Assembly: GCF_016056305.1 (NCBI RefSeq)
Contig: NZ_JAECZC010000003.1
Location: 64,317-128,316 of the forward strand
Origin: Amazonocrinis nigriterrae CENA67
GTDB taxonomy: Bacteria; Cyanobacteriota; Cyanobacteriia; Cyanobacteriales; Nostocaceae
Direction: 5' to 3'
DNA: 64,000 nucleotides
The notes below the pieces were generated by a model. The model was not told the origin of the DNA. It saw nothing but the letters and a program-made list of their open reading frames with translations, and ran no database searches. Below, piece after piece: positions 1 to 64,000 of the stretch. Numbering within the stretch: position 1 is the first letter of the stretch; every line of letters begins with the position of its first letter. The position numbers were made by a program, and so were the translations under genes.

Positions 1-300
1 TACCATATAGTCAGAAGGATAAACAAGGCTATAACTTCCACCACCTCCGGCTAATAATTTCGCTAGCATCACTTCGTTAGAATCATATGCATCTATCAGC
101 ACTTTTATGCCAGTCTGATTACTAAAGGTTTGCAATAATTCGGGTTCGGAATATTGCGTCCAAGTATAAATATAGAGTTGGCCACTTTGACCAGAGTTAG
201 TAGGATTTGCCCGCACTTCAGCCAGTCTCCAGCCGCAACCCGCTAAAGACAAACTAGAAATCGCTGCTATTCCTTGTAAAAACTGTCGTCTGTTAGTCAT
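1..300 (-). CDS. potD: Polyamine-type ABC transporter substrate-binding lipoprotein, PotD-like (partial, N-terminal 100 residues)
   Basis: Only the first 100 codons lie in the window; the gene runs off the left edge. The N-terminus begins MTNRRQFLQG, followed by a hydrophobic stretch and LAGC (Cys22). This resembles a signal peptide with a twin-arginine-like start and a lipobox, so the protein is probably a lipoprotein facing the periplasm. The mature part (YIYTWTQYSEPELL, then VLIDAYDSNEVMLAKL, then YPSDYMV) matches the start of spermidine/putrescine-binding PotD/PotF proteins. It starts 4 nt after the stop of the upstream ATPase gene on the same strand, so the two are co-transcribed. The ligand (spermidine, putrescine or another cation) cannot be told from this fragment. 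Confidence 0.85.
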   Translation of the reverse strand, partial: MTNRRQFLQGIAAISSLSLAGCGWRLAEVRANPTNSGQSGQLYIYTWTQYSEPELLQTFSNQTGIKVLIDAYDSNEVMLAKLLAGGGGSYSLVYPSDYMV

Positions 301-304
301 TTGA

Positions 305-1432
305 CTATTGACCAATAGCTAAACAATCACTTTCTGCCCAAGAAGCATAAATAGGTGTGTCACGGTCTGGCAAATTGCCAAAAGTATTGGGTTGCAAAAC
401 ACTGATGTTGATACCGTTTTTTAATTCCACAACATAATTAACATGAGTTCCCAAATACATAACATTCACTAGCCGTCCCTCAAAGCAATTATGCAATACA
501 GTAGGCTGATAAAGTGAGAGTTGAATTTTCTCTGGACGCACACTAACTACTACTGTTTGTGCTAACTCAGTTGGTGTATCTTCAGTGCGAGTTACTACAA
601 TTGTGAGTCCTGTTTTTGTGATAATTTGTACACAAGAAGATTCCACCACAGCGATTTCACCAGTGAATAAATTAGTATCACCAATAAAATCAGCGACAAA
701 AGATGTTAAGGGACGTTCGTAAATTTCGCTGGGAGTGCCGATTTGTTCAATTTTGCCTTGATTCATCACAGCAATGCGATCGCTCAAGGATAACGCCTCT
801 TCTTGGTCATGTGTCACCATGACAAAGGTCAATCCCAAATCTCTATGTAAATTTGATAACTCGACCTGCATTTCCTTACGCAGCTTTAAATCCAACGCCC
901 CCAACGGTTCATCTAGTAATAGAACAGCAGGACGGTTGACTAAGGCCCTAGCTAAGGCGACTCGCTGCTGTTGTCCACCAGATAATTGATGGGGAAAACG
1001 CGATCGCAAACTTTCCATTTTTACGAGCTTGAGAGCATCTTTAACTCTGTCTTCAATTGTTGATTTGTGGATTTTTTGCAGACGCAATCCGAAAGCAATG
1101 TTATCCCACACATTCAAATGGTTAAACAAAGCATAGCTCTGAAATACAGTATTGACAGGCCGACGGTAAGGTGGCACATTATTCATCGGCTGACCCTGAA
1201 TTAACAGCTTGCCAGCATCGACTGTTTCAAACCCAGCGATTAAGCGTAATGTCGTTGTCTTGCCGCAACCAGAGGGGCCAAGAATACTAAAGAATTCCCC
1301 CTGCCTAACATCCAAGTCTATTCCGTGTATCGCTGGTTCCTCGTTAAAAAACTTGAACACGTTACGCAGTTCAACATCAAGTGCCTGAAAAGCCGCTATC
1401 CCCCTCTGATTCTGCATGACAGTTTGAGCCAT
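305..1432 (-). CDS. potA: Polyamine-type ABC transporter ATP-binding protein PotA
   Basis: This is the cytoplasmic ATPase that powers import of the ligand bound by the adjacent PotD-like protein. Visible motifs are Walker [10 protein letters not shown], the signature [15 protein letters not shown], Walker [12 protein letters not shown] and the H-loop VTHDQEEAL. About 130 residues follow, typical of the TOBE domain of the PotA/CysA/MalK group. The frame is open further upstream to 1474, but the ATG at 1432 ([11 protein letters not shown]) is preferred because the extra residues look unlike the family; 1417 is another option. It overlaps nothing and precedes potD by 4 nt. The permease genes, or a fused permease, must lie beyond the left edge. 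Confidence 0.9.
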
Positions 1433-1726
1433 AATCCTCAGTAGAATGCCGTAAATTAAAGTATGAAGTATCAAGGATGAAAGATGAAATGCTTATCCTT
1501 CGGTATCAGTTAAGGGGCACAGCTTGATCTGTGAAATCTTAACTTGACAGTATGGGTGCAAAACCTTACACCCTTTCACTTTTCATCCTTCAGTGAACGC
1601 CCTGATTTATTGTATCCACCAAAAACTCATGATTGGGAATATACTTTCTGGATTGTTACACGATGAATAGCCAGTAGAAGTTTAGGGGAAACATATACAA
1701 GTCATACTAATTTTGAGATTTATCCC

Positions 1727-3580
1727 ATGTCTTTATTTCCATCCTCTCTACCGAGTAGCAAAAAAGATATACGAACAGTCGGGCGTGGTTTCCAGTCAAT
1801 ATTTTTAATTGCATTTACCCTACTAATGTGCGCTGGTATTCAGGCTCGTTTGGCATATTTACAAATTGCTGAAGGGCCAAAACTCCGGCAACGAGCAGAG
1901 GCAAACCGAGTCCGAACGATCGCTAAACAACCAGAACGAGGTAATATTTTTGACCGTAATGGCAAATTGTTAGCTAGTACACGCTATCCTCATTCTGTAT
2001 ACCTATGGCCAATGGCACATACTAAGCCTTCTTGGTCAGTGATGGCAAGACGTTTAGAGCAAATTCTTCACATTTCGCAAGAAGAGATGGAAAAGAAACT
2101 AATTGAAGCAGGCCCCAACTCTTCTTCACTCATCCGTATTGCTCGTGACTTGAGCGAAGCACAAATCACAGCCTTGAAAGAGTATGAAAATGAACTGCCA
2201 GAGGTGCAAATCAATACAGAAGCTGTTCGCTACTATCCCCAAGGTGAAGAATTAGCTCATGTGCTGGGATATACACGAGAACTGACTCCAGCACAGTTAA
2301 AAGATAAGAAAGAGCAAGGCTATCGACTGGGAGATGTAATCGGTCAGATGGGGATCGAAAAGGCTTATGAAAATAATCTGCGGGGTGAATGGGGTGGTCA
2401 ACAGGTAGAAGTGGATGGCAAAGGACGACCCATGCGGGTTTTGGGAGAAAAAGAGGCAAAGTCTGGTAAAGATTTACACTTGACAATCGATTTAGATGTA
2501 CAAAAGGCAGCGGTAAAAGCTTTGGGAAACCACGAAGGTGCGATCGTGGCAATTGACCCCAATAACGGTGCTATCTTAGCAATGGTTTCTTATCCTACCT
2601 TTGATCCCAATATTTTCTCTAAGCAAAAACTTTCTGAACACGATTGGCAAAGTGTACAAGGTAAACAACATCCTTTAGTTAATCGTGCTTTGAGTGCTTT
2701 TCCACCCGCCAGCACCTTCAAAATTATTACTACAACCGCTGGGTTGGAATCAGGTGAATTTTCTCCTGATACAGTATTAGAAACTTTCGGTTCCCTTACC
2801 ATTGGTGGGGTAACTTTTAGTGAATGGAATCATGCTGGATTTGGGCCATTGGGATTTCCGAAAGCGATCGCTATGAGTAGTGATACATTCTTTTATCAAG
2901 TTGGTAGAAAAGTCGGTGGCCCAACTTTGATTGAATGGAGTCGCAAATATGGATTTGGTCAAAAAACCGGTATTGAGTTTGCCGATGAAGAATCAAAAGG
3001 CTTGGTTCCGGATGAAGCATGGAAACAGAAAGTGATGAAGATGCCTTGGACAATAGGTGACACCATCAACATGTCAATTGGTCAAGGCGCTCTGCAAGTG
3101 ACACCCCTACAATCAGCTATTATGTTTTCTGTTCCTGCTAATGGTGGCTATCGAGTGAAACCACATTTACTCAAAGACCATGAACAAGCAAAAAGCTGGC
3201 GAGAATCGTTAAATATGAAGCCAATAACTATCAGCGTTATCCGCGATGGGCTACGTAAGGTAGTGACTGAAGGTACAGGTAAGCATTTGAATGTACCATC
3301 AATTGCCGCAGCATCAGGAAAAAGTGGTACTGCGGAAGCAGGTGCTGGTCGCCCGAATCATACTTGGTTTGGTGCTTATGCCCCCAGTAATCAACCAGAA
3401 ATCGCAGTTGTGGCCTTTGGTGAAAACTCTGGGGATCATGGTGGAACGGTTTGTGGGCCGATGGTCTTACAAGTGCTAGAAGCTTATTTTTCTCATAAGT
3501 ACCCAGGCAAGTACGCACAATCTGACTCAAAAGATTCACAAACCAAAGTTCATAATTCAACATCTACCACTGGAGACTAA
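1727..3580 (+). CDS. mrdA: Penicillin-binding protein 2 (peptidoglycan transpeptidase), first tandem copy
   Basis: Monofunctional class B transpeptidase that cross-links septal or lateral-wall peptidoglycan in the periplasm. One membrane anchor lies at about residues 24-46. It is followed by the PBP dimerisation domain (RAEANRVRTIAKQPERGNIF) and the transpeptidase domain. The catalytic SxxK is Ser329-Thr-Phe-Lys332, the SxD motif is Ser384-Ser-Asp386 (PBP2 uses SxD), and KSGT begins at Lys532. At 617 residues it has the usual PBP2 length. A homologous PBP2 gene follows 0.8 kb downstream on the same strand. The last 25 residues are Ser/Thr/Lys-rich and not shared with the second copy. No mreBCD or rodA is in the window. 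Confidence 0.93.
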   Translation: MSLFPSSLPSSKKDIRTVGRGFQSIFLIAFTLLMCAGIQARLAYLQIAEGPKLRQRAEANRVRTIAKQPERGNIFDRNGKLLASTRYPHSVYLWPMAHTKPSWSVMARRLEQILHISQEEMEKKLIEAGPNSSSLIRIARDLSEAQITALKEYENELPEVQINTEAVRYYPQGEELAHVLGYTRELTPAQLKDKKEQGYRLGDVIGQMGIEKAYENNLRGEWGGQQVEVDGKGRPMRVLGEKEAKSGKDLHLTIDLDVQKAAVKALGNHEGAIVAIDPNNGAILAMVSYPTFDPNIFSKQKLSEHDWQSVQGKQHPLVNRALSAFPPASTFKIITTTAGLESGEFSPDTVLETFGSLTIGGVTFSEWNHAGFGPLGFPKAIAMSSDTFFYQVGRKVGGPTLIEWSRKYGFGQKTGIEFADEESKGLVPDEAWKQKVMKMPWTIGDTINMSIGQGALQVTPLQSAIMFSVPANGGYRVKPHLLKDHEQAKSWRESLNMKPITISVIRDGLRKVVTEGTGKHLNVPSIAAASGKSGTAEAGAGRPNHTWFGAYAPSNQPEIAVVAFGENSGDHGGTVCGPMVLQVLEAYFSHKYPGKYAQSDSKDSQTKVHNSTSTTGD

Positions 3581-3828
3581 AAAATTGGAATTGGGCATGG
3601 GGCATGGGGCATGGAGGAGGCAGTGCGTTGCAAAGCCAGTTGCGTGGTGAGGCAACGCGGTCTTGGGGGTTCCCCCCATGAGCGATTGCCGAAAGGGTTT
3701 CCCGACTTGAGCAAACTGGCGTGAGGTTTCCTCGTTGAGTGCAACTGCCGTCATGGGGCAGGAAAAAATCTCCAACGCCCTATGTGCTATGCCTTATTTC
3801 CAACCTCAACAAATAATCTAGCTGTGTA

Positions 3829-3924
3829 ATACCAATTCTCTAAAATGAGGCAACACATTCAAACCCCCAAAGCCATGCCATATAAGACTTTCTTAATTAC
3901 GAATTACGAATTACGAATTGGTGT
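3829..3924. repeat. MITE-like element with short terminal inverted repeats, copy 1
   Basis: It starts ATACCAATTC and ends GAATTGGTGT, an imperfect inversion of the start. Inside are CTCTAAAAT, CAACACATTCAAACCCC, ATATAAGACTTTCTTAATTAC and tandem GAATTAC units. The same order of blocks is found at 10968-11070. It contains no coding capacity. Confidence 0.7.
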
Positions 3925-4105
3925 AAGTCTTGAAAATATGAATTTACCTCGCGCAAAGACGAGGCAGCGCAGTCTTGGGGGTTCTCCATCAAGACGGCAA
4001 GTGGACTCACCTCCTATTGATGTCAACTTAAGCCTTGGCGAATAGAAGTCCCGGCTACATATGCGAAGTCTGCCTCCGCAGAAAGCGCGGAAAATTAAGG
4101 GTTTG

Positions 4106-4125
4106 AAACCCACGAAGGTGGGTTT
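4106..4125 (+). terminator. Rho-independent-type terminator between the PBP2 genes
   Basis: AAACCCAC, loop GAAG, GTGGGTTT, followed by TGTTTGTGTTG. The stem is 8 bp and a T-rich run follows on the plus strand. It could end transcription before the second PBP2 gene, suggesting that the second copy has its own promoter. Confidence 0.5.
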
Positions 4126-4367
4126 TGTTTGTGTTGACGCGGTTTTTAACCGCCCATTTGCCGTTAAGTTGACTTATAAGTCTTATTGCTATTGATAAAA
4201 GTTGCTGTATATCAGAGGGGCGTTGCTCAATAAAATAAGAAGTGTAAAGGCTCACAGTTGATCCTTTATAATCGATACTTCTCCTAATTGCTTTTTAGCT
4301 AAAGACTTGGAGTAAGTATAGAGGCATTGTATACAGATAACACTGGTTTAAGAACTCTCTTTGTCTT

Positions 4368-6182
4368 ATGACTTTATTGCAACCACCTCCAATTAGCGTC
4401 AAAAAAGAAACTCGCACAGTAGGACGGAGTTTTCAATCTCTATTTTTAATTATATTTACCTTATCAATGACCACTGGTATAGCTATTCGTTTAGCATACT
4501 TGCAAATTGTTGAAGGGCCGAAACTCAGACAAAGAGCAGAAGCAAACCGAATTCGGATCATTCCTAAACAGCCAGAGCGGGGTAATATTTTTGACAACAA
4601 GGGCAAACTGTTAGCCAGTACCCGCTATTCTCGTTCTGTATATTTATGGCCGATGGCACATACCAAGCGTTCTTGGTCGATTGTGGCTCCCCGTCTAGAG
4701 AAAATTCTCGGAATTCCCCAAGAAGAGATAGAAAAGAAACTAGAAGAGGCTGGTGCTAATTCTTCTTCACTGATCCGCATTGCTCGTGACCTCAACGAAG
4801 CACAAATCACAGCTTTAAAGGAGTATGAAAACGAACTCCAAAATGTCGAAATACATACTGATGCGGTTCGTTATTATCCTCATGGAAAAGAATTGGCTCA
4901 TGTGTTAGGTTATACGCGCGAGTTGACCCCAGAACAATTAAACCAAAAGAAAGACGAAGGCTACCAACTGGGAGATGTGATTGGTCAGATGGGGGCTGAA
5001 AAGGCATATGAGAAAATACTAAGGGGCGAATGGGGAGGTCAGCAGGTAGAAGTAGATGGTGCTGGACGACCACTGAGAGTTTTGGGAGAAAAACAGGCAA
5101 AACCTGGTAAAGATTTACACCTAACTATAGATTTAGATTTGCAAAAATCAGCAGCTAATGCTTTAGGCGATCGCGATGGAGCGATCGTTGCAATCGATCC
5201 CAAAAACGGTGCTGTCTTAGCAATGGTATCTCACCCCACCTTTGATCCCAATATCTTCTCTAAGCAAAAACTCTCCCAAAAAGATTGGGAAATGGTACAA
5301 GGTGCAGATCATCCCTTGGTTAATCGTGCCCTGAGTGCTTTTCCACCCGCCAGTACCTTTAAAATTGTCACTGCGACTGCTGGACTAGAATCGGGTAAAT
5401 TTTCTCCTAGCACGGTGCTACAAACCTATGGTTCTCTAAACATTGGCGGCACCCGTTTTGGTGAGTGGAACCATGCGGGATTTGGGTCATTGGGTTTTGT
5501 AGGGGCATTGCAATGGAGTAGTGATACTTTCTTCTATCAAATTGGTAGAGGAGTCGGTGGCCCAACTTTAATTGAATGGACTCACAAGTATGGATTTGGC
5601 AAGAAAACCGGCTTTGAGTTCGTCAATGAAGAAGCAAAAGGTTTAGTGCCAGATGAAATATGGAAGCAGAAAGTTTGGAAAATGCCTTGGACTGTTGGCG
5701 ACACCATTAATATGTCAATTGGTCAAGGTGCCTTACAAGCCACACCTTTACAAGCCGCGGTCATGTTTGCTGTGCCAGCCAATGGTGGTTATCGAGTTCA
5801 ACCACATTTGCTTAAAGACAATGAACAAGCAAAAAGCTGGCGAGAATCCTTGAATCTGAAACCAACAACCGTAAAAATTCTCCGCGAAGGATTGCGAAAA
5901 GTAGTGGCTGAAGGTACAGGTAAAGCTTTGAATCAGCCAACAATTCCGACCGTCGCTGGTAAGAGTGGCACCGCTGAAGCATGGAAGGGTCGAGTCAAAC
6001 AAAATCACGCTTGGTTTGGTGCTTATGCTCCCGCCGATAAACCTGAAATCGTAATCGTAGCATTTGCTGAACATTCCGGTGGTGGTGGTGGTAGTGTTGC
6101 CGCGCCAATGATTCTAAAAATCATGGAAGATTATTTCCAACGTCAGCATCCTGACAAGTATCAAAAACCAAAAACTCAATAA
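4368..6182 (+). CDS. mrdA: Penicillin-binding protein 2 (peptidoglycan transpeptidase), second tandem copy
   Basis: A second class B PBP of 604 residues, alignable with the upstream copy from end to end. It has the same N-terminal anchor, the RAEANRIRIIPKQPERGNIF block, PPASTFKI (catalytic SxxK), WSSDTFFYQ (SxD) and GKSGTAEAW (KSGT). All catalytic motifs are intact, so both copies should be active enzymes. The copies differ mainly in the C-terminal tail and in substitutions spread along the sequence, which indicates an old duplication. Which of the two is the housekeeping elongation PBP cannot be decided. Duplicated PBP2 genes could serve different cell types, such as vegetative and differentiated cells, but that is inference. 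Confidence 0.93.
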   Translation: MTLLQPPPISVKKETRTVGRSFQSLFLIIFTLSMTTGIAIRLAYLQIVEGPKLRQRAEANRIRIIPKQPERGNIFDNKGKLLASTRYSRSVYLWPMAHTKRSWSIVAPRLEKILGIPQEEIEKKLEEAGANSSSLIRIARDLNEAQITALKEYENELQNVEIHTDAVRYYPHGKELAHVLGYTRELTPEQLNQKKDEGYQLGDVIGQMGAEKAYEKILRGEWGGQQVEVDGAGRPLRVLGEKQAKPGKDLHLTIDLDLQKSAANALGDRDGAIVAIDPKNGAVLAMVSHPTFDPNIFSKQKLSQKDWEMVQGADHPLVNRALSAFPPASTFKIVTATAGLESGKFSPSTVLQTYGSLNIGGTRFGEWNHAGFGSLGFVGALQWSSDTFFYQIGRGVGGPTLIEWTHKYGFGKKTGFEFVNEEAKGLVPDEIWKQKVWKMPWTVGDTINMSIGQGALQATPLQAAVMFAVPANGGYRVQPHLLKDNEQAKSWRESLNLKPTTVKILREGLRKVVAEGTGKALNQPTIPTVAGKSGTAEAWKGRVKQNHAWFGAYAPADKPEIVIVAFAEHSGGGGGSVAAPMILKIMEDYFQRQHPDKYQKPKTQ

Positions 6183-6354
6183 TTAGCCTTCAAGGTTGTT
6201 TGAAAAAACCTATGGATTTGTAAATAAATACATAAGTAGGGTAGCAATGCTGTGCTATCCTACAGCAGTTTGTGTTCTAGCCAGTTGAAAATTCCTGCAT
6301 AACACTTTTATTTCACAAAGTCAGGCATATAGATTTGCGATAATACTGCTATTT

Positions 6355-8682
6355 GTGAAACAGTTTGTGCAGTTTGCAATGAACTATCAATCTGGGGATG
6401 AGTTTTTACAGGACATGCCGCTAATTTTGGCAGGGCCAATCCTAAAACATGTAGAACCTGAATCGGTTACGGTTTGGGTAGCGCTGAAATTGCCTTGTCA
6501 GGTAGAACTCAAGGTCTATGACACCACAAATGATGGTACTGTTATAGGCAATTCTTTACTAGAGGGAAGACGCTCTACCGTTGCTTTGGGAAAATCGCTG
6601 CATGTTGTGGCAGTAACAGCTCGATTAACACAAAGGGAATGTCTGAGTAGCGATCGCATTTACGCCTATGACCTCCAATTCACTCAGCAGACTTCCCAGA
6701 CTCAGCAAACTTTGCAACAAGCCTTGCTCTCCAATCGCTTTGCTAGTGTTAACATCAGCTATTTTGCACATCAAAAACCAACATTTGTCCTGTCACCTTT
6801 GCATCTGGAGGATTTACGAATTGTGCATGGTTCCTGTCGCAAACCTCATGGACATGGGTTCGATGCACTACCCATCTTAGATTGTCTGATCGAAGAAACC
6901 GCAAATCAGCCGCGACTGCGCCCCCATCAACTTTTCCTGACTGGCGACCAAATTTATGGAGATGATGTTGCTGAACCTTTGTTGTGGGCATCCACTATGC
7001 TTGGTGACGCACTACTGAGTTGGGAAGAGCAACTACCAGTGGTTCAAAAGCAAGCCACAGATGTTGCCTATTACAAACCCAAGCAGTTACCTCCCGGATA
7101 TCGGGCTGAGGTAGTGACTCACCAAGCTGGTTTCACCGCAGGATTAGACAATAAACACGCCAAAGTTGCCAGTCACCTCCTCAGCCTTGGTGAGTATTAC
7201 GCATCTTACTTGTTAACTTGGTCACCGATGTGTTGGCCTGCCGCTTTCCCCAAGGGACGGGAAATAGCGGGGACTGGTAAACCGAGTCGGCAATGGAATC
7301 GACAAGTTCGCACAATGCAGCAATTTATTCACACCCTCTGGAAAGTGCGACGCGCACTGGCAAATATTCCTGTATATAACATCTTTGATGATCATGATGT
7401 GAGCGATGACTGGAACCTCAATCAAGCATGGTGTCTGCGGGTGCTGGGGCGACCATTGGGGCAACGAAGCGTACAAAATGCTTTGTTAGCTTATGCAGTT
7501 TTTCAGGCATGGGGTAATACACCCCATCAATTTGCAGCTGGTACATCTGGAGAAAAATTATTGGCCGCGGCTCAAGACTGGTCTGCTTCCCAAGGTATGG
7601 ACACAGCTGCTTATGATGCGATCGCTCGTTACCTGGGAATGCCACCTACTAACCCACACACTGGTTTACCTGAGTTTGTCAAAGATGGCTCTGTATTTAT
7701 CCTCAAGCGACACCCAGAAGCACTCACCTGGCACTATACGGTACAAAGTCATTGCCATGAAGTGATTGTTTTAGATACACGCACATGGCGAGGCTACCCG
7801 GTTGACAAAAAAACAACCGCACCTCCCATGCTCCTATGCCCACAAGCCTTTGAGCGTCAAGTCTTCTTGCCTTTACAACAAGCATCTAGGATGCAAACCA
7901 CATTGCTGATTGCACCTACCAATCTATTTGGATTGCAAGTAATCGATTGGATTCACCATTGGCAGTTAGAACGCGATCAAGTTTTTTCTACAGATGTTGG
8001 TGATGCTTGGAACATTAATTTAGGAGCATTGGCGCAATTTTTAACTATTCTCTTTGAGCAACGTCATCAAGTTGTGGTTCTGTCTGGAGATATTCACTAT
8101 AGTTCTGCTGTCCGCATGTCTTATGCAACTACTGATCCAAATTCTCGAACGAAATCTGTCTTAATCCAGTTAACTGCTAGTGCATTGAAGAACGAAGAAA
8201 CTATTACTCGCATCTTGCATACACGGCTGAAAGACTGGCTTTTACCCGAAAAAGTACGCCATTGGATTGGCTGGTCTCATCCACCAAATATGGTAGAACG
8301 AAAAGCCAGACTATTTCGCCGCCAGCCACAGCCGCGAATCAAACCCGACTGGGTTTGTGCGCTAGAGTGGGTTCCTCGACAAAATACTCATCTACCTGAT
8401 TTTGGAGCTAATTTACCGTGGCTTTTGACTCCCCAAGAAAAAGCCAAAAATTACAAATGGCGATGGTTACAGCGTCTCATGTTTTGGAAATCTCCCCGGT
8501 TTCAAGATGGGCGAGAAGTCGTTGGATTTAATAATTTAGCCCTAGTTCAGTTTGAGTTAACAGCCAACGCTTCTTACAAAGTAATTCAAGATTTGTACTG
8601 GTTTTCTTCCTGGTATCCTACACAAATTGTTTATAGCCGCTTTCAGAGTGAGCTTGTGCATAACGAGTCTTTGTGGAAGTGA
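6355..8682 (+). CDS. PhoD-like phosphatase / metallophosphoesterase family protein
   Basis: Large (775-residue) member of the PhoD-like phosphatase group. An N-terminal domain (MPLILAGPILKHVEPESVTV) resembles the fibronectin-like PhoD N-domain. Metal-site motifs follow: GDQIYGDD, then IFDDHDVSDDWN, then VVLSGDIHYSS. The family hydrolyses phosphate mono- or diesters using Fe/Ca, but this long cyanobacterial branch is not characterised and the substrate is unknown. No signal peptide is visible, unlike secreted PhoD. The start is uncertain: GTG 6355, ATG 6379 or ATG 6418 are all in frame, and the last fits the conserved N-domain best. It stands alone between unrelated genes. Confidence 0.8.
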   Translation: MKQFVQFAMNYQSGDEFLQDMPLILAGPILKHVEPESVTVWVALKLPCQVELKVYDTTNDGTVIGNSLLEGRRSTVALGKSLHVVAVTARLTQRECLSSDRIYAYDLQFTQQTSQTQQTLQQALLSNRFASVNISYFAHQKPTFVLSPLHLEDLRIVHGSCRKPHGHGFDALPILDCLIEETANQPRLRPHQLFLTGDQIYGDDVAEPLLWASTMLGDALLSWEEQLPVVQKQATDVAYYKPKQLPPGYRAEVVTHQAGFTAGLDNKHAKVASHLLSLGEYYASYLLTWSPMCWPAAFPKGREIAGTGKPSRQWNRQVRTMQQFIHTLWKVRRALANIPVYNIFDDHDVSDDWNLNQAWCLRVLGRPLGQRSVQNALLAYAVFQAWGNTPHQFAAGTSGEKLLAAAQDWSASQGMDTAAYDAIARYLGMPPTNPHTGLPEFVKDGSVFILKRHPEALTWHYTVQSHCHEVIVLDTRTWRGYPVDKKTTAPPMLLCPQAFERQVFLPLQQASRMQTTLLIAPTNLFGLQVIDWIHHWQLERDQVFSTDVGDAWNINLGALAQFLTILFEQRHQVVVLSGDIHYSSAVRMSYATTDPNSRTKSVLIQLTASALKNEETITRILHTRLKDWLLPEKVRHWIGWSHPPNMVERKARLFRRQPQPRIKPDWVCALEWVPRQNTHLPDFGANLPWLLTPQEKAKNYKWRWLQRLMFWKSPRFQDGREVVGFNNLALVQFELTANASYKVIQDLYWFSSWYPTQIVYSRFQSELVHNESLWK

Positions 8683-8871
8683 GCAGGGGAGCTATTGACC
8701 AGGGGAACTCGGGGCCCCCACGACCGGAGGGAGTGGGGATTAGGGGCACAGGGGAGCTATTGAGCAGGGGAGATGAAAAACAAGGAAAATAATTCTTTAC
8801 TCCAGCATAGCTGTCTCCTGCCTCCAGCATAGCTGCCTTCTGCCTCCTGCCTTCCACCTCCTACCTCTTGC

Positions 8872-10719
8872 TTATTTGTTTCTGGTAGGAGCTAAAACAA
8901 GCAAAATATCGAATTGTTCTCGCTCTGTTGTCGTAGAAGTGGTGGCGCTAATACTGTAAACTGACCCCAATACTTGTTTATAAGGTTGGAAGTATTCGTT
9001 ATTAAATACTGACGGCATAAAACCGTAAACCCATGACAAGAAAGACCCCATATTTACATAAAAATATCCGTGGTTTGGATATGGTAAAGAATTGGTAGCA
9101 TTCTTGAAATTGTAAGTCGTTGGCAACAAAATATAAGGCTGCGGTACTAAGTCTGCGATCGCTCCAAATCCAGTTGTCACAACGACAGTGTTATCATTTA
9201 CCCAACTATAAGCAAGCAAGCTCTGGGAAGAATCACCTCCAATGTCCCAACTAGTCACAGATTGACCTTTAATATCGTGGGTGTTAACCACCACTCCCCC
9301 TGCCAGGAAGGATTGAATAAATTCATTTAACTTATTGAGAGTTGTATCTGCTGCGGCTCGATTAGTTGTTTGCACAGCCAAGCCTATGCCCAGATTAAAG
9401 TCAGGGCTTACGAATTTAAATAATCCTCCCTTTGTGGGAAAAGAGAAAAAGCCGTAGTCCCCGTCCATCCAACCGAGAATGTCCTTATCGAAATCTAGCC
9501 CTGTACTACTACGGAAAAAATCGCGAAACTTTTCTAGATAGTCTTTCAGTTGAGGCTCACTACTGAATCCTTTAGCTAGCTGTTGCCACTGTAAGTTGAG
9601 ATTACGACCAGTAAAAGCTGAGTAGGTAGCACCAGGCATCCGATCTAGTATGGTTTCGGCTTTTTTTGTATTATCTTTATTTTGCTTAGATTTTATTACT
9701 GGGCGCTGAGCGTTGATTTGCAAGCGCAGTCCTTCTGGTTGTAGGCTCACAAAGCCATCTACACTGGCATATTCTTTTAATTCTTCGAGATCGATTTTGT
9801 TATCACCAAAGATGGGAATAGACAAACTTGGATCTTTATAGATGTCGTTGATTAAGGGAACAAAGTTAGCTAAGTTTTCATAAATTGTAAACAGCACGTT
9901 GTCAGACTTAGACTGCTGGAATGTCTGCTGAAATTGAGGATTCTGTGCCAAAGTATTGTTTGCTTGGGAAGCATCAATTAGCTGCTCAATGGGTTGAGCA
10001 GTGATGCCCGCAACAACATATCCTGGAAAAGTGGCGATCGCAAAACTACGTTTCCTCGTTAACGAATTGGGCTTCAACTCCGCCTCAGAAGACGGTTTGA
10101 GTTTTCGCACCGCAGAGGGTAGCGCCTTAGTACGTGGAGCTAGTTCACGGTTCCTAAGTTCCAATGAGGGTGGCGTGTTTCGACGTGGAGCTACTTCAGG
10201 CTTCTTCATTTCCAATGAGGGTAGCGTGTTTTGAAGCGGAGGTACTTCAGGCTCTTTCATCTCCAATATCGTAATTCCCTTGTACTGCCGCACCGTGACT
10301 TGTGGAGTGTCGGTTTTGAGTTTTTCCAAAAACGGTTGCAAACGTGTGTCATCCTTTATCGGAGCCACCAACAGAAAGCTGGAATCTATGGTGGCAGTAG
10401 TAGATCCAACCTTTGGCATGAATGCAAACACCACTTGATCTCCTAACCAAGACTCAATATCTTTTGCATAGTCAAACGAGAAAGTGGTTGTCGGTAAAAA
10501 CGCTGATGCTGTTGTAAAAGCTGTTTTAAACAATTGAAACCGATTTAGCTTTGCCCAGGATTCTCCTTTTGTATTAATCAACCCTACTATTGGTGTATCG
10601 GCTGGTAGAATATTTGCGACAGCAGGAGTAGAAGTTAAAGATGGTTTCGTTGTCTCAGAAACGGGAGCGACTGTTAAAGTAGACAGCAATGCCAAGGTAG
10701 TAACTGGTAATATCATCAT
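8872..10719 (-). CDS. DUF3352 domain-containing protein, probably exported
   Basis: 615 residues. A hydrophobic N-terminus (MMILPVTTLALLSTLTVAP) looks like a signal peptide or anchor. The segment after it (ILPADTPIVGLINTKGESW, then YAKDIESWLGDQVVFAFMP) is characteristic of the cyanobacterial DUF3352 family, whose function is unknown. Residues near 155-215 form a Pro/Glu/Arg-rich insertion of three imperfect 17-residue units (LEMKEPEVPPLQNTLPS-like). They are followed by a basic stretch before the family resumes at SFAIATFPGYVVAGI. The insertion looks like a local tandem expansion in a surface loop. The gene is monocistronic; its downstream spacer carries G-rich repeats. Confidence 0.75.
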   Translation of the reverse strand: MMILPVTTLALLSTLTVAPVSETTKPSLTSTPAVANILPADTPIVGLINTKGESWAKLNRFQLFKTAFTTASAFLPTTTFSFDYAKDIESWLGDQVVFAFMPKVGSTTATIDSSFLLVAPIKDDTRLQPFLEKLKTDTPQVTVRQYKGITILEMKEPEVPPLQNTLPSLEMKKPEVAPRRNTPPSLELRNRELAPRTKALPSAVRKLKPSSEAELKPNSLTRKRSFAIATFPGYVVAGITAQPIEQLIDASQANNTLAQNPQFQQTFQQSKSDNVLFTIYENLANFVPLINDIYKDPSLSIPIFGDNKIDLEELKEYASVDGFVSLQPEGLRLQINAQRPVIKSKQNKDNTKKAETILDRMPGATYSAFTGRNLNLQWQQLAKGFSSEPQLKDYLEKFRDFFRSSTGLDFDKDILGWMDGDYGFFSFPTKGGLFKFVSPDFNLGIGLAVQTTNRAAADTTLNKLNEFIQSFLAGGVVVNTHDIKGQSVTSWDIGGDSSQSLLAYSWVNDNTVVVTTGFGAIADLVPQPYILLPTTYNFKNATNSLPYPNHGYFYVNMGSFLSWVYGFMPSVFNNEYFQPYKQVLGSVYSISATTSTTTEREQFDILLVLAPTRNK

Positions 10720-10967
10720 TATTTTGTGACTTTTGGATTACTTACTATTGTGATATTTTTGCTACAAATAAGTCAGTATTTTCAGAACTCTTAGAAATGA
10801 ACCTGCCTTGTTTTTAGCAAGGCAATTTACTCTCGTGCGCGGGTTAATAGCGCTGAGAGAAGTGACGTAAAACGGCGCTACTTAGTGGGTGAATATATTG
10901 CAGCTTGACAAAGAAATGGTATCAGTTGGCTAGGATTTCAATTATTTTTAATGTTTAACAACAAGTT

Positions 10968-11070
10968 ATACCAATTCTCTAAAATCCAGCAACACATCCA
11001 AACCCCAAAACCCAGACCATATATAACTTTCTTAATTACGAATTACGAATTACGAATTACGAATTGGTAT
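10968..11070. repeat. MITE-like element with short terminal inverted repeats, copy 2
   Basis: Bounded by ATACCAATTC and its exact inverse GAATTGGTAT. It shares with 3829-3924 the internal blocks CTCTAAAAT, CAACACATYCAAACCCC, ATATAA-ACTTTCTTAATTAC and tandem GAATTAC units (one unit more than copy 1). It lies upstream of the DUF3352 gene; the remaining spacer (10720-11411) shows no recognised gene apart from a doubtful frame at 11134-11349. Confidence 0.7.
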
Positions 11071-11133
11071 TAGTTTGGGTATAAACGGAAAGGCACTAAT
11101 AAACATAACTATATGAAGAAAGATTAACTAGGC

Positions 11134-11349
11134 TCAAACCGTCTTATCTTCTAGCTGGAAAATAGGGAGTGGGGAGTAGTGAGTAGGCAAAGTTCTCAGA
11201 GTTACTTGCGTTATTGGTGTGCCGTTGGAAATTTTGCCTACAAACACTCTGGAAAAATGTTTCTTACCCATAATCAAACCATACCAGTACCTAGCACCAA
11301 TTTTGTAGCTGGCCTTGAGGTCAACTTGTACTGGTTTTGCTAACCCTAC
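11134..11349 (-). pseudogene. Possible decayed protein-coding remnant
   Basis: A 71-codon open stretch begins directly after an in-frame stop and lacks a start codon at its upstream end. The first internal ATG would leave about 45 residues. Its composition looks protein-like (LKASYKIGARYWYGLIMGKK, then FVGKISNGTPITQVTLRTL). I do not recognise the family. The C-terminal end runs into a spacer repeat (GGGGAGTAGTGAG type), consistent with a degraded gene tail. It could equally be chance. Confidence 0.2.
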
Positions 11350-11411
11350 CTAAACTTGGTTACAGGTAGGAACTGGACTCAACATTCTCTTCAAACTGTG
11401 CAGATATATTA

Positions 11412-12362
11412 TTAGCCATACAAAGATTTAATCCACTGCCATTCTTGGGTTAAACCTTCTGTTAAGGAAATTTTCGGTTTATATTCAAGAATTCTTTGCG
11501 CCTTAGATACATCAGCAGCAGTATGTCGTGCGTCTCCCATAGCCTTTTCTATGTAGTTCTTTTTGATGGGTTTGCCAATGATTTCTGCCATCGTGTCCAG
11601 GACTTCTGACAAAACTACCCTGCTACCACCGCCAATATTGATAATTTCCCCCACTGCTTCGGGTGCAGTCGCAGCAGCTAAATTGGCAGCGATCGCATCG
11701 CTAACAAATGTAAAGTCCCGCGTTTGTTGTCCATCACCGTAAATGGGAATTGCCTCATCTTGCAAAATAGATTTAAAAAACTTATGAAATGCCATATCAG
11801 GGCGCTGTTTCGGCCCATAAACTGTAAAGTACCGTAATGCCACACAAGGCACACCAAAGTTTTTGTGATACAGACCACATAAACGCTCAGCTGCTAATTT
11901 GGTAATTCCGTAAGGAGAAACTGGTTGCGGGCAAATTCCTTCGTGAGTGGGCAAAGTTTCAGCATCACCATACACACTTGAAGTTGAGGCAAATACTAAT
12001 CTTTTCAGGTTTTGAGCATCTTTTGCGGCTTCCAGCAAAACTTGTGTAGCGCTGATATTGCGTTCTGTGTAAAAACGGAAACCTTTACCCCAACTTGCTC
12101 TTACCCCTGCTTGTGCCGCTTGATGGTAAACAACATCAACATTTTTGAGTAGTGTCTGCCAATCCAAAAACTGAATATTTCCTTCAATTAAGGTAAAATT
12201 CGGCGACGAGCGTAAGTGTGCAATATTCTTGTACTTCAACATAGGATCGTAGTAATCATTGAATTCATCAATGCCGACTACTTCTTCACCTTGTTGTAGT
12301 AAGGCTTCTACAAGGTGAGAACCAATGAATCCTGCTGCTCCAGTAACGATAATTTTAGCCAT
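11412..12362 (-). CDS. NAD-dependent UDP-sugar epimerase (UDP-glucuronate 4-epimerase-like)
   Basis: Extended short-chain dehydrogenase/reductase of 316 residues. The NAD-binding TGxxGFIG motif is at residues 7-14. The catalytic Tyr151-x3-Lys155 lies in SPYGITK, with Ser/Thr in the ASTSSVYG strand. The DEFNDYYDP motif after the second strand is typical of UDP-glucuronate/UDP-glucose 4-epimerases. The likely role is making nucleotide sugars for exopolysaccharide or lipopolysaccharide in the cytoplasm. The exact sugar cannot be assigned. No glycosyltransferase genes are next to it; it is transcribed alone. Confidence 0.85.
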   Translation of the reverse strand: MAKIIVTGAAGFIGSHLVEALLQQGEEVVGIDEFNDYYDPMLKYKNIAHLRSSPNFTLIEGNIQFLDWQTLLKNVDVVYHQAAQAGVRASWGKGFRFYTERNISATQVLLEAAKDAQNLKRLVFASTSSVYGDAETLPTHEGICPQPVSPYGITKLAAERLCGLYHKNFGVPCVALRYFTVYGPKQRPDMAFHKFFKSILQDEAIPIYGDGQQTRDFTFVSDAIAANLAAATAPEAVGEIINIGGGSRVVLSEVLDTMAEIIGKPIKKNYIEKAMGDARHTAADVSKAQRILEYKPKISLTEGLTQEWQWIKSLYG

Positions 12363-12905
12363 GACCGCTATTGAATGGATATATTATTAATCTCAATATT
12401 CACAGGTTAATACTTAAAACGATTAAACGTCATTATCTGCTCAGGATTTTTCAATGAATTCTTTGAATATGTGAAAATTAATTATAAATACTTAATATTT
12501 TTCATGAGATTGAGCGATTCCAGTAAATATATTGATATTAAATACATCTGGCAACCATAAATACACTAATTAACTAAGCAAAATACTAAAAAAACCTTAG
12601 TGTAAATTCCGTATTCAAACTAGCAGTAGGTGATATTAATCAAACTTAAATATGCAATGATATGGTGAATTTAATACCCAATTATCCTATTGTAGCTATG
12701 CGCCTATTCAGGCGAGCAGGGGAGCAGGGAAAACAACAGAGAAAATTCTTCCTTGTCTCCCTATCCCCCTATCTCCCTGATCTTTCCATCCCCTCATTTT
12801 CTTTTCTTCACCAAGGGGCTTGCATAAGTATCAGAATTGGTGAAGAATTGATCCGCGAGTCGCCTTAGGGCATTCTCGTTTCGCAAGGGACGCACGAGGA
12901 AATCA
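12363..12905. other. AT-rich spacer with G/C-rich short repeats
   Basis: The spacer between the divergent epimerase and purD genes. It is AT-rich to about 12700, followed by GGGGAGCAGGG / TCCCTATCCCCC-type repeats (12715-12795) and a repeat fragment (TTTCGCAAGGGACGCACGAG) just before purD. A 68-codon open frame at 12662-12868 is mostly repeat sequence and I do not consider it a gene. Confidence 0.6.
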
Positions 12906-14189
12906 GTGAAAGTTTTAGTTGTAGGCAATGGAGGGCGCGAACACGCTCTGGCATGGAAATTGTTGCAGTCAAAGCAAATTGAGCAAGTTGTTTGTGTACC
13001 AGGAAATGGAGGTACAGCAAGCATGGAGCGTTGCCAGAATTTGCCCTTAGCAGTAGATAATTTTGAGGGTATGAGTCAATATGCCTTAGAACATGGCATA
13101 ACTCTTGTGGTAGTTGGCCCAGAAGTGCCCTTAGCCAAGGGAATAACAGACTACCTCCAAAGTCAAGGATTGATGGTATTTGGGCCTACTAGAGCAGGAG
13201 CGCAGATTGAAGCGAGTAAAGCCTGGGCCAAAGCTCTCATGCAGGAAGCAGGAATTCCTACAGCCAAAGCAGCAGTATTTACTGAAGCAACGGCAGCAAA
13301 ATCCTACGTGAAAGCACAAGGAGCGCCAATAGTTGTAAAAGCTGATGGCTTAGCTGCTGGTAAGGGTGTAATAGTTGCCGAAACAATCGATCAGGCAGAA
13401 ATGGCAATTGATACGATTTTCCAAGGGCAGTTTGGTAGTGCTGGTAATTTTGTCGTTATTGAAGAATATTTGGTTGGGCAAGAGGTTTCAGTTTTAGCGT
13501 TGACGGATGGGTTAACAATTCGACCTTTGCTACCTGCTCAGGATCATAAACGGATTGGTGAAGGCGATACAGGAGAAAATACTGGGGGTATGGGAGCATA
13601 CGCTCCAGCGCCTATTGCTACACCAGAGTTGATGGCACGCATTCAAACAGAAGTTTTAGAAAAAGCGATCGCATCCTTAAAAGCCAAAGGTATCGATTAT
13701 CGAGGTGTGCTTTACGCTGGATTAATGATTGCACCTGATGGTGATTTTCAGGTTTTGGAATTTAACTGTCGCTTTGGCGATCCGGAAACGCAGGTGGTTT
13801 TACCATTATTGGCTACACCTCTAGAAGAGTTAATTCTAGCTTGTGTACAGCAGCGTTTAGGCAAATTGCCACCCATTGCTTGGCACCAAGGCGCATCCGC
13901 CACTGTGGTTGCTGCTTCCGGTGGTTATCCAGGGGAATACGAAAAAGACAAGGTAATTACTGGGATTCAACAGGCAGAAGCAGCAGGTGCAACTGTATTC
14001 CATGCAGGTACAAAATTGAACCAGCAACAACAAGTAGTCACAGATGGAGGAAGAGTATTAAATGTGACAGGAAGTGGAGAGAATTTTGAGCAAGCGATCG
14101 CTCAAGCCTACGCTGGAATCAAAGCAATTCAGTTTGAAGGCATTTATTACCGCAGAGATATTGGTCATAGAGTATTGACTAATGGCTGA
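12906..14189 (+). CDS. purD: Phosphoribosylamine--glycine ligase (GAR synthetase)
   Basis: Second step of de novo purine synthesis: ATP-dependent joining of glycine to phosphoribosylamine. At 427 residues it has the normal single-domain PurD length. The N-terminus KVLVVGNGGREHALAWKL and the ATP-grasp segments are typical: APIVVKADGLAAGKGVIVAE, then GDTGENTGGMGAYAPAP (the PurD signature), then NCRFGDPETQVVLPLL. The encoded enzyme appears complete. The sensor-kinase gene nblS follows 306 bp downstream on the same strand, separated by G-rich repeats. Confidence 0.96.
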   Translation: MKVLVVGNGGREHALAWKLLQSKQIEQVVCVPGNGGTASMERCQNLPLAVDNFEGMSQYALEHGITLVVVGPEVPLAKGITDYLQSQGLMVFGPTRAGAQIEASKAWAKALMQEAGIPTAKAAVFTEATAAKSYVKAQGAPIVVKADGLAAGKGVIVAETIDQAEMAIDTIFQGQFGSAGNFVVIEEYLVGQEVSVLALTDGLTIRPLLPAQDHKRIGEGDTGENTGGMGAYAPAPIATPELMARIQTEVLEKAIASLKAKGIDYRGVLYAGLMIAPDGDFQVLEFNCRFGDPETQVVLPLLATPLEELILACVQQRLGKLPPIAWHQGASATVVAASGGYPGEYEKDKVITGIQQAEAAGATVFHAGTKLNQQQQVVTDGGRVLNVTGSGENFEQAIAQAYAGIKAIQFEGIYYRRDIGHRVLTNG

Positions 14190-14215
14190 GGACTGTGAAC
14201 AGTCTTTTTTTTACT

Positions 14216-14365
14216 TACTAGTTCCTCTTTGGGGGATGAGGAAGATGAGGAGGATGAGGGAGATGAGGGGGATGAGGGGGATGAGGGAGAAATTATTTAA
14301 AAAGCTCTCCCCTGCTTCCCTGCTCCCCTGCTCCCCTGCTCCCCTGCTCCCCCGCTCTCCATCAG
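14216..14365. repeat. Short tandem G-rich / CCCCTGCT repeats between purD and nblS
   Basis: GAGGATGAGG/GGGGATGAG units (14235-14290) are followed by CCCCTGCTCCCCTGCT units (14310-14350). They could pair into a long hairpin. Such short tandem repeats are common in Nostocales spacers. The 70-codon open frame over them (14182-14394) is repeat-derived. Confidence 0.75.
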
Positions 14366-14495
14366 CCATTAACCATCTACTTCCAGCCGAATAATATTTA
14401 TTTCTTGCAGTTCCACTAACATGTTTGCCGAATTAACTGTTAATTTTTAAGTTGTTGGAGTTTATAACTAAAGACTACTGACAACTTTATTTAAA

Positions 14496-16382
14496 ATGCT
14501 GGCTCTTTTAAAAACAATTCGAGAAGCGATCGCCAATTGGTGGTCGGAGTTTACACTCCAGACCAAGCTTTTAGCTGTCGCCACTTTAGTGGTTTCGCTA
14601 GTGATGAGTGGTTTGACCTTCTGGGCTGTCAATACAATTCAGCAGGATGCGCGGATGAACGACACCCGTTTTGGTAGCGACCTCGGACTGCTACTGGCTG
14701 CCAACGTCGCCCCTCTAGTGGCTGACCACAACCTTACTGAGGTTGCCCAATTTTCCCAACGCTTCTACAGCAGCACCTCTAGTGTGCGTTATATGCTCTA
14801 TGCTGATGAAACTGGGCAAATCTTTTTTGGCATTCCTTTTTGGGAACCAGAGGTAGAAAACTCCCTAACCATTAAGCGACGCATACAACTGCCAGAAGGT
14901 TTCCCTGCTGATGGAGACAAGCCAATGGTACGGCAACACATGTCTCCTGATGGAGCAGTCACCGATGTATTTATTCCGTTGATTGTCAATAAAAAATACT
15001 TAGGTGTATTAGCTATTGGTATCAACCCCAACCAGACTGCTGTCATCTCCACAAATTTTACTCGTGATGTGACAATTGCTGTTTTCATCACAATTTGGGT
15101 AATGGTAATTTTAGCAGGAGTAATTAATGCTTTAACTATTACTAAACCAATTAAAGAACTGCTTGTCGGGGTTAAACAAATTGCTGCCGGAAATTTCAAA
15201 CAGCGGATTGATTTACCTTTAGGAGGCGAACTAGGAGAGTTAATTTTTAACTTTAATGAAATGGCGGAACGCCTCGAAAGTTATGAAGAACAAAACATTG
15301 AAGAATTGACAGCAGAAAAAGCCAAACTAGAAACACTGGTTTCGACCATTGCTGATGGTGCCGTCCTGATTGATAACAGTATGCAGGTGATTTTAGTCAA
15401 CCCCACAGCGCGGCGAATTTTTGGCTGGGAAGGCGATGAGGTGGTAGGCAGTAATGTCTTGCATCACTTGCCATCAGCGGTAGAAATGGAAATTACTCGT
15501 CCTTTGTATGAAATGGCAGCTGGCGAATGTGAAAGTGCAGAGTTTCGCATTCATTTAAACCAACCAATCAAACGGACAATCCGCATTCTTTTGACTACAG
15601 TACTTAATTTACAACGGGAAAGTATTAAAGGTATTGCCATAACTGTTCAAGATATAACTCGTGAAGTAGAACTGAACGAAGCAAAAAGCCAATTTATCAG
15701 CAATGTTTCTCACGAACTGCGAACACCTTTATTTAATATCAAATCATTTATTGAAACTTTGCACGACTACGGCGAAGATTTAAGCGTAGAACAACGACAA
15801 GATTTTTTGCAGACTGTCAATCATGAAACCGATCGCTTGACTCGCTTAGTTAACGATGTTTTAGATTTGTCAAAACTCGAATCTGGTCGTAATTATAACT
15901 TTGATGGAGTGGATTTAGCCCAAGCGATCGAGCAAACTCTGCGTACTTACCAACTCAATGCCAAAGATAAAGGCATTGAACTAATTCAAGAAGTTACCCC
16001 CAACTTGCCGTTAGTTATGGGTAATTATGACTTATTACTGCAAGTATTAGCTAATTTAGTTGGTAATGCTCTCAAATTTACTAAGGCAGGTGGCAAAGTA
16101 GCTATTCGTGCCTATCAATTAGATCCCAAGCCTAACTCTCATAATCAATCTTCCCAAGTGCGAGTAGAAGTTTCCGATACTGGCATTGGCATCGCCCCAG
16201 AAGACCAACAAGCAATTTTTGACCGCTTCTTCCGCGTAGAAAACCGAGTTCACACCCTAGAAGGCACTGGCTTAGGTTTATCGATTGTGAGAAATATCAT
16301 GGAAAGGCATCGCAGTAAAGTACATTTGGTGAGTGAAATCGGGGTAGGTACAACTTTTTGGTTTGACTTAGCTTCGATTTGA
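14496..16382 (+). CDS. nblS: NblS/Hik33-type membrane sensor histidine kinase
   Basis: Cyanobacterial global stress sensor. The family (NblS, DspA, Hik33) senses light, redox, cold and nutrient stress and phosphorylates RpaB-type regulators controlling photosynthesis genes and phycobilisome breakdown. Visible order: TM1 about residues 25-48, an extracytoplasmic sensor region, TM2 about 190-212, HAMP, PAS (about 275-390), HisKA with His406 in NVSHELRTPLFNIKSFIETL, and HATPase with ADP-binding DTGIGIAPEDQ and GTGLGLSI. Length (628) and the N-terminus (NWWSEFTLQTKLLAVATL) fit NblS. It lies downstream of purD on the same strand. Confidence 0.93.
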   Translation: MLALLKTIREAIANWWSEFTLQTKLLAVATLVVSLVMSGLTFWAVNTIQQDARMNDTRFGSDLGLLLAANVAPLVADHNLTEVAQFSQRFYSSTSSVRYMLYADETGQIFFGIPFWEPEVENSLTIKRRIQLPEGFPADGDKPMVRQHMSPDGAVTDVFIPLIVNKKYLGVLAIGINPNQTAVISTNFTRDVTIAVFITIWVMVILAGVINALTITKPIKELLVGVKQIAAGNFKQRIDLPLGGELGELIFNFNEMAERLESYEEQNIEELTAEKAKLETLVSTIADGAVLIDNSMQVILVNPTARRIFGWEGDEVVGSNVLHHLPSAVEMEITRPLYEMAAGECESAEFRIHLNQPIKRTIRILLTTVLNLQRESIKGIAITVQDITREVELNEAKSQFISNVSHELRTPLFNIKSFIETLHDYGEDLSVEQRQDFLQTVNHETDRLTRLVNDVLDLSKLESGRNYNFDGVDLAQAIEQTLRTYQLNAKDKGIELIQEVTPNLPLVMGNYDLLLQVLANLVGNALKFTKAGGKVAIRAYQLDPKPNSHNQSSQVRVEVSDTGIGIAPEDQQAIFDRFFRVENRVHTLEGTGLGLSIVRNIMERHRSKVHLVSEIGVGTTFWFDLASI

Positions 16383-16510
16383 TCAAGCCGTGAAGTTGGA
16401 GTAGCAAAGAAAAGAGTCAGCTATTCCAATGCATATCTAAATCGTGTTGACTGATGACTGCGATCGGTCGTCGGTCAGTGGTCAACGACCTTGACCAACG
16501 ATTATACAGG

Positions 16511-16882
16511 TCAAGATAATGACATTGTTATGAGCAAACAGACGAATAATAAACCTAGTAGCAGTACCAAAGCTTGATTATGTTTCATCCAGCTTCTGAT
16601 AGTTCCGCCAAAGCTGCTGCTGTAACGCTGTTGTTCCAAGTTTAACTTGCTCTGTTCCAGATTTTCATACAGAGTACAGTCTTTGGCGTAAGGACGTTGG
16701 GGAAAATTACAGGTGTTGTCATCATGATAGGTGCAGCTATCACAGAGATAACCATCCCCTTTAACACGGTGCAATGGAATACCAGGATGACCGTAAGCTT
16801 TGAGAGTTGTACGGCAGTATGGACAGGTAATAGCTTGACTATCAACGAGTTGATGGCAGCGAGGACAAGATACAGTAGCCAC
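16511..16882 (-). CDS. Zinc-ribbon protein with C-terminal membrane anchor
   Basis: 123 residues. A first CxxC pair (Cys6/Cys9) and a second (Cys20/Cys23) make a zinc ribbon. A second Cys cluster follows (Cys47, Cys50, Cys58, Cys69), then a basic linker and a C-terminal transmembrane helix (about residues 104-121). The arrangement suggests a tail-anchored cytoplasmic metal-binding protein. The function is unknown. It is convergent with nblS, with a 128-bp gap. Confidence 0.7.
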   Translation of the reverse strand: MATVSCPRCHQLVDSQAITCPYCRTTLKAYGHPGIPLHRVKGDGYLCDSCTYHDDNTCNFPQRPYAKDCTLYENLEQSKLNLEQQRYSSSFGGTIRSWMKHNQALVLLLGLLFVCLLITMSLS

Positions 16883-17278
16883 AACCTAAGTGTAAATGGG
16901 TAAACATTTTGATTTTAGCTCTTCTGAACATGAGGAGTCAGTAGTTGAGCGGCTGAAGTTAAGATTACAGATAACTATTTTATATATGCACATGGAAAAA
17001 AGTTGAGATAGAAAGGTTGATCTAAAGGTGTAAAAAACTAGTATTCAAGCAAATTACCACATAAATTAACTACTTTTGTATCCATAAATATTTTTTCAAG
17101 GCAGTTTATCCACCCTGACCCATCAAGAGTATATACTAATACAATTTTCAAAAATATTTGCAACAAATGAATTGGCTGTAGGGGCGTACAGCTGTACGCC
17201 CCTAGAGGGTATCTGTATCAGGTATTTCCTAAAATGGTATAACTCCCAAAGATAAAGATTACCCAGTCTTGGGAAACT
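16883..17278. other. Spacer with a 26-bp perfect palindrome
   Basis: Mostly AT-rich sequence without a gene. It contains a GC-rich palindrome at 17179-17204, 75 bp beyond the stop of the DUF4347 gene in that gene's direction. This could serve as its transcription end. Confidence 0.6.
17179..17204. repeat. Perfect 26-bp palindrome
   Basis: Left arm TAGGGGCGTACAG and right arm CTGTACGCCCCTA are exact inverses with no spacer. Read from the minus strand it follows the DUF4347 gene. No strong T-run is adjacent, so it may be a dispersed palindromic repeat rather than a classical terminator. Confidence 0.75.
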
Positions 17279-20200
17279 TTATACAGGGTTTGGATAACCA
17301 CTGTTGGGGTCGATTCTCCACAATTGTGTGCCATTTATACCGTTATCAGCATTAAAGTAAAGAACATTATCTAGCACTTGCAGATTACTAGGATTGGAAG
17401 AAGCACTTCCTAGATTAATGTCTTTGACCAATTGAGGATAGCTATTACCATCGACTTTCCATAACTCTGTGCCAGAGTAACCATCATTGGCAGTAAAGTA
17501 AAGAACATCTTCTAAAACTGTAAAATTGTTGGGGTTAGAAGAACCATAAGATGGATTGATGTTAAAGTTGAAGGGGCTGTTAGTAGTAGAGTTAATTCTC
17601 CACAGTTCTGAGCCATTCACCCCCTCTGATGCAGTAAAGTAGAGGCTATCTCCCACAACAGTGAAATTGCTGGGGTTGTCCAACCCGCCAGGAACCTCTA
17701 AGCTTTTTGCATAGCTATTTTGCTCAATTCTCCATAAGTTATTGCCACTGTAACCATCATTAGCTGTGAAGTAGAGAATATCATCTACTAGTGTCAAGTT
17801 ACTAGGATTGGAAGAGGCATTTCCAGCATTAATGTCTTTGACCTGTTGTGCATAGCCATTGGCATCAATTTTCCACAACTCTGTGCCATTGTAACCATCG
17901 TTGGCGCTAAAGTAGAGAACATCATCTACAACTGTCAAGTTACTGGGATTAGAGGAAGCATTTCCAGGATTAATATCTTGTACCCGTTGCGGATAACCAT
18001 TGGCGTCGATTCTCCACAACTCTGTGCCAGTATAACCATCATTAGCTGTAAAGTAGAGGGTATCACCTACAACTGTAAAATTGCTGGGATTGGGAGAACT
18101 GTTGTAGTAATTGATGTTGAGGCTGATGGGGTAGCTAGAATTGGGGTCAATTCTCCACAGTTGATTGCCATTTGTGCCATTGGATGCAGTAAAGTAGAGT
18201 TTCTCACCTAGAACTATAAAGTTACTGGGATTGGATAGACCGCCATTCACCTCTACAAGCTGTGCATAGCCATTGGCATCAATTTTCCATAAGTTTGTGT
18301 CACTGTCACCATCGTTAGCAACAAAGTAGAGACTGTTGCCTATTACTGTCAAGTTACTGGGATTAGAGGAAGCATTTCCAGGATTAATGTCTTGTACAAG
18401 TTGGGGATAGCCGTAAGAAGTGATTCTCCACAACTCTGTACCAGAGTAACCATCAGTGGCAGTAAAGTAGAGGGTATCACCTACAACTGTCAAATTACTG
18501 GGATTAGAAAAACCACTGTAGTAATTGAAGCTGAGGTTGATGGGGTAGGCAATGCTGGGTATAATTCTCCACAGTTGATTGTCATTCATGCCATCGAATG
18601 CTGTGAAGTAAAGGCTATGTCCTAGAACTATCAAGTTGCTGGGATTGTACAGACCGCCACTATCCTGTATGCGTTGTGCGTAGCCGTAGGAGTCTATTGT
18701 CCATAAGCCTGTGGTGTTGTAACCATCACTGGCAGTAAAGTAGAGAGTATTATCGACGACTATCAAATTACTGGGATTAGACGAACCATATCCAGGGTTA
18801 ATGTCTTGTACCCTTTGGGGATAGCCGTTAGCATCTATTTTCCACAACTCTGTGCCAGAGTAACCATCGTCGGCTGTGAAGTAAAGAATATCTCCTACAA
18901 CTGTAAAATTGCTGGGATTAGGAGAACTGTTGTTGTAATTGATGTTGAGGTTGATGGGGTAGCTAGAGTTGGGGTCAATCTTCCATAGTTGATTGCCATT
19001 TGTCCCATTTGATGCGGTGAAGTAAAGGTTATTCCCTAAAACTATGAAGTTGCTGGGATTAGATAGACCCCCATTCACTTCTACACGTTGTGCATAGCCA
19101 TTGGCATCGATTTTCCATAACTCTGTGCCATTGTAACCATCGTTGGCGCTAAAGTAGAGAACATCATCTACAACTGTCAAGTTACTGGGATTAGAGGAAG
19201 CATTTCCAGGATTAATATCTTGTACCCGTTGCGGATAACCATTGGCGTCGATTCTCCACAACTCTGTGCCAGTATAACCATCATTAGCTGTAAAGTAGAG
19301 GGTATCACCTACAACTGTAAAATTGCTGGGATTGGGAGAACTGTTGTAGTAATTGATGTTGAGGCTGATGGGGTAGCTAGAATTGGGGTCAATTCTCCAC
19401 AGTTGATTGCCATTTGTGCCATTGGATGCAGTAAAGTAGAGTTTCTCACCTAGAACTATAAAGTTACTGGGATTGGATAGACCGCCATTCACCTCTACAA
19501 GCTGTGCATAGCCATTGGCATCAATTTTCCATAAGTTTGTGTCACTGTCACCATCGTTAGCAACAAAGTAGAGACTGTTGCCTATTACTGTCAAGTTACT
19601 GGGATTAGAGGAAGCATTTCCAGGATTAATGTCTTGTACAAGTTGGGGATAGCCGTAAGAAGTGATTCTCCACAACTCTGTACCAGAGTAACCATCAGTG
19701 GCAGTAAAGTAGAGGGTATCACCTACAACTGTCAAATTACTGGGATTAGAAAAACCACTGTAGTAATTGAAGCTGAGGTTGATGGGGTAGGCAATGCTGG
19801 GTATAATTCTCCACAGTTGATTGTCATTCATGCCATCGAATGCTGTGAAGTAAAGGCTATGTCCTAGAACTATCAAGTTGCTGGGATTGTACAGACCGCC
19901 ACTATCCTGTATGCGTTGTGCGTAGCCGTAGGAGTCTATTGTCCATAAGCCTGTGGTGTTGTAACCATCACTGGCAGTAAAGTAGAGAGTATTATCGACG
20001 ACTATCAAATTACTGGGATTAGACGAACCATATCCAGGATTAATGTCTTGTACCCTTTGGGGATAGCCGTTAGCATCTATTTTCCACAACTCTGTGCCAG
20101 AGTAACCATCGTCGGCTGTGAAGTAAAGAATATCACCTACAACTGTAAAATTGCTGGGATTAGAGGAGGCGCTACCGGGATTAATGTCTGCAAATAATAC

Positions 20201-20821
20201 CGGATTGCCAGTATTGGGGTCTATTGTCCAAAGTTCTGTGCCGTGAGTATTGTCGTAGGTGGTAAAGTAATACTTATCGCCGACTATTATAGGGTTAGTC
20301 TGCTCAAAGACGGTAGCATAACTTGCCATTGTAGATGGAAGAAATGCTGGATGAAATTCTACAGACCCTAAATTTTTGTCTAGTTCCCAGTTGCCATTAA
20401 AAGCTGCACTTCCAATTGGTGTTGTAGAAGCTGCGATCGCAGCACCGGTTAAATAGTGAAGTTTGTTAAGGAATTCCTCTCCTACATCACCCACAGCCAC
20501 ATTACAACCATAAAGTAACAAGGATGGTGTTAACCAAGTCTTCAGGTGTTCGCTGTAGTGGTTTAGAGTGCTAAGACTCAATTGTGTGTTTCCTAGATAG
20601 AGAGTTCCTAAGGAACCGTGAGAAACAATGTGGATACTGCTTGCGCGATCGCGGCTTTGTAAAGCTGCGGTGATTTGTTCCACACCATCTTGCTGTGAGG
20701 TGAGAACAATTACCTCTGCTTGAGGTACTACACCTTTAATTAAGTCTTCGTGGTTTTCAACAGCAGAATCAATAAAGACAAGAATATGGTTAGAATCCAA
20801 ATGTAAACGTTGATTATCCAT
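17279..20821 (-). CDS. DUF4347 domain protein with about twenty ELW-type beta repeats
   Basis: 1180 residues. Residues 12-165 are a DUF4347 domain (ILVFIDSAVENHEDLI, then SSIHIVSHGSLGTLYLGNT, then LLLYGCNVAVGD, then NGNWELDKNLG). The rest is built of roughly 47-residue repeats of the form NPSN-x-TVVGD-x-LYFTA-x-DGY-x-GTELW-x-IDANGY. Such repeats usually form beta-propeller or beta-solenoid surface modules. DUF4347 is found at the N-terminus of very large cyanobacterial surface or secreted proteins; its role is not established. There is no signal peptide, and the protein ends directly in a repeat without an obvious C-terminal secretion signal. Positions 17877-18922 and 19119-20164 are near-identical, so the repeat region was recently enlarged by a 1242-bp duplication. 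Confidence 0.85.
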   Translation of the reverse strand: MDNQRLHLDSNHILVFIDSAVENHEDLIKGVVPQAEVIVLTSQQDGVEQITAALQSRDRASSIHIVSHGSLGTLYLGNTQLSLSTLNHYSEHLKTWLTPSLLLYGCNVAVGDVGEEFLNKLHYLTGAAIAASTTPIGSAAFNGNWELDKNLGSVEFHPAFLPSTMASYATVFEQTNPIIVGDKYYFTTYDNTHGTELWTIDPNTGNPVLFADINPGSASSNPSNFTVVGDILYFTADDGYSGTELWKIDANGYPQRVQDINPGYGSSNPSNLIVVDNTLYFTASDGYNTTGLWTIDSYGYAQRIQDSGGLYNPSNLIVLGHSLYFTAFDGMNDNQLWRIIPSIAYPINLSFNYYSGFSNPSNLTVVGDTLYFTATDGYSGTELWRITSYGYPQLVQDINPGNASSNPSNLTVIGNSLYFVANDGDSDTNLWKIDANGYAQLVEVNGGLSNPSNFIVLGEKLYFTASNGTNGNQLWRIDPNSSYPISLNINYYNSSPNPSNFTVVGDTLYFTANDGYTGTELWRIDANGYPQRVQDINPGNASSNPSNLTVVDDVLYFSANDGYNGTELWKIDANGYAQRVEVNGGLSNPSNFIVLGNNLYFTASNGTNGNQLWKIDPNSSYPINLNINYNNSSPNPSNFTVVGDILYFTADDGYSGTELWKIDANGYPQRVQDINPGYGSSNPSNLIVVDNTLYFTASDGYNTTGLWTIDSYGYAQRIQDSGGLYNPSNLIVLGHSLYFTAFDGMNDNQLWRIIPSIAYPINLSFNYYSGFSNPSNLTVVGDTLYFTATDGYSGTELWRITSYGYPQLVQDINPGNASSNPSNLTVIGNSLYFVANDGDSDTNLWKIDANGYAQLVEVNGGLSNPSNFIVLGEKLYFTASNGTNGNQLWRIDPNSSYPISLNINYYNSSPNPSNFTVVGDTLYFTANDGYTGTELWRIDANGYPQRVQDINPGNASSNPSNLTVVDDVLYFSANDGYNGTELWKIDANGYAQQVKDINAGNASSNPSNLTLVDDILYFTANDGYSGNNLWRIEQNSYAKSLEVPGGLDNPSNFTVVGDSLYFTASEGVNGSELWRINSTTNSPFNFNINPSYGSSNPNNFTVLEDVLYFTANDGYSGTELWKVDGNSYPQLVKDINLGSASSNPSNLQVLDNVLYFNADNGINGTQLWRIDPNSGYPNPV
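17877..18922. repeat. Internal direct duplication, copy A (period 1242 bp)
   Basis: Matches 19119-20164 at a constant offset of 1242 bp. The differences I saw were at 18797 (G versus A) and 18893 (T versus A). The length and near-identity indicate recent unequal recombination within the repeat gene. I compared by eye, not with an alignment program. Confidence 0.85.
19119..20164. repeat. Internal direct duplication, copy B
   Basis: Partner of 17877-18922. It keeps the reading frame because 1242 is divisible by three (414 codons). The segment between the copies (about 18923-19118) is a divergent repeat unit. Confidence 0.85.
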
Positions 20822-21435
20822 TTCAGTTGTTATCTTCAGATACTTGTGTGCTAGAGGCTATTGATCAAGTCAACTTTTAGCCAGTCAGGCGATGCAGCAT
20901 AATCCAAGCTATAACGACATAGCAACAATGGTGGTCTTGCTCATTGTTGCCAAACGTTCCTCATTTTTAGCAAAATGATGAAATCAGCCATATTTGATGT
21001 AATGTCATAGTCAAAATCATGACTAAAACAGTCAGCTTTTGAATGCAAAAAATTACAGAATCTTTTGCATTCAAAAGCTGAAATAGACCGACTTGTTATG
21101 CTTTAATAACCATTTTTGTTAATTTCTAACTTTGAAGTCATCTGGAAGATTACTGAAATCTTGTTTCAAGAAATCATAAATCTCAATTAAGGAAGTAGAA
21201 TTGATTTTGAAATTCAGGAATAATCAAGGTGATAATATTTTCCTAGCTGAGCAAATAAGTTATACTCTTTATTTGTAAAAATGTACTTATAAAACTTAGC
21301 CCAAAAGACACGCTATGCAGGGAAATTGATGAATTGCCTCTACGTGAATAGCGTACAGCTTAACATTAAATTAGTATAAACCTCGTGATTTCCGAAAAAA
21401 TACACGATTACGCAAATTATGTGTACTTCAGCTTC
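20822..21435. other. AT-rich spacer with a long perfect inverted repeat
   Basis: No gene seen. It holds the upstream region of the DUF4347 gene and the 19-bp inverted repeat at 21032-21081. Confidence 0.6.
21032..21081. repeat. 19-bp perfect inverted repeat with 12-nt loop
   Basis: Arms TCAGCTTTTGAATGCAAAA (21032-21050) and TTTTGCATTCAAAAGCTGA (21063-21081) are exact inverses around AATTACAGAATC. It lies 211 bp upstream of the DUF4347 start and 355 bp past the stop of the phytochelatin-synthase-like gene. It has no T-run on either side, so it is not a typical terminator; an operator, RNA hairpin or transposon remnant are possible. Confidence 0.8.
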
Positions 21436-22185
21436 TTATAGTTTTTTGCTTATAAATACAAAGCCACGACTTTTATTTGATGCAGGATCAATTGTTAGCA
21501 TTGCTTTCCACAAATCTGTTGTTTTTACCCAAACTGGTGGATACTTATAACGAGAAACATCAAAAATTAAAAATCTATCTGTTTGCTCATTGTATGCTGC
21601 TAACGGGGAAATATGCCCACCTTTTTCTTGACCAATTTCTTTACGTAAATAGTTGACCAAAACAAAATTATGTGGCTGTTTTAAGTTTTCGGCTGCTTGT
21701 CTACGAAACTGCTCTAAACTGGTGTCGGCAGCGTGGTAAACATTAACTTTAACATCATAGCTGGCTATTAAGTTTCCTAACTGTTCCAGAGTCATACCTT
21801 GGCGAGATACTAGCTCAGAGGTTAGGATTTTTTTTGTATTCTCATTACTAAAAAAGTTTTCTTGAGTGAATACTCGATATGGCTTGTACTGTGGTGCTTC
21901 TGGCGCAGGAATTCCCAAACTATTCAGCACCATAACAATACTGGCAACACCACAATAAGCCTGATTATTTTGGGTAACAAACTGCATACTTAGTGGGAAA
22001 AAGTCTTCTTTTGATTTACTGTCGAGTAATAATTTTTTACCTTCAGGCTCATTAAAACCAATTAAATTCGGTGGAAGAGGTAATGTTTGTGAGAGAACAG
22101 TTCCACCAGATATACATAGCCCAATAATTAAAAAATTGAAAGATTTTTTGCCAATTTTTAGTAAGATACCATTCATAAGCACCAT
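21436..22185 (-). CDS. Phytochelatin synthase-like cysteine protease (exported)
   Basis: 249 residues, about the size of the primitive cyanobacterial phytochelatin-synthase homologue of Nostoc (alr0975 product). The catalytic triad is visible: Cys78 in NQAYCGVASIVMVLN, His191 in KGGHISPLAAYN and Asp209 in FLIFDVSRYKYPPVWV. The cyanobacterial homologues mainly hydrolyse glutathione to gamma-Glu-Cys and make little or no phytochelatin. A hydrophobic N-terminus (about residues 15-33, ending near LSQ) suggests export to the periplasm. The C-terminal regulatory domain of plant enzymes is absent, as expected. It stands alone, with no metal-resistance genes nearby. Confidence 0.88.
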   Translation of the reverse strand: MVLMNGILLKIGKKSFNFLIIGLCISGGTVLSQTLPLPPNLIGFNEPEGKKLLLDSKSKEDFFPLSMQFVTQNNQAYCGVASIVMVLNSLGIPAPEAPQYKPYRVFTQENFFSNENTKKILTSELVSRQGMTLEQLGNLIASYDVKVNVYHAADTSLEQFRRQAAENLKQPHNFVLVNYLRKEIGQEKGGHISPLAAYNEQTDRFLIFDVSRYKYPPVWVKTTDLWKAMLTIDPASNKSRGFVFISKKL

Positions 22186-22763
22186 AAAATTCTCACATCA
22201 CATAAGTAAATAGTCTCACACCAAGATGCTAAGAAAGTATCAAATTTTCTGAATAAGTCTGTAATCGTCAGTTTTGCTACTTGTTGTTATTTGGGATCTT
22301 ACGTAAGTACTAAGAATAAGCCATATCTACAGCCTGGATATGAGATCTATACCAAATTGCATTCAACAGTAATAGAGAAAATTAGAGAGATGAGGGCGTT
22401 ATTACTTCAGCATTTCCAGATGCTATTTCTCAACTAAACTTAGTATTAATATTAACTTTAATTTCAGTACATTTGGTATAGTCAAAGTAATCAAATGGAG
22501 AGAGTATTCAAGTTATACATTCAATAAAATCGCAATAAGTAATATATTCTTGATCGTGCGATCGCCTTTTCCCCTATGAGTACTGTACCATACTTCTGGT
22601 AGTAAAAGAAACTCGTAATCAGACTAAGTGCCATCGCTTTGTTAGCAGGTGCTACCCTCAATTGCTCTGAAGGTTTGATTAACTCGAAATCCTAACATAT
22701 TCATGAATTTCTATTGCTTAGCAAGCACTATAAAATATAATAGCTACCTAAAATAAGGTTGCA
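22186..22763. other. AT-rich spacer, no gene recognised
   Basis: The upstream regions of two divergent genes. HIP1-like GCGATCGC occurs near 22560. I see no RNA gene or clear regulatory motif. Confidence 0.5.
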
Positions 22764-23123
22764 ATGCAAATTCTGAAAGTACTAACTAGAGTTTATCTGA
22801 GTCCAGCAGACTTAGACGATGCGATCGCTTTCTATGAAAACCTGTTTACAGAAAAATGCTGGTTATGGTTTGAATATTCCGAAACTGGCTTAGAACTCGC
22901 CGGCGTCGGTTCTATTCTTTTAATTGCTGGTTCGGCTGAAGCACTTTCTCCATTTAAGAGTACACAAGCAACATTTCTTGTTGATTCACTCAATGATTTT
23001 CGAGAAGCACTCGCTTTGCAGGGTGCAGTAATTCTGGCGGAACCAAACAAAGTTCCAACTGGTGCTAACATGCGAGCGATGCATCCTGATGGAACAATTG
23101 TAGAATACGTTGAATTTGGGTAA
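22764..23123 (+). CDS. VOC (glyoxalase/bleomycin-resistance fold) family protein
   Basis: 119 residues with the beta-alpha-beta-beta-beta layout of a vicinal oxygen chelate protein: KVLTRVYLSPADLDDAIAFY, then GLELAGVGSILLIAGSAEAL, then ATFLVDSLNDFREAL and HPDGTIVEYVEF. The terminal Glu in IVEYVEF is a usual metal ligand. Other ligands are unclear, so it may be non-enzymatic. The substrate is unknown. Convergent with ssuD, with 118 bp between that includes G-rich repeats. Confidence 0.75.
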   Translation: MQILKVLTRVYLSPADLDDAIAFYENLFTEKCWLWFEYSETGLELAGVGSILLIAGSAEALSPFKSTQATFLVDSLNDFREALALQGAVILAEPNKVPTGANMRAMHPDGTIVEYVEFG

Positions 23124-23241
23124 TTACAGCGGGGAAATGAGGGGAATAGGGTGATGGGGAGATGGGAAGCAGGGGAGGGGAGATGGAAAGATGAGGGTAA
23201 AATAACTCCTAACTCCCAACTCTTAACTCCTAACTGCTCAT

Positions 23242-24378
23242 CTACACAGGCTGTGGTTTCAGTAAATCTGTTTTGGTGAGAAATTCATTAAACGGAGTGG
23301 CAACTTGGTCTAGTGTGGCAACTGTGGGTGTTTGTAGTGGTAAACGGGGAAAGAGTAATTCAGCGACTCGATAAGCTTCTTCGAGATGGGGATAACCTGA
23401 AAATACAAAGGTATCGATTCCAAGGTCGGCATATTCCAGCATTCGCGCTGCAACTTTATCTGGATCTCCTACTAAAGCAGTCCCAGCACCTCCACGCACT
23501 AAGCCAACACCAGCCCATAAATTGGGACTAATTTCTAAGTTGTTGCGTTCGCCATTATGCAACTTTGCCATGCGCCGCTGTCCTTCTGATTCGGATTGAG
23601 CAAAGCGTCGATAAGCAGCGGCTATAGTTTCATCATCCACATACTGAATGAGTTCATTTGCTGCATCCCATGCTTTTTGTGTGGTTTCGCGCACTATGAC
23701 ATGCATCCGAATGCCAAAGCGTACTGTTCTCTCTTGTTCTGCTGCTAATCGCCGTACCTTAGCAATTTTTTCGGCAACTTGTTGCGGTGGTTCACCCCAG
23801 GTTAAATACACATCAATGTGTTTGGCTGCAACCTGAAGGGCAGCATCGGAAGAACCACCAAAATATAAGGTAGGATAAGGCTTTTGGACTGGCTGAAATT
23901 GCAGCTTTGCACCTGCAACTTTCAAATGACGACCGCTAAAGGTAACTTCTTCACCTTGCATAAGCGATCGCCAAATTGTTAAAAATTCATCTGTCAGTTC
24001 ATAACGCTGGTCATGGTCTAAAAAAACGCCATCTTTAGCCAGTTCTTTTGTATCGCCGCCTGTAACCACATTTAAAATAATTCGACCGTTAGAAATTTGG
24101 TCAAATGTAGCAGCCATCCTCACTGCTACAGAAGGCGACATAATTGCCGGACGAAACGCAACTAGAAACCGTAGGCGTTGCGTAACTGCTATTAAAGAGG
24201 TGGCAACAATCCAAGTATCCTGTTTTTGTCCAGTACCAATCAACATACCACCATAGCCCAATTTATCAACGGCTTGGGCAATTTGCTGCATATAAGGATA
24301 AGTAGCTGGTCGTCTGCCAATTGTTGTGCCTAAATACCGCTCGTCTCCCTGTGTTGGTAAATACCAAAAAACTTCCAT
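23242..24378 (-). CDS. ssuD: FMNH2-dependent alkanesulfonate monooxygenase
   Basis: 378-residue bacterial luciferase-family enzyme that releases sulfite from alkanesulfonates under sulfur limitation. Typical SsuD blocks are [17 protein letters not shown], then [54 protein letters not shown] and [12 protein letters not shown] sulfonate-binding protein gene lies immediately upstream on the same strand (85-bp gap), so a common transcript is likely. The reduced flavin must come from a reductase (SsuE type) that is not in the window. Confidence 0.93.
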
Positions 24379-24463
24379 AATTCCTCTGTTTTACATTGAA
24401 GTTACATCAACAAACAATCAAATTCTTTGCCCATACCATAACTTGACTATTTTGAATTAGTCC

Positions 24464-25510
24464 CTATTTTTGACTAATTGTTTCTGGCGTGATAGCTGCG
24501 TATTGTTCACTATTCAGCATTGCTTCTTTAATATCTATGGGTTTGGGAATTACTTTTTCTTGGGCAAATAAATCTGCTATTTTCTGTTGATTTACCATGA
24601 TTTCTGGAGTAATTGGTCTTAACCCGTAAGTCCGTCTTTTGACCATCTCCGTTAAAATATCTTCATCCAGTTTGAGTTGAGGAGCAATCAATTTCACAAC
24701 TTCTGCTGGGTTGTTTTCAGCCCATTGTCCAATATTATTTATTTCCTCAAGAATTAAGCGAACTAACTTCGGATTTTCTGTAGCGAACTGGCGCGAAGCC
24801 ATGTAAAATCCGCCTTGAGTAGCAATGCCACTTGCATCTCTTAAAAGCCGAGCTTTTGCAATTTTTTGTGCCAATGCTAAATTAGGATCCCAAGTTACCC
24901 AAGCATCTATTTTACCTTGAATAAAAGCGCCACGGGCTTCAGTGGGAGGCATACTGATAGCTTGAATATCACTGTATTTTAAATCAGCCTCTTCTAAAGC
25001 TTTGATTAATAGATAATGGGAAGCAGAACCTTTTTGAAAAACTATTTTTTGACCTTTGAGGTCAGCTAAAGTCCGAATTTGCGAATTATTTTGAACTACA
25101 ATTCCGCTTCCTTTACCACTGCTAGGTTTGTTACTAGCAATATATACCAATGATGTACCAGCTGCTTGGGCAAATATTGGAGGTGTTTCACCAACAGAAC
25201 CAATATCAACCCTACCAACATTCATTGCTTCCATTAGTTGTGGCCCTGCTGCAAATTGCGCCCATTCCACAGAAACACCCAAGGATTGCAGACGTTTTTC
25301 AATCACACCTTTGAGTTTGACAATATCTCCAGCACTTTGATATCCCATGTGGACAACTTTAGCTTTAATGCCACTGTTCGGATTCTCTGCTTTGGGAGTT
25401 TCTACTGAGCAACTCACTAAAGTTGTTGATAGGCTGAATAAACCAGGTATTACTAATAAGCTAAAACGCTGAAAAATGTTAAGTTTAGTCTTTGTAAATG
25501 AAGCGGTCAT
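24464..25510 (-). CDS. ssuA: Aliphatic sulfonate ABC transporter substrate-binding lipoprotein
   Basis: 348 residues. The signal peptide ends in a lipobox-like LVSC with Cys34. The body matches SsuA/TauA: VVHMGYQSAGDIVKLKGVIE, then MNVGRVDIGSVGETPPIFAQ, GSGIVVQNNSQIRTLADLKG, QKGSASHYLLIKALEEADLK and IDAWVTWDPNLALAQ. It captures sulfonates in the periplasm for import. It is upstream of ssuD, but the permease and ATPase genes (ssuC, ssuB) are not adjacent, so the transporter must be completed from elsewhere. Confidence 0.92.
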   Translation of the reverse strand: MTASFTKTKLNIFQRFSLLVIPGLFSLSTTLVSCSVETPKAENPNSGIKAKVVHMGYQSAGDIVKLKGVIEKRLQSLGVSVEWAQFAAGPQLMEAMNVGRVDIGSVGETPPIFAQAAGTSLVYIASNKPSSGKGSGIVVQNNSQIRTLADLKGQKIVFQKGSASHYLLIKALEEADLKYSDIQAISMPPTEARGAFIQGKIDAWVTWDPNLALAQKIAKARLLRDASGIATQGGFYMASRQFATENPKLVRLILEEINNIGQWAENNPAEVVKLIAPQLKLDEDILTEMVKRRTYGLRPITPEIMVNQQKIADLFAQEKVIPKPIDIKEAMLNSEQYAAITPETISQK

Positions 25511-25587
25511 GGCAGGGTAAATGTATCCTTTTTGAGAGTAATCTGATATTTTGCTATAGGCGACTGTAAGTCGCGACTACACAGACA

Positions 25588-25607
25588 AAACCCGCCTGCG
25601 CGGGTTT
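25588..25607 (-). terminator. Terminator of the dienelactone hydrolase gene
   Basis: AAACCCGC, loop CTGC, GCGGGTTT: an 8-bp GC-rich stem. Read on the minus strand it is followed by TGTCTG, with T residues closing the stem. It lies 52 bp past the stop of the minus-strand hydrolase gene and before ssuA, separating the two units. Confidence 0.6.
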
Positions 25608-25658
25608 GAAAATAATTTTATTGACAGTCAACAGTCATCAGTCATCTAACACCAAAAT

Positions 25659-26414
25659 TTAGACTGTTTGAAGTTGAAGGTTCTTTTGGAACAGTTCTTT
25701 AACGTGTTTCCAAGCATCAGCAGCAGCTTCTGGATTGTAGCTAGTGCGATGGTTGCAGAAGAAACCATGTCCTGCGGCTGGATAGCGGAAGATGGTATGA
25801 GGAATTTGATATTTCTTCAATTCAGCTTCAATTTGTTCTGTATGTTCTAACGGGATTCCTGGATCTTCCAAACCAAAGAAGGCGTAAATAGGGCCTTTTA
25901 TCTCTGGAGTGCGGGTAATGGTAGGTTTTCCACCACCAGGAGTTGAGTTAGTAATACCGCCACCGTAGAAGGAAGCTGTAACTTTAATATCTGGTAGTGT
26001 GGCGGCTAAGTAGACGACATGACCGCCAAAGCAGAAACCAATGGAACCGATCGCATCTTTTTGTACGTTTGGTAAAGTTCTCAAATAAGCGATCGCAGCT
26101 TGAATATCACTTAATATTTCCTCTGCTTTGGTCTGTTCCTTATATTGTCTGCCTTTCTGGATATCTTCAGGGGTGTATGCAGCCTCAAAACCCGGTGCAG
26201 TCCGTTGAAAAAGAGTAGGCGCGATCGCCACATACCCTTCTTGTGCAAACTTCTGGGCTACTTCCCGAATATGAATATTGACCCCAAAAATCTCTTGAAT
26301 CACGATTACAGCCGGGAAAATCCCTGCTTTTGCAGGTTCAGCCAGATAAGCATCAATTTGCAAATCACCGTTGGAGATTTTAACTTGAGAGGTGCGAATT
26401 TCTGTGTTTGTCAT
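25659..26414 (-). CDS. Dienelactone hydrolase family protein
   Basis: Alpha/beta hydrolase of 251 residues. The catalytic triad is readable: Cys128 in IGFCFGGHVVYLA, Asp184 in FFGLEDPGIP and His216 in PAAGHGFFCNHRTSY. The Glu of the dienelactone hydrolase N-region is in VIVIQEIFGVNIHIREVA. The cysteine nucleophile separates it from serine esterases. The natural substrate in cyanobacteria is unknown; aromatic degradation is not implied by the neighbours. It is monocistronic and has its own terminator. Confidence 0.9.
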   Translation of the reverse strand: MTNTEIRTSQVKISNGDLQIDAYLAEPAKAGIFPAVIVIQEIFGVNIHIREVAQKFAQEGYVAIAPTLFQRTAPGFEAAYTPEDIQKGRQYKEQTKAEEILSDIQAAIAYLRTLPNVQKDAIGSIGFCFGGHVVYLAATLPDIKVTASFYGGGITNSTPGGGKPTITRTPEIKGPIYAFFGLEDPGIPLEHTEQIEAELKKYQIPHTIFRYPAAGHGFFCNHRTSYNPEAAADAWKHVKELFQKNLQLQTV

Positions 26415-27281
26415 TAGGGATTAGCCTGCAATTGCTTTTGGGACAGAATTACCTGTGGTAAGTTTTGTGTAAAACTACATTAACTTTACCGATTTACCGT
26501 ATTTTTTAAATGTAGTATTTCACAAAGCATGTGTAAAGGCAAGTATTTTTTTGAAGGTGAAGGGGAAGGGGAAGGGGAAAGGGAAGGGGAAAGGCAAAAG
26601 TTTTTCTGATAGCCAGGTGAAGGCTTCTGGTGGTTTATGGCTGAGAACTTAAGGTACTAAGAGATTGAACGTTTGATTTTGTAGCTTTTTTGTTTGATAT
26701 TTACTAACGGGAGAATCAACATGACGCTGAAGGCAGTTCATCATGTGCAGGTGACATACCCTACAGAAATGGAGTCAGCAATGCTGTTTTTCTACAGCCA
26801 AGTTTTGGGACTGACTGAAATACCCAGACCGTAGGTGGTCAAAAATAATTCTGGGGCATGGTATAAATTGGGAGACATTTAAACTAGGGGATTTTTTATC
26901 TAAAGGAAAAAATGCATTCTTAAACTAAAAATAGGTATTAATTAATACAAATATAATATAAGAATAAATTTTTGCTTACTCCCCACTCTCCACTCCCTAC
27001 TCACTACTCCCTAATCTCCACTTTGGTAGCTTACTAGGGAAAATCCTTAAAATACTTGTATGGTGAGAACCGAAAATTACTTGGAGTAATTCTTGGAGTA
27101 TGACTCCTAGTAATTTTGATGTAAAGATGGTATGGTCAGGCTTTAGTATAGCGATAGTACTTTTGTTCTCATCAAAAAAGTTGACTAGTTTATTTTTTTG
27201 ATTCACAAAACCTGAAATCAGTACATTCGTGGTACTTAAGACTAGAATAAAAGCTAAAAACGTGGAATTGACGTTGTTATC
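26415..27281. other. Spacer with G-rich repeats and a VOC gene remnant
   Basis: Contains GGGGAAGGGGAAAGG tandem units (26556-26600), a broken VOC gene (26721-26879) and CCCCACTCTCCACTCCCTAC-type repeats (26975-27020). It also holds the clpP upstream region. A minus-strand 102-codon frame over 26997-27305 overlaps the clpP start and has no recognisable product. Confidence 0.6.
26721..26879 (+). pseudogene. Truncated VOC (glyoxalase-like) family pseudogene
   Basis: A good SD (GGGAG) precedes ATG 26721. The frame reads MTLKAVHHVQVTYPTEMES, then a block with LFFYSQVLGLTEIPRP, a TAG at 26832, and continues in the same frame as VVKNNSGAWYKLGDI before TAA at 26880. These are the first two strands of a VOC/bleomycin-resistance-type protein, joined across an in-frame stop. 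The remaining two thirds of the domain are missing. It is therefore a decayed gene that lost its 3' part and gained a nonsense codon. Confidence 0.7.
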
Positions 27282-27893
27282 ATGATACCTATCGTTATTG
27301 AACAATCGGGTCGAGGCGAACGCGCTTTTGATATTTACTCACGACTGTTGCGTGAGCGCATCATCTTCTTAGGTCAACAGATTGATAGCAACTTAGCTAA
27401 CTTAATTGTTGCCCAGCTGCTGTTTTTGGATGCTGAAGACCCAGAGAAAGACATTTACATGTATATAAATTCTCCCGGTGGTTCGGTGACAGCCGGTATG
27501 GGCATTTTTGACACCATGAAACACATTCGCCCTGATGTCTGTACCATTTGTACAGGACTAGCGGCGAGTATGGGCGCTTTTCTTCTCAGCGCTGGTGCTA
27601 AGGGTAAACGGATGAGTCTACCTCATTCTCGAATTATGATCCACCAACCTCTAGGTGGCGCACAAGGGCAAGCGACTGATATTGAAATTCAAGCGCGGGA
27701 GATTTTATATCACAAGCGACGGCTCAATGAGTATTTAGCCGAACACACTGGTCAGCCAATTGAACGCATTGCCGAAGATACTGAACGGGACTTCTTTATG
27801 TCGCCGGAGGAAGCTAAAGAATATGGCTTAATTGACCAAGTGATTGACCGTCACGCTGCTGGTAGTCGTCCAGCAGTTTCAGTTGTGAGTTAA
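27282..27893 (+). CDS. clpP: ATP-dependent Clp protease proteolytic subunit
   Basis: 203-residue serine peptidase that forms the heptameric degradation chamber used with ClpC or ClpX. The catalytic triad is Ser96 ([11 protein letters not shown]), His121 ([12 protein letters not shown]) and Asp170 (DTERDFFMS). Cyanobacteria carry several clpP paralogues plus an inactive clpR; the intact triad shows this is an active ClpP. No clpR or clpX follows, so it appears to be a single-gene unit. The short N-terminus ([20 protein letters not shown]) is typical of mature-type ClpP. Confidence 0.96.
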
Positions 27894-28052
27894 TAGTTAA
27901 TAGTCAATGGTCATTAGTCATTAGTTGAGTTGACGCTCTACCTAGTTCAAACGGTTTAGAGCGTCAAAAGCTTGACAACATAAATGATTTAAGCTCTTTA
28001 GTTACAATTTAACCGTGAGCATATCCTCTTATTATTTGTCAGCGCGGTTAAT

Positions 28053-28493
28053 ATGACTGACGTAAACCCAGATATCAACGGAACTATTACGATCGCACTA
28101 CAGCGTCAAGAGAATGGACAGTATGTTTGTCAGATGTCATCTTCTCTAAGCGATTTTCCCAAAGATAACCTGCAATGCTACGGTCAAACAAAGGAACATG
28201 CGATCGCCAACGCTTTAGAACAATTAGCCGATGAGTATCGCCGAATAGCGGAAGAACAACAAAATATAGATTGGCTCACAGTAGAGAGATCAGACTCTGG
28301 AGAACCAATTACTAAGCATTACCATGTAATTTTGCACTACGAACGCATTGCTGAGGAAGAATCGAAGTTTCAGGCAATGCACAATACAATCATGGGAAAT
28401 ACCGTGGTTGAAAATGCCAAGATTACCGTGATTGAGATTGATCCAGATATACCAATTGATCCTTTAGCGCGATCGTGGGATGGAGTGGGCTAG
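28053..28493 (+). CDS. Conserved hypothetical protein (function unknown)
   Basis: 146 residues, acidic, with no signal peptide or membrane segment. The N-terminal half (ITIALQRQENGQYVCQMSSS, then YGQTKEHAIANALEQLADEY) has the strand-strand-helix order of HicB-like partial RNase H folds, but no toxin gene is next to it. The C-terminal half (HYHVILHYERIAEEESKFQA) is not recognisable to me. The composition looks like a real protein. It ends about 110 bp before the tRNA-Gly gene, which is on the opposite strand. Confidence 0.6.
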   Translation: MTDVNPDINGTITIALQRQENGQYVCQMSSSLSDFPKDNLQCYGQTKEHAIANALEQLADEYRRIAEEQQNIDWLTVERSDSGEPITKHYHVILHYERIAEEESKFQAMHNTIMGNTVVENAKITVIEIDPDIPIDPLARSWDGVG

Positions 28494-28605
28494 TGACATC
28501 AACAGGTATAACGCTTTTTCAAGACTTGAACACCGTTGCGATCGCCTATTTGATTCCAGCCTAATCTGACTTAAAGATTTTGCACGAAAAACGTTTTACT
28601 GTTCA

Positions 28606-28676
28606 AGCGGGCGGCGGGAATCGAACCCGCATTAATAGCTTGGAAGGCTATAGTTTTACCACTAAACTACGCCCGC
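28606..28676 (-). tRNA. tRNA-Gly (anticodon TCC)
   Basis: Read on the minus strand, the acceptor stem GCGGGCG pairs with CGCCCGC. The D-arm is in TAGTTTAGTGGTAAAAC, the anticodon loop is CTTCCAA with TCC, and the T-arm is GCGGGTTCGATTCCCGC. The discriminator base is U. The length is 71 nt without an encoded CCA. All cloverleaf arms pair properly, so it should be functional. Confidence 0.97.
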
Positions 28677-28826
28677 AAATTTCCAACTTAAATAAGATAA
28701 CATACTTGAAACTAAAATTCAAGCATCCAGTCATACCAAATCGAAAAAGTTAGTATGTTGTTGCTATTATACAAAATAGCATTTTAGTCAAGACTATCAT
28801 TCCAAAATTCAAAAACTGAGTCAAAG

Positions 28827-29906
28827 TTAACGCCGCTCTATTTTGATACGTACAAACAGATTGCTCCATTCCGGTGGTGTTGTGCCATCTGGATAGCGTG
28901 CAGGCTGAAATTTTTCACCTTGGAAAACATCATTGGCGAATTCCTCATATTTGCTTTTTGAAGCTTGTGGTATCGCTTGATCTATAACTTTAGCTTCTAT
29001 AAACTTACCAGTGTTATCAATTATTAACGATACTAAAAACTCTACAGCAGGAAGTTCAAGGTTGCTATTGATGTAAAGTGAGGCAACTTGTTTTTCGTTG
29101 CTTCCTATGTGTTCAGCTAGTTTCAAGTTTTTGGGTAAAGGCTCTCGCATCAATTTTCTCTGCTCGTCTTCACTCACAGGAACCCAGCTTGCAAATATTC
29201 CTGTTTGTGTTTGAGGTTCTGGAGGTGGCGGTAACTGTTCGCCAGTACCTACTGGTTTGTCTTGCTGTGCTTGTTCACGTTGGCGTTGTTGTTCAGCCTC
29301 TTGGAGTTGGCGTTGTTGTTCAGCCTCTTGGAGTCGGCGTTGTTGTTCAGCCTCTTGGAGTTGGCGTTGTTGTTCAGCCTCTTGGAGTTGGCGTTGTTGT
29401 TCAGCCTCTTGGAGTTGGCGTTGTTGTTCAGCCTCTTGGAGTCGGCGTTGTTGCTCAGCCTCTTGGAGTTGGCGTTGTTGAATGTTCGCTCTTTTTTCGC
29501 TTGCAGATGCGATCGCTCGTTTTTCGCTTGCAGATGCGATCGCTCCTTGATTTGAAATATCAGCAGCAGGAGGTGTTACCGCTAATTGATCTGTTTTAGT
29601 TACTTGCTTAGGTAATTTCGCTGCTTGTGAATTTTGATTTTTCGATAGTCGGTTTGCGACAACTGGTTTTACACTTGCTCTTGATTTTGCTTGAGGAGAA
29701 ATTTCTACTAACTCAATGGGAATATCTGCTTGCTCTTGCTGCGAAAATCCCAGTCTAATCACATGAGATGAACGAATTAGCCAGAAAGCCAGCAAATGCA
29801 AGGAAATTGAACTGATAGCTACAGCAATCCATAAACCGGGTGGATCGGTGTGTCGCCTCCAGAAGTGATCTGAAATTGGTGTTTTGTCTGCAACCGATCT
29901 TGTCAT
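28827..29906 (-). CDS. TonB-family energy transducer with glutamine-rich coiled-coil linker
   Basis: 359 residues: a cytoplasmic N-terminus, one membrane helix (LWIAVAISSISLHLLAFWLI, residues 25-44), a variable linker, then a TonB-like C-domain (VEFLVSLIIDNTGKFIEAKV ... FQPARYPDG). TonB proteins pass proton-motive-force energy to outer-membrane transporters across the periplasm. The linker contains ASASEKRAI twice, then seven LQEAEQQRQ-type units encoded by 27-bp tandem repeats. These would form a long charged helix in place of the usual Pro-rich stretch. No exbB/exbD genes are adjacent. The C-domain is short, so the protein could also be a TonB-like protein of other use. Confidence 0.7.
   Translation of the reverse strand: MTRSVADKTPISDHFWRRHTDPPGLWIAVAISSISLHLLAFWLIRSSHVIRLGFSQQEQADIPIELVEISPQAKSRASVKPVVANRLSKNQNSQAAKLPKQVTKTDQLAVTPPAADISNQGAIASASEKRAIASASEKRANIQQRQLQEAEQQRRLQEAEQQRQLQEAEQQRQLQEAEQQRQLQEAEQQRRLQEAEQQRQLQEAEQQRQREQAQQDKPVGTGEQLPPPPEPQTQTGIFASWVPVSEDEQRKLMREPLPKNLKLAEHIGSNEKQVASLYINSNLELPAVEFLVSLIIDNTGKFIEAKVIDQAIPQASKSKYEEFANDVFQGEKFQPARYPDGTTPPEWSNLFVRIKIERR
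29282..29480. repeat. 27-bp tandem repeat inside the TonB-like gene
   Basis: About seven copies of TTGTTGTTCAGCCTCTTGGA plus GTTGGCG with few changes, encoding LQEAEQQRQ on the minus strand. The repeat keeps all three plus-strand frames open, which creates long meaningless open frames opposite the gene. Confidence 0.9.
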
Positions 29907-30276
29907 ATTACATTTGAAACTAGATATGATTCGGTGCTTTTACAGCTAATGCCTAATCGCTAAGAAACACTTTTAACCTTAGAGGTTGTTTGTCAAGTAT
30001 TAATAATTTTGCATTATAAAAATAATGGTGAGTAAAATTCTTGCTACAATCAAGCTGAAAACACTATATTTGTTGTTTTAAAGACTCCCAAATCAACAAA
30101 TATCCCACTGTTCACAGTCAACGTTCATCAGTCATCAGTAGGGGTGGGTTGATGAATATTGTCACATGATAATCCGAGGATATTTGTGAATCTGCCCCTA
30201 CTTCAACCGGGATAATTTATTTTTTGAAGTTTTCTTACTTGAGTTGAATATTCAAAACAAGTTTTCAAATATCCTT
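29907..30276. other. Spacer without recognised gene
   Basis: AT-rich, with one block of TCATCAGTCATCAGT-type short repeats (about 30117-30140) and a GTAGGGGTGGGTT motif. No RNA or coding feature seen. Confidence 0.5.
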
Positions 30277-33200
30277 TTAACGATTAGCAATTAGCTCTGA
30301 TGCAACAGCGAAGGTGAGAACTGTTTCATCTATTCCTTTAAGTTTGAGTGGACTACCTTTGGTAATTTCTTCATCTTGTAAATAATCTGCTACAGCAGCG
30401 GAAACCAGGATAGTGCCAGGAATAGCAGCAGCTTGTAACCTAGCAGCAATATTTACACTTGGCCCAATGGCTGTGTAGTCGGCCCGTTCAGCACTACCAA
30501 ACATGCCCACAACAGCTGTACCTTGATGGATGCCACAGCGAAACTCTACACCATTATGTCCGTTGGCATCGAATATACCTTGCTCTTGCCAGCGCTGGTT
30601 TAACTCAACCAGTGAACGTTGCATACCTCTTGCGGTGTTAACAGCACGACGCACCTGTTCATTTGGGCTAAGTTCTTCAGGCGCTCCGTATAAAGCCAAA
30701 ATAGCATCTCCCATAAATTTATCTACGGTTCCACCATTGTCAAAGACAACGGTGGTCATAACTTCTAGATATTCATTTAGTAACTCTGCTACTCGCCGAG
30801 ATCTGAGGGTATTTGCTAGCTGTGTAAAACCCACGATATCGCTAAATAAAACTGTGATCAAGCGCGGTTCTGGTCGTAAATCTAGTGTCAAAGCTCCAGC
30901 TGCGGCTTTTTGCACTAATACAGCTGGCAAAAAGCGCTTGAGGACTGATTCTGTGAGGTAAGTATTTAGCTCCACAACCTTTCGTTCATTTTCCTTCAAG
31001 GCTAAGAGATTCCTGACTTCTGCCAGAAGTTCCCGGTCGTTAAAAGGTTTTGCTAAATAAGCATCCGCACCATGTTCTGTACTTTCAATGCGGGTTTCTT
31101 CATCAACTTTCGCTGTCAGCAGGATAATTGGTGTTCCTTTTAACTTTTCCTCATTACGGATCATCCGAATCATTTCCAGCCCTGTCACTAAGGGCATCAT
31201 TAAGTCAGTAACAATTAAACTAGGTGAAATTTCTTGAGCTATTCCGAATCCTTCATAACCGTTACGAGCTGTCTTAACTTGATAGCCGTTGCGGCGGAGT
31301 ATATCAGATACATAAGTTCGCAAATCTGGGTTATCATCTACAACTAAAATAGAATGCCTAGTTGCTTGCTCAGTGATGGATGCCAGATGCTGAGTACCAA
31401 TAGTTGGTGATAAATTTTTTGTAAAATCCTCAATATTATCTGTAATAGGTTCTAATGGTTCCAAATCAACTAGTTCGACACTAGCGCGGCTTGTGTTGAC
31501 TTCAACAGGAGTGTCTAGCAATTGTTCTGGGGGTAAGTGAGCGTTTCCAGCCACAAGAGATAAGGTAAAGGTAGTACCTTGTCCGTAAACTGATTCGACA
31601 CTAACTTTACCGCCGTGCAGTTCCACAAGTTCTTTGACTAAAGCTAAACCTAGACCACTGCCTTCATAAGAGCGGTTCTCTGAACCTTCGGCTTGGCGGA
31701 AGCGCTCAAATAAGTAGGGAATTTGCTCTTGAACAATGCCAATTCCGGTATCTTGTACTTGTAGTATGCAATGGTTTTCTTGAGATAGCAATTTGACAGT
31801 AATTGTCCCACTTTCAGGTGTAAATTTCATGGCATTAGACAGGAGGTTATAAACCACCTTGTCAAATTTTTCTATATCTAAATACACTGTGGGACATTTA
31901 CTGAAGTCTGTCACTAGATGTAGTCCCTTTTTCTCACAATAGGGACGAAAAGAATCAACGATTTGACTGACAAATTCAACTAGATCACTAGGACGGAAAT
32001 TAGGCTGCATCCTGCCAGCATCTAAGCGTTGTAAATCTAGTAGTTGGTTTACCAGTCTTAGCAGGCGGCGAGAGTTACGTAGAGCGATCGCACTTTGGGC
32101 ATAAGATAATCCTTCACCAGCCCCCACTGCTGACTCTAAAGGCCCTTGAATCAAGGTGATGGGAGTGCGGAACTCGTGGGAAATATTTTGAAAAAATTCG
32201 GTTTTTTGTTTATCTAGTTGTAATAAGCGCTCAGCTTGCTCACGAGTTTTGTGGTATAGACGTGACTGCTGTACAGCGATCGCTGCTTGTGCTGCTACTG
32301 CTTTTGCTAACTCGATATCAGATGAAACCCATCGCCGTGCTTTGCTACCTTCACGAAGAGTGATACTTCCAATGCATTTGCCGTCAGCTAGTAAAGGGAC
32401 AACCATTAGCGATCGTGCTGGCTTTTTCCAAGGCAAATCTAACCCTTGGATTGCTGAAGAGCGATCGCTCATATCATTAATTACCACAGGCTCCTGAGTA
32501 CGCAAGATTTCTCTGAGTATGGGATTTTCTTGGATAGGTGCTTGAGAGTTGGGTAATTGCTGAATTACAGAATTATGGCTAACAATTAAATTTTTGCCTT
32601 TCCCTGACGGTTGGGAATTATCAGAATGTTGAGAACTATCATACAAAGCTACACAATCAACAAACTCATCTTCTTCTGTCCACAAAGACAGGACACAGCC
32701 ATCGACTTGTAGGGCTTGTCCAAGTTGGTAGGTGATAGCTGCGAAGATATCTTGAGGGTCTAGGCTAGAGCGAATCGCAGTAGTAATAGTATTAATCAGG
32801 CCCTCTCGCTTGGCAAGGGCACGTACCTGCTCGTATGCATAAGCTTGAGACAAAGCTAAGGCTGCCTGATCTGCTACCATCAACACTAATTGCACCTCGT
32901 CCTTACTCCAAAAGCGGGGTTGGGAACATTGGTGTAGTGCCAGCACTGCCATCAATTCCTGTTGGCAAATCAGGGGTACAACTAGGCTAGAGCAAATGTT
33001 AGCAGTGGCGAAAGCTAAAGTGCGTTGCTGCATTTCGGGAGTTTCGCCTTGGATGCGTTCATCACCTGCTACATCATGAATTACCTGAACTTCGCGGGTT
33101 TCCCAGACTGTTTGAGCCAAAACAGACAGAGGTGAATTTACATCTTCTACACTCTCTCCGGCTCCAATTGGCTGAGTTTTCTGGTAAATGAATCCTTCAT

Positions 33201-33777
33201 CCACCAACTGTTCATCTTGGAAGGGACGTAAAAGACAAACATCTACTTCCAACATATGACCAACTGTATCGACAATTGTTTGTAGAATTTGCCGATAGTC
33301 TAAGGCACTGCGGATTGTATTTGTGATGGTATTTAGCAGCGATTCCTGACGGAGTGTGCGTGTCAGTTCGCGGGTACGAGCTTTGAGGACGTTGTGGGTA
33401 TCTAGGGCCTGGCGTACAACTGCTTTGAGATCCTCCGCTTCCCACGGTTTAGTTACATATTTGAATACCTTACCAGCATTAATTGCTTCTACTAGGTCTT
33501 CAACATCAGTGTAGCCAGTTAAAATAATCCGGATAATATCTGGATATTGAGTCGCTGTCAGGCTCAAAAATTCTGTACCGCTCATTATCGGCATTCGCTG
33601 ATCGGAGATGATCACTGAAACCTCTCCTTCTTGCGCTAACAAATCCAGCGCTGCAGGACCAGATGTTGCCCTCAGCACCTTATAGTCGCGATAGAAGGTG
33701 CGGTAAAGCAAGTCAAGGTTGTCTGGTTCGTCATCAACAACCAAAATTTTCGGCTTACTGTTTACTTGAGATTTCAT
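30277..33777 (-). CDS. cyaC: CyaC-type hybrid two-component adenylate cyclase
   Basis: 1166 residues. Domain order: receiver 1 (Asp59 in VIISDQRMP), two GAF domains (about 165-315 and 340-505), HisKA with His534 in NISHEFRTPITLIQ, HATPase (DTGIGIVQEQ, GSGLGLAL), receiver 2 (IVTDLMMPL) and a class III nucleotide cyclase at the C-terminus (ITVLFSDIVGFTQLA, then VDKFMGDAILALYG). The Lys in VDKFMGDA and the Asp in ADYTAIGPS are the pattern of ATP rather than GTP users. The layout and length match Anabaena/Spirulina CyaC, which makes cAMP under phosphorelay control. It is transcribed alone. Confidence 0.92.
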   Translation of the reverse strand: MKSQVNSKPKILVVDDEPDNLDLLYRTFYRDYKVLRATSGPAALDLLAQEGEVSVIISDQRMPIMSGTEFLSLTATQYPDIIRIILTGYTDVEDLVEAINAGKVFKYVTKPWEAEDLKAVVRQALDTHNVLKARTRELTRTLRQESLLNTITNTIRSALDYRQILQTIVDTVGHMLEVDVCLLRPFQDEQLVDEGFIYQKTQPIGAGESVEDVNSPLSVLAQTVWETREVQVIHDVAGDERIQGETPEMQQRTLAFATANICSSLVVPLICQQELMAVLALHQCSQPRFWSKDEVQLVLMVADQAALALSQAYAYEQVRALAKREGLINTITTAIRSSLDPQDIFAAITYQLGQALQVDGCVLSLWTEEDEFVDCVALYDSSQHSDNSQPSGKGKNLIVSHNSVIQQLPNSQAPIQENPILREILRTQEPVVINDMSDRSSAIQGLDLPWKKPARSLMVVPLLADGKCIGSITLREGSKARRWVSSDIELAKAVAAQAAIAVQQSRLYHKTREQAERLLQLDKQKTEFFQNISHEFRTPITLIQGPLESAVGAGEGLSYAQSAIALRNSRRLLRLVNQLLDLQRLDAGRMQPNFRPSDLVEFVSQIVDSFRPYCEKKGLHLVTDFSKCPTVYLDIEKFDKVVYNLLSNAMKFTPESGTITVKLLSQENHCILQVQDTGIGIVQEQIPYLFERFRQAEGSENRSYEGSGLGLALVKELVELHGGKVSVESVYGQGTTFTLSLVAGNAHLPPEQLLDTPVEVNTSRASVELVDLEPLEPITDNIEDFTKNLSPTIGTQHLASITEQATRHSILVVDDNPDLRTYVSDILRRNGYQVKTARNGYEGFGIAQEISPSLIVTDLMMPLVTGLEMIRMIRNEEKLKGTPIILLTAKVDEETRIESTEHGADAYLAKPFNDRELLAEVRNLLALKENERKVVELNTYLTESVLKRFLPAVLVQKAAAGALTLDLRPEPRLITVLFSDIVGFTQLANTLRSRRVAELLNEYLEVMTTVVFDNGGTVDKFMGDAILALYGAPEELSPNEQVRRAVNTARGMQRSLVELNQRWQEQGIFDANGHNGVEFRCGIHQGTAVVGMFGSAERADYTAIGPSVNIAARLQAAAIPGTILVSAAVADYLQDEEITKGSPLKLKGIDETVLTFAVASELIANR

Positions 33778-34927
33778 GCACCGCTTTCCTGCTGCAACGG
33801 CAGTTGGATAAAGAATAATCTGATCAGGGTGGAATGGTTCTGAGTCAGGTAAGAGCAGAGCATTTCTACCAATGAGGCTTTTTGGTTATATGACTGCTGA
33901 GTGTGGGAATATTTACTGACAGTAAGTGGCCTCACTAGCTTGTAACGATCGCTATTGGCTCTAGTGCAGCGCAATCGGGTTCATAGTTAGTTGTCGTTCT
34001 ATAGAGTTGATGCTTGTTTGCCAAATCTTCCCTCACCTCCAGCGATAACTCTCCAATCATCTCTACAGCACTCAAGGCTGGTTGAAAAAGCCAGATGAAG
34101 CTGCATATTAAGTTTTCCCGTTGCAGCAGTTGCACTAACACTTGCATGTAAATTTTATTTATGACATTCATGGTAGGGTCAGCGATATTACAACAATATG
34201 ATTTAAAAACAAAGTATACTATTTATATAAATACCTCTTTACCAATCTAGCAATCAGAAATATAAGTTAGACAAGTAGCATTGATTAGAAAATTAGGTAT
34301 AGTTTCTCCAGCACCTAGGTTCCTTTACAATCACCACTTCACTTTTTCATGGAAACTGGTATTAGTGTAGTGGCAATCCAATGAAACCACTCAGTAACCC
34401 AACTAAAGCTAGTTAAAAGCAAAATTAGCCGAGGTTTGGCTGTAAGAAAATCTCGCGGTCACTCAAGTCAGTATTACTGTCAACTGCTTTGTTGCCTAGA
34501 GTTAAATTACAAGTCTAGTTTTGCTGATTAGTTGCATTTAGCCAAGTGAATTTTTCAACTTGATTTCAGCAACACGGTAAACACTTGTTTGTGGAACTGG
34601 TAGTTAAACATTGCCTGGCACTGTTAATTATACTACCTTTGATTGCTATTAAGCTGACGACATATGAAGCTCCAAGCCTCCAGATAAGCCAGATAATACT
34701 TTTCGTCTAGGCATCAACGACCTCCTTTATGTTCTGGGAAAACGTGAGATAGCTCTGGTGGTGAGCTTTCCCTCCAAAGGAACTGCGGTGAGAAAATTTT
34801 GTACTCTGTTTACTCGACAATTTAAGTAAGAAGTTGTAATCTCACTGTAATTTCAACATTCCAACCTAATTTTAGTTTTAAAATAGCTTATACGGTGTTG
34901 TAGCATTTTGAAAAAAATCTTCGTTGA
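33778..34927. other. Gene-poor region upstream of cyaC
   Basis: About 1.1 kb with no convincing gene. Minus-strand open frames at 33774-33974 and 33935-34171 lack homology-like patterns and overlap each other. The cyaC promoter should lie here. The sequence becomes AT-rich toward 34900. Confidence 0.5.
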
Positions 34928-35830
34928 ATGCAATCAACAGACCGCGGTGTTAGCGTAGCTAAGCTCTGTTCTTTGGGTTTTTACGCCACATGTATGGCTG
35001 TAGGGTTTCCTGACAGCCGCACATCGGGGGCTATGGATCCCCACGAAGTGGGGATTGGGGGAGAACCACGCCAGATGCTTCAAGTCGGCATAGGCGACGA
35101 CAGTCGCTTCAAGTCGGCAAAGCCTTTCGGCAATCGCTCATGGGGAGCCACTGCGTTGCGGAGGTTTCCTCCGTTGTAGCAAGTGGCGTGGGAACCCCCA
35201 AGACCCTTACGGGTGACGCTCGCAAGCTCGCTAACGCTCTTGCTAACGGCAGTCCCCCAGACGCTCGGAAAGCGTAGCGTCTCCCCTTGGGAGAAGACTC
35301 GCGCAACGCTTGCGCTAACGTCGGAAACCGCTCCTGTCGGGGGATGCCTCACAGCGTTGCCGACGCTCCTACGTCGCTACCGCTACGCTAACACCACAGC
35401 GCTGTTTCCCCAACGAACTGGCTCCCTAAGACCCGTACTGCAAAGCAGAATCCTTTCACCGTTGGGCGAAGCCCATCCTACAGGTTAGGTGTTCCCGTTC
35501 CCAAGGGAGAGGTTCCCGCTTTCTTAGGGTAGGGCGCCTTGCACTGTTAGCGTTGCGAAGATCGTGAGTCTTCTCCCAAGGGGAGCCACTCACTCACTGC
35601 CTCCCCAGGATGAACCACCGAAAGGGTTTCTCGACTTAAGGAGAGTGGCTCTTCAAGTGGAGGATGTGGCGTCCATTATGGGGGCTACCTCACAGCAGTG
35701 GTTCTTCCCTGTGATCCTCAGGCCCCCAATACGGTTCGGTTAAAGGGGAAAGGGGAAAGGGAAAAGGGGAAGAAAAACCTTTAACCCAAGCCCAGTAACC
35801 TTTTCCCCAAACCCTATTGTGAGTTTAAAA
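34928..35830. repeat. Island of mosaic interspersed repeats
   Basis: About 0.9 kb of GC-richer sequence built from shuffled short blocks, such as CTTCAAGTCGGCA (twice), CTTTCGGCAATCGCTCATGGG, CCCCCAAGACCCTTACGGG, GCGCTAACG, CTCCCCTTGGGAGAAGACTC and CCGAAAGGGTTTC. Related blocks occur at 3620-3760, 3950-4010, 12857-12900, 58320-58360 and 62560-62710. It ends in GGGGAAAGGGGAAAGGG units with a partly complementary AACCTTTTCCCC block. The open frames it contains on both strands are repeat-derived. Confidence 0.7.
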
Positions 35831-35882
35831 TGCTTATCCGAACCGTATTGCTCAGGCCCCGATTTCTCCAGTCCCTTTTATT

Positions 35883-36509
35883 ATGAAACTAACCTTGACA
35901 TCCTGGTTTTTTGAGCCTCACTACCAACAGCCAATAGCATCTGCGGCAGAGCAAGCTCCTTGCAAATTTCACATTCGTACTGCTACACCTGCTGATTTGA
36001 CTGGCATTGCCCAAATTATTGCTGAAAGCTTTCACTCCCAAGATGGTTTCTGGGGATGGGCTTTTCCATTACTACGTTTGGGTATTTATGAAGACTTCAG
36101 GCATCGCTTGTCCTCACCTACACCCCATCAGGTTTGTTTGGTTGCTGTTGACACTACTAGTACAGATCATAAGTTAATAGGAACTGTAGAAATGGGTGTA
36201 CGTTTCGCTGATTCGTGGATACAGGTTAGCAAAAGTTTTCCTTATTTGTCTAATTTAGCTGTTCATCCTCAATATCGAAGATATGGTGTAGCATCTGGGT
36301 TACTTATGAGTTGTCAACAAATTTCACAAGAATGGGGATTTCAAGACTTATACCTCCACGTTTTAGAAAATAACTATCAGGCACGACAGCTTTATTTCAA
36401 GCTGGGATATAGAGTACATAAAGTGGAATCTAACTGGAATAAATTTTTATTCAGACGCTCTCGACAGATTTTATTACATAAAAATTTGAGAGTTGATTCA
36501 ACGACTTGA
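35883..36509 (+). CDS. GNAT-family N-acetyltransferase
   Basis: 208 residues. After a 25-residue lead, a GCN5-related acetyltransferase domain runs from HIRTATPADLTGIAQIIAES to KLGYRVHKVE. The acetyl-CoA loop is in YLSNLAVHPQYRRYGVASGL (an R/Q-x-x-G-x-A-like turn), and the last motif is LHVLENNYQARQLYFKLGY. The long insertion between the first strands (FHSQDGFWGWAFPLLRLGIY) resembles plastid/cyanobacterial GNAT proteins. The substrate (protein N-terminus, lysine or small molecule) is unknown. It is preceded by the repeat island and has no co-transcribed neighbour. Confidence 0.85.
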   Translation: MKLTLTSWFFEPHYQQPIASAAEQAPCKFHIRTATPADLTGIAQIIAESFHSQDGFWGWAFPLLRLGIYEDFRHRLSSPTPHQVCLVAVDTTSTDHKLIGTVEMGVRFADSWIQVSKSFPYLSNLAVHPQYRRYGVASGLLMSCQQISQEWGFQDLYLHVLENNYQARQLYFKLGYRVHKVESNWNKFLFRRSRQILLHKNLRVDSTT

Positions 36510-37126
36510 ATTTTATTTGATCAATTAATTTATTTTAACTAACTATTACATAGTTGACAAACTCTCATAATGATCCCCGACTACAATACCTATTCAGTCG
36601 ATGAACTATATAGACAATCAATATAAGAATCCTAATGCTTGATGCTTTCAAATGAAAGTAATTAAAAATTATACCTCTAACAATAGATATTATGAAAGTA
36701 GGTTTTTACTATAAGAATACTAAAAATTTTAACTGAAATAAGCTGTTGAGCTATATATAAAAAAATGTGAATTTTATTTTTTAGCTAAAAAATATTTTTT
36801 GTAAATCGAAAACAAGATTATAATATTGCTGATAAGTAAAAATACACTTAATCAAACATTAGTTCCTCATAATAACTTTGTATCTTAGATATTTATCTTT
36901 ATAAAAACTTTAAAAAAAATTAGTGTAATTTACAGACAAATTCAGTTAAATCTCATAAAATATAACTACCTGATTTCCAAAGCAACACTTATTTATTTCT
37001 ATCTTTAGTTAAATTTGCCAAAAAATTCTTGAGAATAATAAGAATTAAAAATTTGGTTTAATTTAATAACTAAGTCCTTGCTTTAAGTCTATAAAACCAC
37101 CAAATCACTCAAAAGTTTGAGAAAAC
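36510..37126. other. Very AT-rich spacer
   Basis: About 620 bp of A/T-rich sequence with no gene or RNA recognised. It is the upstream region of the 184-residue hypothetical gene; the long leader may carry its control elements. Confidence 0.5.
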
Positions 37127-37681
37127 ATGGATAGCGAAAACCACCAACGCTATCAAGCTAGTATGGTATCAACATATTACCCTGAAACTAGTTTCCTTGA
37201 CCATCTTGTCATGTCAGATGGAACTGAGCAATCATATAGCTCGGATATACTTACGCTTCTACACAGTGGAAAAGTTTTCATTGTTAATAGTCGCAAGCGG
37301 AATGGTTTGATACTTTTCAAACGCTATCATGCAGAATTTGCTGGCCCTGGAGCAGCAGTTGGTGGCGATTACGATTGTGATTGCCAGAAAGCTTTGTGTG
37401 TAGGTAATTTGTCTTTGTTAACTCCCGAATCTTATGACGATCGCCAGAAAGCCTACTTAATTAGGCGACAGTGGATTCGCTTGATTAAACAAATTACAGA
37501 AAACCCGGTTCCACAGCAGCGAGTCCAAAAGATTTTGGATCAATTTGAACAATACTTCCCTCCAGAAATGGTGGCTAGTCTTCCTGATGTTGCCTTTGCT
37601 CTCTTAGTGGGGGTGCTACCGCAAACGGTGGGATTAGTACGCCGTTTGGGTAGCGATGTCAATTGCAGGCTTAATTACTGA
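37127..37681 (+). CDS. Conserved-looking hypothetical protein (function unknown)
   Basis: 184 residues with no signal peptide. It has a central GGDYDCDCQKALCVGN block containing three Cys. This is followed by an amphipathic helical part (AYLIRRQWIRLIKQITENPV) and a C-terminal YFPPEMVASLPDVAFALLVG segment. I do not recognise a family. Codon use and composition look like a genuine gene. The stop codon lies 6 bp from the convergent hisC stop, and the gene is preceded by a 0.6-kb AT-rich leader. Confidence 0.6.
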   Translation: MDSENHQRYQASMVSTYYPETSFLDHLVMSDGTEQSYSSDILTLLHSGKVFIVNSRKRNGLILFKRYHAEFAGPGAAVGGDYDCDCQKALCVGNLSLLTPESYDDRQKAYLIRRQWIRLIKQITENPVPQQRVQKILDQFEQYFPPEMVASLPDVAFALLVGVLPQTVGLVRRLGSDVNCRLNY

Positions 37682-37686
37682 GTGAA

Positions 37687-38838
37687 TCACGAAAATTTCA
37701 GATTTGCCAGAGCAGCTTGTAATCGATTAATGGTGCGGGCATTTTCTTCAGGTGTTCCGATGGTAATTCGTAATCCTTGACTAATCTCGCGTACCACAGT
37801 GCCGTAGCTGCCAAGTTTTTGGTGAAGACTTTTTAAAGCAGCGTCTTGTGGATGAGAGCCATTTAATTTGAGACGCACGAAAACAAAATTAGCAGCACTT
37901 TCTGCAACTTGTAATTCTGAGTGATGAGATAAAGCTTGGATCAATTTGGCTCGTTCCCTTAGAGTTTGGGGAATTGACTCAAGTAATATTTGGCGGTTTT
38001 GCAAAGCCATTAATGCCGCAACTATTGAAAAGCTGGGAAGATTGTAGGGTAGGCGAACTTTTTCTAAAATAGCGATCGCTTCTGGATGAGCAACACAATA
38101 GCCAACGCGAAGAGCTGCTAACCGAAATGCCTTAGAAAAAGTACGTAATATTACCCAGTTGGGGCGCTGTGCTAATTCGCCAACCAGAGTAGTCTGACTG
38201 AATTCAAAGTAAGCTTCATCAATTACTACCAAAATTTGCTCGCTAAGACTTCTTAACCATGCCAATTCTGCCGCAGTTAAAGGATTGGCAGTTGGGGAAT
38301 TGGGATGTACAACGAAAACTACCCGAACTGGGGGATGTTGAGTTTGTTCCATAGCAGACTGTGCCGCTTTTAAGTCAATTTCAAAATTGACATCATTTCT
38401 ACCCACCGTCACTACAGGAATTCCCAAAGTTTTTGCTAAAATCCCGTACATGGAAAAAGTGGGATTGGCAACTAGAATGCTTCCTTCTCCACCTAGACAG
38501 GTGGCGATTAATAAAGAGCGAATCAGTTCATCTGAACCATTGCCAACTGAAATATTGGCAGGAGTAAAAACAGATGGTAAGAGGCTAGCTGACTCATTGA
38601 CGTACTCAGCGATCGCAAGTTTTAGTGTCTCATGTCCGCCATCAGGGTAACGATTTGTTTCTATTACCTGCTGATATGTCCAGGCCAGCTTTTCTTTCAA
38701 CTCCGCCGGCAAATCATAAGGGCTTTCATTGGTATCCAGCCGATCAAGCTGCGTCGGCACAGGTTCAGCTGTATCGCTGCTGGGGTGGGGTTTGTAAGCG
38801 GTAAATTGGGCTAAATCTGAGCGAATGAATGGAAGCAT
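37687..38838 (-). CDS. hisC: Histidinol-phosphate aminotransferase
   Basis: 383-residue fold-type I PLP enzyme, step seven of histidine synthesis (imidazole acetol phosphate to histidinol phosphate). Typical blocks: [67 protein letters not shown], and the PLP lysine in [20 protein letters not shown]. The enzyme is complete. Cyanobacteria often have more than one hisC-like gene; related aromatic transaminase activity cannot be excluded. A repeat-rich 120-bp spacer separates it from the esterase gene downstream. Confidence 0.93.
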
Positions 38839-38960
38839 AATTTTAGTTATTAGTCAATAATCATTTGTCATTTGTTATTTGTCAGTTGTTAGTTGTTTGT
38901 GTCTGACCACTGATTAATGACTACTAACTACTGACTAAGAACATTGGTTAGATAAGGATT

Positions 38961-39611
38961 TCATATTTTACAGCTTCCTGGTAACTGACAAAAGAGGCAA
39001 ATTGCTTGCCAAATTTCTTCGGTGACATTACCTAAACCATGATCGCTGTCGAGTTCTACCAACTCCACCCAAGGACGTGACAAAGCAAAGTCTCGACTGG
39101 CTGCAATGGGAATGACTTCATCTTTTTTGCCATGCAATATCAAAGTAGGAATGGGACGTTGTAAGAGTTCCTCTTGGTATTGAGCAGCATCTGTGACAAA
39201 ATCATAACTTAAAGGTAGCGATCGCCCTTCTCCGTAGTGGTAAACCATCAGATATTTTTCCCTTTGCCAACGTTGCACCTCTTCATCTCCTAGCTTGGGT
39301 AACCAATGAGATAAAAACCCAAAAGCTGGTGCTAGCAAAACGAGGCGTTGCACTTGTGGGTATTGCTGTCCTAAGTAAGCAGATGTTAAGCCACCTAAAC
39401 TTGAGCCAATCAGGGTTACTGGCACAGAACTATCAGGAAATTCTGCTGCAACTTGAGTTAGCTGACGAGTAATTGTTAAGTGGGAGAAGTCGCCAGCATT
39501 GAGATCGGGAATTGTTAAGTTTGTCTGAATTTTAGCAAAGCGATCGCTTATATCCTGCGCTTTGGCAGATTTAGGACTAGAAGCAAAGCCATGAAGATAA
39601 ATGTAATGCAA
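38961..39611 (-). CDS. YqiA/YcfP-type alpha/beta hydrolase (esterase)
   Basis: 216 residues. The N-terminus MHYIYLHGFASSPKSAKAQD is characteristic of YqiA/UPF0227-like esterases. The nucleophile is Ser71 in IGSSLGGLTSAYL, the acid is in HGKKDEVIPI and the His is in SDHGLGNVTEEIW. No signal peptide, so cytoplasmic. The natural ester substrate is unknown. It follows hisC on the same strand after a repeat spacer. Confidence 0.88.
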   Translation of the reverse strand: MHYIYLHGFASSPKSAKAQDISDRFAKIQTNLTIPDLNAGDFSHLTITRQLTQVAAEFPDSSVPVTLIGSSLGGLTSAYLGQQYPQVQRLVLLAPAFGFLSHWLPKLGDEEVQRWQREKYLMVYHYGEGRSLPLSYDFVTDAAQYQEELLQRPIPTLILHGKKDEVIPIAASRDFALSRPWVELVELDSDHGLGNVTEEIWQAICLFCQLPGSCKI

Positions 39612-39773
39612 GGTTCTAAATAATTAGGAATGAAAACTTCAGAATTATTAAGTTATCGTCTGTTGATAAATATTAATATATCTTTATTACTGCTATCTTA
39701 GAACTCTGATTACAGCATTGTGACGAATTCTTTTGCAGTTGAAGTATGCATAGTAAATTATGATTGCTAGTTG

Positions 39774-41378
39774 CTAAGGCCCTGGAGTCGTAGTTTGTGG
39801 CTGGCTGGGTGTAGATTCTGGAGTCGTAGTTTGTGGCTGGCTAGGTGTAGATTCTGGAGTTGTAGTTTGTGGCTGGCTAGGTGTAGATTCTGGAGTCGTA
39901 GTTTGTGGCTGGCTGGGTGTAGATTCTGGAGTCGTAGTTTGTGGCTGGCTGGGTGTAGATTCTGGAGTCGTAGTTTGTGGCTGGCTGGGTGTAGATTCTG
40001 GAGTCGTAGTTTGAGTTTGCGATTGGCTAGGTGTAGATTCTGGAGTTGTAGTTTGTGGCTGGCTAGGTGTAGATTCTGGAGTTGTAGTTTGTGGCTGGCT
40101 GGGTGTAGATTCTGGAGTCGTAGTTTGTGGCTGGCTAGGTGTAGATTCTGGAGTTGTAGTTTGTGGCTGGCTGGGTGTTGACTCTGGAGTCTTTGTTTGA
40201 GTTTGCGATTGGCTAGGTGTTGACTCTGGAGTTGTAGTTTGCGATTGGCTAGGTGTTGACTCTGGAGTCTTTGTTTGAGTTTGCGATTGGCTAGGTGTTG
40301 ACTCTGGAGTCGTAGTTTGTGGCTGGCTAGGTGTTGACTCTGGAGTCTTTGTTTGAGTTTGCGATTGGCTAGGTGTTGACTCTGGAGTCTTTGTTTGAGT
40401 TTGCGATTGGCTAGGTGTGGACTGCTGTGAGCTGGTTTGAGGCTGTGTTGGAGTTTTACTAGAATCAACACGAGTGTTATTGTTCTGGGTGTTTAGCTTG
40501 CTATTGTTACCATTTGTTTGACTCTGCTGCTGAGTATTTGTAGAGGGTTGTCCTGGATTTTTTGAGGAGTTTGTTGACGAATTCTCTGTGATAACTTGAT
40601 TGCTGTGCGAATTTGAAGGACTAGTTAACTGGACAAAAGAGGGATTTTCAATTACTCCGTTGCCGGTTATTGGTGGCTGTGCTTTCAAAGCCGCAGCAGT
40701 TTCAGATCGGACGCTAGTAATAGCATGATCAAGTGTAGGTGCTGGATTTTGCCTATTCAAATCAAGTTCACGAACCAGCTCACTTGTTTCATAAAAATCT
40801 CTCAAATCAAAATCATAGAAGCTCTGAAATTCACCTTTAACTAAAACTATCAACTGCCCTGCTTGCAGCACCTGAGTTTGAGAAGCGTCTTTGTTATAAA
40901 CTTGAATGCCGCTATTGGTGAGCGCACCAACAATGGTGGTGTCTGTTTGTTTGTTGTAGCGCACAAATAAAGCTGAACCACGAATTGCTGCTGCTGCGCT
41001 GGGCGTTTGTATGCGTGTTCGCCCCCTTCCAGGGGGAATGAGTAGTAGCACAGTTCCATTGGATAGTCTAAAGTCGCGAGTCTTAGGCAAAAATTGAAAT
41101 ACTGCCTGTTCCCCAATTCTTGCCAACGAGCCATCGTTGAAACGCAAATCTGCTAAAGATGCTCGACCAGTTGATAGCCCATCCCCAGGAATCATTGCAT
41201 CTAATTTCTTTGCAGGACGGATTTTTTGGTTATCTCTGGGTATCAGTTGCACCAAATTTCGGAGATTCTGAATCTCAGCTCGTGTCAGAGGAGTTAGGGC
41301 ACTTGCCCGATTTGACAAAGGCAGCAATATAACTACCCATAAACCAATAACTGACAGTAGAAACGATTTATAAAACAT
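39774..41378 (-). CDS. FecR-domain secreted protein with TPESTPSQPQ repeat tail
   Basis: 534 residues. A signal peptide spans about 1-28 (ending near ASA). A FecR domain (about 60-190) contains LRFNDGSLARIGEQAVFQFL, LLLIPPGRGRTRIQTPSAAA and RGSALFVRYN. FecR-like domains bind or sense at the cell surface or periplasm; here the cytoplasmic/anti-sigma part is absent. Residues about 320-534 are low-complexity: a Q/N/S linker, then roughly seventeen TPESTPSQ units encoded by 33-bp tandem repeats. The protein is probably exported. A beta-barrel protein gene is divergently transcribed from the shared 437-bp promoter region, suggesting joint function. Confidence 0.8.
   Translation of the reverse strand: MFYKSFLLSVIGLWVVILLPLSNRASALTPLTRAEIQNLRNLVQLIPRDNQKIRPAKKLDAMIPGDGLSTGRASLADLRFNDGSLARIGEQAVFQFLPKTRDFRLSNGTVLLLIPPGRGRTRIQTPSAAAAIRGSALFVRYNKQTDTTIVGALTNSGIQVYNKDASQTQVLQAGQLIVLVKGEFQSFYDFDLRDFYETSELVRELDLNRQNPAPTLDHAITSVRSETAAALKAQPPITGNGVIENPSFVQLTSPSNSHSNQVITENSSTNSSKNPGQPSTNTQQQSQTNGNNSKLNTQNNNTRVDSSKTPTQPQTSSQQSTPSQSQTQTKTPESTPSQSQTQTKTPESTPSQPQTTTPESTPSQSQTQTKTPESTPSQSQTTTPESTPSQSQTQTKTPESTPSQPQTTTPESTPSQPQTTTPESTPSQPQTTTPESTPSQPQTTTPESTPSQSQTQTTTPESTPSQPQTTTPESTPSQPQTTTPESTPSQPQTTTPESTPSQPQTTTPESTPSQPQTTTPESTPSQPQTTTPGP
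39780..40410. repeat. 33-bp tandem repeats encoding the FecR protein tail
   Basis: Repeats of the type GGCTGGCTAGGTGTAGATTC plus TGGAGTCGTAGTT (plus strand), with 33-bp and 39-bp versions. Neighbouring units are almost identical, showing recent expansion. The periodicity leaves a second minus-strand frame open for 234 codons (39767-40471) and plus-strand frames open too. Confidence 0.9.
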
Positions 41379-41815
41379 AGTTTAGATATTTGTAAAAATC
41401 AACTAATAACAGCCAAGTTGATTGATAAATAGCATTTTCAAGGTTCAAGTCTTTGAATTGTAATCATGAGTTTTTTGGGTAAATTTATCTGAAGTTTAGT
41501 GTACATTTAATAGATTAAATAGACAAGAAATACATTCCATTAATAGAATTACAAAAAGTGGAATATCCAATTAATAAGATTAATAAGAATGATATTCATT
41601 GTGGTGTATCAGGACTAGTTGCCGCTAGTTCTTCCTGATATTTTTGTAGTATATTTCTATTATCATTCAATTTTTTGGGTAATTCTCAGTTTATTTTCAA
41701 GGTAACTCACTAGTGAAATTACAGTATAGTTGAGTAAAAATTGTACTGTCTGATGCGGAACTTATGATGCAGTTTGTGAGTCTATCTCTGCCAAACGCAA
41801 ACAACACCACCCAAG
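41379..41815. promoter_or_regulatory. Shared divergent promoter region of the FecR and beta-barrel genes
   Basis: AT-rich, 437 bp between two oppositely oriented genes. No clear operator seen. The only regulation that can be proposed is coordinated expression through this common region. Confidence 0.4.
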
Positions 41816-43186
41816 ATGCATCTTAAGAGTTGGACAATTGTGTTTTTTGGGATTTTATTAGCCTCCAGTGGTGGAAGCTGGTGTTGCATCAGGGTAGACG
41901 TGGCAACAGCTGTAAATAAACAGCTAGGGACTGATAAAGAGCAGCTTGCAACGACAACTAAATCTCTAACAAGTACACACATAATTCATCTGCGATGCCA
42001 AAGATGGGAACTAGATGCAATTAATTCTTGTGACCAAAAGTCCAGTGAGTCAGAAAGTTCAGACTTACATAGACCATTAAATCTGACACAGCAACCAACA
42101 ACAACTGATCAAGTTCCAGCACCAACTGAAGAGATTAAGGATACTCAACAGCCAAATCAACCACCACAAACTGAAGAGATTAAGGATACTCAACAGCCAA
42201 ATCAACCACCACAACCAGAAGTGCAGCCAAGGGATTTTCCTAACTCTTCTCCAGAATCATCTAGTGAAGAACTGTTGAATACACCTGAAATAAATCAGTT
42301 TGAAAGACTAGAAAAACTTTGGCAGCAGTTGCAAGAGCAAAAACTGCCCCCTGTTGAGTCTGATAGTAGCGAATTAAGGTTGCGCCTACGGCCAAGACCC
42401 TTAGAACAACTACCAGCACCACGGACAGAAGCACCCGTAGCGAAGTTGAAACCCATAGGTTCTCTCAAGGCTCGTGTAGGTTACTTCCAGACAAGTAATA
42501 TTTTTTCCTCAGAGAATAATTCCATAGAAGATGCTTTAATTGTTTCTGGACTGAGGTTAACCTCTGCTTATTTTCCGATAGGGTCTAAAACTTATGTAAA
42601 CGGATCAATAGATGGAAACATAATTCGTTACATAAATCAATCAAAATACAATTATAACCAAATAAAATTTAACGTCAGTATTTATCAGCAGCTATCACAA
42701 CGAATGTATGGACAAATCAGTTGGAGCAATCAACAGTTATTTTACGCCAACAATAGCGATCGCTCAGATAGCTATAAAGCTGGCGATCGCTTTTTAAACG
42801 AGAATTCTCTACAACTGACTTTAGGACGGCGAGACCCCCTAACTTCAAGATTGATGCTAGATAGCTTCTACGAATTAAGTGTGGATTTTGCTGACCCCCA
42901 AAGTCGTAATCGGGTAGAAAATTTTCTTTGGCTTTCTTTGAACTACTACTTAGAAAAACCTCTCCAAGTTGGTCTGAACTACCAGTTTAACTTCTCAGAC
43001 TTCACCCAGCGCGACCGAGAAGACCAATTTCATCGGCTATTTGGGAACTTAAATTACCGAATATCCGATTCTAGCAATATGAATGTCCAGGCTGGAGTTA
43101 CTTTGGGTAGTTCTACAGCTCCAAATATTGATTTTGATAATTGGTTCTTCAGTATCAATTACAATATAGAACTAGGTCGGTTTTAA
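41816..43186 (+). CDS. Probable outer-membrane beta-barrel protein with Pro-rich N-terminal linker
   Basis: 456 residues. An N-terminal hydrophobic segment (MHLKSWTIVFFGILLASSGG) acts as signal. A Pro/Gln/Glu-rich linker follows, holding two direct copies of TEEIKDTQQPNQPPQ. From about residue 210, LKARVGYFQTSNIF begins alternating amphipathic strands (TYVNGSIDGNIIRYI, MYGQISWSNQQLFYA, LQVGLNYQFNFSDF, MNVQAGVTLGSS). It ends in NYNIELGRF, with the terminal Phe typical of BAM-inserted barrels. It is probably an outer-membrane partner of the divergent FecR protein. Export or anchoring of a surface polymer is conceivable but unproven. Confidence 0.7.
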   Translation: MHLKSWTIVFFGILLASSGGSWCCIRVDVATAVNKQLGTDKEQLATTTKSLTSTHIIHLRCQRWELDAINSCDQKSSESESSDLHRPLNLTQQPTTTDQVPAPTEEIKDTQQPNQPPQTEEIKDTQQPNQPPQPEVQPRDFPNSSPESSSEELLNTPEINQFERLEKLWQQLQEQKLPPVESDSSELRLRLRPRPLEQLPAPRTEAPVAKLKPIGSLKARVGYFQTSNIFSSENNSIEDALIVSGLRLTSAYFPIGSKTYVNGSIDGNIIRYINQSKYNYNQIKFNVSIYQQLSQRMYGQISWSNQQLFYANNSDRSDSYKAGDRFLNENSLQLTLGRRDPLTSRLMLDSFYELSVDFADPQSRNRVENFLWLSLNYYLEKPLQVGLNYQFNFSDFTQRDREDQFHRLFGNLNYRISDSSNMNVQAGVTLGSSTAPNIDFDNWFFSINYNIELGRF

Positions 43187-43240
43187 TCAGAGTGAAGAGT
43201 TATGAGTTTTAATTCTTCACTCCTCACTCTTAACTCCTAA

Positions 43241-44062
43241 CTACAAATAAGAACACCAGTCACTCCAGCTACCAGCATAGAGTTTTCCCGTGTGGATACC
43301 AGCGAATTCTAGAGAAAGTAAATTTACACAAGCAGTAACGCCAGAACCGCAATAAACTAAAATTTCTGCTGCTTTTTCCAGTTTTTCCCAGCGAAGACGT
43401 TGCTCACTTTGAGAAATTACCTCTCCTGAAGAGTTTGTAACTTCCAGCCAAGGATAGTTAACAGCACTGGGAATATGACCAGCAATTTTATCAATAGGCT
43501 CCCGTTCACCTCGATAGCGATCGCTTTCTCTAGAATCGACCAAAACTACTTGCGGTAAATCTTTTCGACTTTTCACAGCTTCAATGTCTACTACCAGTTG
43601 TGTTTGTACCTGGGGAATAAAAGTACCAATCTGGGCTTGAGGAATGACATCTGTAATGGGATATCCTGCTTGTTGCCATCCACTAAAACCTCCGTTGAGT
43701 ACTGCTACTTGCTCATGTCCTAGGTAGCGCAACAACCACCACAGACGAGCTGCAAAGGCAAAGCGAGAATCATCATAAGCTACAACCAGAGTTTTTTGAA
43801 AATTTACCCCAATTGCTGCTAATTTATTAGCTAAATCATTGGGGTTAGGTAAAGGATGTCTGCCGCCATGTTTTCCCACAGGACTAGAAAGATCCTGATT
43901 CAAATCTAGGTAGTAAGCTCCTGGAATATGACTTGCTTCGTATTGCTGTTTTCCTAGTTGTGGGTCTGCTAAAGAAAAGCGACAATCTACAATAACAACT
44001 TTTGGATCTTCAAGATGTTCCAAAAGCCAGGCTTGCGAAACAAAAAATTGGTTGTCAGTCAT
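43241..44062 (-). CDS. Two-domain sulfurtransferase (rhodanese / 3-mercaptopyruvate sulfurtransferase family)
   Basis: 273 residues with two rhodanese domains. The first is inactive (VVAYDDSRFAFAARLWWLL, with Asp in place of Cys). The second is catalytic, with Cys238 in ILVYCGSGVTACVNLL. The active-site loop CGSGVTA is the type common to MST-like enzymes, so the donor may be 3-mercaptopyruvate or thiosulfate. No signal peptide, so cytoplasmic. It is divergent from the MnmD-like gene with 28 bp between the starts, so the promoters overlap. Confidence 0.9.
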   Translation of the reverse strand: MTDNQFFVSQAWLLEHLEDPKVVIVDCRFSLADPQLGKQQYEASHIPGAYYLDLNQDLSSPVGKHGGRHPLPNPNDLANKLAAIGVNFQKTLVVAYDDSRFAFAARLWWLLRYLGHEQVAVLNGGFSGWQQAGYPITDVIPQAQIGTFIPQVQTQLVVDIEAVKSRKDLPQVVLVDSRESDRYRGEREPIDKIAGHIPSAVNYPWLEVTNSSGEVISQSEQRLRWEKLEKAAEILVYCGSGVTACVNLLSLEFAGIHTGKLYAGSWSDWCSYL

Positions 44063-44090
44063 CAGTCCTTATCTCAGTTTAGAATGCAAA

Positions 44091-45122
44091 ATGTCAGACT
44101 TGAATAATTTTCAACCTCAGCTAACAGCAGATGGTTCTTTCACATTTTTTTCTCAAGAGTTTAGTGAATCATTTCACAGTCATTTTGGAGCCAAACAGGA
44201 GAGTTATTTCAAGTTTGTTGCTCCTACACAGTTGGCTCAAGTTGCTCAAAAACCAGTTTTGCGACTATTGGATATTTGTTATGGTCTAGGATACAATACA
44301 GCAGCCGCTTTAGAGACGATTTGGGCAATTAATCCGAATTGTCATGTCGAATTGATTGCTTTAGAACTAAATCCATCAGTACCACAAGCTGCGATCGCCC
44401 ATAACTTATTCGATAACTGGAACTACCAATACATTGCAATTTTGTCGCAACTGGCTTTTAAGCAGCAATTCCAAACAGATCATCTCAACGCAAAGTTATT
44501 AATTGGCGATGCGAGAACCTCAATTCAACTAGTACATCAATTAGGCTTCCAAGCAGATGCAATTTTTTTAGATCCCTTCTCACCACCACAGTGTCCTCAG
44601 TTATGGACTGTTGAATTCATTAAACTAGTTTCGCAGTGTCTACATCCAGATGGCATTCTAGCGACTTATTCGTGTGCTGCTGCTGTACGTACAGCCCTTT
44701 TGCTAGCTGGTTTGATCATAGGTTCCACCCCACCTGTAGGGAGGCGATCGCCGGGTACCGTTGCAGCCTATCGAGGAGATGGGGAGATTGGGAGGGGGAT
44801 AAATAAAAGTATGTTTTTCCTCCCTTCCCCCCTCGCCCCCTCCTCCCCTGATCGCCTACTTCCTCTCTCCCAAGAAGAAAATGAACACTTGCTAACTCGT
44901 GCTGCTATTCCTTACCGCGATCCGCAATTGAATGATCCTGCTCATGTCATAGTGATGCGGCGACGACAAGAACAAGAAACTTCTTCACTTGAGCCTACCT
45001 CCCGTTGGCGAAAACGATGGTTGTCAGTCAATCAGGATAATAAGTATATGGAAACTGACTCTAATACCAATTTTCCAAAAGAAAGCGACAGATCCAAACC
45101 AGCAAACCCCAATGAAATCTGA
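44091..45122 (+). CDS. MnmC/MnmD-like SAM-dependent tRNA methyltransferase (DUF752), with repeat-derived insert
   Basis: About 343 residues from ATG 44091; the frame is open to 44052, but that would overlap the divergent gene. The SAM-binding strand is LRLLDICYGLGYNTAAALE, the acidic motif is DAIFLDPFSPPQCPQLW and the late motif is LATYSCAAAVRTALLLAGL. MnmD/MnmC N-domains methylate the wobble uridine side chain of tRNA. Between RRSPGTVAAYRGD and LLPLSQEENEHLLTRAAIPY lies a 20-25-residue insert coded by a G-rich/C-rich repeat (about 44773-44860). It is absent from what I know of the family and apparently tolerated. The tail after RDPQLNDPAHVIVMRRR is long and variable. Confidence 0.75.
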   Translation: MSDLNNFQPQLTADGSFTFFSQEFSESFHSHFGAKQESYFKFVAPTQLAQVAQKPVLRLLDICYGLGYNTAAALETIWAINPNCHVELIALELNPSVPQAAIAHNLFDNWNYQYIAILSQLAFKQQFQTDHLNAKLLIGDARTSIQLVHQLGFQADAIFLDPFSPPQCPQLWTVEFIKLVSQCLHPDGILATYSCAAAVRTALLLAGLIIGSTPPVGRRSPGTVAAYRGDGEIGRGINKSMFFLPSPLAPSSPDRLLPLSQEENEHLLTRAAIPYRDPQLNDPAHVIVMRRRQEQETSSLEPTSRWRKRWLSVNQDNKYMETDSNTNFPKESDRSKPANPNEI

Positions 45123-45374
45123 TTTAGTACCCAATTACAAAATAATCGTAAAAATTTTTTACAAAATTTTAGATTCTTTCTAAAACTTTAATGGTAATTT
45201 TTTGTATTTAAATTACAAAATACAAAATAAGTATACAAAACTACATTTTGATATTTAAATTTGATGTGTGTTATGAGTTACATAAATTGATGATCAAAAA
45301 CACGGGTGCTAGTAAAGCAGTATAAAAAAATAAAGCTCAATTTGCTAGTCTTGGATTTGAATTGAGCAATTACA

Positions 45375-45608
45375 ATGTTTTATAGCGCTACTATGTTAAT
45401 AAATCTCAGTGAAAAACCTGATTTAACATTTGCATTAATTTATCATACTGGAATGAAAAGCAAGGAAATCTGGCAGCAAAATTATCGTAGCAATCTTGTG
45501 GGTTTTCTCGTAACACACAAAAAATATGATGTCTATTCTTTAAGCAAGCAGCTTTGTCTGGTTAATAAAGCTTGCTGTAATGGCAAATCTAATATGGTCA
45601 AGAACTAA
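45375..45608 (+). CDS. Doubtful small ORF
   Basis: 77 codons with no recognisable domain and no clear SD (MFYSATMLINLSEKPDLT, then SKQLCLVNKACCNGKSN). It lies in an otherwise empty AT-rich spacer (45123-45662) upstream of the HD-GYP gene. It may be part of that gene's leader region. Listed only because nothing else occupies this stretch. Confidence 0.2.
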   Translation: MFYSATMLINLSEKPDLTFALIYHTGMKSKEIWQQNYRSNLVGFLVTHKKYDVYSLSKQLCLVNKACCNGKSNMVKN

Positions 45609-45662
45609 ACTTGTTTTTGCAGTCGAACACTGTTAACTTCTTTATAAGATTGGGGTGTCTTT

Positions 45663-46895
45663 GTGATTCAATGGAGTTCCAAGAGTCTAAACTCTACTGA
45701 ACAAAATATTATTGGGTCAAACTGCCTAAACACAGTCAATAGTATCAGTTCAAATCAGGCCTTAGGATTACAAAACTTAGAAGGCTATTCCTTGGGCTTA
45801 TCTAAAGAAGACCTTTTGCTGGAACAGAAACAGGTAGAACCATCTTGGATAAAACCTGATACTGGTTCTGGTTACGATTCGTTAATATCTGGAACTCCAC
45901 AAGGCAAAGGCTCTCAAGTGAACGGCTTTGATTCAGGACTGCCGAAAGTGTTAGTGGTTGATGACCATACAGCAAGTCGGATGACTGCTGTTGCTTTGTT
46001 GTCTATGGAAGGCTACGAAGTTATAGAGGCAGACTGTGGTTCTAAAGCAGTAGAACTAGTGACACAAAAACAACCGGATCTGATTTTGCTAGATGTAATG
46101 ATGCCTGGAATGGATGGTTTTGAGGTCTGCCAATTACTGAAGCAGGAAGAGCATACTAGGCTGATACCAGTTATTTTTATTACAGCATTAAATGATAGGC
46201 GATCGCGAATTCGGGGAATTGAAGTAGGAGCAGATGATTTTCTGACCAAACCCTTCGACCGTGTGGAATTGGCAGCGCGTGTTAAGTCTTTAGTGCGCCA
46301 GAAGTGTTTGAACGAAGACTTAGACCACACCGAAAAAGTGCTGTTTTCCGTGGCTAGGGCAATAGAAAGCCGCGATCCAAATACAGGCGACCACTGCGAA
46401 AGGTTAGTAAAACTAGGACAAGCTTTTGGTGAATACCTCAATCTCTCACGCCACCAAATTCGAGATTTGATGTGGGGTGGTTATCTTCACGATATCGGCA
46501 AGGTGGGCATACCCGATGCCGTGCTACTCAAACACGGCAAACTCACGCCAGAAGATTGGGAAATTATGAAACAGCATGTTGTAATTGGGGAAAAAATCTG
46601 CCAACCATTACGCAGTATGCGCGGTGTAGTTCCTATTATTCGCCATCACCATGAGCGCTGGGATGGTTCAGGATACCCCGATGGACTCAAAGGGGATGAT
46701 ATTCCTTATCTAGCTCAAGTATTTCAGATAATTGATATTTATGATGCACTGACAAGCGAACGACCTTACAAAAGAGCTTTGACCTTTGAAGAAGCATTAC
46801 AGATAATGCTCGAAGAAACTCTTTTAGGTTGGCGTAATCCCAAACTCATGCAGCAGTTTGCAGAGTTTATTGGCTTCTACCAGGAAAAAGAGTAG
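45663..46895 (+). CDS. Response regulator with HD-GYP phosphodiesterase domain
   Basis: 410 residues, GTG start. An unstructured N-terminal 95 residues is followed by a receiver domain (VLVVDDHTASRM, phospho-acceptor Asp144 in LILLDVMMPGMDG, Lys in FLTKPF). After it comes an HD-GYP domain with the metal-binding HD pair His276-Asp277 (LHDIGKVGIPDAVL), then RHHHERWDGSGYPDGLKGDD and QIIDIYDALTSERPYK. HD-GYP proteins hydrolyse c-di-GMP, so the product probably lowers c-di-GMP upon phosphorylation by an unknown kinase. The first ATG is much later, so the GTG start is a family-length guess. No cognate kinase is adjacent. Confidence 0.88.
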   Translation: MIQWSSKSLNSTEQNIIGSNCLNTVNSISSNQALGLQNLEGYSLGLSKEDLLLEQKQVEPSWIKPDTGSGYDSLISGTPQGKGSQVNGFDSGLPKVLVVDDHTASRMTAVALLSMEGYEVIEADCGSKAVELVTQKQPDLILLDVMMPGMDGFEVCQLLKQEEHTRLIPVIFITALNDRRSRIRGIEVGADDFLTKPFDRVELAARVKSLVRQKCLNEDLDHTEKVLFSVARAIESRDPNTGDHCERLVKLGQAFGEYLNLSRHQIRDLMWGGYLHDIGKVGIPDAVLLKHGKLTPEDWEIMKQHVVIGEKICQPLRSMRGVVPIIRHHHERWDGSGYPDGLKGDDIPYLAQVFQIIDIYDALTSERPYKRALTFEEALQIMLEETLLGWRNPKLMQQFAEFIGFYQEKE

Positions 46896-47210
46896 TCAGG
46901 AGTCTGGATAAGGGGATGAGGGAGATGGGGGGATGAGGGGAATAATTAATAGACTTCTTGCAGAAGTGGGGAAAAGGGTAAGGGGTAAAGGGGAAAGGGC
47001 TAATAAAAACCCTTTTCCCTTTAACATGAGTCCCTTTCCCCCTCTTGCAAAAGTAACTTTTGCAAGAGGTCTAATGACTAATGACTATTGACTATTGACT
47101 CCCGTCTTTTTTGATAGTTTCAGTCTGTGATAATTAGCTGGTATGATTTGAGCCTAAATCTGAAAGTACCAAGCGCGAAAGCGCTATTCACTGATAGCTG
47201 ATGGCTAATT
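46896..47210. repeat. Repeat-rich spacer with hairpin at 47041-47069
   Basis: GGGATGAGGGAGATGGGG units, then AGGGGTAAAGGGGAAAGGG with a complementary CCCTTTTCCCTTTAAC block. A strong hairpin follows (CCTCTTGCAAAAGT / ACTTTTGCAAGAGG, one-base spacer, 47041-47069), then ATGACTAATGACTATTGACT units. The hairpin may end the HD-GYP transcript. Confidence 0.7.
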
Positions 47211-48572
47211 ATGGTAGTTGTAGCAATTCTAGCGGCGGGACGCGGCACAAGGATGAAATCACACTTACCCAAGGTGTTACATTCATTGGGTGGGCGATCG
47301 CTAGTAGAAAGAGTTCTCGAAAGTGTAGAACCACTGTCGCCTTCACGACGGATAGTGATTGTGGGATATCAGGCCGAAGAAGTAAAAGCAGCCATGCAGT
47401 CAATACCCAGCTTGGAGTTTGTGGAACAAACTGTACAACTGGGTACAGGTCATGCTATCCAGCAATTACTTCCTCACCTTGAGGGATATACCGGAGATTT
47501 GCTGGTACTCAATGGTGATTTGCCGTTGGTACGTGCCCAAACCCTCAAAAAGTTATTGCAAACTCATCAAGAAAATCACAACGCCGCTACTATCCTCACC
47601 GCCCATTTGCCTGAACCTAAAGGCTACGGGCGGGTTTTTTGTAACGGTGAAAATGTTGTACAGCAAATTGTTGAAGACAAAGATTGTACTGCTGCTCAAA
47701 GACAAAATCGTCGCATTAATGCTGGGGTTTACTGCTTTCGTTGGCAGGATTTAGCAAGGGTTTTACCCCATTTAGAAGCCAATAATGCTCAAAAAGAATA
47801 CTATCTCACCGATGCTGTCACCCAAGTTGGACAAGTTATGGCAGTTGATGTGGAAGATTACCAAGAAATTCTCGGCATTAACGACCGCTTGCAACTAGCA
47901 GCAGCATACGAGATTTTGCAGCAACGGGTTAAGGAAAAATGGATGATAGCAGGTGTCACTCTTATAGACCCTAACAGTATCACAATTGATGAGACTGTAA
48001 AACTGCATACAGATGTGATTATTGAACCCCAAACTCACCTGCGAGGAAACACTGTAATTCAAACGGGGAGTCGTATTGGGCCTGGGACATTAATTGAAAA
48101 TAGTCAGTTAGGTGAAAATGTCACAGTGCAATATTCTGTGGTGACAGATAGTATTGTCCAGGCAAAAAGTAGAATCGGCCCTTATGCCCATTTGCGTGGT
48201 CAAGCGCAAGTGGGTACTGGTTGCCGTGTGGGTAATTTTGTGGAATTGAAAAATACCAAATTAGGCGATCGCACTAACGTGGCACATTTGTCATATTTGG
48301 GCGATACGACTACAGGTACTAAGGTCAATATCGGTGCAGGCACAATTACTGCCAATTATGACGGCGTAAACAAACACCCCACAAAAATAGGCGATCGCAC
48401 TGCAACCGGTTCCAATAGCGTTTTAGTAGCTCCTGTAACCTTGGGAGATGATGTCTATGTGGCAGCTGGTTCGGCTGTCACCGAGGATGTTCCAAATGAT
48501 TCTCTGGTAATTGCCCGTAGCCGTCAAGTAGTTAAACCAGGTTGGCGTAAAAAGCAGAAAAGTCAAGAGTGA
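47211..48572 (+). CDS. glmU: Bifunctional GlmU: glucosamine-1-phosphate acetyltransferase / GlcNAc-1-P uridyltransferase
   Basis: 453 residues. The N-terminal nucleotidyltransferase has [20 protein letters not shown], then [20 protein letters not shown], then [10 protein letters not shown]. The C-terminal left-handed beta-helix of hexapeptide repeats has [19 protein letters not shown], the acetyl-CoA-site region [20 protein letters not shown] and [20 protein letters not shown]. It makes UDP-GlcNAc for peptidoglycan and lipopolysaccharide. Both active sites look complete. It is a single-gene unit flanked by repeats. Confidence 0.97.
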
Positions 48573-48815
48573 GGAGTGAGGAGTGAGGAGTGAGGAGTTA
48601 GGAGTTGGGAGGTAAAAATTGGTGGGTCGTATCATGTCCGGCTAATTACTTACGATATAGTCGGTTTGCCTGGTAATGGGTAATGGGTAAGATGTGATGA
48701 CTAATAGTAAAATCCAATTACCAATTACCAATTACCAATTACCAATTACCAATTCCCAATTACCGACCTCCACAGATATCATAAGTGTTTAAACGGACAT
48801 CATCTAACTCCTAAC
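48573..48815. repeat. Tandem GAGGAGT and ATTACCA repeats
   Basis: GTGAGGAGTGAGGAGTGAGG (48568-48610) and AATTACCAATTACCAATTAC (48715-48765): two unrelated 7-mer tandem arrays typical of Nostocales spacers. No gene seen. Confidence 0.85.
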
Positions 48816-49772
48816 TCACAAAATACAACCAATTTCTGTACCATCTGGCAGTTCTAGGGTATCGTCAATCTTTTCACCGTTGTGATAGGCGGCGAGTAAG
48901 ACTTGGCTAGTTTTACCCCAAGCGATCGCTCCTGTTACGTCTAGGGCGATCGCTCCAAAATCCCGCTGATTCTGGGTAGCTTCGGCAAATGAGCGTTGCA
49001 TGGCGTCTTTGAGAGACATTCCATCAGTTACACGCACCACAACCCTTGGCGCTAAACACTCATCGATAATATCTTCACCAATACCAGTGCAGCTAACCGC
49101 TGCATGATTAGTAGCATAATTACCTGCTGGCATAGCAGAATCACTTACCCTACCAATACGCTCGAAGCCTTTGCCACCTGTGGATGTGCCAGCAGCTAGA
49201 TTGCCATAGGTATCTAAAGCTACTACGCCAATTGTACCGCGTCGGGAATTACTAGTTTCTGCTAATTCTGGTTCAGCAACCACATTAGCCATTGTGCTTT
49301 TAAAATTATCTTGACGCTCCTGTATCCACTCTTGTAACCGCAACTCTGTTAAAGCGTTATAAGTGGGAAGTTGTAATTCTCGCGCCAATTCAGCTGAACC
49401 GTAATCTGACAGTACGCGGTCTGGTGAATTTTGTAGGAATTGCGCCAATTCAATAGGATTTTTCACTCGCGATACATTAATGACACCGCTAAAGCGTCCT
49501 AATCTACCATCCATCAGAGACGCACTCATACGGATTTGGCCATCAGATTGCAACACCGAACCAGTACCAGCATTAAAGCGGGGGTTATCTTCTAACAATT
49601 GACACCCCTGTACTACTGCGACGGAAGCATTTACTCCTGACAGTAAAAGAGCATACACTTGTTCTACTATTGTGTGGAGCGATCGGCGCACCGCCTCTAA
49701 TCCTCCTTTACCGTGGAGAGAACTACCTGCTCCTCCATGAATAATTAATTTAGGTTGCACCTGTAAATTCAT
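48816..49772 (-). CDS. Isoaspartyl peptidase / L-asparaginase (plant-type, Ntn hydrolase)
   Basis: 318 residues. The N-terminal IIHGGAGSSLHGKGG and NPRFNAGTGSVLQSDG are family hallmarks. The autocleavage/nucleophile Thr180 is in NSRRGTIGVVALDTYGNLAA, followed by STGGKGFERIGRVSDSAMPA. The precursor cleaves itself before Thr180 to form alpha and beta chains. The enzyme removes isoaspartyl residues from peptides and, in cyanobacteria, degrades beta-Asp-Arg from cyanophycin. It starts 12 bp after the small DUF2256 gene on the same strand; the two form an operon. Confidence 0.93.
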   Translation of the reverse strand: MNLQVQPKLIIHGGAGSSLHGKGGLEAVRRSLHTIVEQVYALLLSGVNASVAVVQGCQLLEDNPRFNAGTGSVLQSDGQIRMSASLMDGRLGRFSGVINVSRVKNPIELAQFLQNSPDRVLSDYGSAELARELQLPTYNALTELRLQEWIQERQDNFKSTMANVVAEPELAETSNSRRGTIGVVALDTYGNLAAGTSTGGKGFERIGRVSDSAMPAGNYATNHAAVSCTGIGEDIIDECLAPRVVVRVTDGMSLKDAMQRSFAEATQNQRDFGAIALDVTGAIAWGKTSQVLLAAYHNGEKIDDTLELPDGTEIGCIL

Positions 49773-49784
49773 TTATATTTTGCC

Positions 49785-49967
49785 TTATTTGTTGTCTATG
49801 TTGCCGTTGGTTGGATTATGAGCATCAGAACGGCGACGACGGCAACGTTCTGAGCAGTATTTCACTTCGTCCCAGCAATCTTGCCATTTCTTACGCCAAG
49901 TGAAGGGACGTTGACATACCGGACAGATTTTTGTAGGCAAGTCAGACTTAGAACGAGCGCGTCCCAT
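49785..49967 (-). CDS. DUF2256 small Zn-finger protein
   Basis: 60 residues. Cys15/Cys18 (KICPVCQRPFTWRKKW) and Cys38/Cys42 (VKYCSERCRRRR) form one zinc-finger-like site, the hallmark of DUF2256. The charge is strongly basic. The function is unknown; nucleic-acid binding is possible. It is directly upstream (12 bp) of the isoaspartyl peptidase gene. Confidence 0.85.
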   Translation of the reverse strand: MGRARSKSDLPTKICPVCQRPFTWRKKWQDCWDEVKYCSERCRRRRSDAHNPTNGNIDNK

Positions 49968-50140
49968 ATGAATACTGTGCAGGTGAGAAGTTAGTTGATT
50001 TCTGAGATCTGGAAAATAATTATAACCAGTTTATTACGAAGGGAAGATACTTTTAGCAGCTCAATGTGGCCCTAATCCTCCCATAGAGTTAGCTTTCAAC
50101 AGCCATTAGTCATTAGTCAACAGTCATCAGTCAAAACTGA

Positions 50141-53008
50141 CTAAAGATTGTTACCAGCTAGCGGTAACACCAAGCGACTGACTACACGACTATCTGGTAA
50201 TTGATAAAAATGCAATTCTCCTCCCCATTGCTGCATGAGATTTTGGCAGATTAGCAGATGTAAACCTGGTGGCTGGTTGAGTTGGCAAGGAGCAAGCACA
50301 TCTTTGGGTGTATTGTCATTTAGGGCTGCTAGTAGCTGTGGTTCAATGATGCCGTTATCGGTAATCGATAGTTCTAACAATCGTTCATCTAAACGCCGAC
50401 ACCAGATATCAATCCTGCTACCGCTTTGAGAACGCTCACAGGCTGCAAGCAACAATTCATGAAGAACTAATTCAAATTTGACAATATCACCAGCGATCGC
50501 CATTGAGGATGGATAGTCTGAGGTTTGAATTCCTTTAACTAATGAAGAACTGTTTGCTGCATCCTGTTCTCCAATGGATTGTCCTAAACCATGCACACCT
50601 ACCCACAGTTTGTGTTGCTTGAATAAAGTATCCACTCGTTCGAGCGATCGCTTCAAAAAACTAGCTACGGGCATAGTTTCCCAACTCTGATGCAAATGCC
50701 ACTGCTCAAGTTTCACTAGCCCACTCATGGATGCTGTTGTGTGGTCTAACTGCCGCAGCAATAGCTGGTAGCGCGTCTGAGTTAATTCATTTGTAGGAAT
50801 ACCCAAATCATTTATTTGACTCAGTACTAAGGTTGTTGTTCTCTGGATTTCCTGTAGACGACGGTGTTTATACCAATTGAGTTGTTGTAATTCCTGGGTT
50901 GTGGACTCTAAAAGTTGGATAATTTGCTGGTGACGACGTGACCAAGCTAATTGAGTCACAAGAGTTTCTGTGGCATTGAGGCTTTGTTGTGACCATTGGC
51001 GTTCTCTACGGTCTGCTATCAACACTACCCCAGTGGGTTTATAATCAGCAGCAGTACGTAAAGTTATGAGTAAAATTTGACCAATACCAGGCCCATTCAA
51101 CCATTTTTTAGTTTCTGGGGGTAAATCGTCTACATTCAGACTGAGATAATTGTCTTGAGCAAGTGCCCACTGGATCAAAGCCTCTGATTGGATGGGAACT
51201 GGTGCATTGGTGCTGACACCAAACTTACTATCTGCAATTACCCCTGGTATAATTTCTGCATTAGTTTCACCAGTTGACCAAGATAAGAGTAATGTCAAGG
51301 GACAATCAAGAATATATGCTATTTGTTCTAATACTGTACGTTCTAAATGCTTGGGAGCGATTTTTTCGCTCTGGGCTGGTTCCAGAATACGTAGACATTT
51401 CTGAATACTGAACAAAAATTTTTGCTGAGCCTCAGTATCAGTGTGCAGTTGCCACTGACGAACAATTACACCAATCTGTTGACTAACGATCCACAGCAGT
51501 TCTTTTTCTAGAGTTGTCCAAGTGCGATAGTTTTCATGGGCAAGGACTAAAAGGGTTGTTGGTGTATGACTTTGAGTGCAGTTACAAATTAGCAGCGATC
51601 GCACACCATTTTCTAGCAAGGATGGACGCCAATTCACAAACCGCAAATCTTCGTTTAAGTTCTCTACCTCCACAGCAGTTTTTGCAGACTTCAATAGTTG
51701 CCCGTCTATTTCTTTGAGGACATGGAAAACAAATGTTAAAGGTCTGCGATTTTGAGGTTGACTTTGGTAAACAACTTGATAGTTATTCTGTTCAGGGTGG
51801 TACTGTAATAGTAAAAAGCGAGTGGCGGCTAGTCGAGCCAACACTTTTGTCGCACAATTTTGTAAAGTTTCCTGAAGGTTTTGCTGGCTATAGATGGCTT
51901 GGGCGACTTGGCTAGTGAGATGGCTATCATCTTGGATTTGTTGAATGGTGCTTTCCATACTGTCAGTAGGAGCAACCAAAGAAATTAAACCCGCAGCACC
52001 TAAGACAAAATTTTTATCCGCCTCCGTCCAAATTCGAGGTTCATTGCCTTCTACTGCGAGAAAGCCCAGTAGGTCAGTTTGCCACATAATGGGTGCTGCC
52101 AACAGCGATCGCACCCGCAAGCGTTGCAATAATTTACCTGTAAAGTGGCTTTTGAGTGAACTACGTGCATCACCTATCCAAACAATTTGATTCACTGCTA
52201 AAGCATAATAAAATTCGCTTAATTCCTGTACTGTAATGCCTGCTGCTGGTTGTTGATTGCTAGAATCACGGCCGATGTTAACCAGCTGATTGCTCATCCG
52301 ACACCAAAAGTAACGCCCTTGCCGTTCAAACCAATAGATATTTGTCCGGTTGGGCGAGATAAATTGATGTGTTGTCTCTACTACTGCTTTCAGCCTTTGA
52401 TCAAGATTATTTAAGGTGCGTAAATTTTCTAATAACTGTAATAATGGCTCGTCAGGGCGCTTGGTTTGCTTTTGCTGTAAATCTATCTCATGTTGATAAA
52501 GTACTGCCCCTAGTTCGCCCAAAACCATCATCAACCGGGCTTTTGCTTCTCCTGAGAGTAAGTAACCCCAGCGATCGCAACCTAGTAATAGCACGCCTAA
52601 ACAGCGGTCTTTGTAGCGAATTGGTAAAAAAACTGTTCCCTGAATCTTAAATTTTTTGCCAACTTCTAGCCATTCTGCGGCACGAGTTTCGGTTTGCAAA
52701 TCGGCTATGCCCAAAGGACGCTGTTCAATCACTACTTGCTCTAGGAGATCGCCAGAATTGAGGATAAACCGTTTGTATAACAATCTAGTGTCACCATCCG
52801 GTATAATACCTCCTTTGCCAAACAATGTGTGCTTTAGGCGATCGTAAAGCGCAATCCAAATTAGGTTGTAGTCAAACTGCTGTTGAACATAAGAAATAGT
52901 AGTTTTAATCAGAATTTCAACATCATCCTCTTCTCTGAGGCTTTGCAGGACTTGTCCCAAGGCCTGGATCTGCTGTTCGGCGGCTATAGTTTTTTGTGGC
53001 TGCCCCAT
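50141..53008 (-). CDS. Multi-GAF sensor protein with degenerate histidine-kinase end
   Basis: 955 residues. Repeated GAF-like domains occupy about residues 10-690 (for example TISYVQQQFDYNLIWIALYD, VRSLLAAPIMWQTDLLGFLA, GQILLITLRTAADYKPTGVV). The C-terminus resembles a histidine kinase but is unusual. No H-E/D-x-x-x-P phospho-acceptor box precedes the ATPase-like part. The N-box reads ELVLHELLLAACERS, with both usual Asn replaced; only ITDNGI (G1) and PGLHLLICQNL (G2-like) persist. It may be a pseudokinase or act by protein interaction. No signal peptide or membrane helix. Monocistronic. Confidence 0.75.
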   Translation of the reverse strand: MGQPQKTIAAEQQIQALGQVLQSLREEDDVEILIKTTISYVQQQFDYNLIWIALYDRLKHTLFGKGGIIPDGDTRLLYKRFILNSGDLLEQVVIEQRPLGIADLQTETRAAEWLEVGKKFKIQGTVFLPIRYKDRCLGVLLLGCDRWGYLLSGEAKARLMMVLGELGAVLYQHEIDLQQKQTKRPDEPLLQLLENLRTLNNLDQRLKAVVETTHQFISPNRTNIYWFERQGRYFWCRMSNQLVNIGRDSSNQQPAAGITVQELSEFYYALAVNQIVWIGDARSSLKSHFTGKLLQRLRVRSLLAAPIMWQTDLLGFLAVEGNEPRIWTEADKNFVLGAAGLISLVAPTDSMESTIQQIQDDSHLTSQVAQAIYSQQNLQETLQNCATKVLARLAATRFLLLQYHPEQNNYQVVYQSQPQNRRPLTFVFHVLKEIDGQLLKSAKTAVEVENLNEDLRFVNWRPSLLENGVRSLLICNCTQSHTPTTLLVLAHENYRTWTTLEKELLWIVSQQIGVIVRQWQLHTDTEAQQKFLFSIQKCLRILEPAQSEKIAPKHLERTVLEQIAYILDCPLTLLLSWSTGETNAEIIPGVIADSKFGVSTNAPVPIQSEALIQWALAQDNYLSLNVDDLPPETKKWLNGPGIGQILLITLRTAADYKPTGVVLIADRRERQWSQQSLNATETLVTQLAWSRRHQQIIQLLESTTQELQQLNWYKHRRLQEIQRTTTLVLSQINDLGIPTNELTQTRYQLLLRQLDHTTASMSGLVKLEQWHLHQSWETMPVASFLKRSLERVDTLFKQHKLWVGVHGLGQSIGEQDAANSSSLVKGIQTSDYPSSMAIAGDIVKFELVLHELLLAACERSQSGSRIDIWCRRLDERLLELSITDNGIIEPQLLAALNDNTPKDVLAPCQLNQPPGLHLLICQNLMQQWGGELHFYQLPDSRVVSRLVLPLAGNNL

Positions 53009-53249
53009 CTGATAATTGGTTTACATAACTTGTAATATATAAGATGCCCAAAAAAGCATCTTAAGTTATAGGCTCTTGCACTAATCGTGAAAAGCGTTAG
53101 TTGTCAGTGGTCAATTGTCAGTGGTCAGTGGTTAGTGGTAAACCAGTCTCGTCTTAAAGGTTTTGTATATGATCAACTTGCGCTAGCAACCAAAGAGTAT
53201 GACTCAAAAGCTCAATAGCAACTAACAACTGACAACTAACAACTAACAA
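53009..53249. repeat. GTCAGTGGTCA / CTAACAACTGACAA repeats upstream of pyrD
   Basis: Blocks of GTCAGTGGTCAGTGG (53100-53140) and CTAACAACTGACAACTAACA (53220-53249). The second array runs up to the pyrD start codon, leaving no SD sequence. Confidence 0.75.
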
Positions 53250-54392
53250 ATGGATATTTATCAAGTCGCAATTCGTCCGTTTTTGTTCAATCTGGTAAAG
53301 ACAGATCCAGAGTGGTTACATCAAAAGACGATTCGCAGCCTCAGCTGGCTATCACATACTACTGGCCGTCCTCCTGCTAGTTGGCTCAACCACAGCCTAC
53401 AACAGTCCTTATGTTTGCGCGATCCACGTTTAGAACAAAATCTGTTTGGGTTACACTTTCCTAACCCCGTAGGTTTGGCAGCTGGGTTTGATAAGGATGG
53501 AGTTGCTGCTGGTATTTGGTCGAGTTTTGGTTTTGGCTTTGCAGAATTGGGTACTGTGACGTTTGTAGCACAACCAGGAAATCCTCGTCCACGCTTGTTT
53601 CGCTTACCTTTAGATCAAGCTGCACTTAACCGCATGGGTTTTAATAATAATGGTGCGGCGGCTATGGCAGCACAGTTAGCAGAGACTAAACAGCAGTTAG
53701 CTTGGTCAATACCCATAGGTATTAATTTGGGTAAATCAAAGATTACGCCCTTAGAAGCAGCAGCAGCAGATTATCTCAATAGTTTTCGCTTACTGAAGGA
53801 GTTGGGCGACTATTTTGTAGTTAATGTTTCTTCCCCCAATACTCCAGGGTTGCGATCGCTTCAGGATGCTTCCATGCTCAGTGCTATCTTGGATTTATTA
53901 CAAAAAGAAAATTATGCACAAAAACCAATTTTTGTCAAGATAGCACCTGATTTGGCATGGGAAGCGATCGCGGACATTATTGCCATAGCTAAAAGCTACG
54001 AATTGGCGGGAATTATAGCTACTAACACCACCATTAGCCGCGATCGCCTGAGAACTCAAATCATTGAGCAAACTGGCAAATCACCTCAAGAGGAAGCCGG
54101 CGGAATTAGCGGGGCGCCATTGCGCGATCGTTCTACTGAGGTAATTCGTTTTATTTGGCAGCAAACCCAAGGGCAAATCCCAATTATTGGAGTAGGTGGC
54201 ATTTTTTCACCTGAAGACGCTTGGGAAAAAATTACTGCTGGTGCTAGTTTGATCCAGATTTATACAGGCTGGATTTATGAAGGCCCGATGATAGTACGTC
54301 GAATTCTGGCTGGTTTGCTTTCTAAATTAGAACAGAATCAATTAAATTCCATCACTGAAGCCGTAGGCTTAGAATCAAAAATTAAAGTTTAA
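53250..54392 (+). CDS. pyrD: Dihydroorotate dehydrogenase (quinone), class 2
   Basis: 380 residues. Fourth step of pyrimidine synthesis, reducing quinone at the membrane. An N-terminal membrane-associating helix ([20 protein letters not shown]) marks class 2. FMN-site blocks are [52 protein letters not shown] and [18 protein letters not shown] (catalytic Ser). The end is [20 protein letters not shown]. The protein appears complete. The ATG at 53250 is the only reasonable start, although a repeat abuts it. Confidence 0.95.
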
Positions 54393-54410
54393 TTTTTAAT
54401 TTTTAATTCT

Positions 54411-55160
54411 TTAGCCTTCTTCCAGTGGAAAAAACTCCTTGGTTTTTTCCGAAAAAGTCCAAGCAATACCATCTGGATCGCGGCTGCGACTCCATTCTGG
54501 AAATTCTGGATCGTTTCGCCGTTTGTATACAGTACTGGAATATACATTCAACCGTTTAGCTAGTTCCGATTGGATGAGAGAACCAAAAACTAGCTGTTTT
54601 GCCAGATTTGGTTGCGCTTCCGTATGAACTCCTGGTGGTGGTAATTCCGCTTCTGCTTCTTCTTCCAGTGGCGGCGGTGGCGGTGGTGCTAAAAGCGATG
54701 GCTGCACCAACGTCTGAGACGAACGAGCATTTGTACTAACAGCTTGAGCAGGAAGTTGTTTAACAGGCTCGCTACTATCGAGTATATTGCCCAGAATACT
54801 CGCAGTTATAAAGTAATAAACTTCACCTCCTTCTTCAGAGTTGATGAAACTGGCACCGAATTCTGAAGCTTTCCCATCTAGGTAGCGTTTTGCAGCTGGG
54901 CCAGGAAAATTGCCTCTCAGCGCCAAGTCTACAGGCGTAATCTTGCCCTGGTTTTCCCGAATTAACTGATGGAAAATTGGGTTAACTTTCTGACACCATT
55001 GTTGCCATTGATATTGTTGCCAAATATTGAAAGCGATCGCCAGCACAATTAGCGCCAGCAAAAATTTCCAGGTAGTAACCAGGAAAATAATCAAAAATGA
55101 GATTGGCAAAAGTAGAACGAGAAAAGCCTTCCCGTTGCCTTCTAGTAATTTTTCACTCAT
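54411..55160 (-). CDS. Membrane-anchored protein with C-terminal helix-turn-helix-like region
   Basis: About 249 residues from ATG 55160; a TTG start at 55190 would add ten. Two adjacent membrane helices (AFLVLLLPISFLIIFLVTTW and LLALIVLAIAFNIWQQYQW) are followed by a soluble domain (FHQLIRENQGKITPVDLALR, then PGPAAKRYLDGKASEFGASF) that looks winged-helix-like. Then come a poly-Pro/Glu linker and a C-terminal part, QSELAKRLNVYSSTVYKRRN, with the shape of a helix-turn-helix. It may be a membrane-tethered regulator. I do not recognise a named family. Convergent with pyrD, with an 18-bp gap. Confidence 0.65.
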   Translation of the reverse strand: MSEKLLEGNGKAFLVLLLPISFLIIFLVTTWKFLLALIVLAIAFNIWQQYQWQQWCQKVNPIFHQLIRENQGKITPVDLALRGNFPGPAAKRYLDGKASEFGASFINSEEGGEVYYFITASILGNILDSSEPVKQLPAQAVSTNARSSQTLVQPSLLAPPPPPPLEEEAEAELPPPGVHTEAQPNLAKQLVFGSLIQSELAKRLNVYSSTVYKRRNDPEFPEWSRSRDPDGIAWTFSEKTKEFFPLEEG

Positions 55161-55190
55161 GCCGATTCTTGACCAAGTGAATTTTTGCAA

Positions 55191-55677
55191 ATGATATACT
55201 ATCTTGGCAAAAATTGGGTCACTTTTTTGTATCGTTTGGCAAAGTTACGGCAAATTTATCGGCAAAAGCATAACACAGTCTAGTTAAATGTTATGTTTTT
55301 ACCACTCTAATGCACATACCAGCGACGAAACATTAGGCAAAAGTTTTTGCCTAATACCCAATAAACCATGTCTAACAGGTTGAGAACAAAACCCGAAAAC
55401 ATTCTCTTTTCTTAGTGTCTTAGTGACTTTGTGGTTAAAAAATTTCCTCTATAACCACGAAGACACGAAGACACCAAGGTAAAGAGCCAAAAGAGCTAGC
55501 CCCAGCGTTGGCTACTGAGAAAAAATTCTCATAATTGGCTTTCTAGACACTTGACATCTAGTACTACTAATACTACAATTGTAATACAAGCTGATGTTCA
55601 AAAGAAATTAACTTTCAACCTAGCCAATAGCTGGGGTGACAAAGAATTTTGAATGTCTAACTTACAACTTTAATATG
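55191..55677. other. Spacer with an imperfect inverted repeat (55410-55479)
   Basis: No coding feature. The inverted repeat has arms 55410-55437 and 55452-55479, each built of CTTNGTGNCTTNGTG units, 23 of 28 positions complementary. A candidate promoter (TTGAAT 55649, TAATAT 55671) is close to the first tRNA-like RNA. If used, transcription would begin inside its acceptor stem, so the real promoter is probably further upstream. Confidence 0.5.
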
Positions 55678-55799
55678 TGGCGGATAGCTCAGTGGCACAG
55701 CGCTAAACATCCTTATTCACACCTTGCCTGAAAAGGCCGAAGAATCGAGGGTTATCGATTGGGTTCGAGAGGTCGCAGGTTCAAATCCCGCCCTGCTAC
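55678..55799 (+). ncRNA. Y RNA (YrlA-like, tRNA-mimicking), upstream copy 1
   Basis: tRNA-like outer part: 5' strand TGGCGGA, TA, D-arm GCTC...CAGC, then a T-arm GCAGG-TTCAAAT-CCCGC (one mismatch) and 3' strand CCTGCTA. The acceptor pairs include G-U wobbles and one mismatch, so this is the least tRNA-like of the first two copies. In place of the anticodon arm lies an 80-nt insert. ATCCTT (55709) pairs with AGGG-tt-AT (55748-55755), ATTC pairs with GAAT, and GCCT-GAAA-AGGC closes the tip. The strand 55735-55757 (GGCCGAAGAATCGAG, then GGTTATCG) resembles the Ro-binding strand of animal Y RNAs. It is the first element of the Ro60 locus. Confidence 0.8.
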
Positions 55800-55945
55800 A
55801 CAAATTAGTGCTGAGTGCTGAGTGCTGAGTGAAAAGTTAAGAGTATAGAGTGAAGAGTTAGAAATTTTAAATTGAAAAATCTTTAACTTTTAACTCTTAA
55901 TTCCTAACTCCTAACTCCTAACTATTAACTTCTAACTTTATTTTG

Positions 55946-56071
55946 TGGCAGGTAGCTCAGTGGGTAGAGCGCCGAAAAATATCCTTGTTCACCCCTTGCC
56001 TGAAAAGGCCGACGAATTAGGGTTATCGCCTGTTAAGCCGGATGTCGCAGGTTCGAGTCCTGCCCTGCCAC
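55946..56071 (+). ncRNA. Y RNA (YrlA-like, tRNA-mimicking), upstream copy 2
   Basis: Very good tRNA mimic. The acceptor TGGCAGG/CCTGCCA has 7 perfect pairs, TA at positions 8-9, D-arm GCTC-AGTGGGTA-GAGC and T-arm GCAGG-TTCGAGT-CCTGC. Between them a 76-nt insert replaces the anticodon arm. CCG/CGG pairs at its base, ATCCTT/AGGG-tt-AT, GTTC/GAAT (G-U against A-U in copy 1), and GCCT-GAAA-AGGC at the tip. The conserved strand is 56007-56028. The insert ends with CTGTTAAGCCGG, which resembles the anticodon loop of tRNA-Asn(GTT) and may be a relic of its origin. It lies 37 bp before the Ro gene. Confidence 0.85.
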
Positions 56072-56082
56072 CTTTCATTTTT

Positions 56083-56094
56083 GCCCGTAAGGGC
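56083..56094 (+). promoter_or_regulatory. Small hairpin and SD between Y RNA 2 and the Ro gene
   Basis: GCCC-GTAA-GGGC follows a run of T and ends one base before the GGGAG SD (56096-56100), 8 bp ahead of ATG 56109. It may separate the Y RNA 3' end from the mRNA or limit ribosome access. Confidence 0.4.
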
Positions 56095-56108
56095 TGGGAG
56101 ATGAAGCC

Positions 56109-57710
56109 ATGAATTACAACTTCTTCACTAAAAAGAAGACAACCACACCACAATCACAGCCTATCCCTGGACGAGAAGCCGAGATGATTCAAGGACGTTC
56201 CGGTGGTTGGATGTTTGACGCTGGCATTTGGAAGATGCTGCGCCGTTGTCTTTTGGTTGGTACAGCAAAAAGCACATACTATGCTGGTAAGCAAGAATTA
56301 ACTGAAGATTTTGTAACGGTTGTCAGACAAGCTGTTGCTGAAAATCCCAGCCGTGTAGCCGAAGAAATTCTCTATGCTAGCGACGGACGCGCCATCAATA
56401 ACAGTGCTACTATTCTGGCATTGGTACTACTATCTATGGCCGAAGCACCACAAGCAAAACAGGCTTTTGGTGAAATCTTTGGGCAAGTTGTCCGCACTGG
56501 TAGCCACTTCTATGAATGGTTGAATTACACCAAATCTTTGCGAGGATTTGGTAAGGTGGTGCGCGAAGCTGGTAAAACTTGGCTTTCACGAGAAGATGTG
56601 AAAGGTTTAGCTTATCAGTTGTTGAAATATCAACAGCGTCACGGCTTCTCTCACCGAGATGCATTACGGTTGTTCCATGTCAAACCACCTACAGAAAATC
56701 ATCGTCAACTATTTGAGTGGGTAGTTAAAGGCTGGGAAGATTTGCCAGCAGAAATCCCTTCTGAAGCATTGGCGCAGATTTGGTGGTATGAGTGGCTGAA
56801 GCGAAATCCTTCCGAAACTCATGAAGCGATTTTGCAAGGACGCTTAACCCACGAAATGGCTGCACCTGTAGGCAAGATGGATAAACAAGCTTGGCAATTG
56901 CTATTTGCAGAAATGCCAATAGGTGCAATGCTGCGTAACCTGGGTTCACTCACAGAACTGGGTGTGTTGCGAAGCGATGAAAGTACTAATTTATCGCGTG
57001 TGGAAGCAGTTCTCAATAACAAGGAACATCTGCGTAAAGGTCGTATCCATCCGATTGATGTGTTGAAAGCACTCAAAACTTATGAATCTGGAGGAAGATT
57101 AGGACGTAGCCAAAAGACTTGGAAACCTGTTTCTCGCATTGTGGATATTTTAGAAAAAGCTGTGGAACTGTCTTTTGATGTTGTGCAACCCACTGGCAAA
57201 GTGTTCATGCACGCCGTAGACGTTTCCGGCTCAATGGGTAGCTTAGTTGCAGATATGGGGCTAAGTTGCTGTGAAATAGCCACCACAATGGCACTGGTGA
57301 CAGCAAAAGCAGATAAAAACTATATGATTCGCGGCTTTGCTACTGAATTCCGGGAATTAGGGATCACCGCTAAAGATAGTTTTAGTTCTGCTGTTTCCAA
57401 AGCTAGAAATCAAAACTTTGGGGGAACTGATGCATCTGTAGCTTACGACTGGATGATTAAGAATCAGTTCAAAGCAGATGTAGTCTGCTTTTGGACTGAC
57501 AGTGAATCATGGGCTGGATATCAGCATCCTAGTCAAGCGTTGGCGAAGTATCGTAAAAAGGTGAATCCCAACGTTAAGGCTGTGTATGTCACTCTCACAC
57601 CTTACCGCATTACTTTGGTAGATCCTCAAGATCCATTGTCTTGGGATTTGGCGGGGTTCGATCCAGGGACACCGCGGATCATCCAGATGCTAGCTACGGG
57701 TGAGTTGTAA
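56109..57710 (+). CDS. rsr: TROVE-vWA domain RNA-binding protein (Ro60 / Rsr orthologue)
   Basis: 533 residues. The N-terminal two thirds is a TROVE ring of helical repeats (EMIQGRSGGWMFDAGIWKML, EDFVTVVRQAVAENPSRVAE, AEMPIGAMLRNLGSLTELGV). The C-terminus is a von Willebrand A domain with the MIDAS Asp371-x-Ser373-x-Ser375 in HAVDVSGSMGSLVADM, then NFGGTDASVAYDW and VCFWTDSESWAG. Ro60 proteins bind Y RNAs on the outer ring and misfolded RNAs in the central hole. Bacterial Rsr works with exoribonucleases in RNA decay and rRNA processing. It has a good SD and is flanked by three Y-like RNAs, which gives strong context support. Confidence 0.95.
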   Translation: MNYNFFTKKKTTTPQSQPIPGREAEMIQGRSGGWMFDAGIWKMLRRCLLVGTAKSTYYAGKQELTEDFVTVVRQAVAENPSRVAEEILYASDGRAINNSATILALVLLSMAEAPQAKQAFGEIFGQVVRTGSHFYEWLNYTKSLRGFGKVVREAGKTWLSREDVKGLAYQLLKYQQRHGFSHRDALRLFHVKPPTENHRQLFEWVVKGWEDLPAEIPSEALAQIWWYEWLKRNPSETHEAILQGRLTHEMAAPVGKMDKQAWQLLFAEMPIGAMLRNLGSLTELGVLRSDESTNLSRVEAVLNNKEHLRKGRIHPIDVLKALKTYESGGRLGRSQKTWKPVSRIVDILEKAVELSFDVVQPTGKVFMHAVDVSGSMGSLVADMGLSCCEIATTMALVTAKADKNYMIRGFATEFRELGITAKDSFSSAVSKARNQNFGGTDASVAYDWMIKNQFKADVVCFWTDSESWAGYQHPSQALAKYRKKVNPNVKAVYVTLTPYRITLVDPQDPLSWDLAGFDPGTPRIIQMLATGEL

Positions 57711-57764
57711 GAACGGCTGAATCATAAAGGATAAAAGCAATTATTACCTTTTATCCTTTTTCAT

Positions 57765-57873
57765 GGCGGGTTATCCTGGTTCGCAATTTGCCTTTCGAGG
57801 ACGATGAATTTAGGGTTATCGGTTATATCTCCACCATTTTGGGGATTAGCGGGTTCAATCCCCGCACCCGCCT
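57765..57873 (+). ncRNA. Y RNA (tRNA-mimicking), downstream copy 3 with altered architecture
   Basis: Acceptor GGCGGGT/ACCCGCC (7 perfect pairs) and T-arm GCGGG-TTCAATC-CCCGC are intact, but there is no D-arm. Directly after the acceptor 5' strand comes the Ro-type hairpin: ATCCT / AGGG-tt-AT, GTTC/GAAT, and a CCT-TTCG-AGG tip (a UUCG loop in place of GAAA). The conserved strand is 57799-57822 (GGACGATGAATTTAG, then GGTTATCGG). A second hairpin (ATCTCC ... GGGGAT, 57827-57846, 8-nt loop) precedes the T-arm. It lies 54 bp beyond the Ro stop codon, so it may be transcribed with it or alone. It ends in TTTGTTTTG. Confidence 0.8.
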
Positions 57874-58876
57874 TTGTTTTGTCACATGATTTATCTCACG
57901 CAAAGGCGCAAAGACGCAAAGAAGAACGCTAAAGGGTATATTTTAATCAAATTAAAACTTTTGTAAGATATCGCGCTTACTCTTTGAATTTCCGTTTCTC
58001 AATTTCAGCTATGGGTAAGAGTAGGGTGTCTTCTATGTGTGATCGCACTTCAGGAGATACCTCACAAAAACTATTCAAGCAATATACCAGAAACTTATTA
58101 GCCTCGTAATACTGCCTTATGCGAAAAAATAAATGGCGAGTTTACAGCCTGAACCCAGTACCAATTGAAGGATAAGGTAAACACTGCTGTAAAAAAGTGC
58201 GATCGCACGAAAAAACTTAAAGCCTGCGATCGCAGGCTTTGTATTTCTAACCTTAATTCTACAAACGCGCCACTGCTGGAGTTTTATCATTTGAACGCGG
58301 ATTAGTATCAGCACTCAGCAACGCCAGGTGCTACAACGGAGGGAACGTCCGCAACGCACTGGCTCCTCAGCACTTTGCTATATCCTCTGATTGGCAGATG
58401 CGATAAATAGTGATGGGCACTTTTTATAGGGAAGAGCGTCTCAAGAAATATCCTTACATGCTCAGGGAATAAGCAAAAATCCCTAGGGTTGTCTACAACT
58501 AGCCTTTCAGGTGATGCTTGCTGGTTGCTACCGAACCGCGCTACCAAAGTCGCTGATTTCGCAAAACCAGCAACAGTACCGCAGTATCTTTTTGAAGGAA
58601 ACCCTGCGCTGAACTGCTTGTGGTGTCACCACGCGTCTACGCCAACTCTAAAAATAGGGATTTGCTACACACAATTGTTGTAGCACGGCGGTAAGACTAC
58701 CAGCCAAATAAACCCTAGTAAATTTTTGTCAGCTATTGGTAACTTTTTCAACATTTATTTGGAATTTTTGTCAGCAATTATCCATTTTTTTCGTCAAATT
58801 CTGGTAAACCAATAGTACGGCGTGTATTTACAGTAAATGATCTTGCTTGAAATGCTATCAATCAAGGAGACCTGCC
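57874..58876. other. Spacer downstream of the Ro locus
   Basis: Holds CGCAAAGGCGCAAAGACGCA repeats (57900-57925), a palindrome at 58219-58240, mosaic repeats (58315-58370) and short open frames on both strands (58308-58683). I cannot link these frames to any protein family. Confidence 0.6.
58219..58240. terminator. Perfect 22-bp palindrome centred on HIP1
   Basis: AAAGCCTGCGA and its exact inverse, with GCGATCGC at the centre. As RNA it would be a GC-rich hairpin followed by T-rich sequence on either strand, so it could act as a bidirectional terminator. No gene end is close to it, which leaves the role uncertain. Confidence 0.4.
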
Positions 58877-59032
58877 ATGCCAGAAAAACTTGTGCAAGCC
58901 GCCATCATTACTTTCATACTCCACCTGATAGCAGGACTTAGCCCAAACCCTAAACTTCAGACAAGGTTAACATCACCCACACCAGAAACCCCAACACCAA
59001 TAGTCAGCTTGCTATTCCGCTCTTTTAAATAG
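58877..59032 (+). CDS. Small membrane protein (51 residues)
   Basis: The ATG at 58877 is preceded by a strong SD (AAGGAG, 58864-58869). The protein has one hydrophobic helix (AAIITFILHLIAGL), then a Pro/Thr-rich tail (SPTPETPTPIVSLL). The frame is open 30 bp further upstream, but the SD selects this start. No family recognised. The good ribosome binding site and the membrane helix support a real gene. Confidence 0.5.
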   Translation: MPEKLVQAAIITFILHLIAGLSPNPKLQTRLTSPTPETPTPIVSLLFRSFK

Positions 59033-59270
59033 GAGTTAGTGGTCAGTGTTCAGTGGGGAGCTAGCGCTTGCAAGCTCGCTAGCGTCACTCGTACGGGTTA
59101 GTTGTCGTTCTAATTGTCCCCTCATCGCCCCATCTCCTCTTCCCCCTACTCCTTCCCCTTGAAGGAATAAGTCGCTTGTTGGGTTTTTTGTAGATGTTCT
59201 AAACATCTGGGTTAACACTCTGAGGAACAAGGTAGACTGAGCAAAGAAGGCAACTATCTGTATTTGAATT

Positions 59271-61361
59271 ATGACTAATCGCCTTGCTGAAGCCAAGAGT
59301 CTTTATCTGCGAAAACACGCCGAAAACCCTATTGATTGGTGGCCTTGGTGTGATGAAGCTCTTGCAACTGCAAGGGCGCAAAATAAACCTATCTTTCTCT
59401 CCATTGGTTACTCTAGCTGCCACTGGTGTACTGTCATGGAAGGCGAGGCTTTTTCTGATCTCGCTATTGCCGAGTACATGAACGCTAATTTCCTGCCTAT
59501 CAAAGTGGACAGGGAAGAAAGACCTGATCTAGATAGCATCTACATGCAAGCTTTGCAAATGATGAGCGGCCAAGGGGGTTGGCCTTTAAATGTTTTTATT
59601 TCTCCAGAGGATTTAGTGCCGTTTTACGCTGGGACTTACTTCCCTATGGAACCGCGCTACGGTCGCCCCGGCTTTTTACAAGTGCTACAAGCGCTGCGCC
59701 GTTACTATGACACAGAAAAAGAGGACTTGCGCCAACGCAAAGCATTAATTGTTGAGTCACTACTCACTTCTGCGGTATTGCAAGATGGTGCAAGCCAGGA
59801 AGCTCAAGAAAATGAACTACTCCGCAAAGGTTGGGAGACTAGCACGGGGATCATTACTTCAAATCAATACGGCAATAGCTTCCCAATGATTCCCTATGCA
59901 GAATTGGCACTACGGGGAACTCGGTTTTTGTATCCTGGCTCGCATTGGCAACAGGAATCTCGGTATGATGGCAAGGAAATTTGCAGACAACGAGGACTAG
60001 ACTTAGCTTTAGGAGGCATTTATGACCATGTAGGCGGGGGCTTTCATCGCTACACTGTTGACCCTACATGGACAGTGCCTCACTTTGAAAAAATGCTCTA
60101 TGACAATGGTCAGATTGTAGAGTATCTGGCAAATTTGTGGAGTTCTGGAGTAGAAGAACCAGCATTTGCACGAGCAGTCGCTGGTACTGTTCAATGGCTG
60201 CAAAGAGAAATGACTGCACCACAAGGGTATTTCTATGCTGCTCAAGATGCTGACAGCTTCACTAGTCCTACAGCAACAGAACCAGAAGAAGGAGCTTTTT
60301 ACGTCTGGAGTTACAGCGAACTGGAAGAACTGTTAACGCCAGAGGAACTAACACAATTACAACAAAAGTTTACAGTCACTCCTAACGGTAACTTTGAAGG
60401 TAAGAATGTCTTGCAAAGACGTGATGGAGGAGAACTGAGTGCAGCATTGGAAACAGCATTGGGCAAATTGTTTGCTGCTCGTTATGGTAGCGCACCCAAC
60501 TCACTGGAAACTTTCCCTCCCGCCCGGAATAACCAAGAAGCGAAAACTGGTAATTGGCCTGGTCGCATTCCTTCGGTGACAGATACGAAGATGATTGTGG
60601 CATGGAATAGCTTAATGATTTCTGGTTTGGCAAGGGCTGCGGGGGTGTTCCAACAACCTTTGTATCTGGAAATAGCCACACAAGCAGCAAATTTTATCCT
60701 AGAGCATCAGTTTGTCAATGGGCGTTTTCACCGCCTCAACTATCAAGGTGAACCAACTGTTTTAGCTCAGTCTGAAGACTATGCTTTGTTTATTAAAGCG
60801 CTGCTAGATTTACATCAAGCTTCATTGGCACAAGATGAAAAAAACTCAGTTTGGTTAGAAAAAGCGATCGCTATCCAAGACGAATTTGATCAATTTCTCT
60901 GGAATTTAGAATTGGGTGGTTATAACAACACATCTAATGATGCTAGTCAAGATTTAATTGTGCGAGAACGTAGTTACGCGGATAATGCTACACCATCAGC
61001 CAATGGAGTAGCGATCGCTAATTTAGTCCGTCTTGCCCTACTCACAGATGATCTACATTATTTGGATTTAGCTGAGCAAGCCTTGAAAGCTTTTGGCAGT
61101 GTGATGGGTAGCGCTCCCCAAGCTTGTCCCAGTTTGTTCATAGCTTTAGATTGGTATCGTAACTCTACTGTGATTCGCACCACAAATCAGCAGATCAACA
61201 CTCTAATTCCCAAGTATCTACCTGCTGCTGTGTTTGTTGTGGGATCTAAGTTACCAGAAAACAGCATCGGGTTGGTTTGTCAAGGGTTTAAGTGCCTTGC
61301 ACCAGCAGAAAGTTTCGAGCAGTTGTTGCAGCAAGTGCAGCAGAGTCAGATTAGAGGATGA
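59271..61361 (+). CDS. DUF255 thioredoxin-like / YyaL (SSP411) family protein
   Basis: 696 residues. An N-terminal thioredoxin-like DUF255 domain has Cys50-His-Trp-Cys53 in [19 protein letters not shown], then [20 protein letters not shown] and [21 protein letters not shown] long alpha/alpha-toroid domain follows, resembling N-acylglucosamine epimerase folds ([40 protein letters not shown]). The family is widespread and its reaction is not settled. There is an insertion-like stretch at about residues 180-230 ([20 protein letters not shown]). mobA follows closely on the same strand. Confidence 0.88.
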
Positions 61362-61415
61362 GAAGCAGGGGAGATGGGGAGCAGGGGGGAATACTTTAAC
61401 TTATCTTCCTCATCT

Positions 61416-62105
61416 GTGCAACTACATACTCAGAACTCACCAGTTTTAAGTGCGATTGTTTTGGCGGGTGGTAAAAGTTCTCGTATGGGTAGGGATAAGG
61501 CGCTGATTCCTATTCACGGTGTGCCATTATTGCAGCTCGTTTGTGGTATTGCTCAAAGTTGTGCTGAGACTGTTTATATAGTCACTCCCTGGTCTGAACG
61601 TTATGAACACTTGCTTTTGCCTGATTGCCAATTTATTAAGGAAGTGTCTTTACCAATAGGTGATAAAAAGCTAGAAATACAAGAAAATACCGAAAATACT
61701 CTCATCTTTCCTGCTCCCCTGCTTCCCTGCTCCCCCGCACCCAATACCCACGGCCCACTCGTAGGCTTTGCCCAAGGTTTAGCGCAAGTACAAACAGATT
61801 GGGTGCTGCTGCTAGCTTGCGATTTGCCTCGGTTGCGGGTTGAGGTGTTGCAAGCATGGGCGGCTTTCCTTGATAATGTCAGGGATGAAGCGATCGCAGC
61901 TTTGGCTGCTCATCCTAAAGGCTGGGAACCTTTGTGTGGTTTCTATCGCCGTCGTTGTTTACCACAACTTCTAGAGTTTATCAATCAAGGCGGGCGATCG
62001 TTTCAGCAATGGCTCAAGCAATATCCTGTAGAAGTTTTGCCTTTACCAGCACCAGAAATGCTTTTTAACTGTAATACACCTGAAGATTTGGCTGTAATAC
62101 GCTGA
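61416..62105 (+). CDS. mobA: Molybdenum cofactor guanylyltransferase, with repeat-derived insert
   Basis: MobA transfers GMP from GTP to molybdopterin to make the guanine dinucleotide form of the cofactor. It has LSAIVLAGGKSSRMGRDKAL, then VDWVLLLACDLPRLR-like (QTDWVLLLACDLPRL) and RSFQQWLKQYPVEVLPLP. GTG 61416 is preferred. ATG 61374 lies within a G-rich repeat, only 12 bp after the DUF255 stop, and adds 14 residues unlike the family. Between FIKEVSLPIGDKK and THGPLVGFAQGLAQV is an insert whose DNA is CTGCTCCCCTGCTTCCCTGC-type repeat (about 61705-61745). It keeps the frame, and the enzyme motifs around it are intact. Likely co-transcribed with the DUF255 gene. Confidence 0.85.
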   Translation: MQLHTQNSPVLSAIVLAGGKSSRMGRDKALIPIHGVPLLQLVCGIAQSCAETVYIVTPWSERYEHLLLPDCQFIKEVSLPIGDKKLEIQENTENTLIFPAPLLPCSPAPNTHGPLVGFAQGLAQVQTDWVLLLACDLPRLRVEVLQAWAAFLDNVRDEAIAALAAHPKGWEPLCGFYRRRCLPQLLEFINQGGRSFQQWLKQYPVEVLPLPAPEMLFNCNTPEDLAVIR

Positions 62106-62978
62106 AAATACCGTTTCAGCTAAGTAAGACAAGGACTAAATTAAGGTTTGATTAATCGTTACTAGCAGTAAAAAATTTTACTACTATCAATTTTAAAGAA
62201 CAGAACAATTGTTATCTATTGAACAATATTTTGTCAAAGTATTACTATATATTAAGTTAAGCTTTTCTCAAAAAACCTTGTATACCTCACGGCGAGTGGC
62301 ACGATCATGTATTCCTTGGGAAATTGTGGATTGTAGCACTACTCGCCTTTTTGTATATTTTTAATTTAGTTAAACCTTAAATTACTAGTATATAAGATTA
62401 CTAAAGTTACATAAATCTCTCTTACCCAAATTTTGACTAATGACTGATGGCTATCATTGCTTAGCAGTCAATGCTCTTGACAAATAACCATGCAATTCAT
62501 AGCAATCTGATCTAATTTGTGAAAAATAGTTTTTAATGGAACCACCCCACCCTCCAGAAACGCTTTCAGCAAACGTGTGACGCTCTTACCAGTGTTTGTT
62601 CCTTATGGGAAGCAACTATAGCAAAGTGCTGAGTGCTGTAGAGGGTTGGTGCGGCTACTCTTCTCCTTCAAAGACAACTGCTTCACCAAGTGGAGTATGG
62701 TGGCGTTGCTGAGTGCTGAGTAGAAAGCGAGTTATTTCAAGGCTTTGAGCAATTAGCACTGTCCTAAACTATGCTTCCACTGCTATACATTGGTTCACCA
62801 AAATGCAGAGAACGCACAAAGATAACAAAGAGAGATATTCACGAATGATTTACGATCGCTATAGATGTGTTTTAGGTTATTATTTCACTTCCACATGTAA
62901 ATGTGTTAAAAAACACCTATCTTAGGGTTTTTCAAGTCTGTATTCAGGTGATATCTGTAGCTACGAGGAAGTTTCAAG
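62106..62978. other. Long spacer with a structured RNA candidate and repeats
   Basis: Contains the 62291-62352 hairpin, then repeats (GTGCTGAGTGCTG near 62627 and 62712; mosaic blocks at 62560-62700). It also holds the leader of the lipoprotein gene. No riboswitch pattern that I can recognise precedes the lipoprotein. Confidence 0.5.
62291..62352 (+). ncRNA. Candidate small structured RNA or terminator hairpin
   Basis: GGCGAGT pairs with ACTCGCC. Inside, GC/GC, CGATC/GATTG and ATTCC/GGAAAT stack into one long hairpin of about 57 nt, followed by TTTTT (62348-62352). A weak -10 (TATACC, 62281) and -35 (TTAAGC, 62257) sit just upstream. Either a free-standing small RNA or the terminator of mobA, whose stop is 185 bp upstream. 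Confidence 0.35.
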
Positions 62979-63914
62979 ATGTATCGTCGTTGGATTGTAT
63001 CTGCTTTAGCAGTTTTGTTGAGTATATTTTTAGCAGCCTGTACTAATATAACTAGTCAGCAGCCACAAGCAAATGTGATAGCAACTACGAAAAGCCCTAA
63101 CACGAACTCTCAACAACTACCAAAAGAATCTGCTAAAAGAGTTGTCACTCTTTCCTCTTTGGCGACTGATATTATTTATCAACTTGATCAAACAAAGCTT
63201 GTAGGAATTACTGGGAGTACATTATTTAAAAATGATCCAAGTTTTAAAGATATTCCTCGCGTGAGTGAAGGGCAAAATTCTCCTAATTTAGAAAAAATTA
63301 TTGCCCTCAAGCCTGATTTAGTGATTGGTGCAGAGGGGTTTTCTAACCAACCAATTCAAAGACTTCAGCAGCTAGGAATTTCTACTTTTCTTACCCAAGT
63401 CAATAGCTGGAAATCTTTGGAAGAACTGACTATTAAACTTGCTCAGTTAATTAATGCTGATCCTCAGCCTTTGTTAAATCGCTATAAAAATTTTTTACCC
63501 GCTCAGCCAAAAGAAAGTTACTCTACTTTAGTGCTGGTTAGTCGTCAACCGATTTTAGCACCCAATAAAAACAGCTGGTCTGGAGATTTATTAACACAAT
63601 TTCGAGCTAAAAATCTAGCAGCAGAATTACAAGCTCAAAGTCCAATAGGTGGATATGTGACGCTATCGGCTGAGAAGGTTATAGAAGCCAATCCAGAGGT
63701 AATTATTGTTGTCAACACTCCACAAGGTAGTTCAGAAACCTCAGTTTTAGAATCCTTTAAAAAGGAAGGCTTTTGGCAGCAACTACAAGCTACTAAAAAT
63801 AATCGAGTCTATAGTTTTAACTATTATGGATTGGTGAATCCAGGCAGTATAGATGCAATTGAAAAGACTTGTCAGCAGCTTAAACAAGACTTGCTGGGAA
63901 TAGAAAAAACTTAA
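62979..63914 (+). CDS. BtuF/FecB-type periplasmic substrate-binding lipoprotein
   Basis: 311 residues. The signal peptide has a lipobox LAAC with Cys21. A class III binding-protein fold follows (RVVTLSSLATDIIYQLDQTK, then LEKIIALKPDLVIGAEGFSN, then VIEANPEVIIVVNTPQGSSE). The family captures cobalamin, haem or ferric siderophore for ABC importers; the ligand cannot be told from sequence. No transporter genes follow within the window's last 86 bp. The leader lacks a recognisable cobalamin riboswitch, which leaves iron or haem as likely as B12. Confidence 0.85.
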   Translation: MYRRWIVSALAVLLSIFLAACTNITSQQPQANVIATTKSPNTNSQQLPKESAKRVVTLSSLATDIIYQLDQTKLVGITGSTLFKNDPSFKDIPRVSEGQNSPNLEKIIALKPDLVIGAEGFSNQPIQRLQQLGISTFLTQVNSWKSLEELTIKLAQLINADPQPLLNRYKNFLPAQPKESYSTLVLVSRQPILAPNKNSWSGDLLTQFRAKNLAAELQAQSPIGGYVTLSAEKVIEANPEVIIVVNTPQGSSETSVLESFKKEGFWQQLQATKNNRVYSFNYYGLVNPGSIDAIEKTCQQLKQDLLGIEKT

Positions 63915-64000
63915 CCCATAGCATTCGTGATAGATTGAAATAAAGCACATCTGAATAATGGTAATTATTGAAGTTTTCGTCGGGCTGCTTCTAAAATTAA

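Follow-up and report, generated by a model that had tools for sequence, protein, structure and literature searches.

Predicted Y RNAs in tRNA-like Chain Order Flank the Ro60 Gene of a Nostocaceae Cyanobacterium

Results

Ro60 Gene and Its Three tRNA-like RNAs

Three tRNA-like RNAs with a common Y-type motif flank a Ro60 gene in the DNA that we analyzed, a 64,000-nt stretch of Amazonocrinis nigriterrae CENA67 (the window; NZ_JAECZC010000003.1, positions 64,317 to 128,316 of the forward strand); two lie upstream and one lies downstream of the gene. This observation was confirmed by sequence analysis. The best explanation, which we consider probable, is that a Ro60 ring protein (Rsr) is encoded here with its own Y RNAs in a tRNA-ordered form, circularly permuted relative to YrlA.

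The gene (56109–57710, forward strand) encodes a predicted Ro60/Rsr-type TROVE-vWA protein of 533 amino acids, identified by Pfam domains and structure matches. The vWA_Ro60 (124.8 bits) and TROVE (69 bits) models both scored above cut-off, and the protein matched 1yvp (E 3.3e-71) and 2nvo (E 4e-71) along most of both. Residues K170, R174, and H187 of 1yvp, which we take to be Y RNA-binding residues, are aligned to K173, R177, and H190 of the window protein in a comparison of residue identity alone. With a TROVE ring domain and a Ro60-type vWA domain, the window protein is, by its sequence, Ro60/Rsr. An earlier reading of the window, made from sequence only, had placed three non-coding RNAs around a TROVE-vWA gene, and this was borne out by the open reading frame (56109–57710), by Pfam, and, for RNA 1 and RNA 2, by our covariance model R1, whose training set includes both.

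All three RNAs lie on the forward strand. RNA 1 (type A; 55677–55799) scored 110 bits with R1, of which it is itself a training sequence. Its chain runs from G-1:C73 and the acceptor through a D-arm, a strand b', a Ro-site hairpin (a'-loop-a), a strand b ending GGGTTATCG, and a short hairpin to the T-arm. By inspection RNA 1 is imperfect (6/7 acceptor pairs and 3/4 D-stem pairs); the Rfam tRNA model gave it 23 bits, under the cut-off of 29, and single-sequence folding lent it no support (z +0.89), the predicted minimum-free-energy (MFE) fold being no cloverleaf.

RNA 2 (type A; 55945–56071; 127.2 bits with R1, again as a training sequence; MFE z −2.42) ends 37 nt upstream of the TROVE start codon, and its parts were taken from an alignment, A1. 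In A1, G-1 (55945) stands opposite C73 (56071), and the acceptor 5' strand (55946–55952) is paired with 56064–56070, with both-sided changes in 7/7 pairs. Such changes occur in 4/4 pairs of the D-arm, GCUC-AGUGGGUA-GAGC (55955–55970), and in 3/5 pairs of the T-arm, GCAGG-UUCGAGU-CCUGC (56047–56063), where the other two pairs are invariant. Between these arms lie strand b' (AUCCU-U-GUUC, 55981–55990), the Ro-site hairpin UU-GCCU-GAAA-AGGC-(bulged C 56010)-GA (55996–56012), which is helix 5 of A1, and strand b (GAAU-U-AGGGUUAUCG, 56014–56028), drawn from invariant columns of A1 and the proposed partner of b' over 56014–56023. They are followed by the anticodon-like hairpin UCGC-CUGUUAA-GC(C)GG with a bulged C (56026–56041), a hairpin common in type A units. 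Within strand b, GGUUAUCG is invariant in A1, though unit selection required GGTTATC, and the UCG within it doubles as the 5' strand of the anticodon-like stem.

Downstream of the gene, RNA 3 (type C; 57765–57873; MFE z −3.06) is bounded by the acceptor strands GGCGGGT and ACCCGCC and carries b' straight after the acceptor, then the Ro-site hairpin, an extra hairpin, and the T-arm. It has no D-arm, so the description "complete tRNA" fails for it. R1 gave 40.7 bits over 57699–57873, inside the range of ordinary tRNAs; because the ordinary tRNA-Gly of the window scores 46.9 bits, the R1 score alone does not identify RNA 3. A 121-nt R1 match in a tRNA array of the same genome was rejected; by eye it is a tRNA with an unrelated insert.

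All three window RNAs have the T-arm, the acceptor, and the CGA..GAAT..GGGTTATCG strand, as the sequence-only reading had stated; the D-arm, which is confined to the two upstream RNAs, and the anticodon-like hairpin had escaped it. ARAGORN called none of the three, and Rfam at gathering scores found none. The expectation that tRNA finders would miss such RNAs held within the window but not beyond it: across 19 other loci, 29 array RNAs scored above the cut-off of the Rfam tRNA model.

Pairing and Covariation in Type A

A1 consists of 26 sequences (20 of 21 non-redundant type A units, L065 being dropped, plus 6 more). Overall, 96.5% of its cells were paired and 19 of 31 pairs showed both-sided changes; none of 500 shuffles reached any of five covariation measures. 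The Ro-site helix (helix 5) was paired in 96.8% of cells, with both-sided changes in 3/6 pairs, and the b'/b helix in 92–93%, with such changes in 2/9. RNAalifold on A1 did not recover b/b' and preferred a local CGA/UCG hairpin. In the two upstream window RNAs, the pairing energy of b hardly differs between the upstream and the downstream strand (−8.7 versus −7.9 and −8.5 versus −8.3 kcal/mol), and across relatives this comparison of duplex energies left 57 of 295 sites undecided.

Chain Order Relative to YrlA

In YrlA (RF02553; Salmonella structure 6CU1), the Ro stem is formed by pairing of the 5' with the 3' end, and a loop closes the acceptor into a hairpin; the Rfam consensus line runs from outer end-pairing to the T-arm, the closed acceptor hairpin, and the D-arm. 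In the window RNAs, by contrast, a short loop caps the Ro stem and the predicted chain ends at an open tRNA acceptor, so that tRNA-ordered units have neither the end-paired Ro stem nor the closed acceptor of YrlA. Both share a Ro-site stem, a T-arm, and an acceptor beside a Ro60/Rsr gene, and YrlA shares the D-arm with the upstream RNAs. The YrlA parallel drawn by the sequence-only reading therefore does not extend to the arrangement, and the Rfam YrlA model gave no match in 55300–58200 up to E 10. At its gathering score this model found nothing in the window or in 19 other loci, which alone says little because the tested YrlA-ordered loci also fall below that score. R1 gave 21–52 bits across the unit borders of YrlA-ordered arrays and hence cannot by itself separate the two chain orders. 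As a further common feature, a GGUUAYC strand was seen by eye in the phage, Rhizobium, and Nonomuraea loci.

An ordinary YrlA array read across its unit borders (a b T-arm acceptor / acceptor D-arm b' a') would require no permutation, and a tandem array does give the identical linear order under both readings; moreover, Rfam YrlA reached 31 bits across two adjacent units of Picosynechococcus PCC 7002. Acceptor pairing makes this account improbable. An independent finder, which located D- and T-arms without reference to acceptor pairing, passed 152 of 346 candidate sites; its first D-arm step was too strict (32 units) and was loosened before the acceptor-pairing test. Among the 152 units, 140 had 7/7 acceptor pairs and 127 had G-1:C73. 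Among 69 neighboring units that differ in their acceptors, 58 pair better within the unit, 10 equally well either way, and 1 better across units. Long spacers separate the units (median 71 nt, range 15–2173, n = 78), whereas 3–4 nt lie between a' and a in A1, and the type C unit 3' of the gene is solitary. In YrlA-ordered loci (16 sites, 6 loci), the helix had 7–13 bp with the downstream stretch, which was searched at greater length, and 0–6 bp with the upstream one; one site (L152 1725) looks spurious, and L153 and L154 yielded no site. The window RNAs appear to have the established fold of bacterial Y RNA, opened at a different point, a reciprocal circular permutation. In three dimensions, bacterial Y RNA is known from ARTEMIS to superpose on tRNA with a circular permutation (PMC11472068).

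Types B and C in Relatives

Many relatives also carry type B, which is absent from the window and in which one strand has moved: b' is found on the 3' side of the anticodon-like loop, where it pairs with b. The first classification of the 152 units gave 127 type A, 5 type B, and 20 neither, several of the 20 being type A by eye; by duplex energy, 55 sites were "downstream," a few of them not type B by eye. The type B alignment (A2) comprises 23 of 30 non-redundant sequences plus L091:2019 and L110:1674; of the seven left out, two were mis-delimited and five by eye were not type B. In these 25 sequences, the 9-pair b/b' helix was paired in 88.8% of cells, with three pairs changed on both sides, and the structure scored above 500 of 500 shuffles, the shuffle being made on the whole structure. 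A search requiring at least 6/7 acceptor pairs delimited 51 of the 55 "downstream" sites, so the perfect acceptors in 48 of these 51 type B units are no independent test. Judged by the position and predicted pairing of b', type B is a non-circular permutation. The relatives of type C were aligned, and the D-arm is absent from them.

A natural non-circular RNA permutation is known in the hammerhead ribozyme type SGC, in which, as in type B, a block of the fold has moved elsewhere in the chain (Eckert 2023, PMC10085705). Unlike type B, it is a ribozyme, and the term Y RNA is absent from that paper. Viral tRNA-like structures are non-circular relatives of tRNA according to ARTEMIS (PMC11472068).

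Ro60 Leader and Upstream Region

The TROVE mRNA leader contains a predicted hairpin, UU-GCCC-GUAA-GGGC-U-GGGAG (56081–56100, forward strand), that resembles the Ro site and runs into the Shine-Dalgarno sequence. A matching hairpin was present in 73 of 81 Ro60 leaders compared with 1 of 8000 shuffled leaders; its bulged base is C in 52 and U in 21, and U in the window. A Ro-site-like hairpin in the leader of Ro60 itself suggests autoregulation. In 53 of 74 loci, the last detected unit ends 30–45 nt upstream of the Ro60 start. This nearly constant spacing counts toward the main explanation; together with the leader hairpin, it would also suit RNAs whose main role is in cis, in processing or regulating the Ro60 mRNA, rather than in trans as partners of Ro60. 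A cis element, however, has no need of multi-unit arrays or of an extra copy downstream of the gene, and we regard this account as having little chance of being correct. About 100 nt upstream of RNA 1, a consensus scan alone placed a promoter-like site (TTGACA-17-TACAAT, 11/12; 55551–55579, forward strand); the scan returned 9 sites versus a mean of 4.5 in shuffles.

Resemblance to tRNA

The Y module of most type A relatives sits between the D-arm and the anticodon-like arm. Like tRNA (RF00005), type A has the order acceptor, D-arm, anticodon-like hairpin, T-arm, acceptor; it differs in a Y module of ~50 nt after the D-arm, in scattered anticodons, and, for the window RNAs, in scores under the Rfam cut-off. 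With the Y insert cut out, ARAGORN called 109 of 127 type A units as tRNAs, compared with 1 of 127 intact and 0 of 127 shuffled. An anticodon-like hairpin (4 bp, 7-nt loop, one bulge allowed) was found in 90 of 127 units; shuffled segments gave a mean of 11.6 (maximum 20 of 200). The anticodons called among the 109 scatter (Pro 30, Gly 29, Asn 9, Lys 9, unassigned 14), and for this reason decoding in translation by these RNAs is unlikely. By inspection, RNA 1 of PCC 7002 is followed by an encoded CCA, as in tRNA.

The calls on insert-free bodies could also be read as real decoding tRNAs with a removable, intron-like Y element, perhaps with halves joined by RtcB. Against this stand the scattered anticodons, the 29 of 90 anticodon-like loops that end in GGGU, the rarity of TTC in type B T-loops (only 10 of 51), and the location of the conserved Ro site inside the insert; to our knowledge, no bacterial enzyme performs such splicing. 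A coculture transcriptome in which TROVE (log2 +4.5) and RtcB (+3.5) rise together is in its favor and is also an expression lead for the main explanation (PMC11423583), but overall we give this reading slightly less credence than the two above.

Occurrence among Relatives

Loss of the hairpin from TROVE-keeping relatives was an outcome that the sequence-only reading had named as counting against it; judged by a covariance-model match at >60 bits, the hairpin was retained in 79 of 80 named relatives' loci (the best 80 of 146), 18 of which supplied training sequences. The sequence supports that reading's proposal of a single locus in which a Ro60 orthologue is accompanied by a few related tRNA-like Y RNAs; three is correct for the window, but relatives carry more, with up to ten matches listed in one locus (L114).

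Across 195 genomes of the order, a strict core RNA motif was present in 22 of 47 Ro60-positive and 0 of 148 Ro60-negative genomes (Fisher p 2.4e-16, related genomes not being independent), and its reversed control in none of the 195. All 40 matches lay within 2330 nt of the Ro60 gene (<2.4 kb). The motif is missing from 25 of the 47 Ro60-positive genomes and is narrow: genome G029 is without it, although R1 matches reach 57 bits at locus L145 of that genome. Types A and B both occur on plasmid pAQ7 of PCC 7002, a laboratory strain, and two exact patterns searched in viral contigs gave no match. Least likely of all are tRNA pseudogenes or mobile tRNA-like debris lying beside the gene by chance, as T-loop insertions in several copies might suggest, since this is already contradicted by the covariation (compensatory changes in 19/31 pairs), by the co-occurrence with Ro60, and by the invariant GGUUAUCG.

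The consensus of the Ro-site helix is a GNCGA-type strand opposite a UUG strand. The window RNAs have such a helix (helix 5 of A1) and adjoin the Ro60 gene, and they appear to be bacterial Y RNAs in the broad sense and predicted Ro60 partners.

Discussion

We propose that each upstream RNA is a tRNA-like body into which a Y module, consisting of a closed Ro-binding hairpin (a'-loop-a, bulged C) and an upper stem b'/b, would have been inserted at the gene level between the D-arm and the anticodon-like arm. The array would be co-transcribed with the Ro60 gene, and RNase P and RNase Z, recognizing the tRNA folds, could excise the RNAs and define the 5' terminus of the Ro60 mRNA. Ro60 would then bind the Y module, and the tRNA-shaped end may recruit a partner, by analogy with YrlA and its PNPase or tRNA-enzyme partners. 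During translation stress, the resulting complex of Ro60, RNA, and partner may target RNA that is damaged or structured.

Animal Y RNAs are end-paired stems without a tRNA part and carry a strand resembling GG-CCGA..GGUUAUC, as the sequence-only reading had pointed out. Their Ro60-site helix has a single bulged C (PMC4726728), as does that of the window RNAs. A search of titles and the starts of abstracts, outside the known Y RNA surveys, found no publication on tRNA-ordered Y RNAs.

At about even chances we would place a wider proposal, that a tRNA core with a Ro-binding Y stem is one fold existing in at least three chain orders: YrlA, circularly permuted types A and C, and non-circular type B, which can share an array with type A. 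In the same proposal the varied anticodon-like loops could, under translation stress, act as bait or decoy for enzymes that cut tRNA or for tRNA quality control, and Ro60 would limit its own synthesis via the leader hairpin.

Because these RNAs would end on the acceptor, one can test directly whether a Y RNA undergoes tRNA processing, CCA addition, or even aminoacylation. In Chlorogloeopsis treated with erythromycin, the TROVE transcript is described as "increased dramatically," "for unknown reasons" (PMC6424891), and tRNA-ordered Y RNAs offer a lead to the reason for that rise. The window RNAs are named by neither the Rfam YrlA model nor ARAGORN; as a natural tRNA-order counterpart of YrlA, they would show that the fold is conserved and the chain order is not, and would show the junction between the Y module and tRNA.

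The Ro60 locus and its three RNAs

The locus encodes a Ro60/TROVE protein of 533 aa (56109-57710), recognized by its Ro60 vWA and TROVE domains, with RNA 1 (55677-55799) and RNA 2 (55945-56071) upstream of the gene and RNA 3 (57765-57873) downstream. The protein matched the solved chains of Ro60 (1yvp, Xenopus; E 3.3e-71) and Rsr (2nvo, Deinococcus; E 4e-71), and its residues K173, R177 and H190 align with the Y RNA contacts K170, R174 and H187 of 1yvp. A search with this protein found 146 loci, the best 80 of which formed our set; its closest named relatives there were Nostoc and other cyanobacteria. The genome containing the window measures 8.26 Mb. The sequence-only reading had proposed a Ro60 locus flanked by tRNA-like Y RNAs, and our analysis confirmed this as right in kind. 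The structure is more interesting than that reading saw: the RNAs appear to be a family of bacterial Y RNAs in tRNA order, a circular permutation of the known form, and relatives have a non-circular sister form.

Across the whole window, ARAGORN and Rfam at gathering scores returned only a distant tRNA-Gly and none of the three RNAs. At loose limits within 55300-58200, the Rfam tRNA model reached 23 bits on RNA 1 (cut-off 29), a 17-base tmRNA fragment matched RNA 3, and the Rfam Y RNA models gave no match up to E 10. Single-sequence folding favored RNA 2 and RNA 3, not RNA 1.

RNA 2 begins with G-1, a 7-bp acceptor strand, U8 A9, a D-arm and G26. The Y module follows as b' (AUCCU-U-GUUC), a' (UUGCCU), a GAAA loop, a (AGGC, C, GA; the C is a predicted bulge) and b (GAAU-U-AGGGU), and the 3' part consists of UA, a small hairpin whose 7-nt loop (CUGUUAA) is anticodon-like, the T-arm, the acceptor strand and C73. 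This layout (D-arm, b', a'-loop-a, b, short hairpin, T-arm) defines type A. It varies among relatives: in some, e.g. L107:635 and L114:2609, a stem, judged by eye, seemingly encloses the Y module instead of lying 3' of it. With one unpaired C, the a'/a hairpin corresponds to the Ro60 site of vertebrate Y RNAs as described in PMC4726728. RNA 3, of type C, lacks a D-arm and has b' directly after the acceptor.

The units are ordered as tRNA, not as YrlA

In YrlA, the known bacterial Y RNA, the 5' and 3' ends have been described as pairing into a large stem, to which D, T and acceptor arms are added (PMC8394870), and the Rfam consensus line runs in the order outer end-pairing, T-arm, closed acceptor hairpin, D-arm. 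The window clade shows the reverse, with a' and a linked by 3-4 nt (26-sequence type A alignment) and the ends held at the acceptor. Because tandem arrays read identically in both orders, we tested acceptor pairing. A finder blind to acceptor pairing was applied to 346 candidate sites from 82 sources and accepted 152 units, spread over 74 loci; the remaining sites had no CGA-type strand (36), no standard T-arm (85) or no D-arm (73). All seven acceptor pairs formed in 140 of the 152 units, and G-1:C73 was present in 127. For 69 pairs of adjacent units with differing acceptors, within-unit pairing was the better in 58 and cross-unit pairing in 1, while the two tied in 10. Since the acceptors pair within units, the window-clade units are tRNA-ordered and are a circular permutation of YrlA.

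In six YrlA-ordered loci used for comparison (mycobacterial and Gordonia phages, Nonomuraea, Rhizobium and L122), strand a had its longest helix partner on the 3' side at each of the 16 sites (7-13 bp versus 0-6 bp upstream), although the up- and downstream stretches were of unequal length and one site was seemingly spurious. Mirror cases were seen for both orders: the Rfam YrlA model (RF02553) scored 31 bits spanning two PCC 7002 units, and R1, our covariance model with RNA 1 and RNA 2 among its training sequences, scored up to 52 bits spanning units of YrlA-ordered arrays. That YrlA superposes on tRNA via circular permutation has already been published (ARTEMIS, PMC11472068); no natural tRNA-ordered Y RNA was described in the titles and abstract openings that our literature searches covered.

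Other Ro60 loci gave separate observations. L122, in a genome of the window's own family (G284), carries another, second type of Ro60 (31% identity). Its RNAs are YrlA-ordered and have an acceptor hairpin closed by GCAA (by eye), and a tRNA array adjoins. In Gordonia phage Mareelih (L153 4658-4797), an annotated tRNA-Leu(gag) overlaps a 52-bit YrlA match and may be a Y RNA misnamed as a tRNA. The Rfam nematode family ceN72-3_ceN74-2 scored 31-37 bits (cut-off 38) at L119 3206-3411 and L151 1786-1913, stretches that adjoin bacterial/phage Ro60 genes.

Covariation and the tRNA-like body of type A

In the 26 type A sequences, 96.5% of cells were paired and 19 of 31 pairs showed both-sided changes. 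These include every pair of the acceptor and D-stem, 3 of the 5 in the T-stem and 3 of the 6 in the Ro hairpin. None of 500 shuffles matched the alignment on any of five measures, and a shift of the partner column by 1 to 3 positions lowered pairing to 41-55%. The b/b' stem was weaker (92-93% of cells paired, both-sided changes in just 2 of 9 pairs), and RNAalifold favored a local CGA/UCG hairpin over it.

When the Y insert was cut in silico, ARAGORN called a tRNA in 109 of 127 type A bodies, compared with 1 of 127 intact and 0 of 127 shuffled. In 90 of 127, GGUUA was followed by a hairpin of 4 bp (one bulge allowed) and a 7-nt loop, whereas 200 rounds of shuffled segments averaged 11.6 and peaked at 20; by our own count of the loops listed, 49 of the 90 fit NUNNNAA like normal anticodon loops and 29 end in GGGU. 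A role in decoding is unlikely, because the anticodons called in the 109 bodies scatter (Pro 30, Gly 29, Asn 9, Lys 9, unassigned 14, others 18). Across 19 other loci, the Rfam tRNA model exceeded its cut-off on 29 array RNAs (27 at full length) and the YrlA model on none, a failure that by itself is weakly informative because YrlA-ordered loci likewise fall below the YrlA cut-off (best 52 bits versus 69).

Short T-loop inserts, e.g. TACCCTACGGGAAGCAAGCTAC, were seen in array RNAs of several relatives (L044 2820-2963, L049 2653-2809, L052 2657-2800, L072 2653-2809, L086 2819-2964 and L061 4646-4790), and the array RNA at L094 938-1072 has a repeated GGTTATCG strand.

A non-circular sister form in relatives

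Many relatives carry, often as the most upstream RNA, a type B form ordered D-arm, a'-loop-a, b, anticodon-like loop, b', T-arm; none occurs in the window. By duplex energy at 295 sites, the preferred partner of b was upstream in 183, downstream in 55 and neither clearly in 57, the last group including both RNA 1 and RNA 2. Of 51 delimited downstream-partner units, 46 had a full D-stem, just 10 a TTC T-loop and 48 a perfect acceptor, where delimiting itself demanded at least 6 of 7 pairs. In 25 aligned type B sequences the whole structure scored above 500 of 500 shuffles, and the b/b' helix had 3 both-sided pairs. Compared with type A, the type B order is therefore permuted non-circularly. In print, the first natural permutation of this kind is the hammerhead reported by Eckert et al. 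(2023; PMC10085705), who do not use the term Y RNA; viral tRNA-like structures are non-circular relatives of tRNA according to ARTEMIS (PMC11472068). On plasmid pAQ7 of Picosynechococcus PCC 7002 (L149 2541-2944), three array RNAs lie upstream of the TROVE gene, with an encoded CCA after the first; the third is of type B.

Distribution and link with Ro60

R1 gave 324 matches at E <= 1e-4 across the 80 loci. Among the 300 listed, 79 of 80 loci had a match above 60 bits, a level below which the ordinary tRNAs of the window's genome remain (peak 54.3 bits); training sequences came from 18 of the 80. The exception, L066, had two weak matches (25.8 and 19.2 bits). Many of the weaker matches, at about 38-57 bits (types B and C), overlap the ordinary tRNA range, so these are identified by sequence and place, not by score. 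In the window's genome, the 50 R1 matches listed comprised RNA 2 (127 bits), RNA 1 (110 bits), the type C RNA, one 121-nt tRNA-like gene and 46 of tRNA length (66-86 nt), and ARAGORN called 18 tRNA genes in the single array checked; thus, the frame of R1 is a tRNA. The 121-nt gene (L166 1318-1438; C1:319617-319737) lies within that array, and its insert, by eye, is not Y-related.

The Ro60 protein was matched in 47 of 195 genomes of the order, some through fragments alone. A strict core pattern occurred in 22 of these 47 and in 0 of the 148 others (Fisher p 2.4e-16, with kin genomes non-independent), and all 40 hits were on the Ro60 contig, at most 2330 nt from the gene; the reversed pattern, as a control, occurred in 0 of 195 genomes. 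The strict pattern was absent from 25 of the 47, of which at least one (G029, L145) is matched by R1 at up to 57 bits.

Ro60 mRNA leader and proposed mechanism

In 53 of 74 loci the last detected unit ends 30-45 nt upstream of the Ro60 start; the commonest distance, 37 nt, is also that of the window. This near-constant spacing suggests that the last RNA and the Ro60 mRNA are probably one transcript split by tRNA processing. The leader (56072-56108) carries a Ro-site-like hairpin (UU-4 bp-loop-4 bp-N-GRR) that runs into the Shine-Dalgarno sequence. Such a hairpin was found in 73 of 81 leaders (window plus 80 named loci) versus 1 of 8000 shuffled, with C (52) or U (21, as in the window) as the bulge base; the obvious possibility is that Ro60 regulates itself through it. 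Two expression leads come from Chlorogloeopsis fritschii PCC 9212, where the TROVE transcript "increased dramatically" under erythromycin, for reasons described as unknown (PMC6424891), and rose together with RtcB in coculture under far-red light (PMC11423583). The array at L080 is that of strain PCC 6912, and we assume that the TROVE gene measured is the orthologue.

Most likely, the array would be transcribed together with the Ro60 gene and its RNAs matured by RNase P and RNase Z; Ro60 would bind the closed a'/a hairpin, and the tRNA-shaped end, by analogy with YrlA, would recruit a tRNA-handling or RNA-degrading partner. Reported YrlA partners are PNPase and DusA/TruB (PMC8394870). For Salmonella, the tRNA-like part of YrlA has been suggested to inhibit an anticodon nuclease (PMC7790460), a role that the array RNAs, with their anticodon-like loops, would fit better than YrlA.
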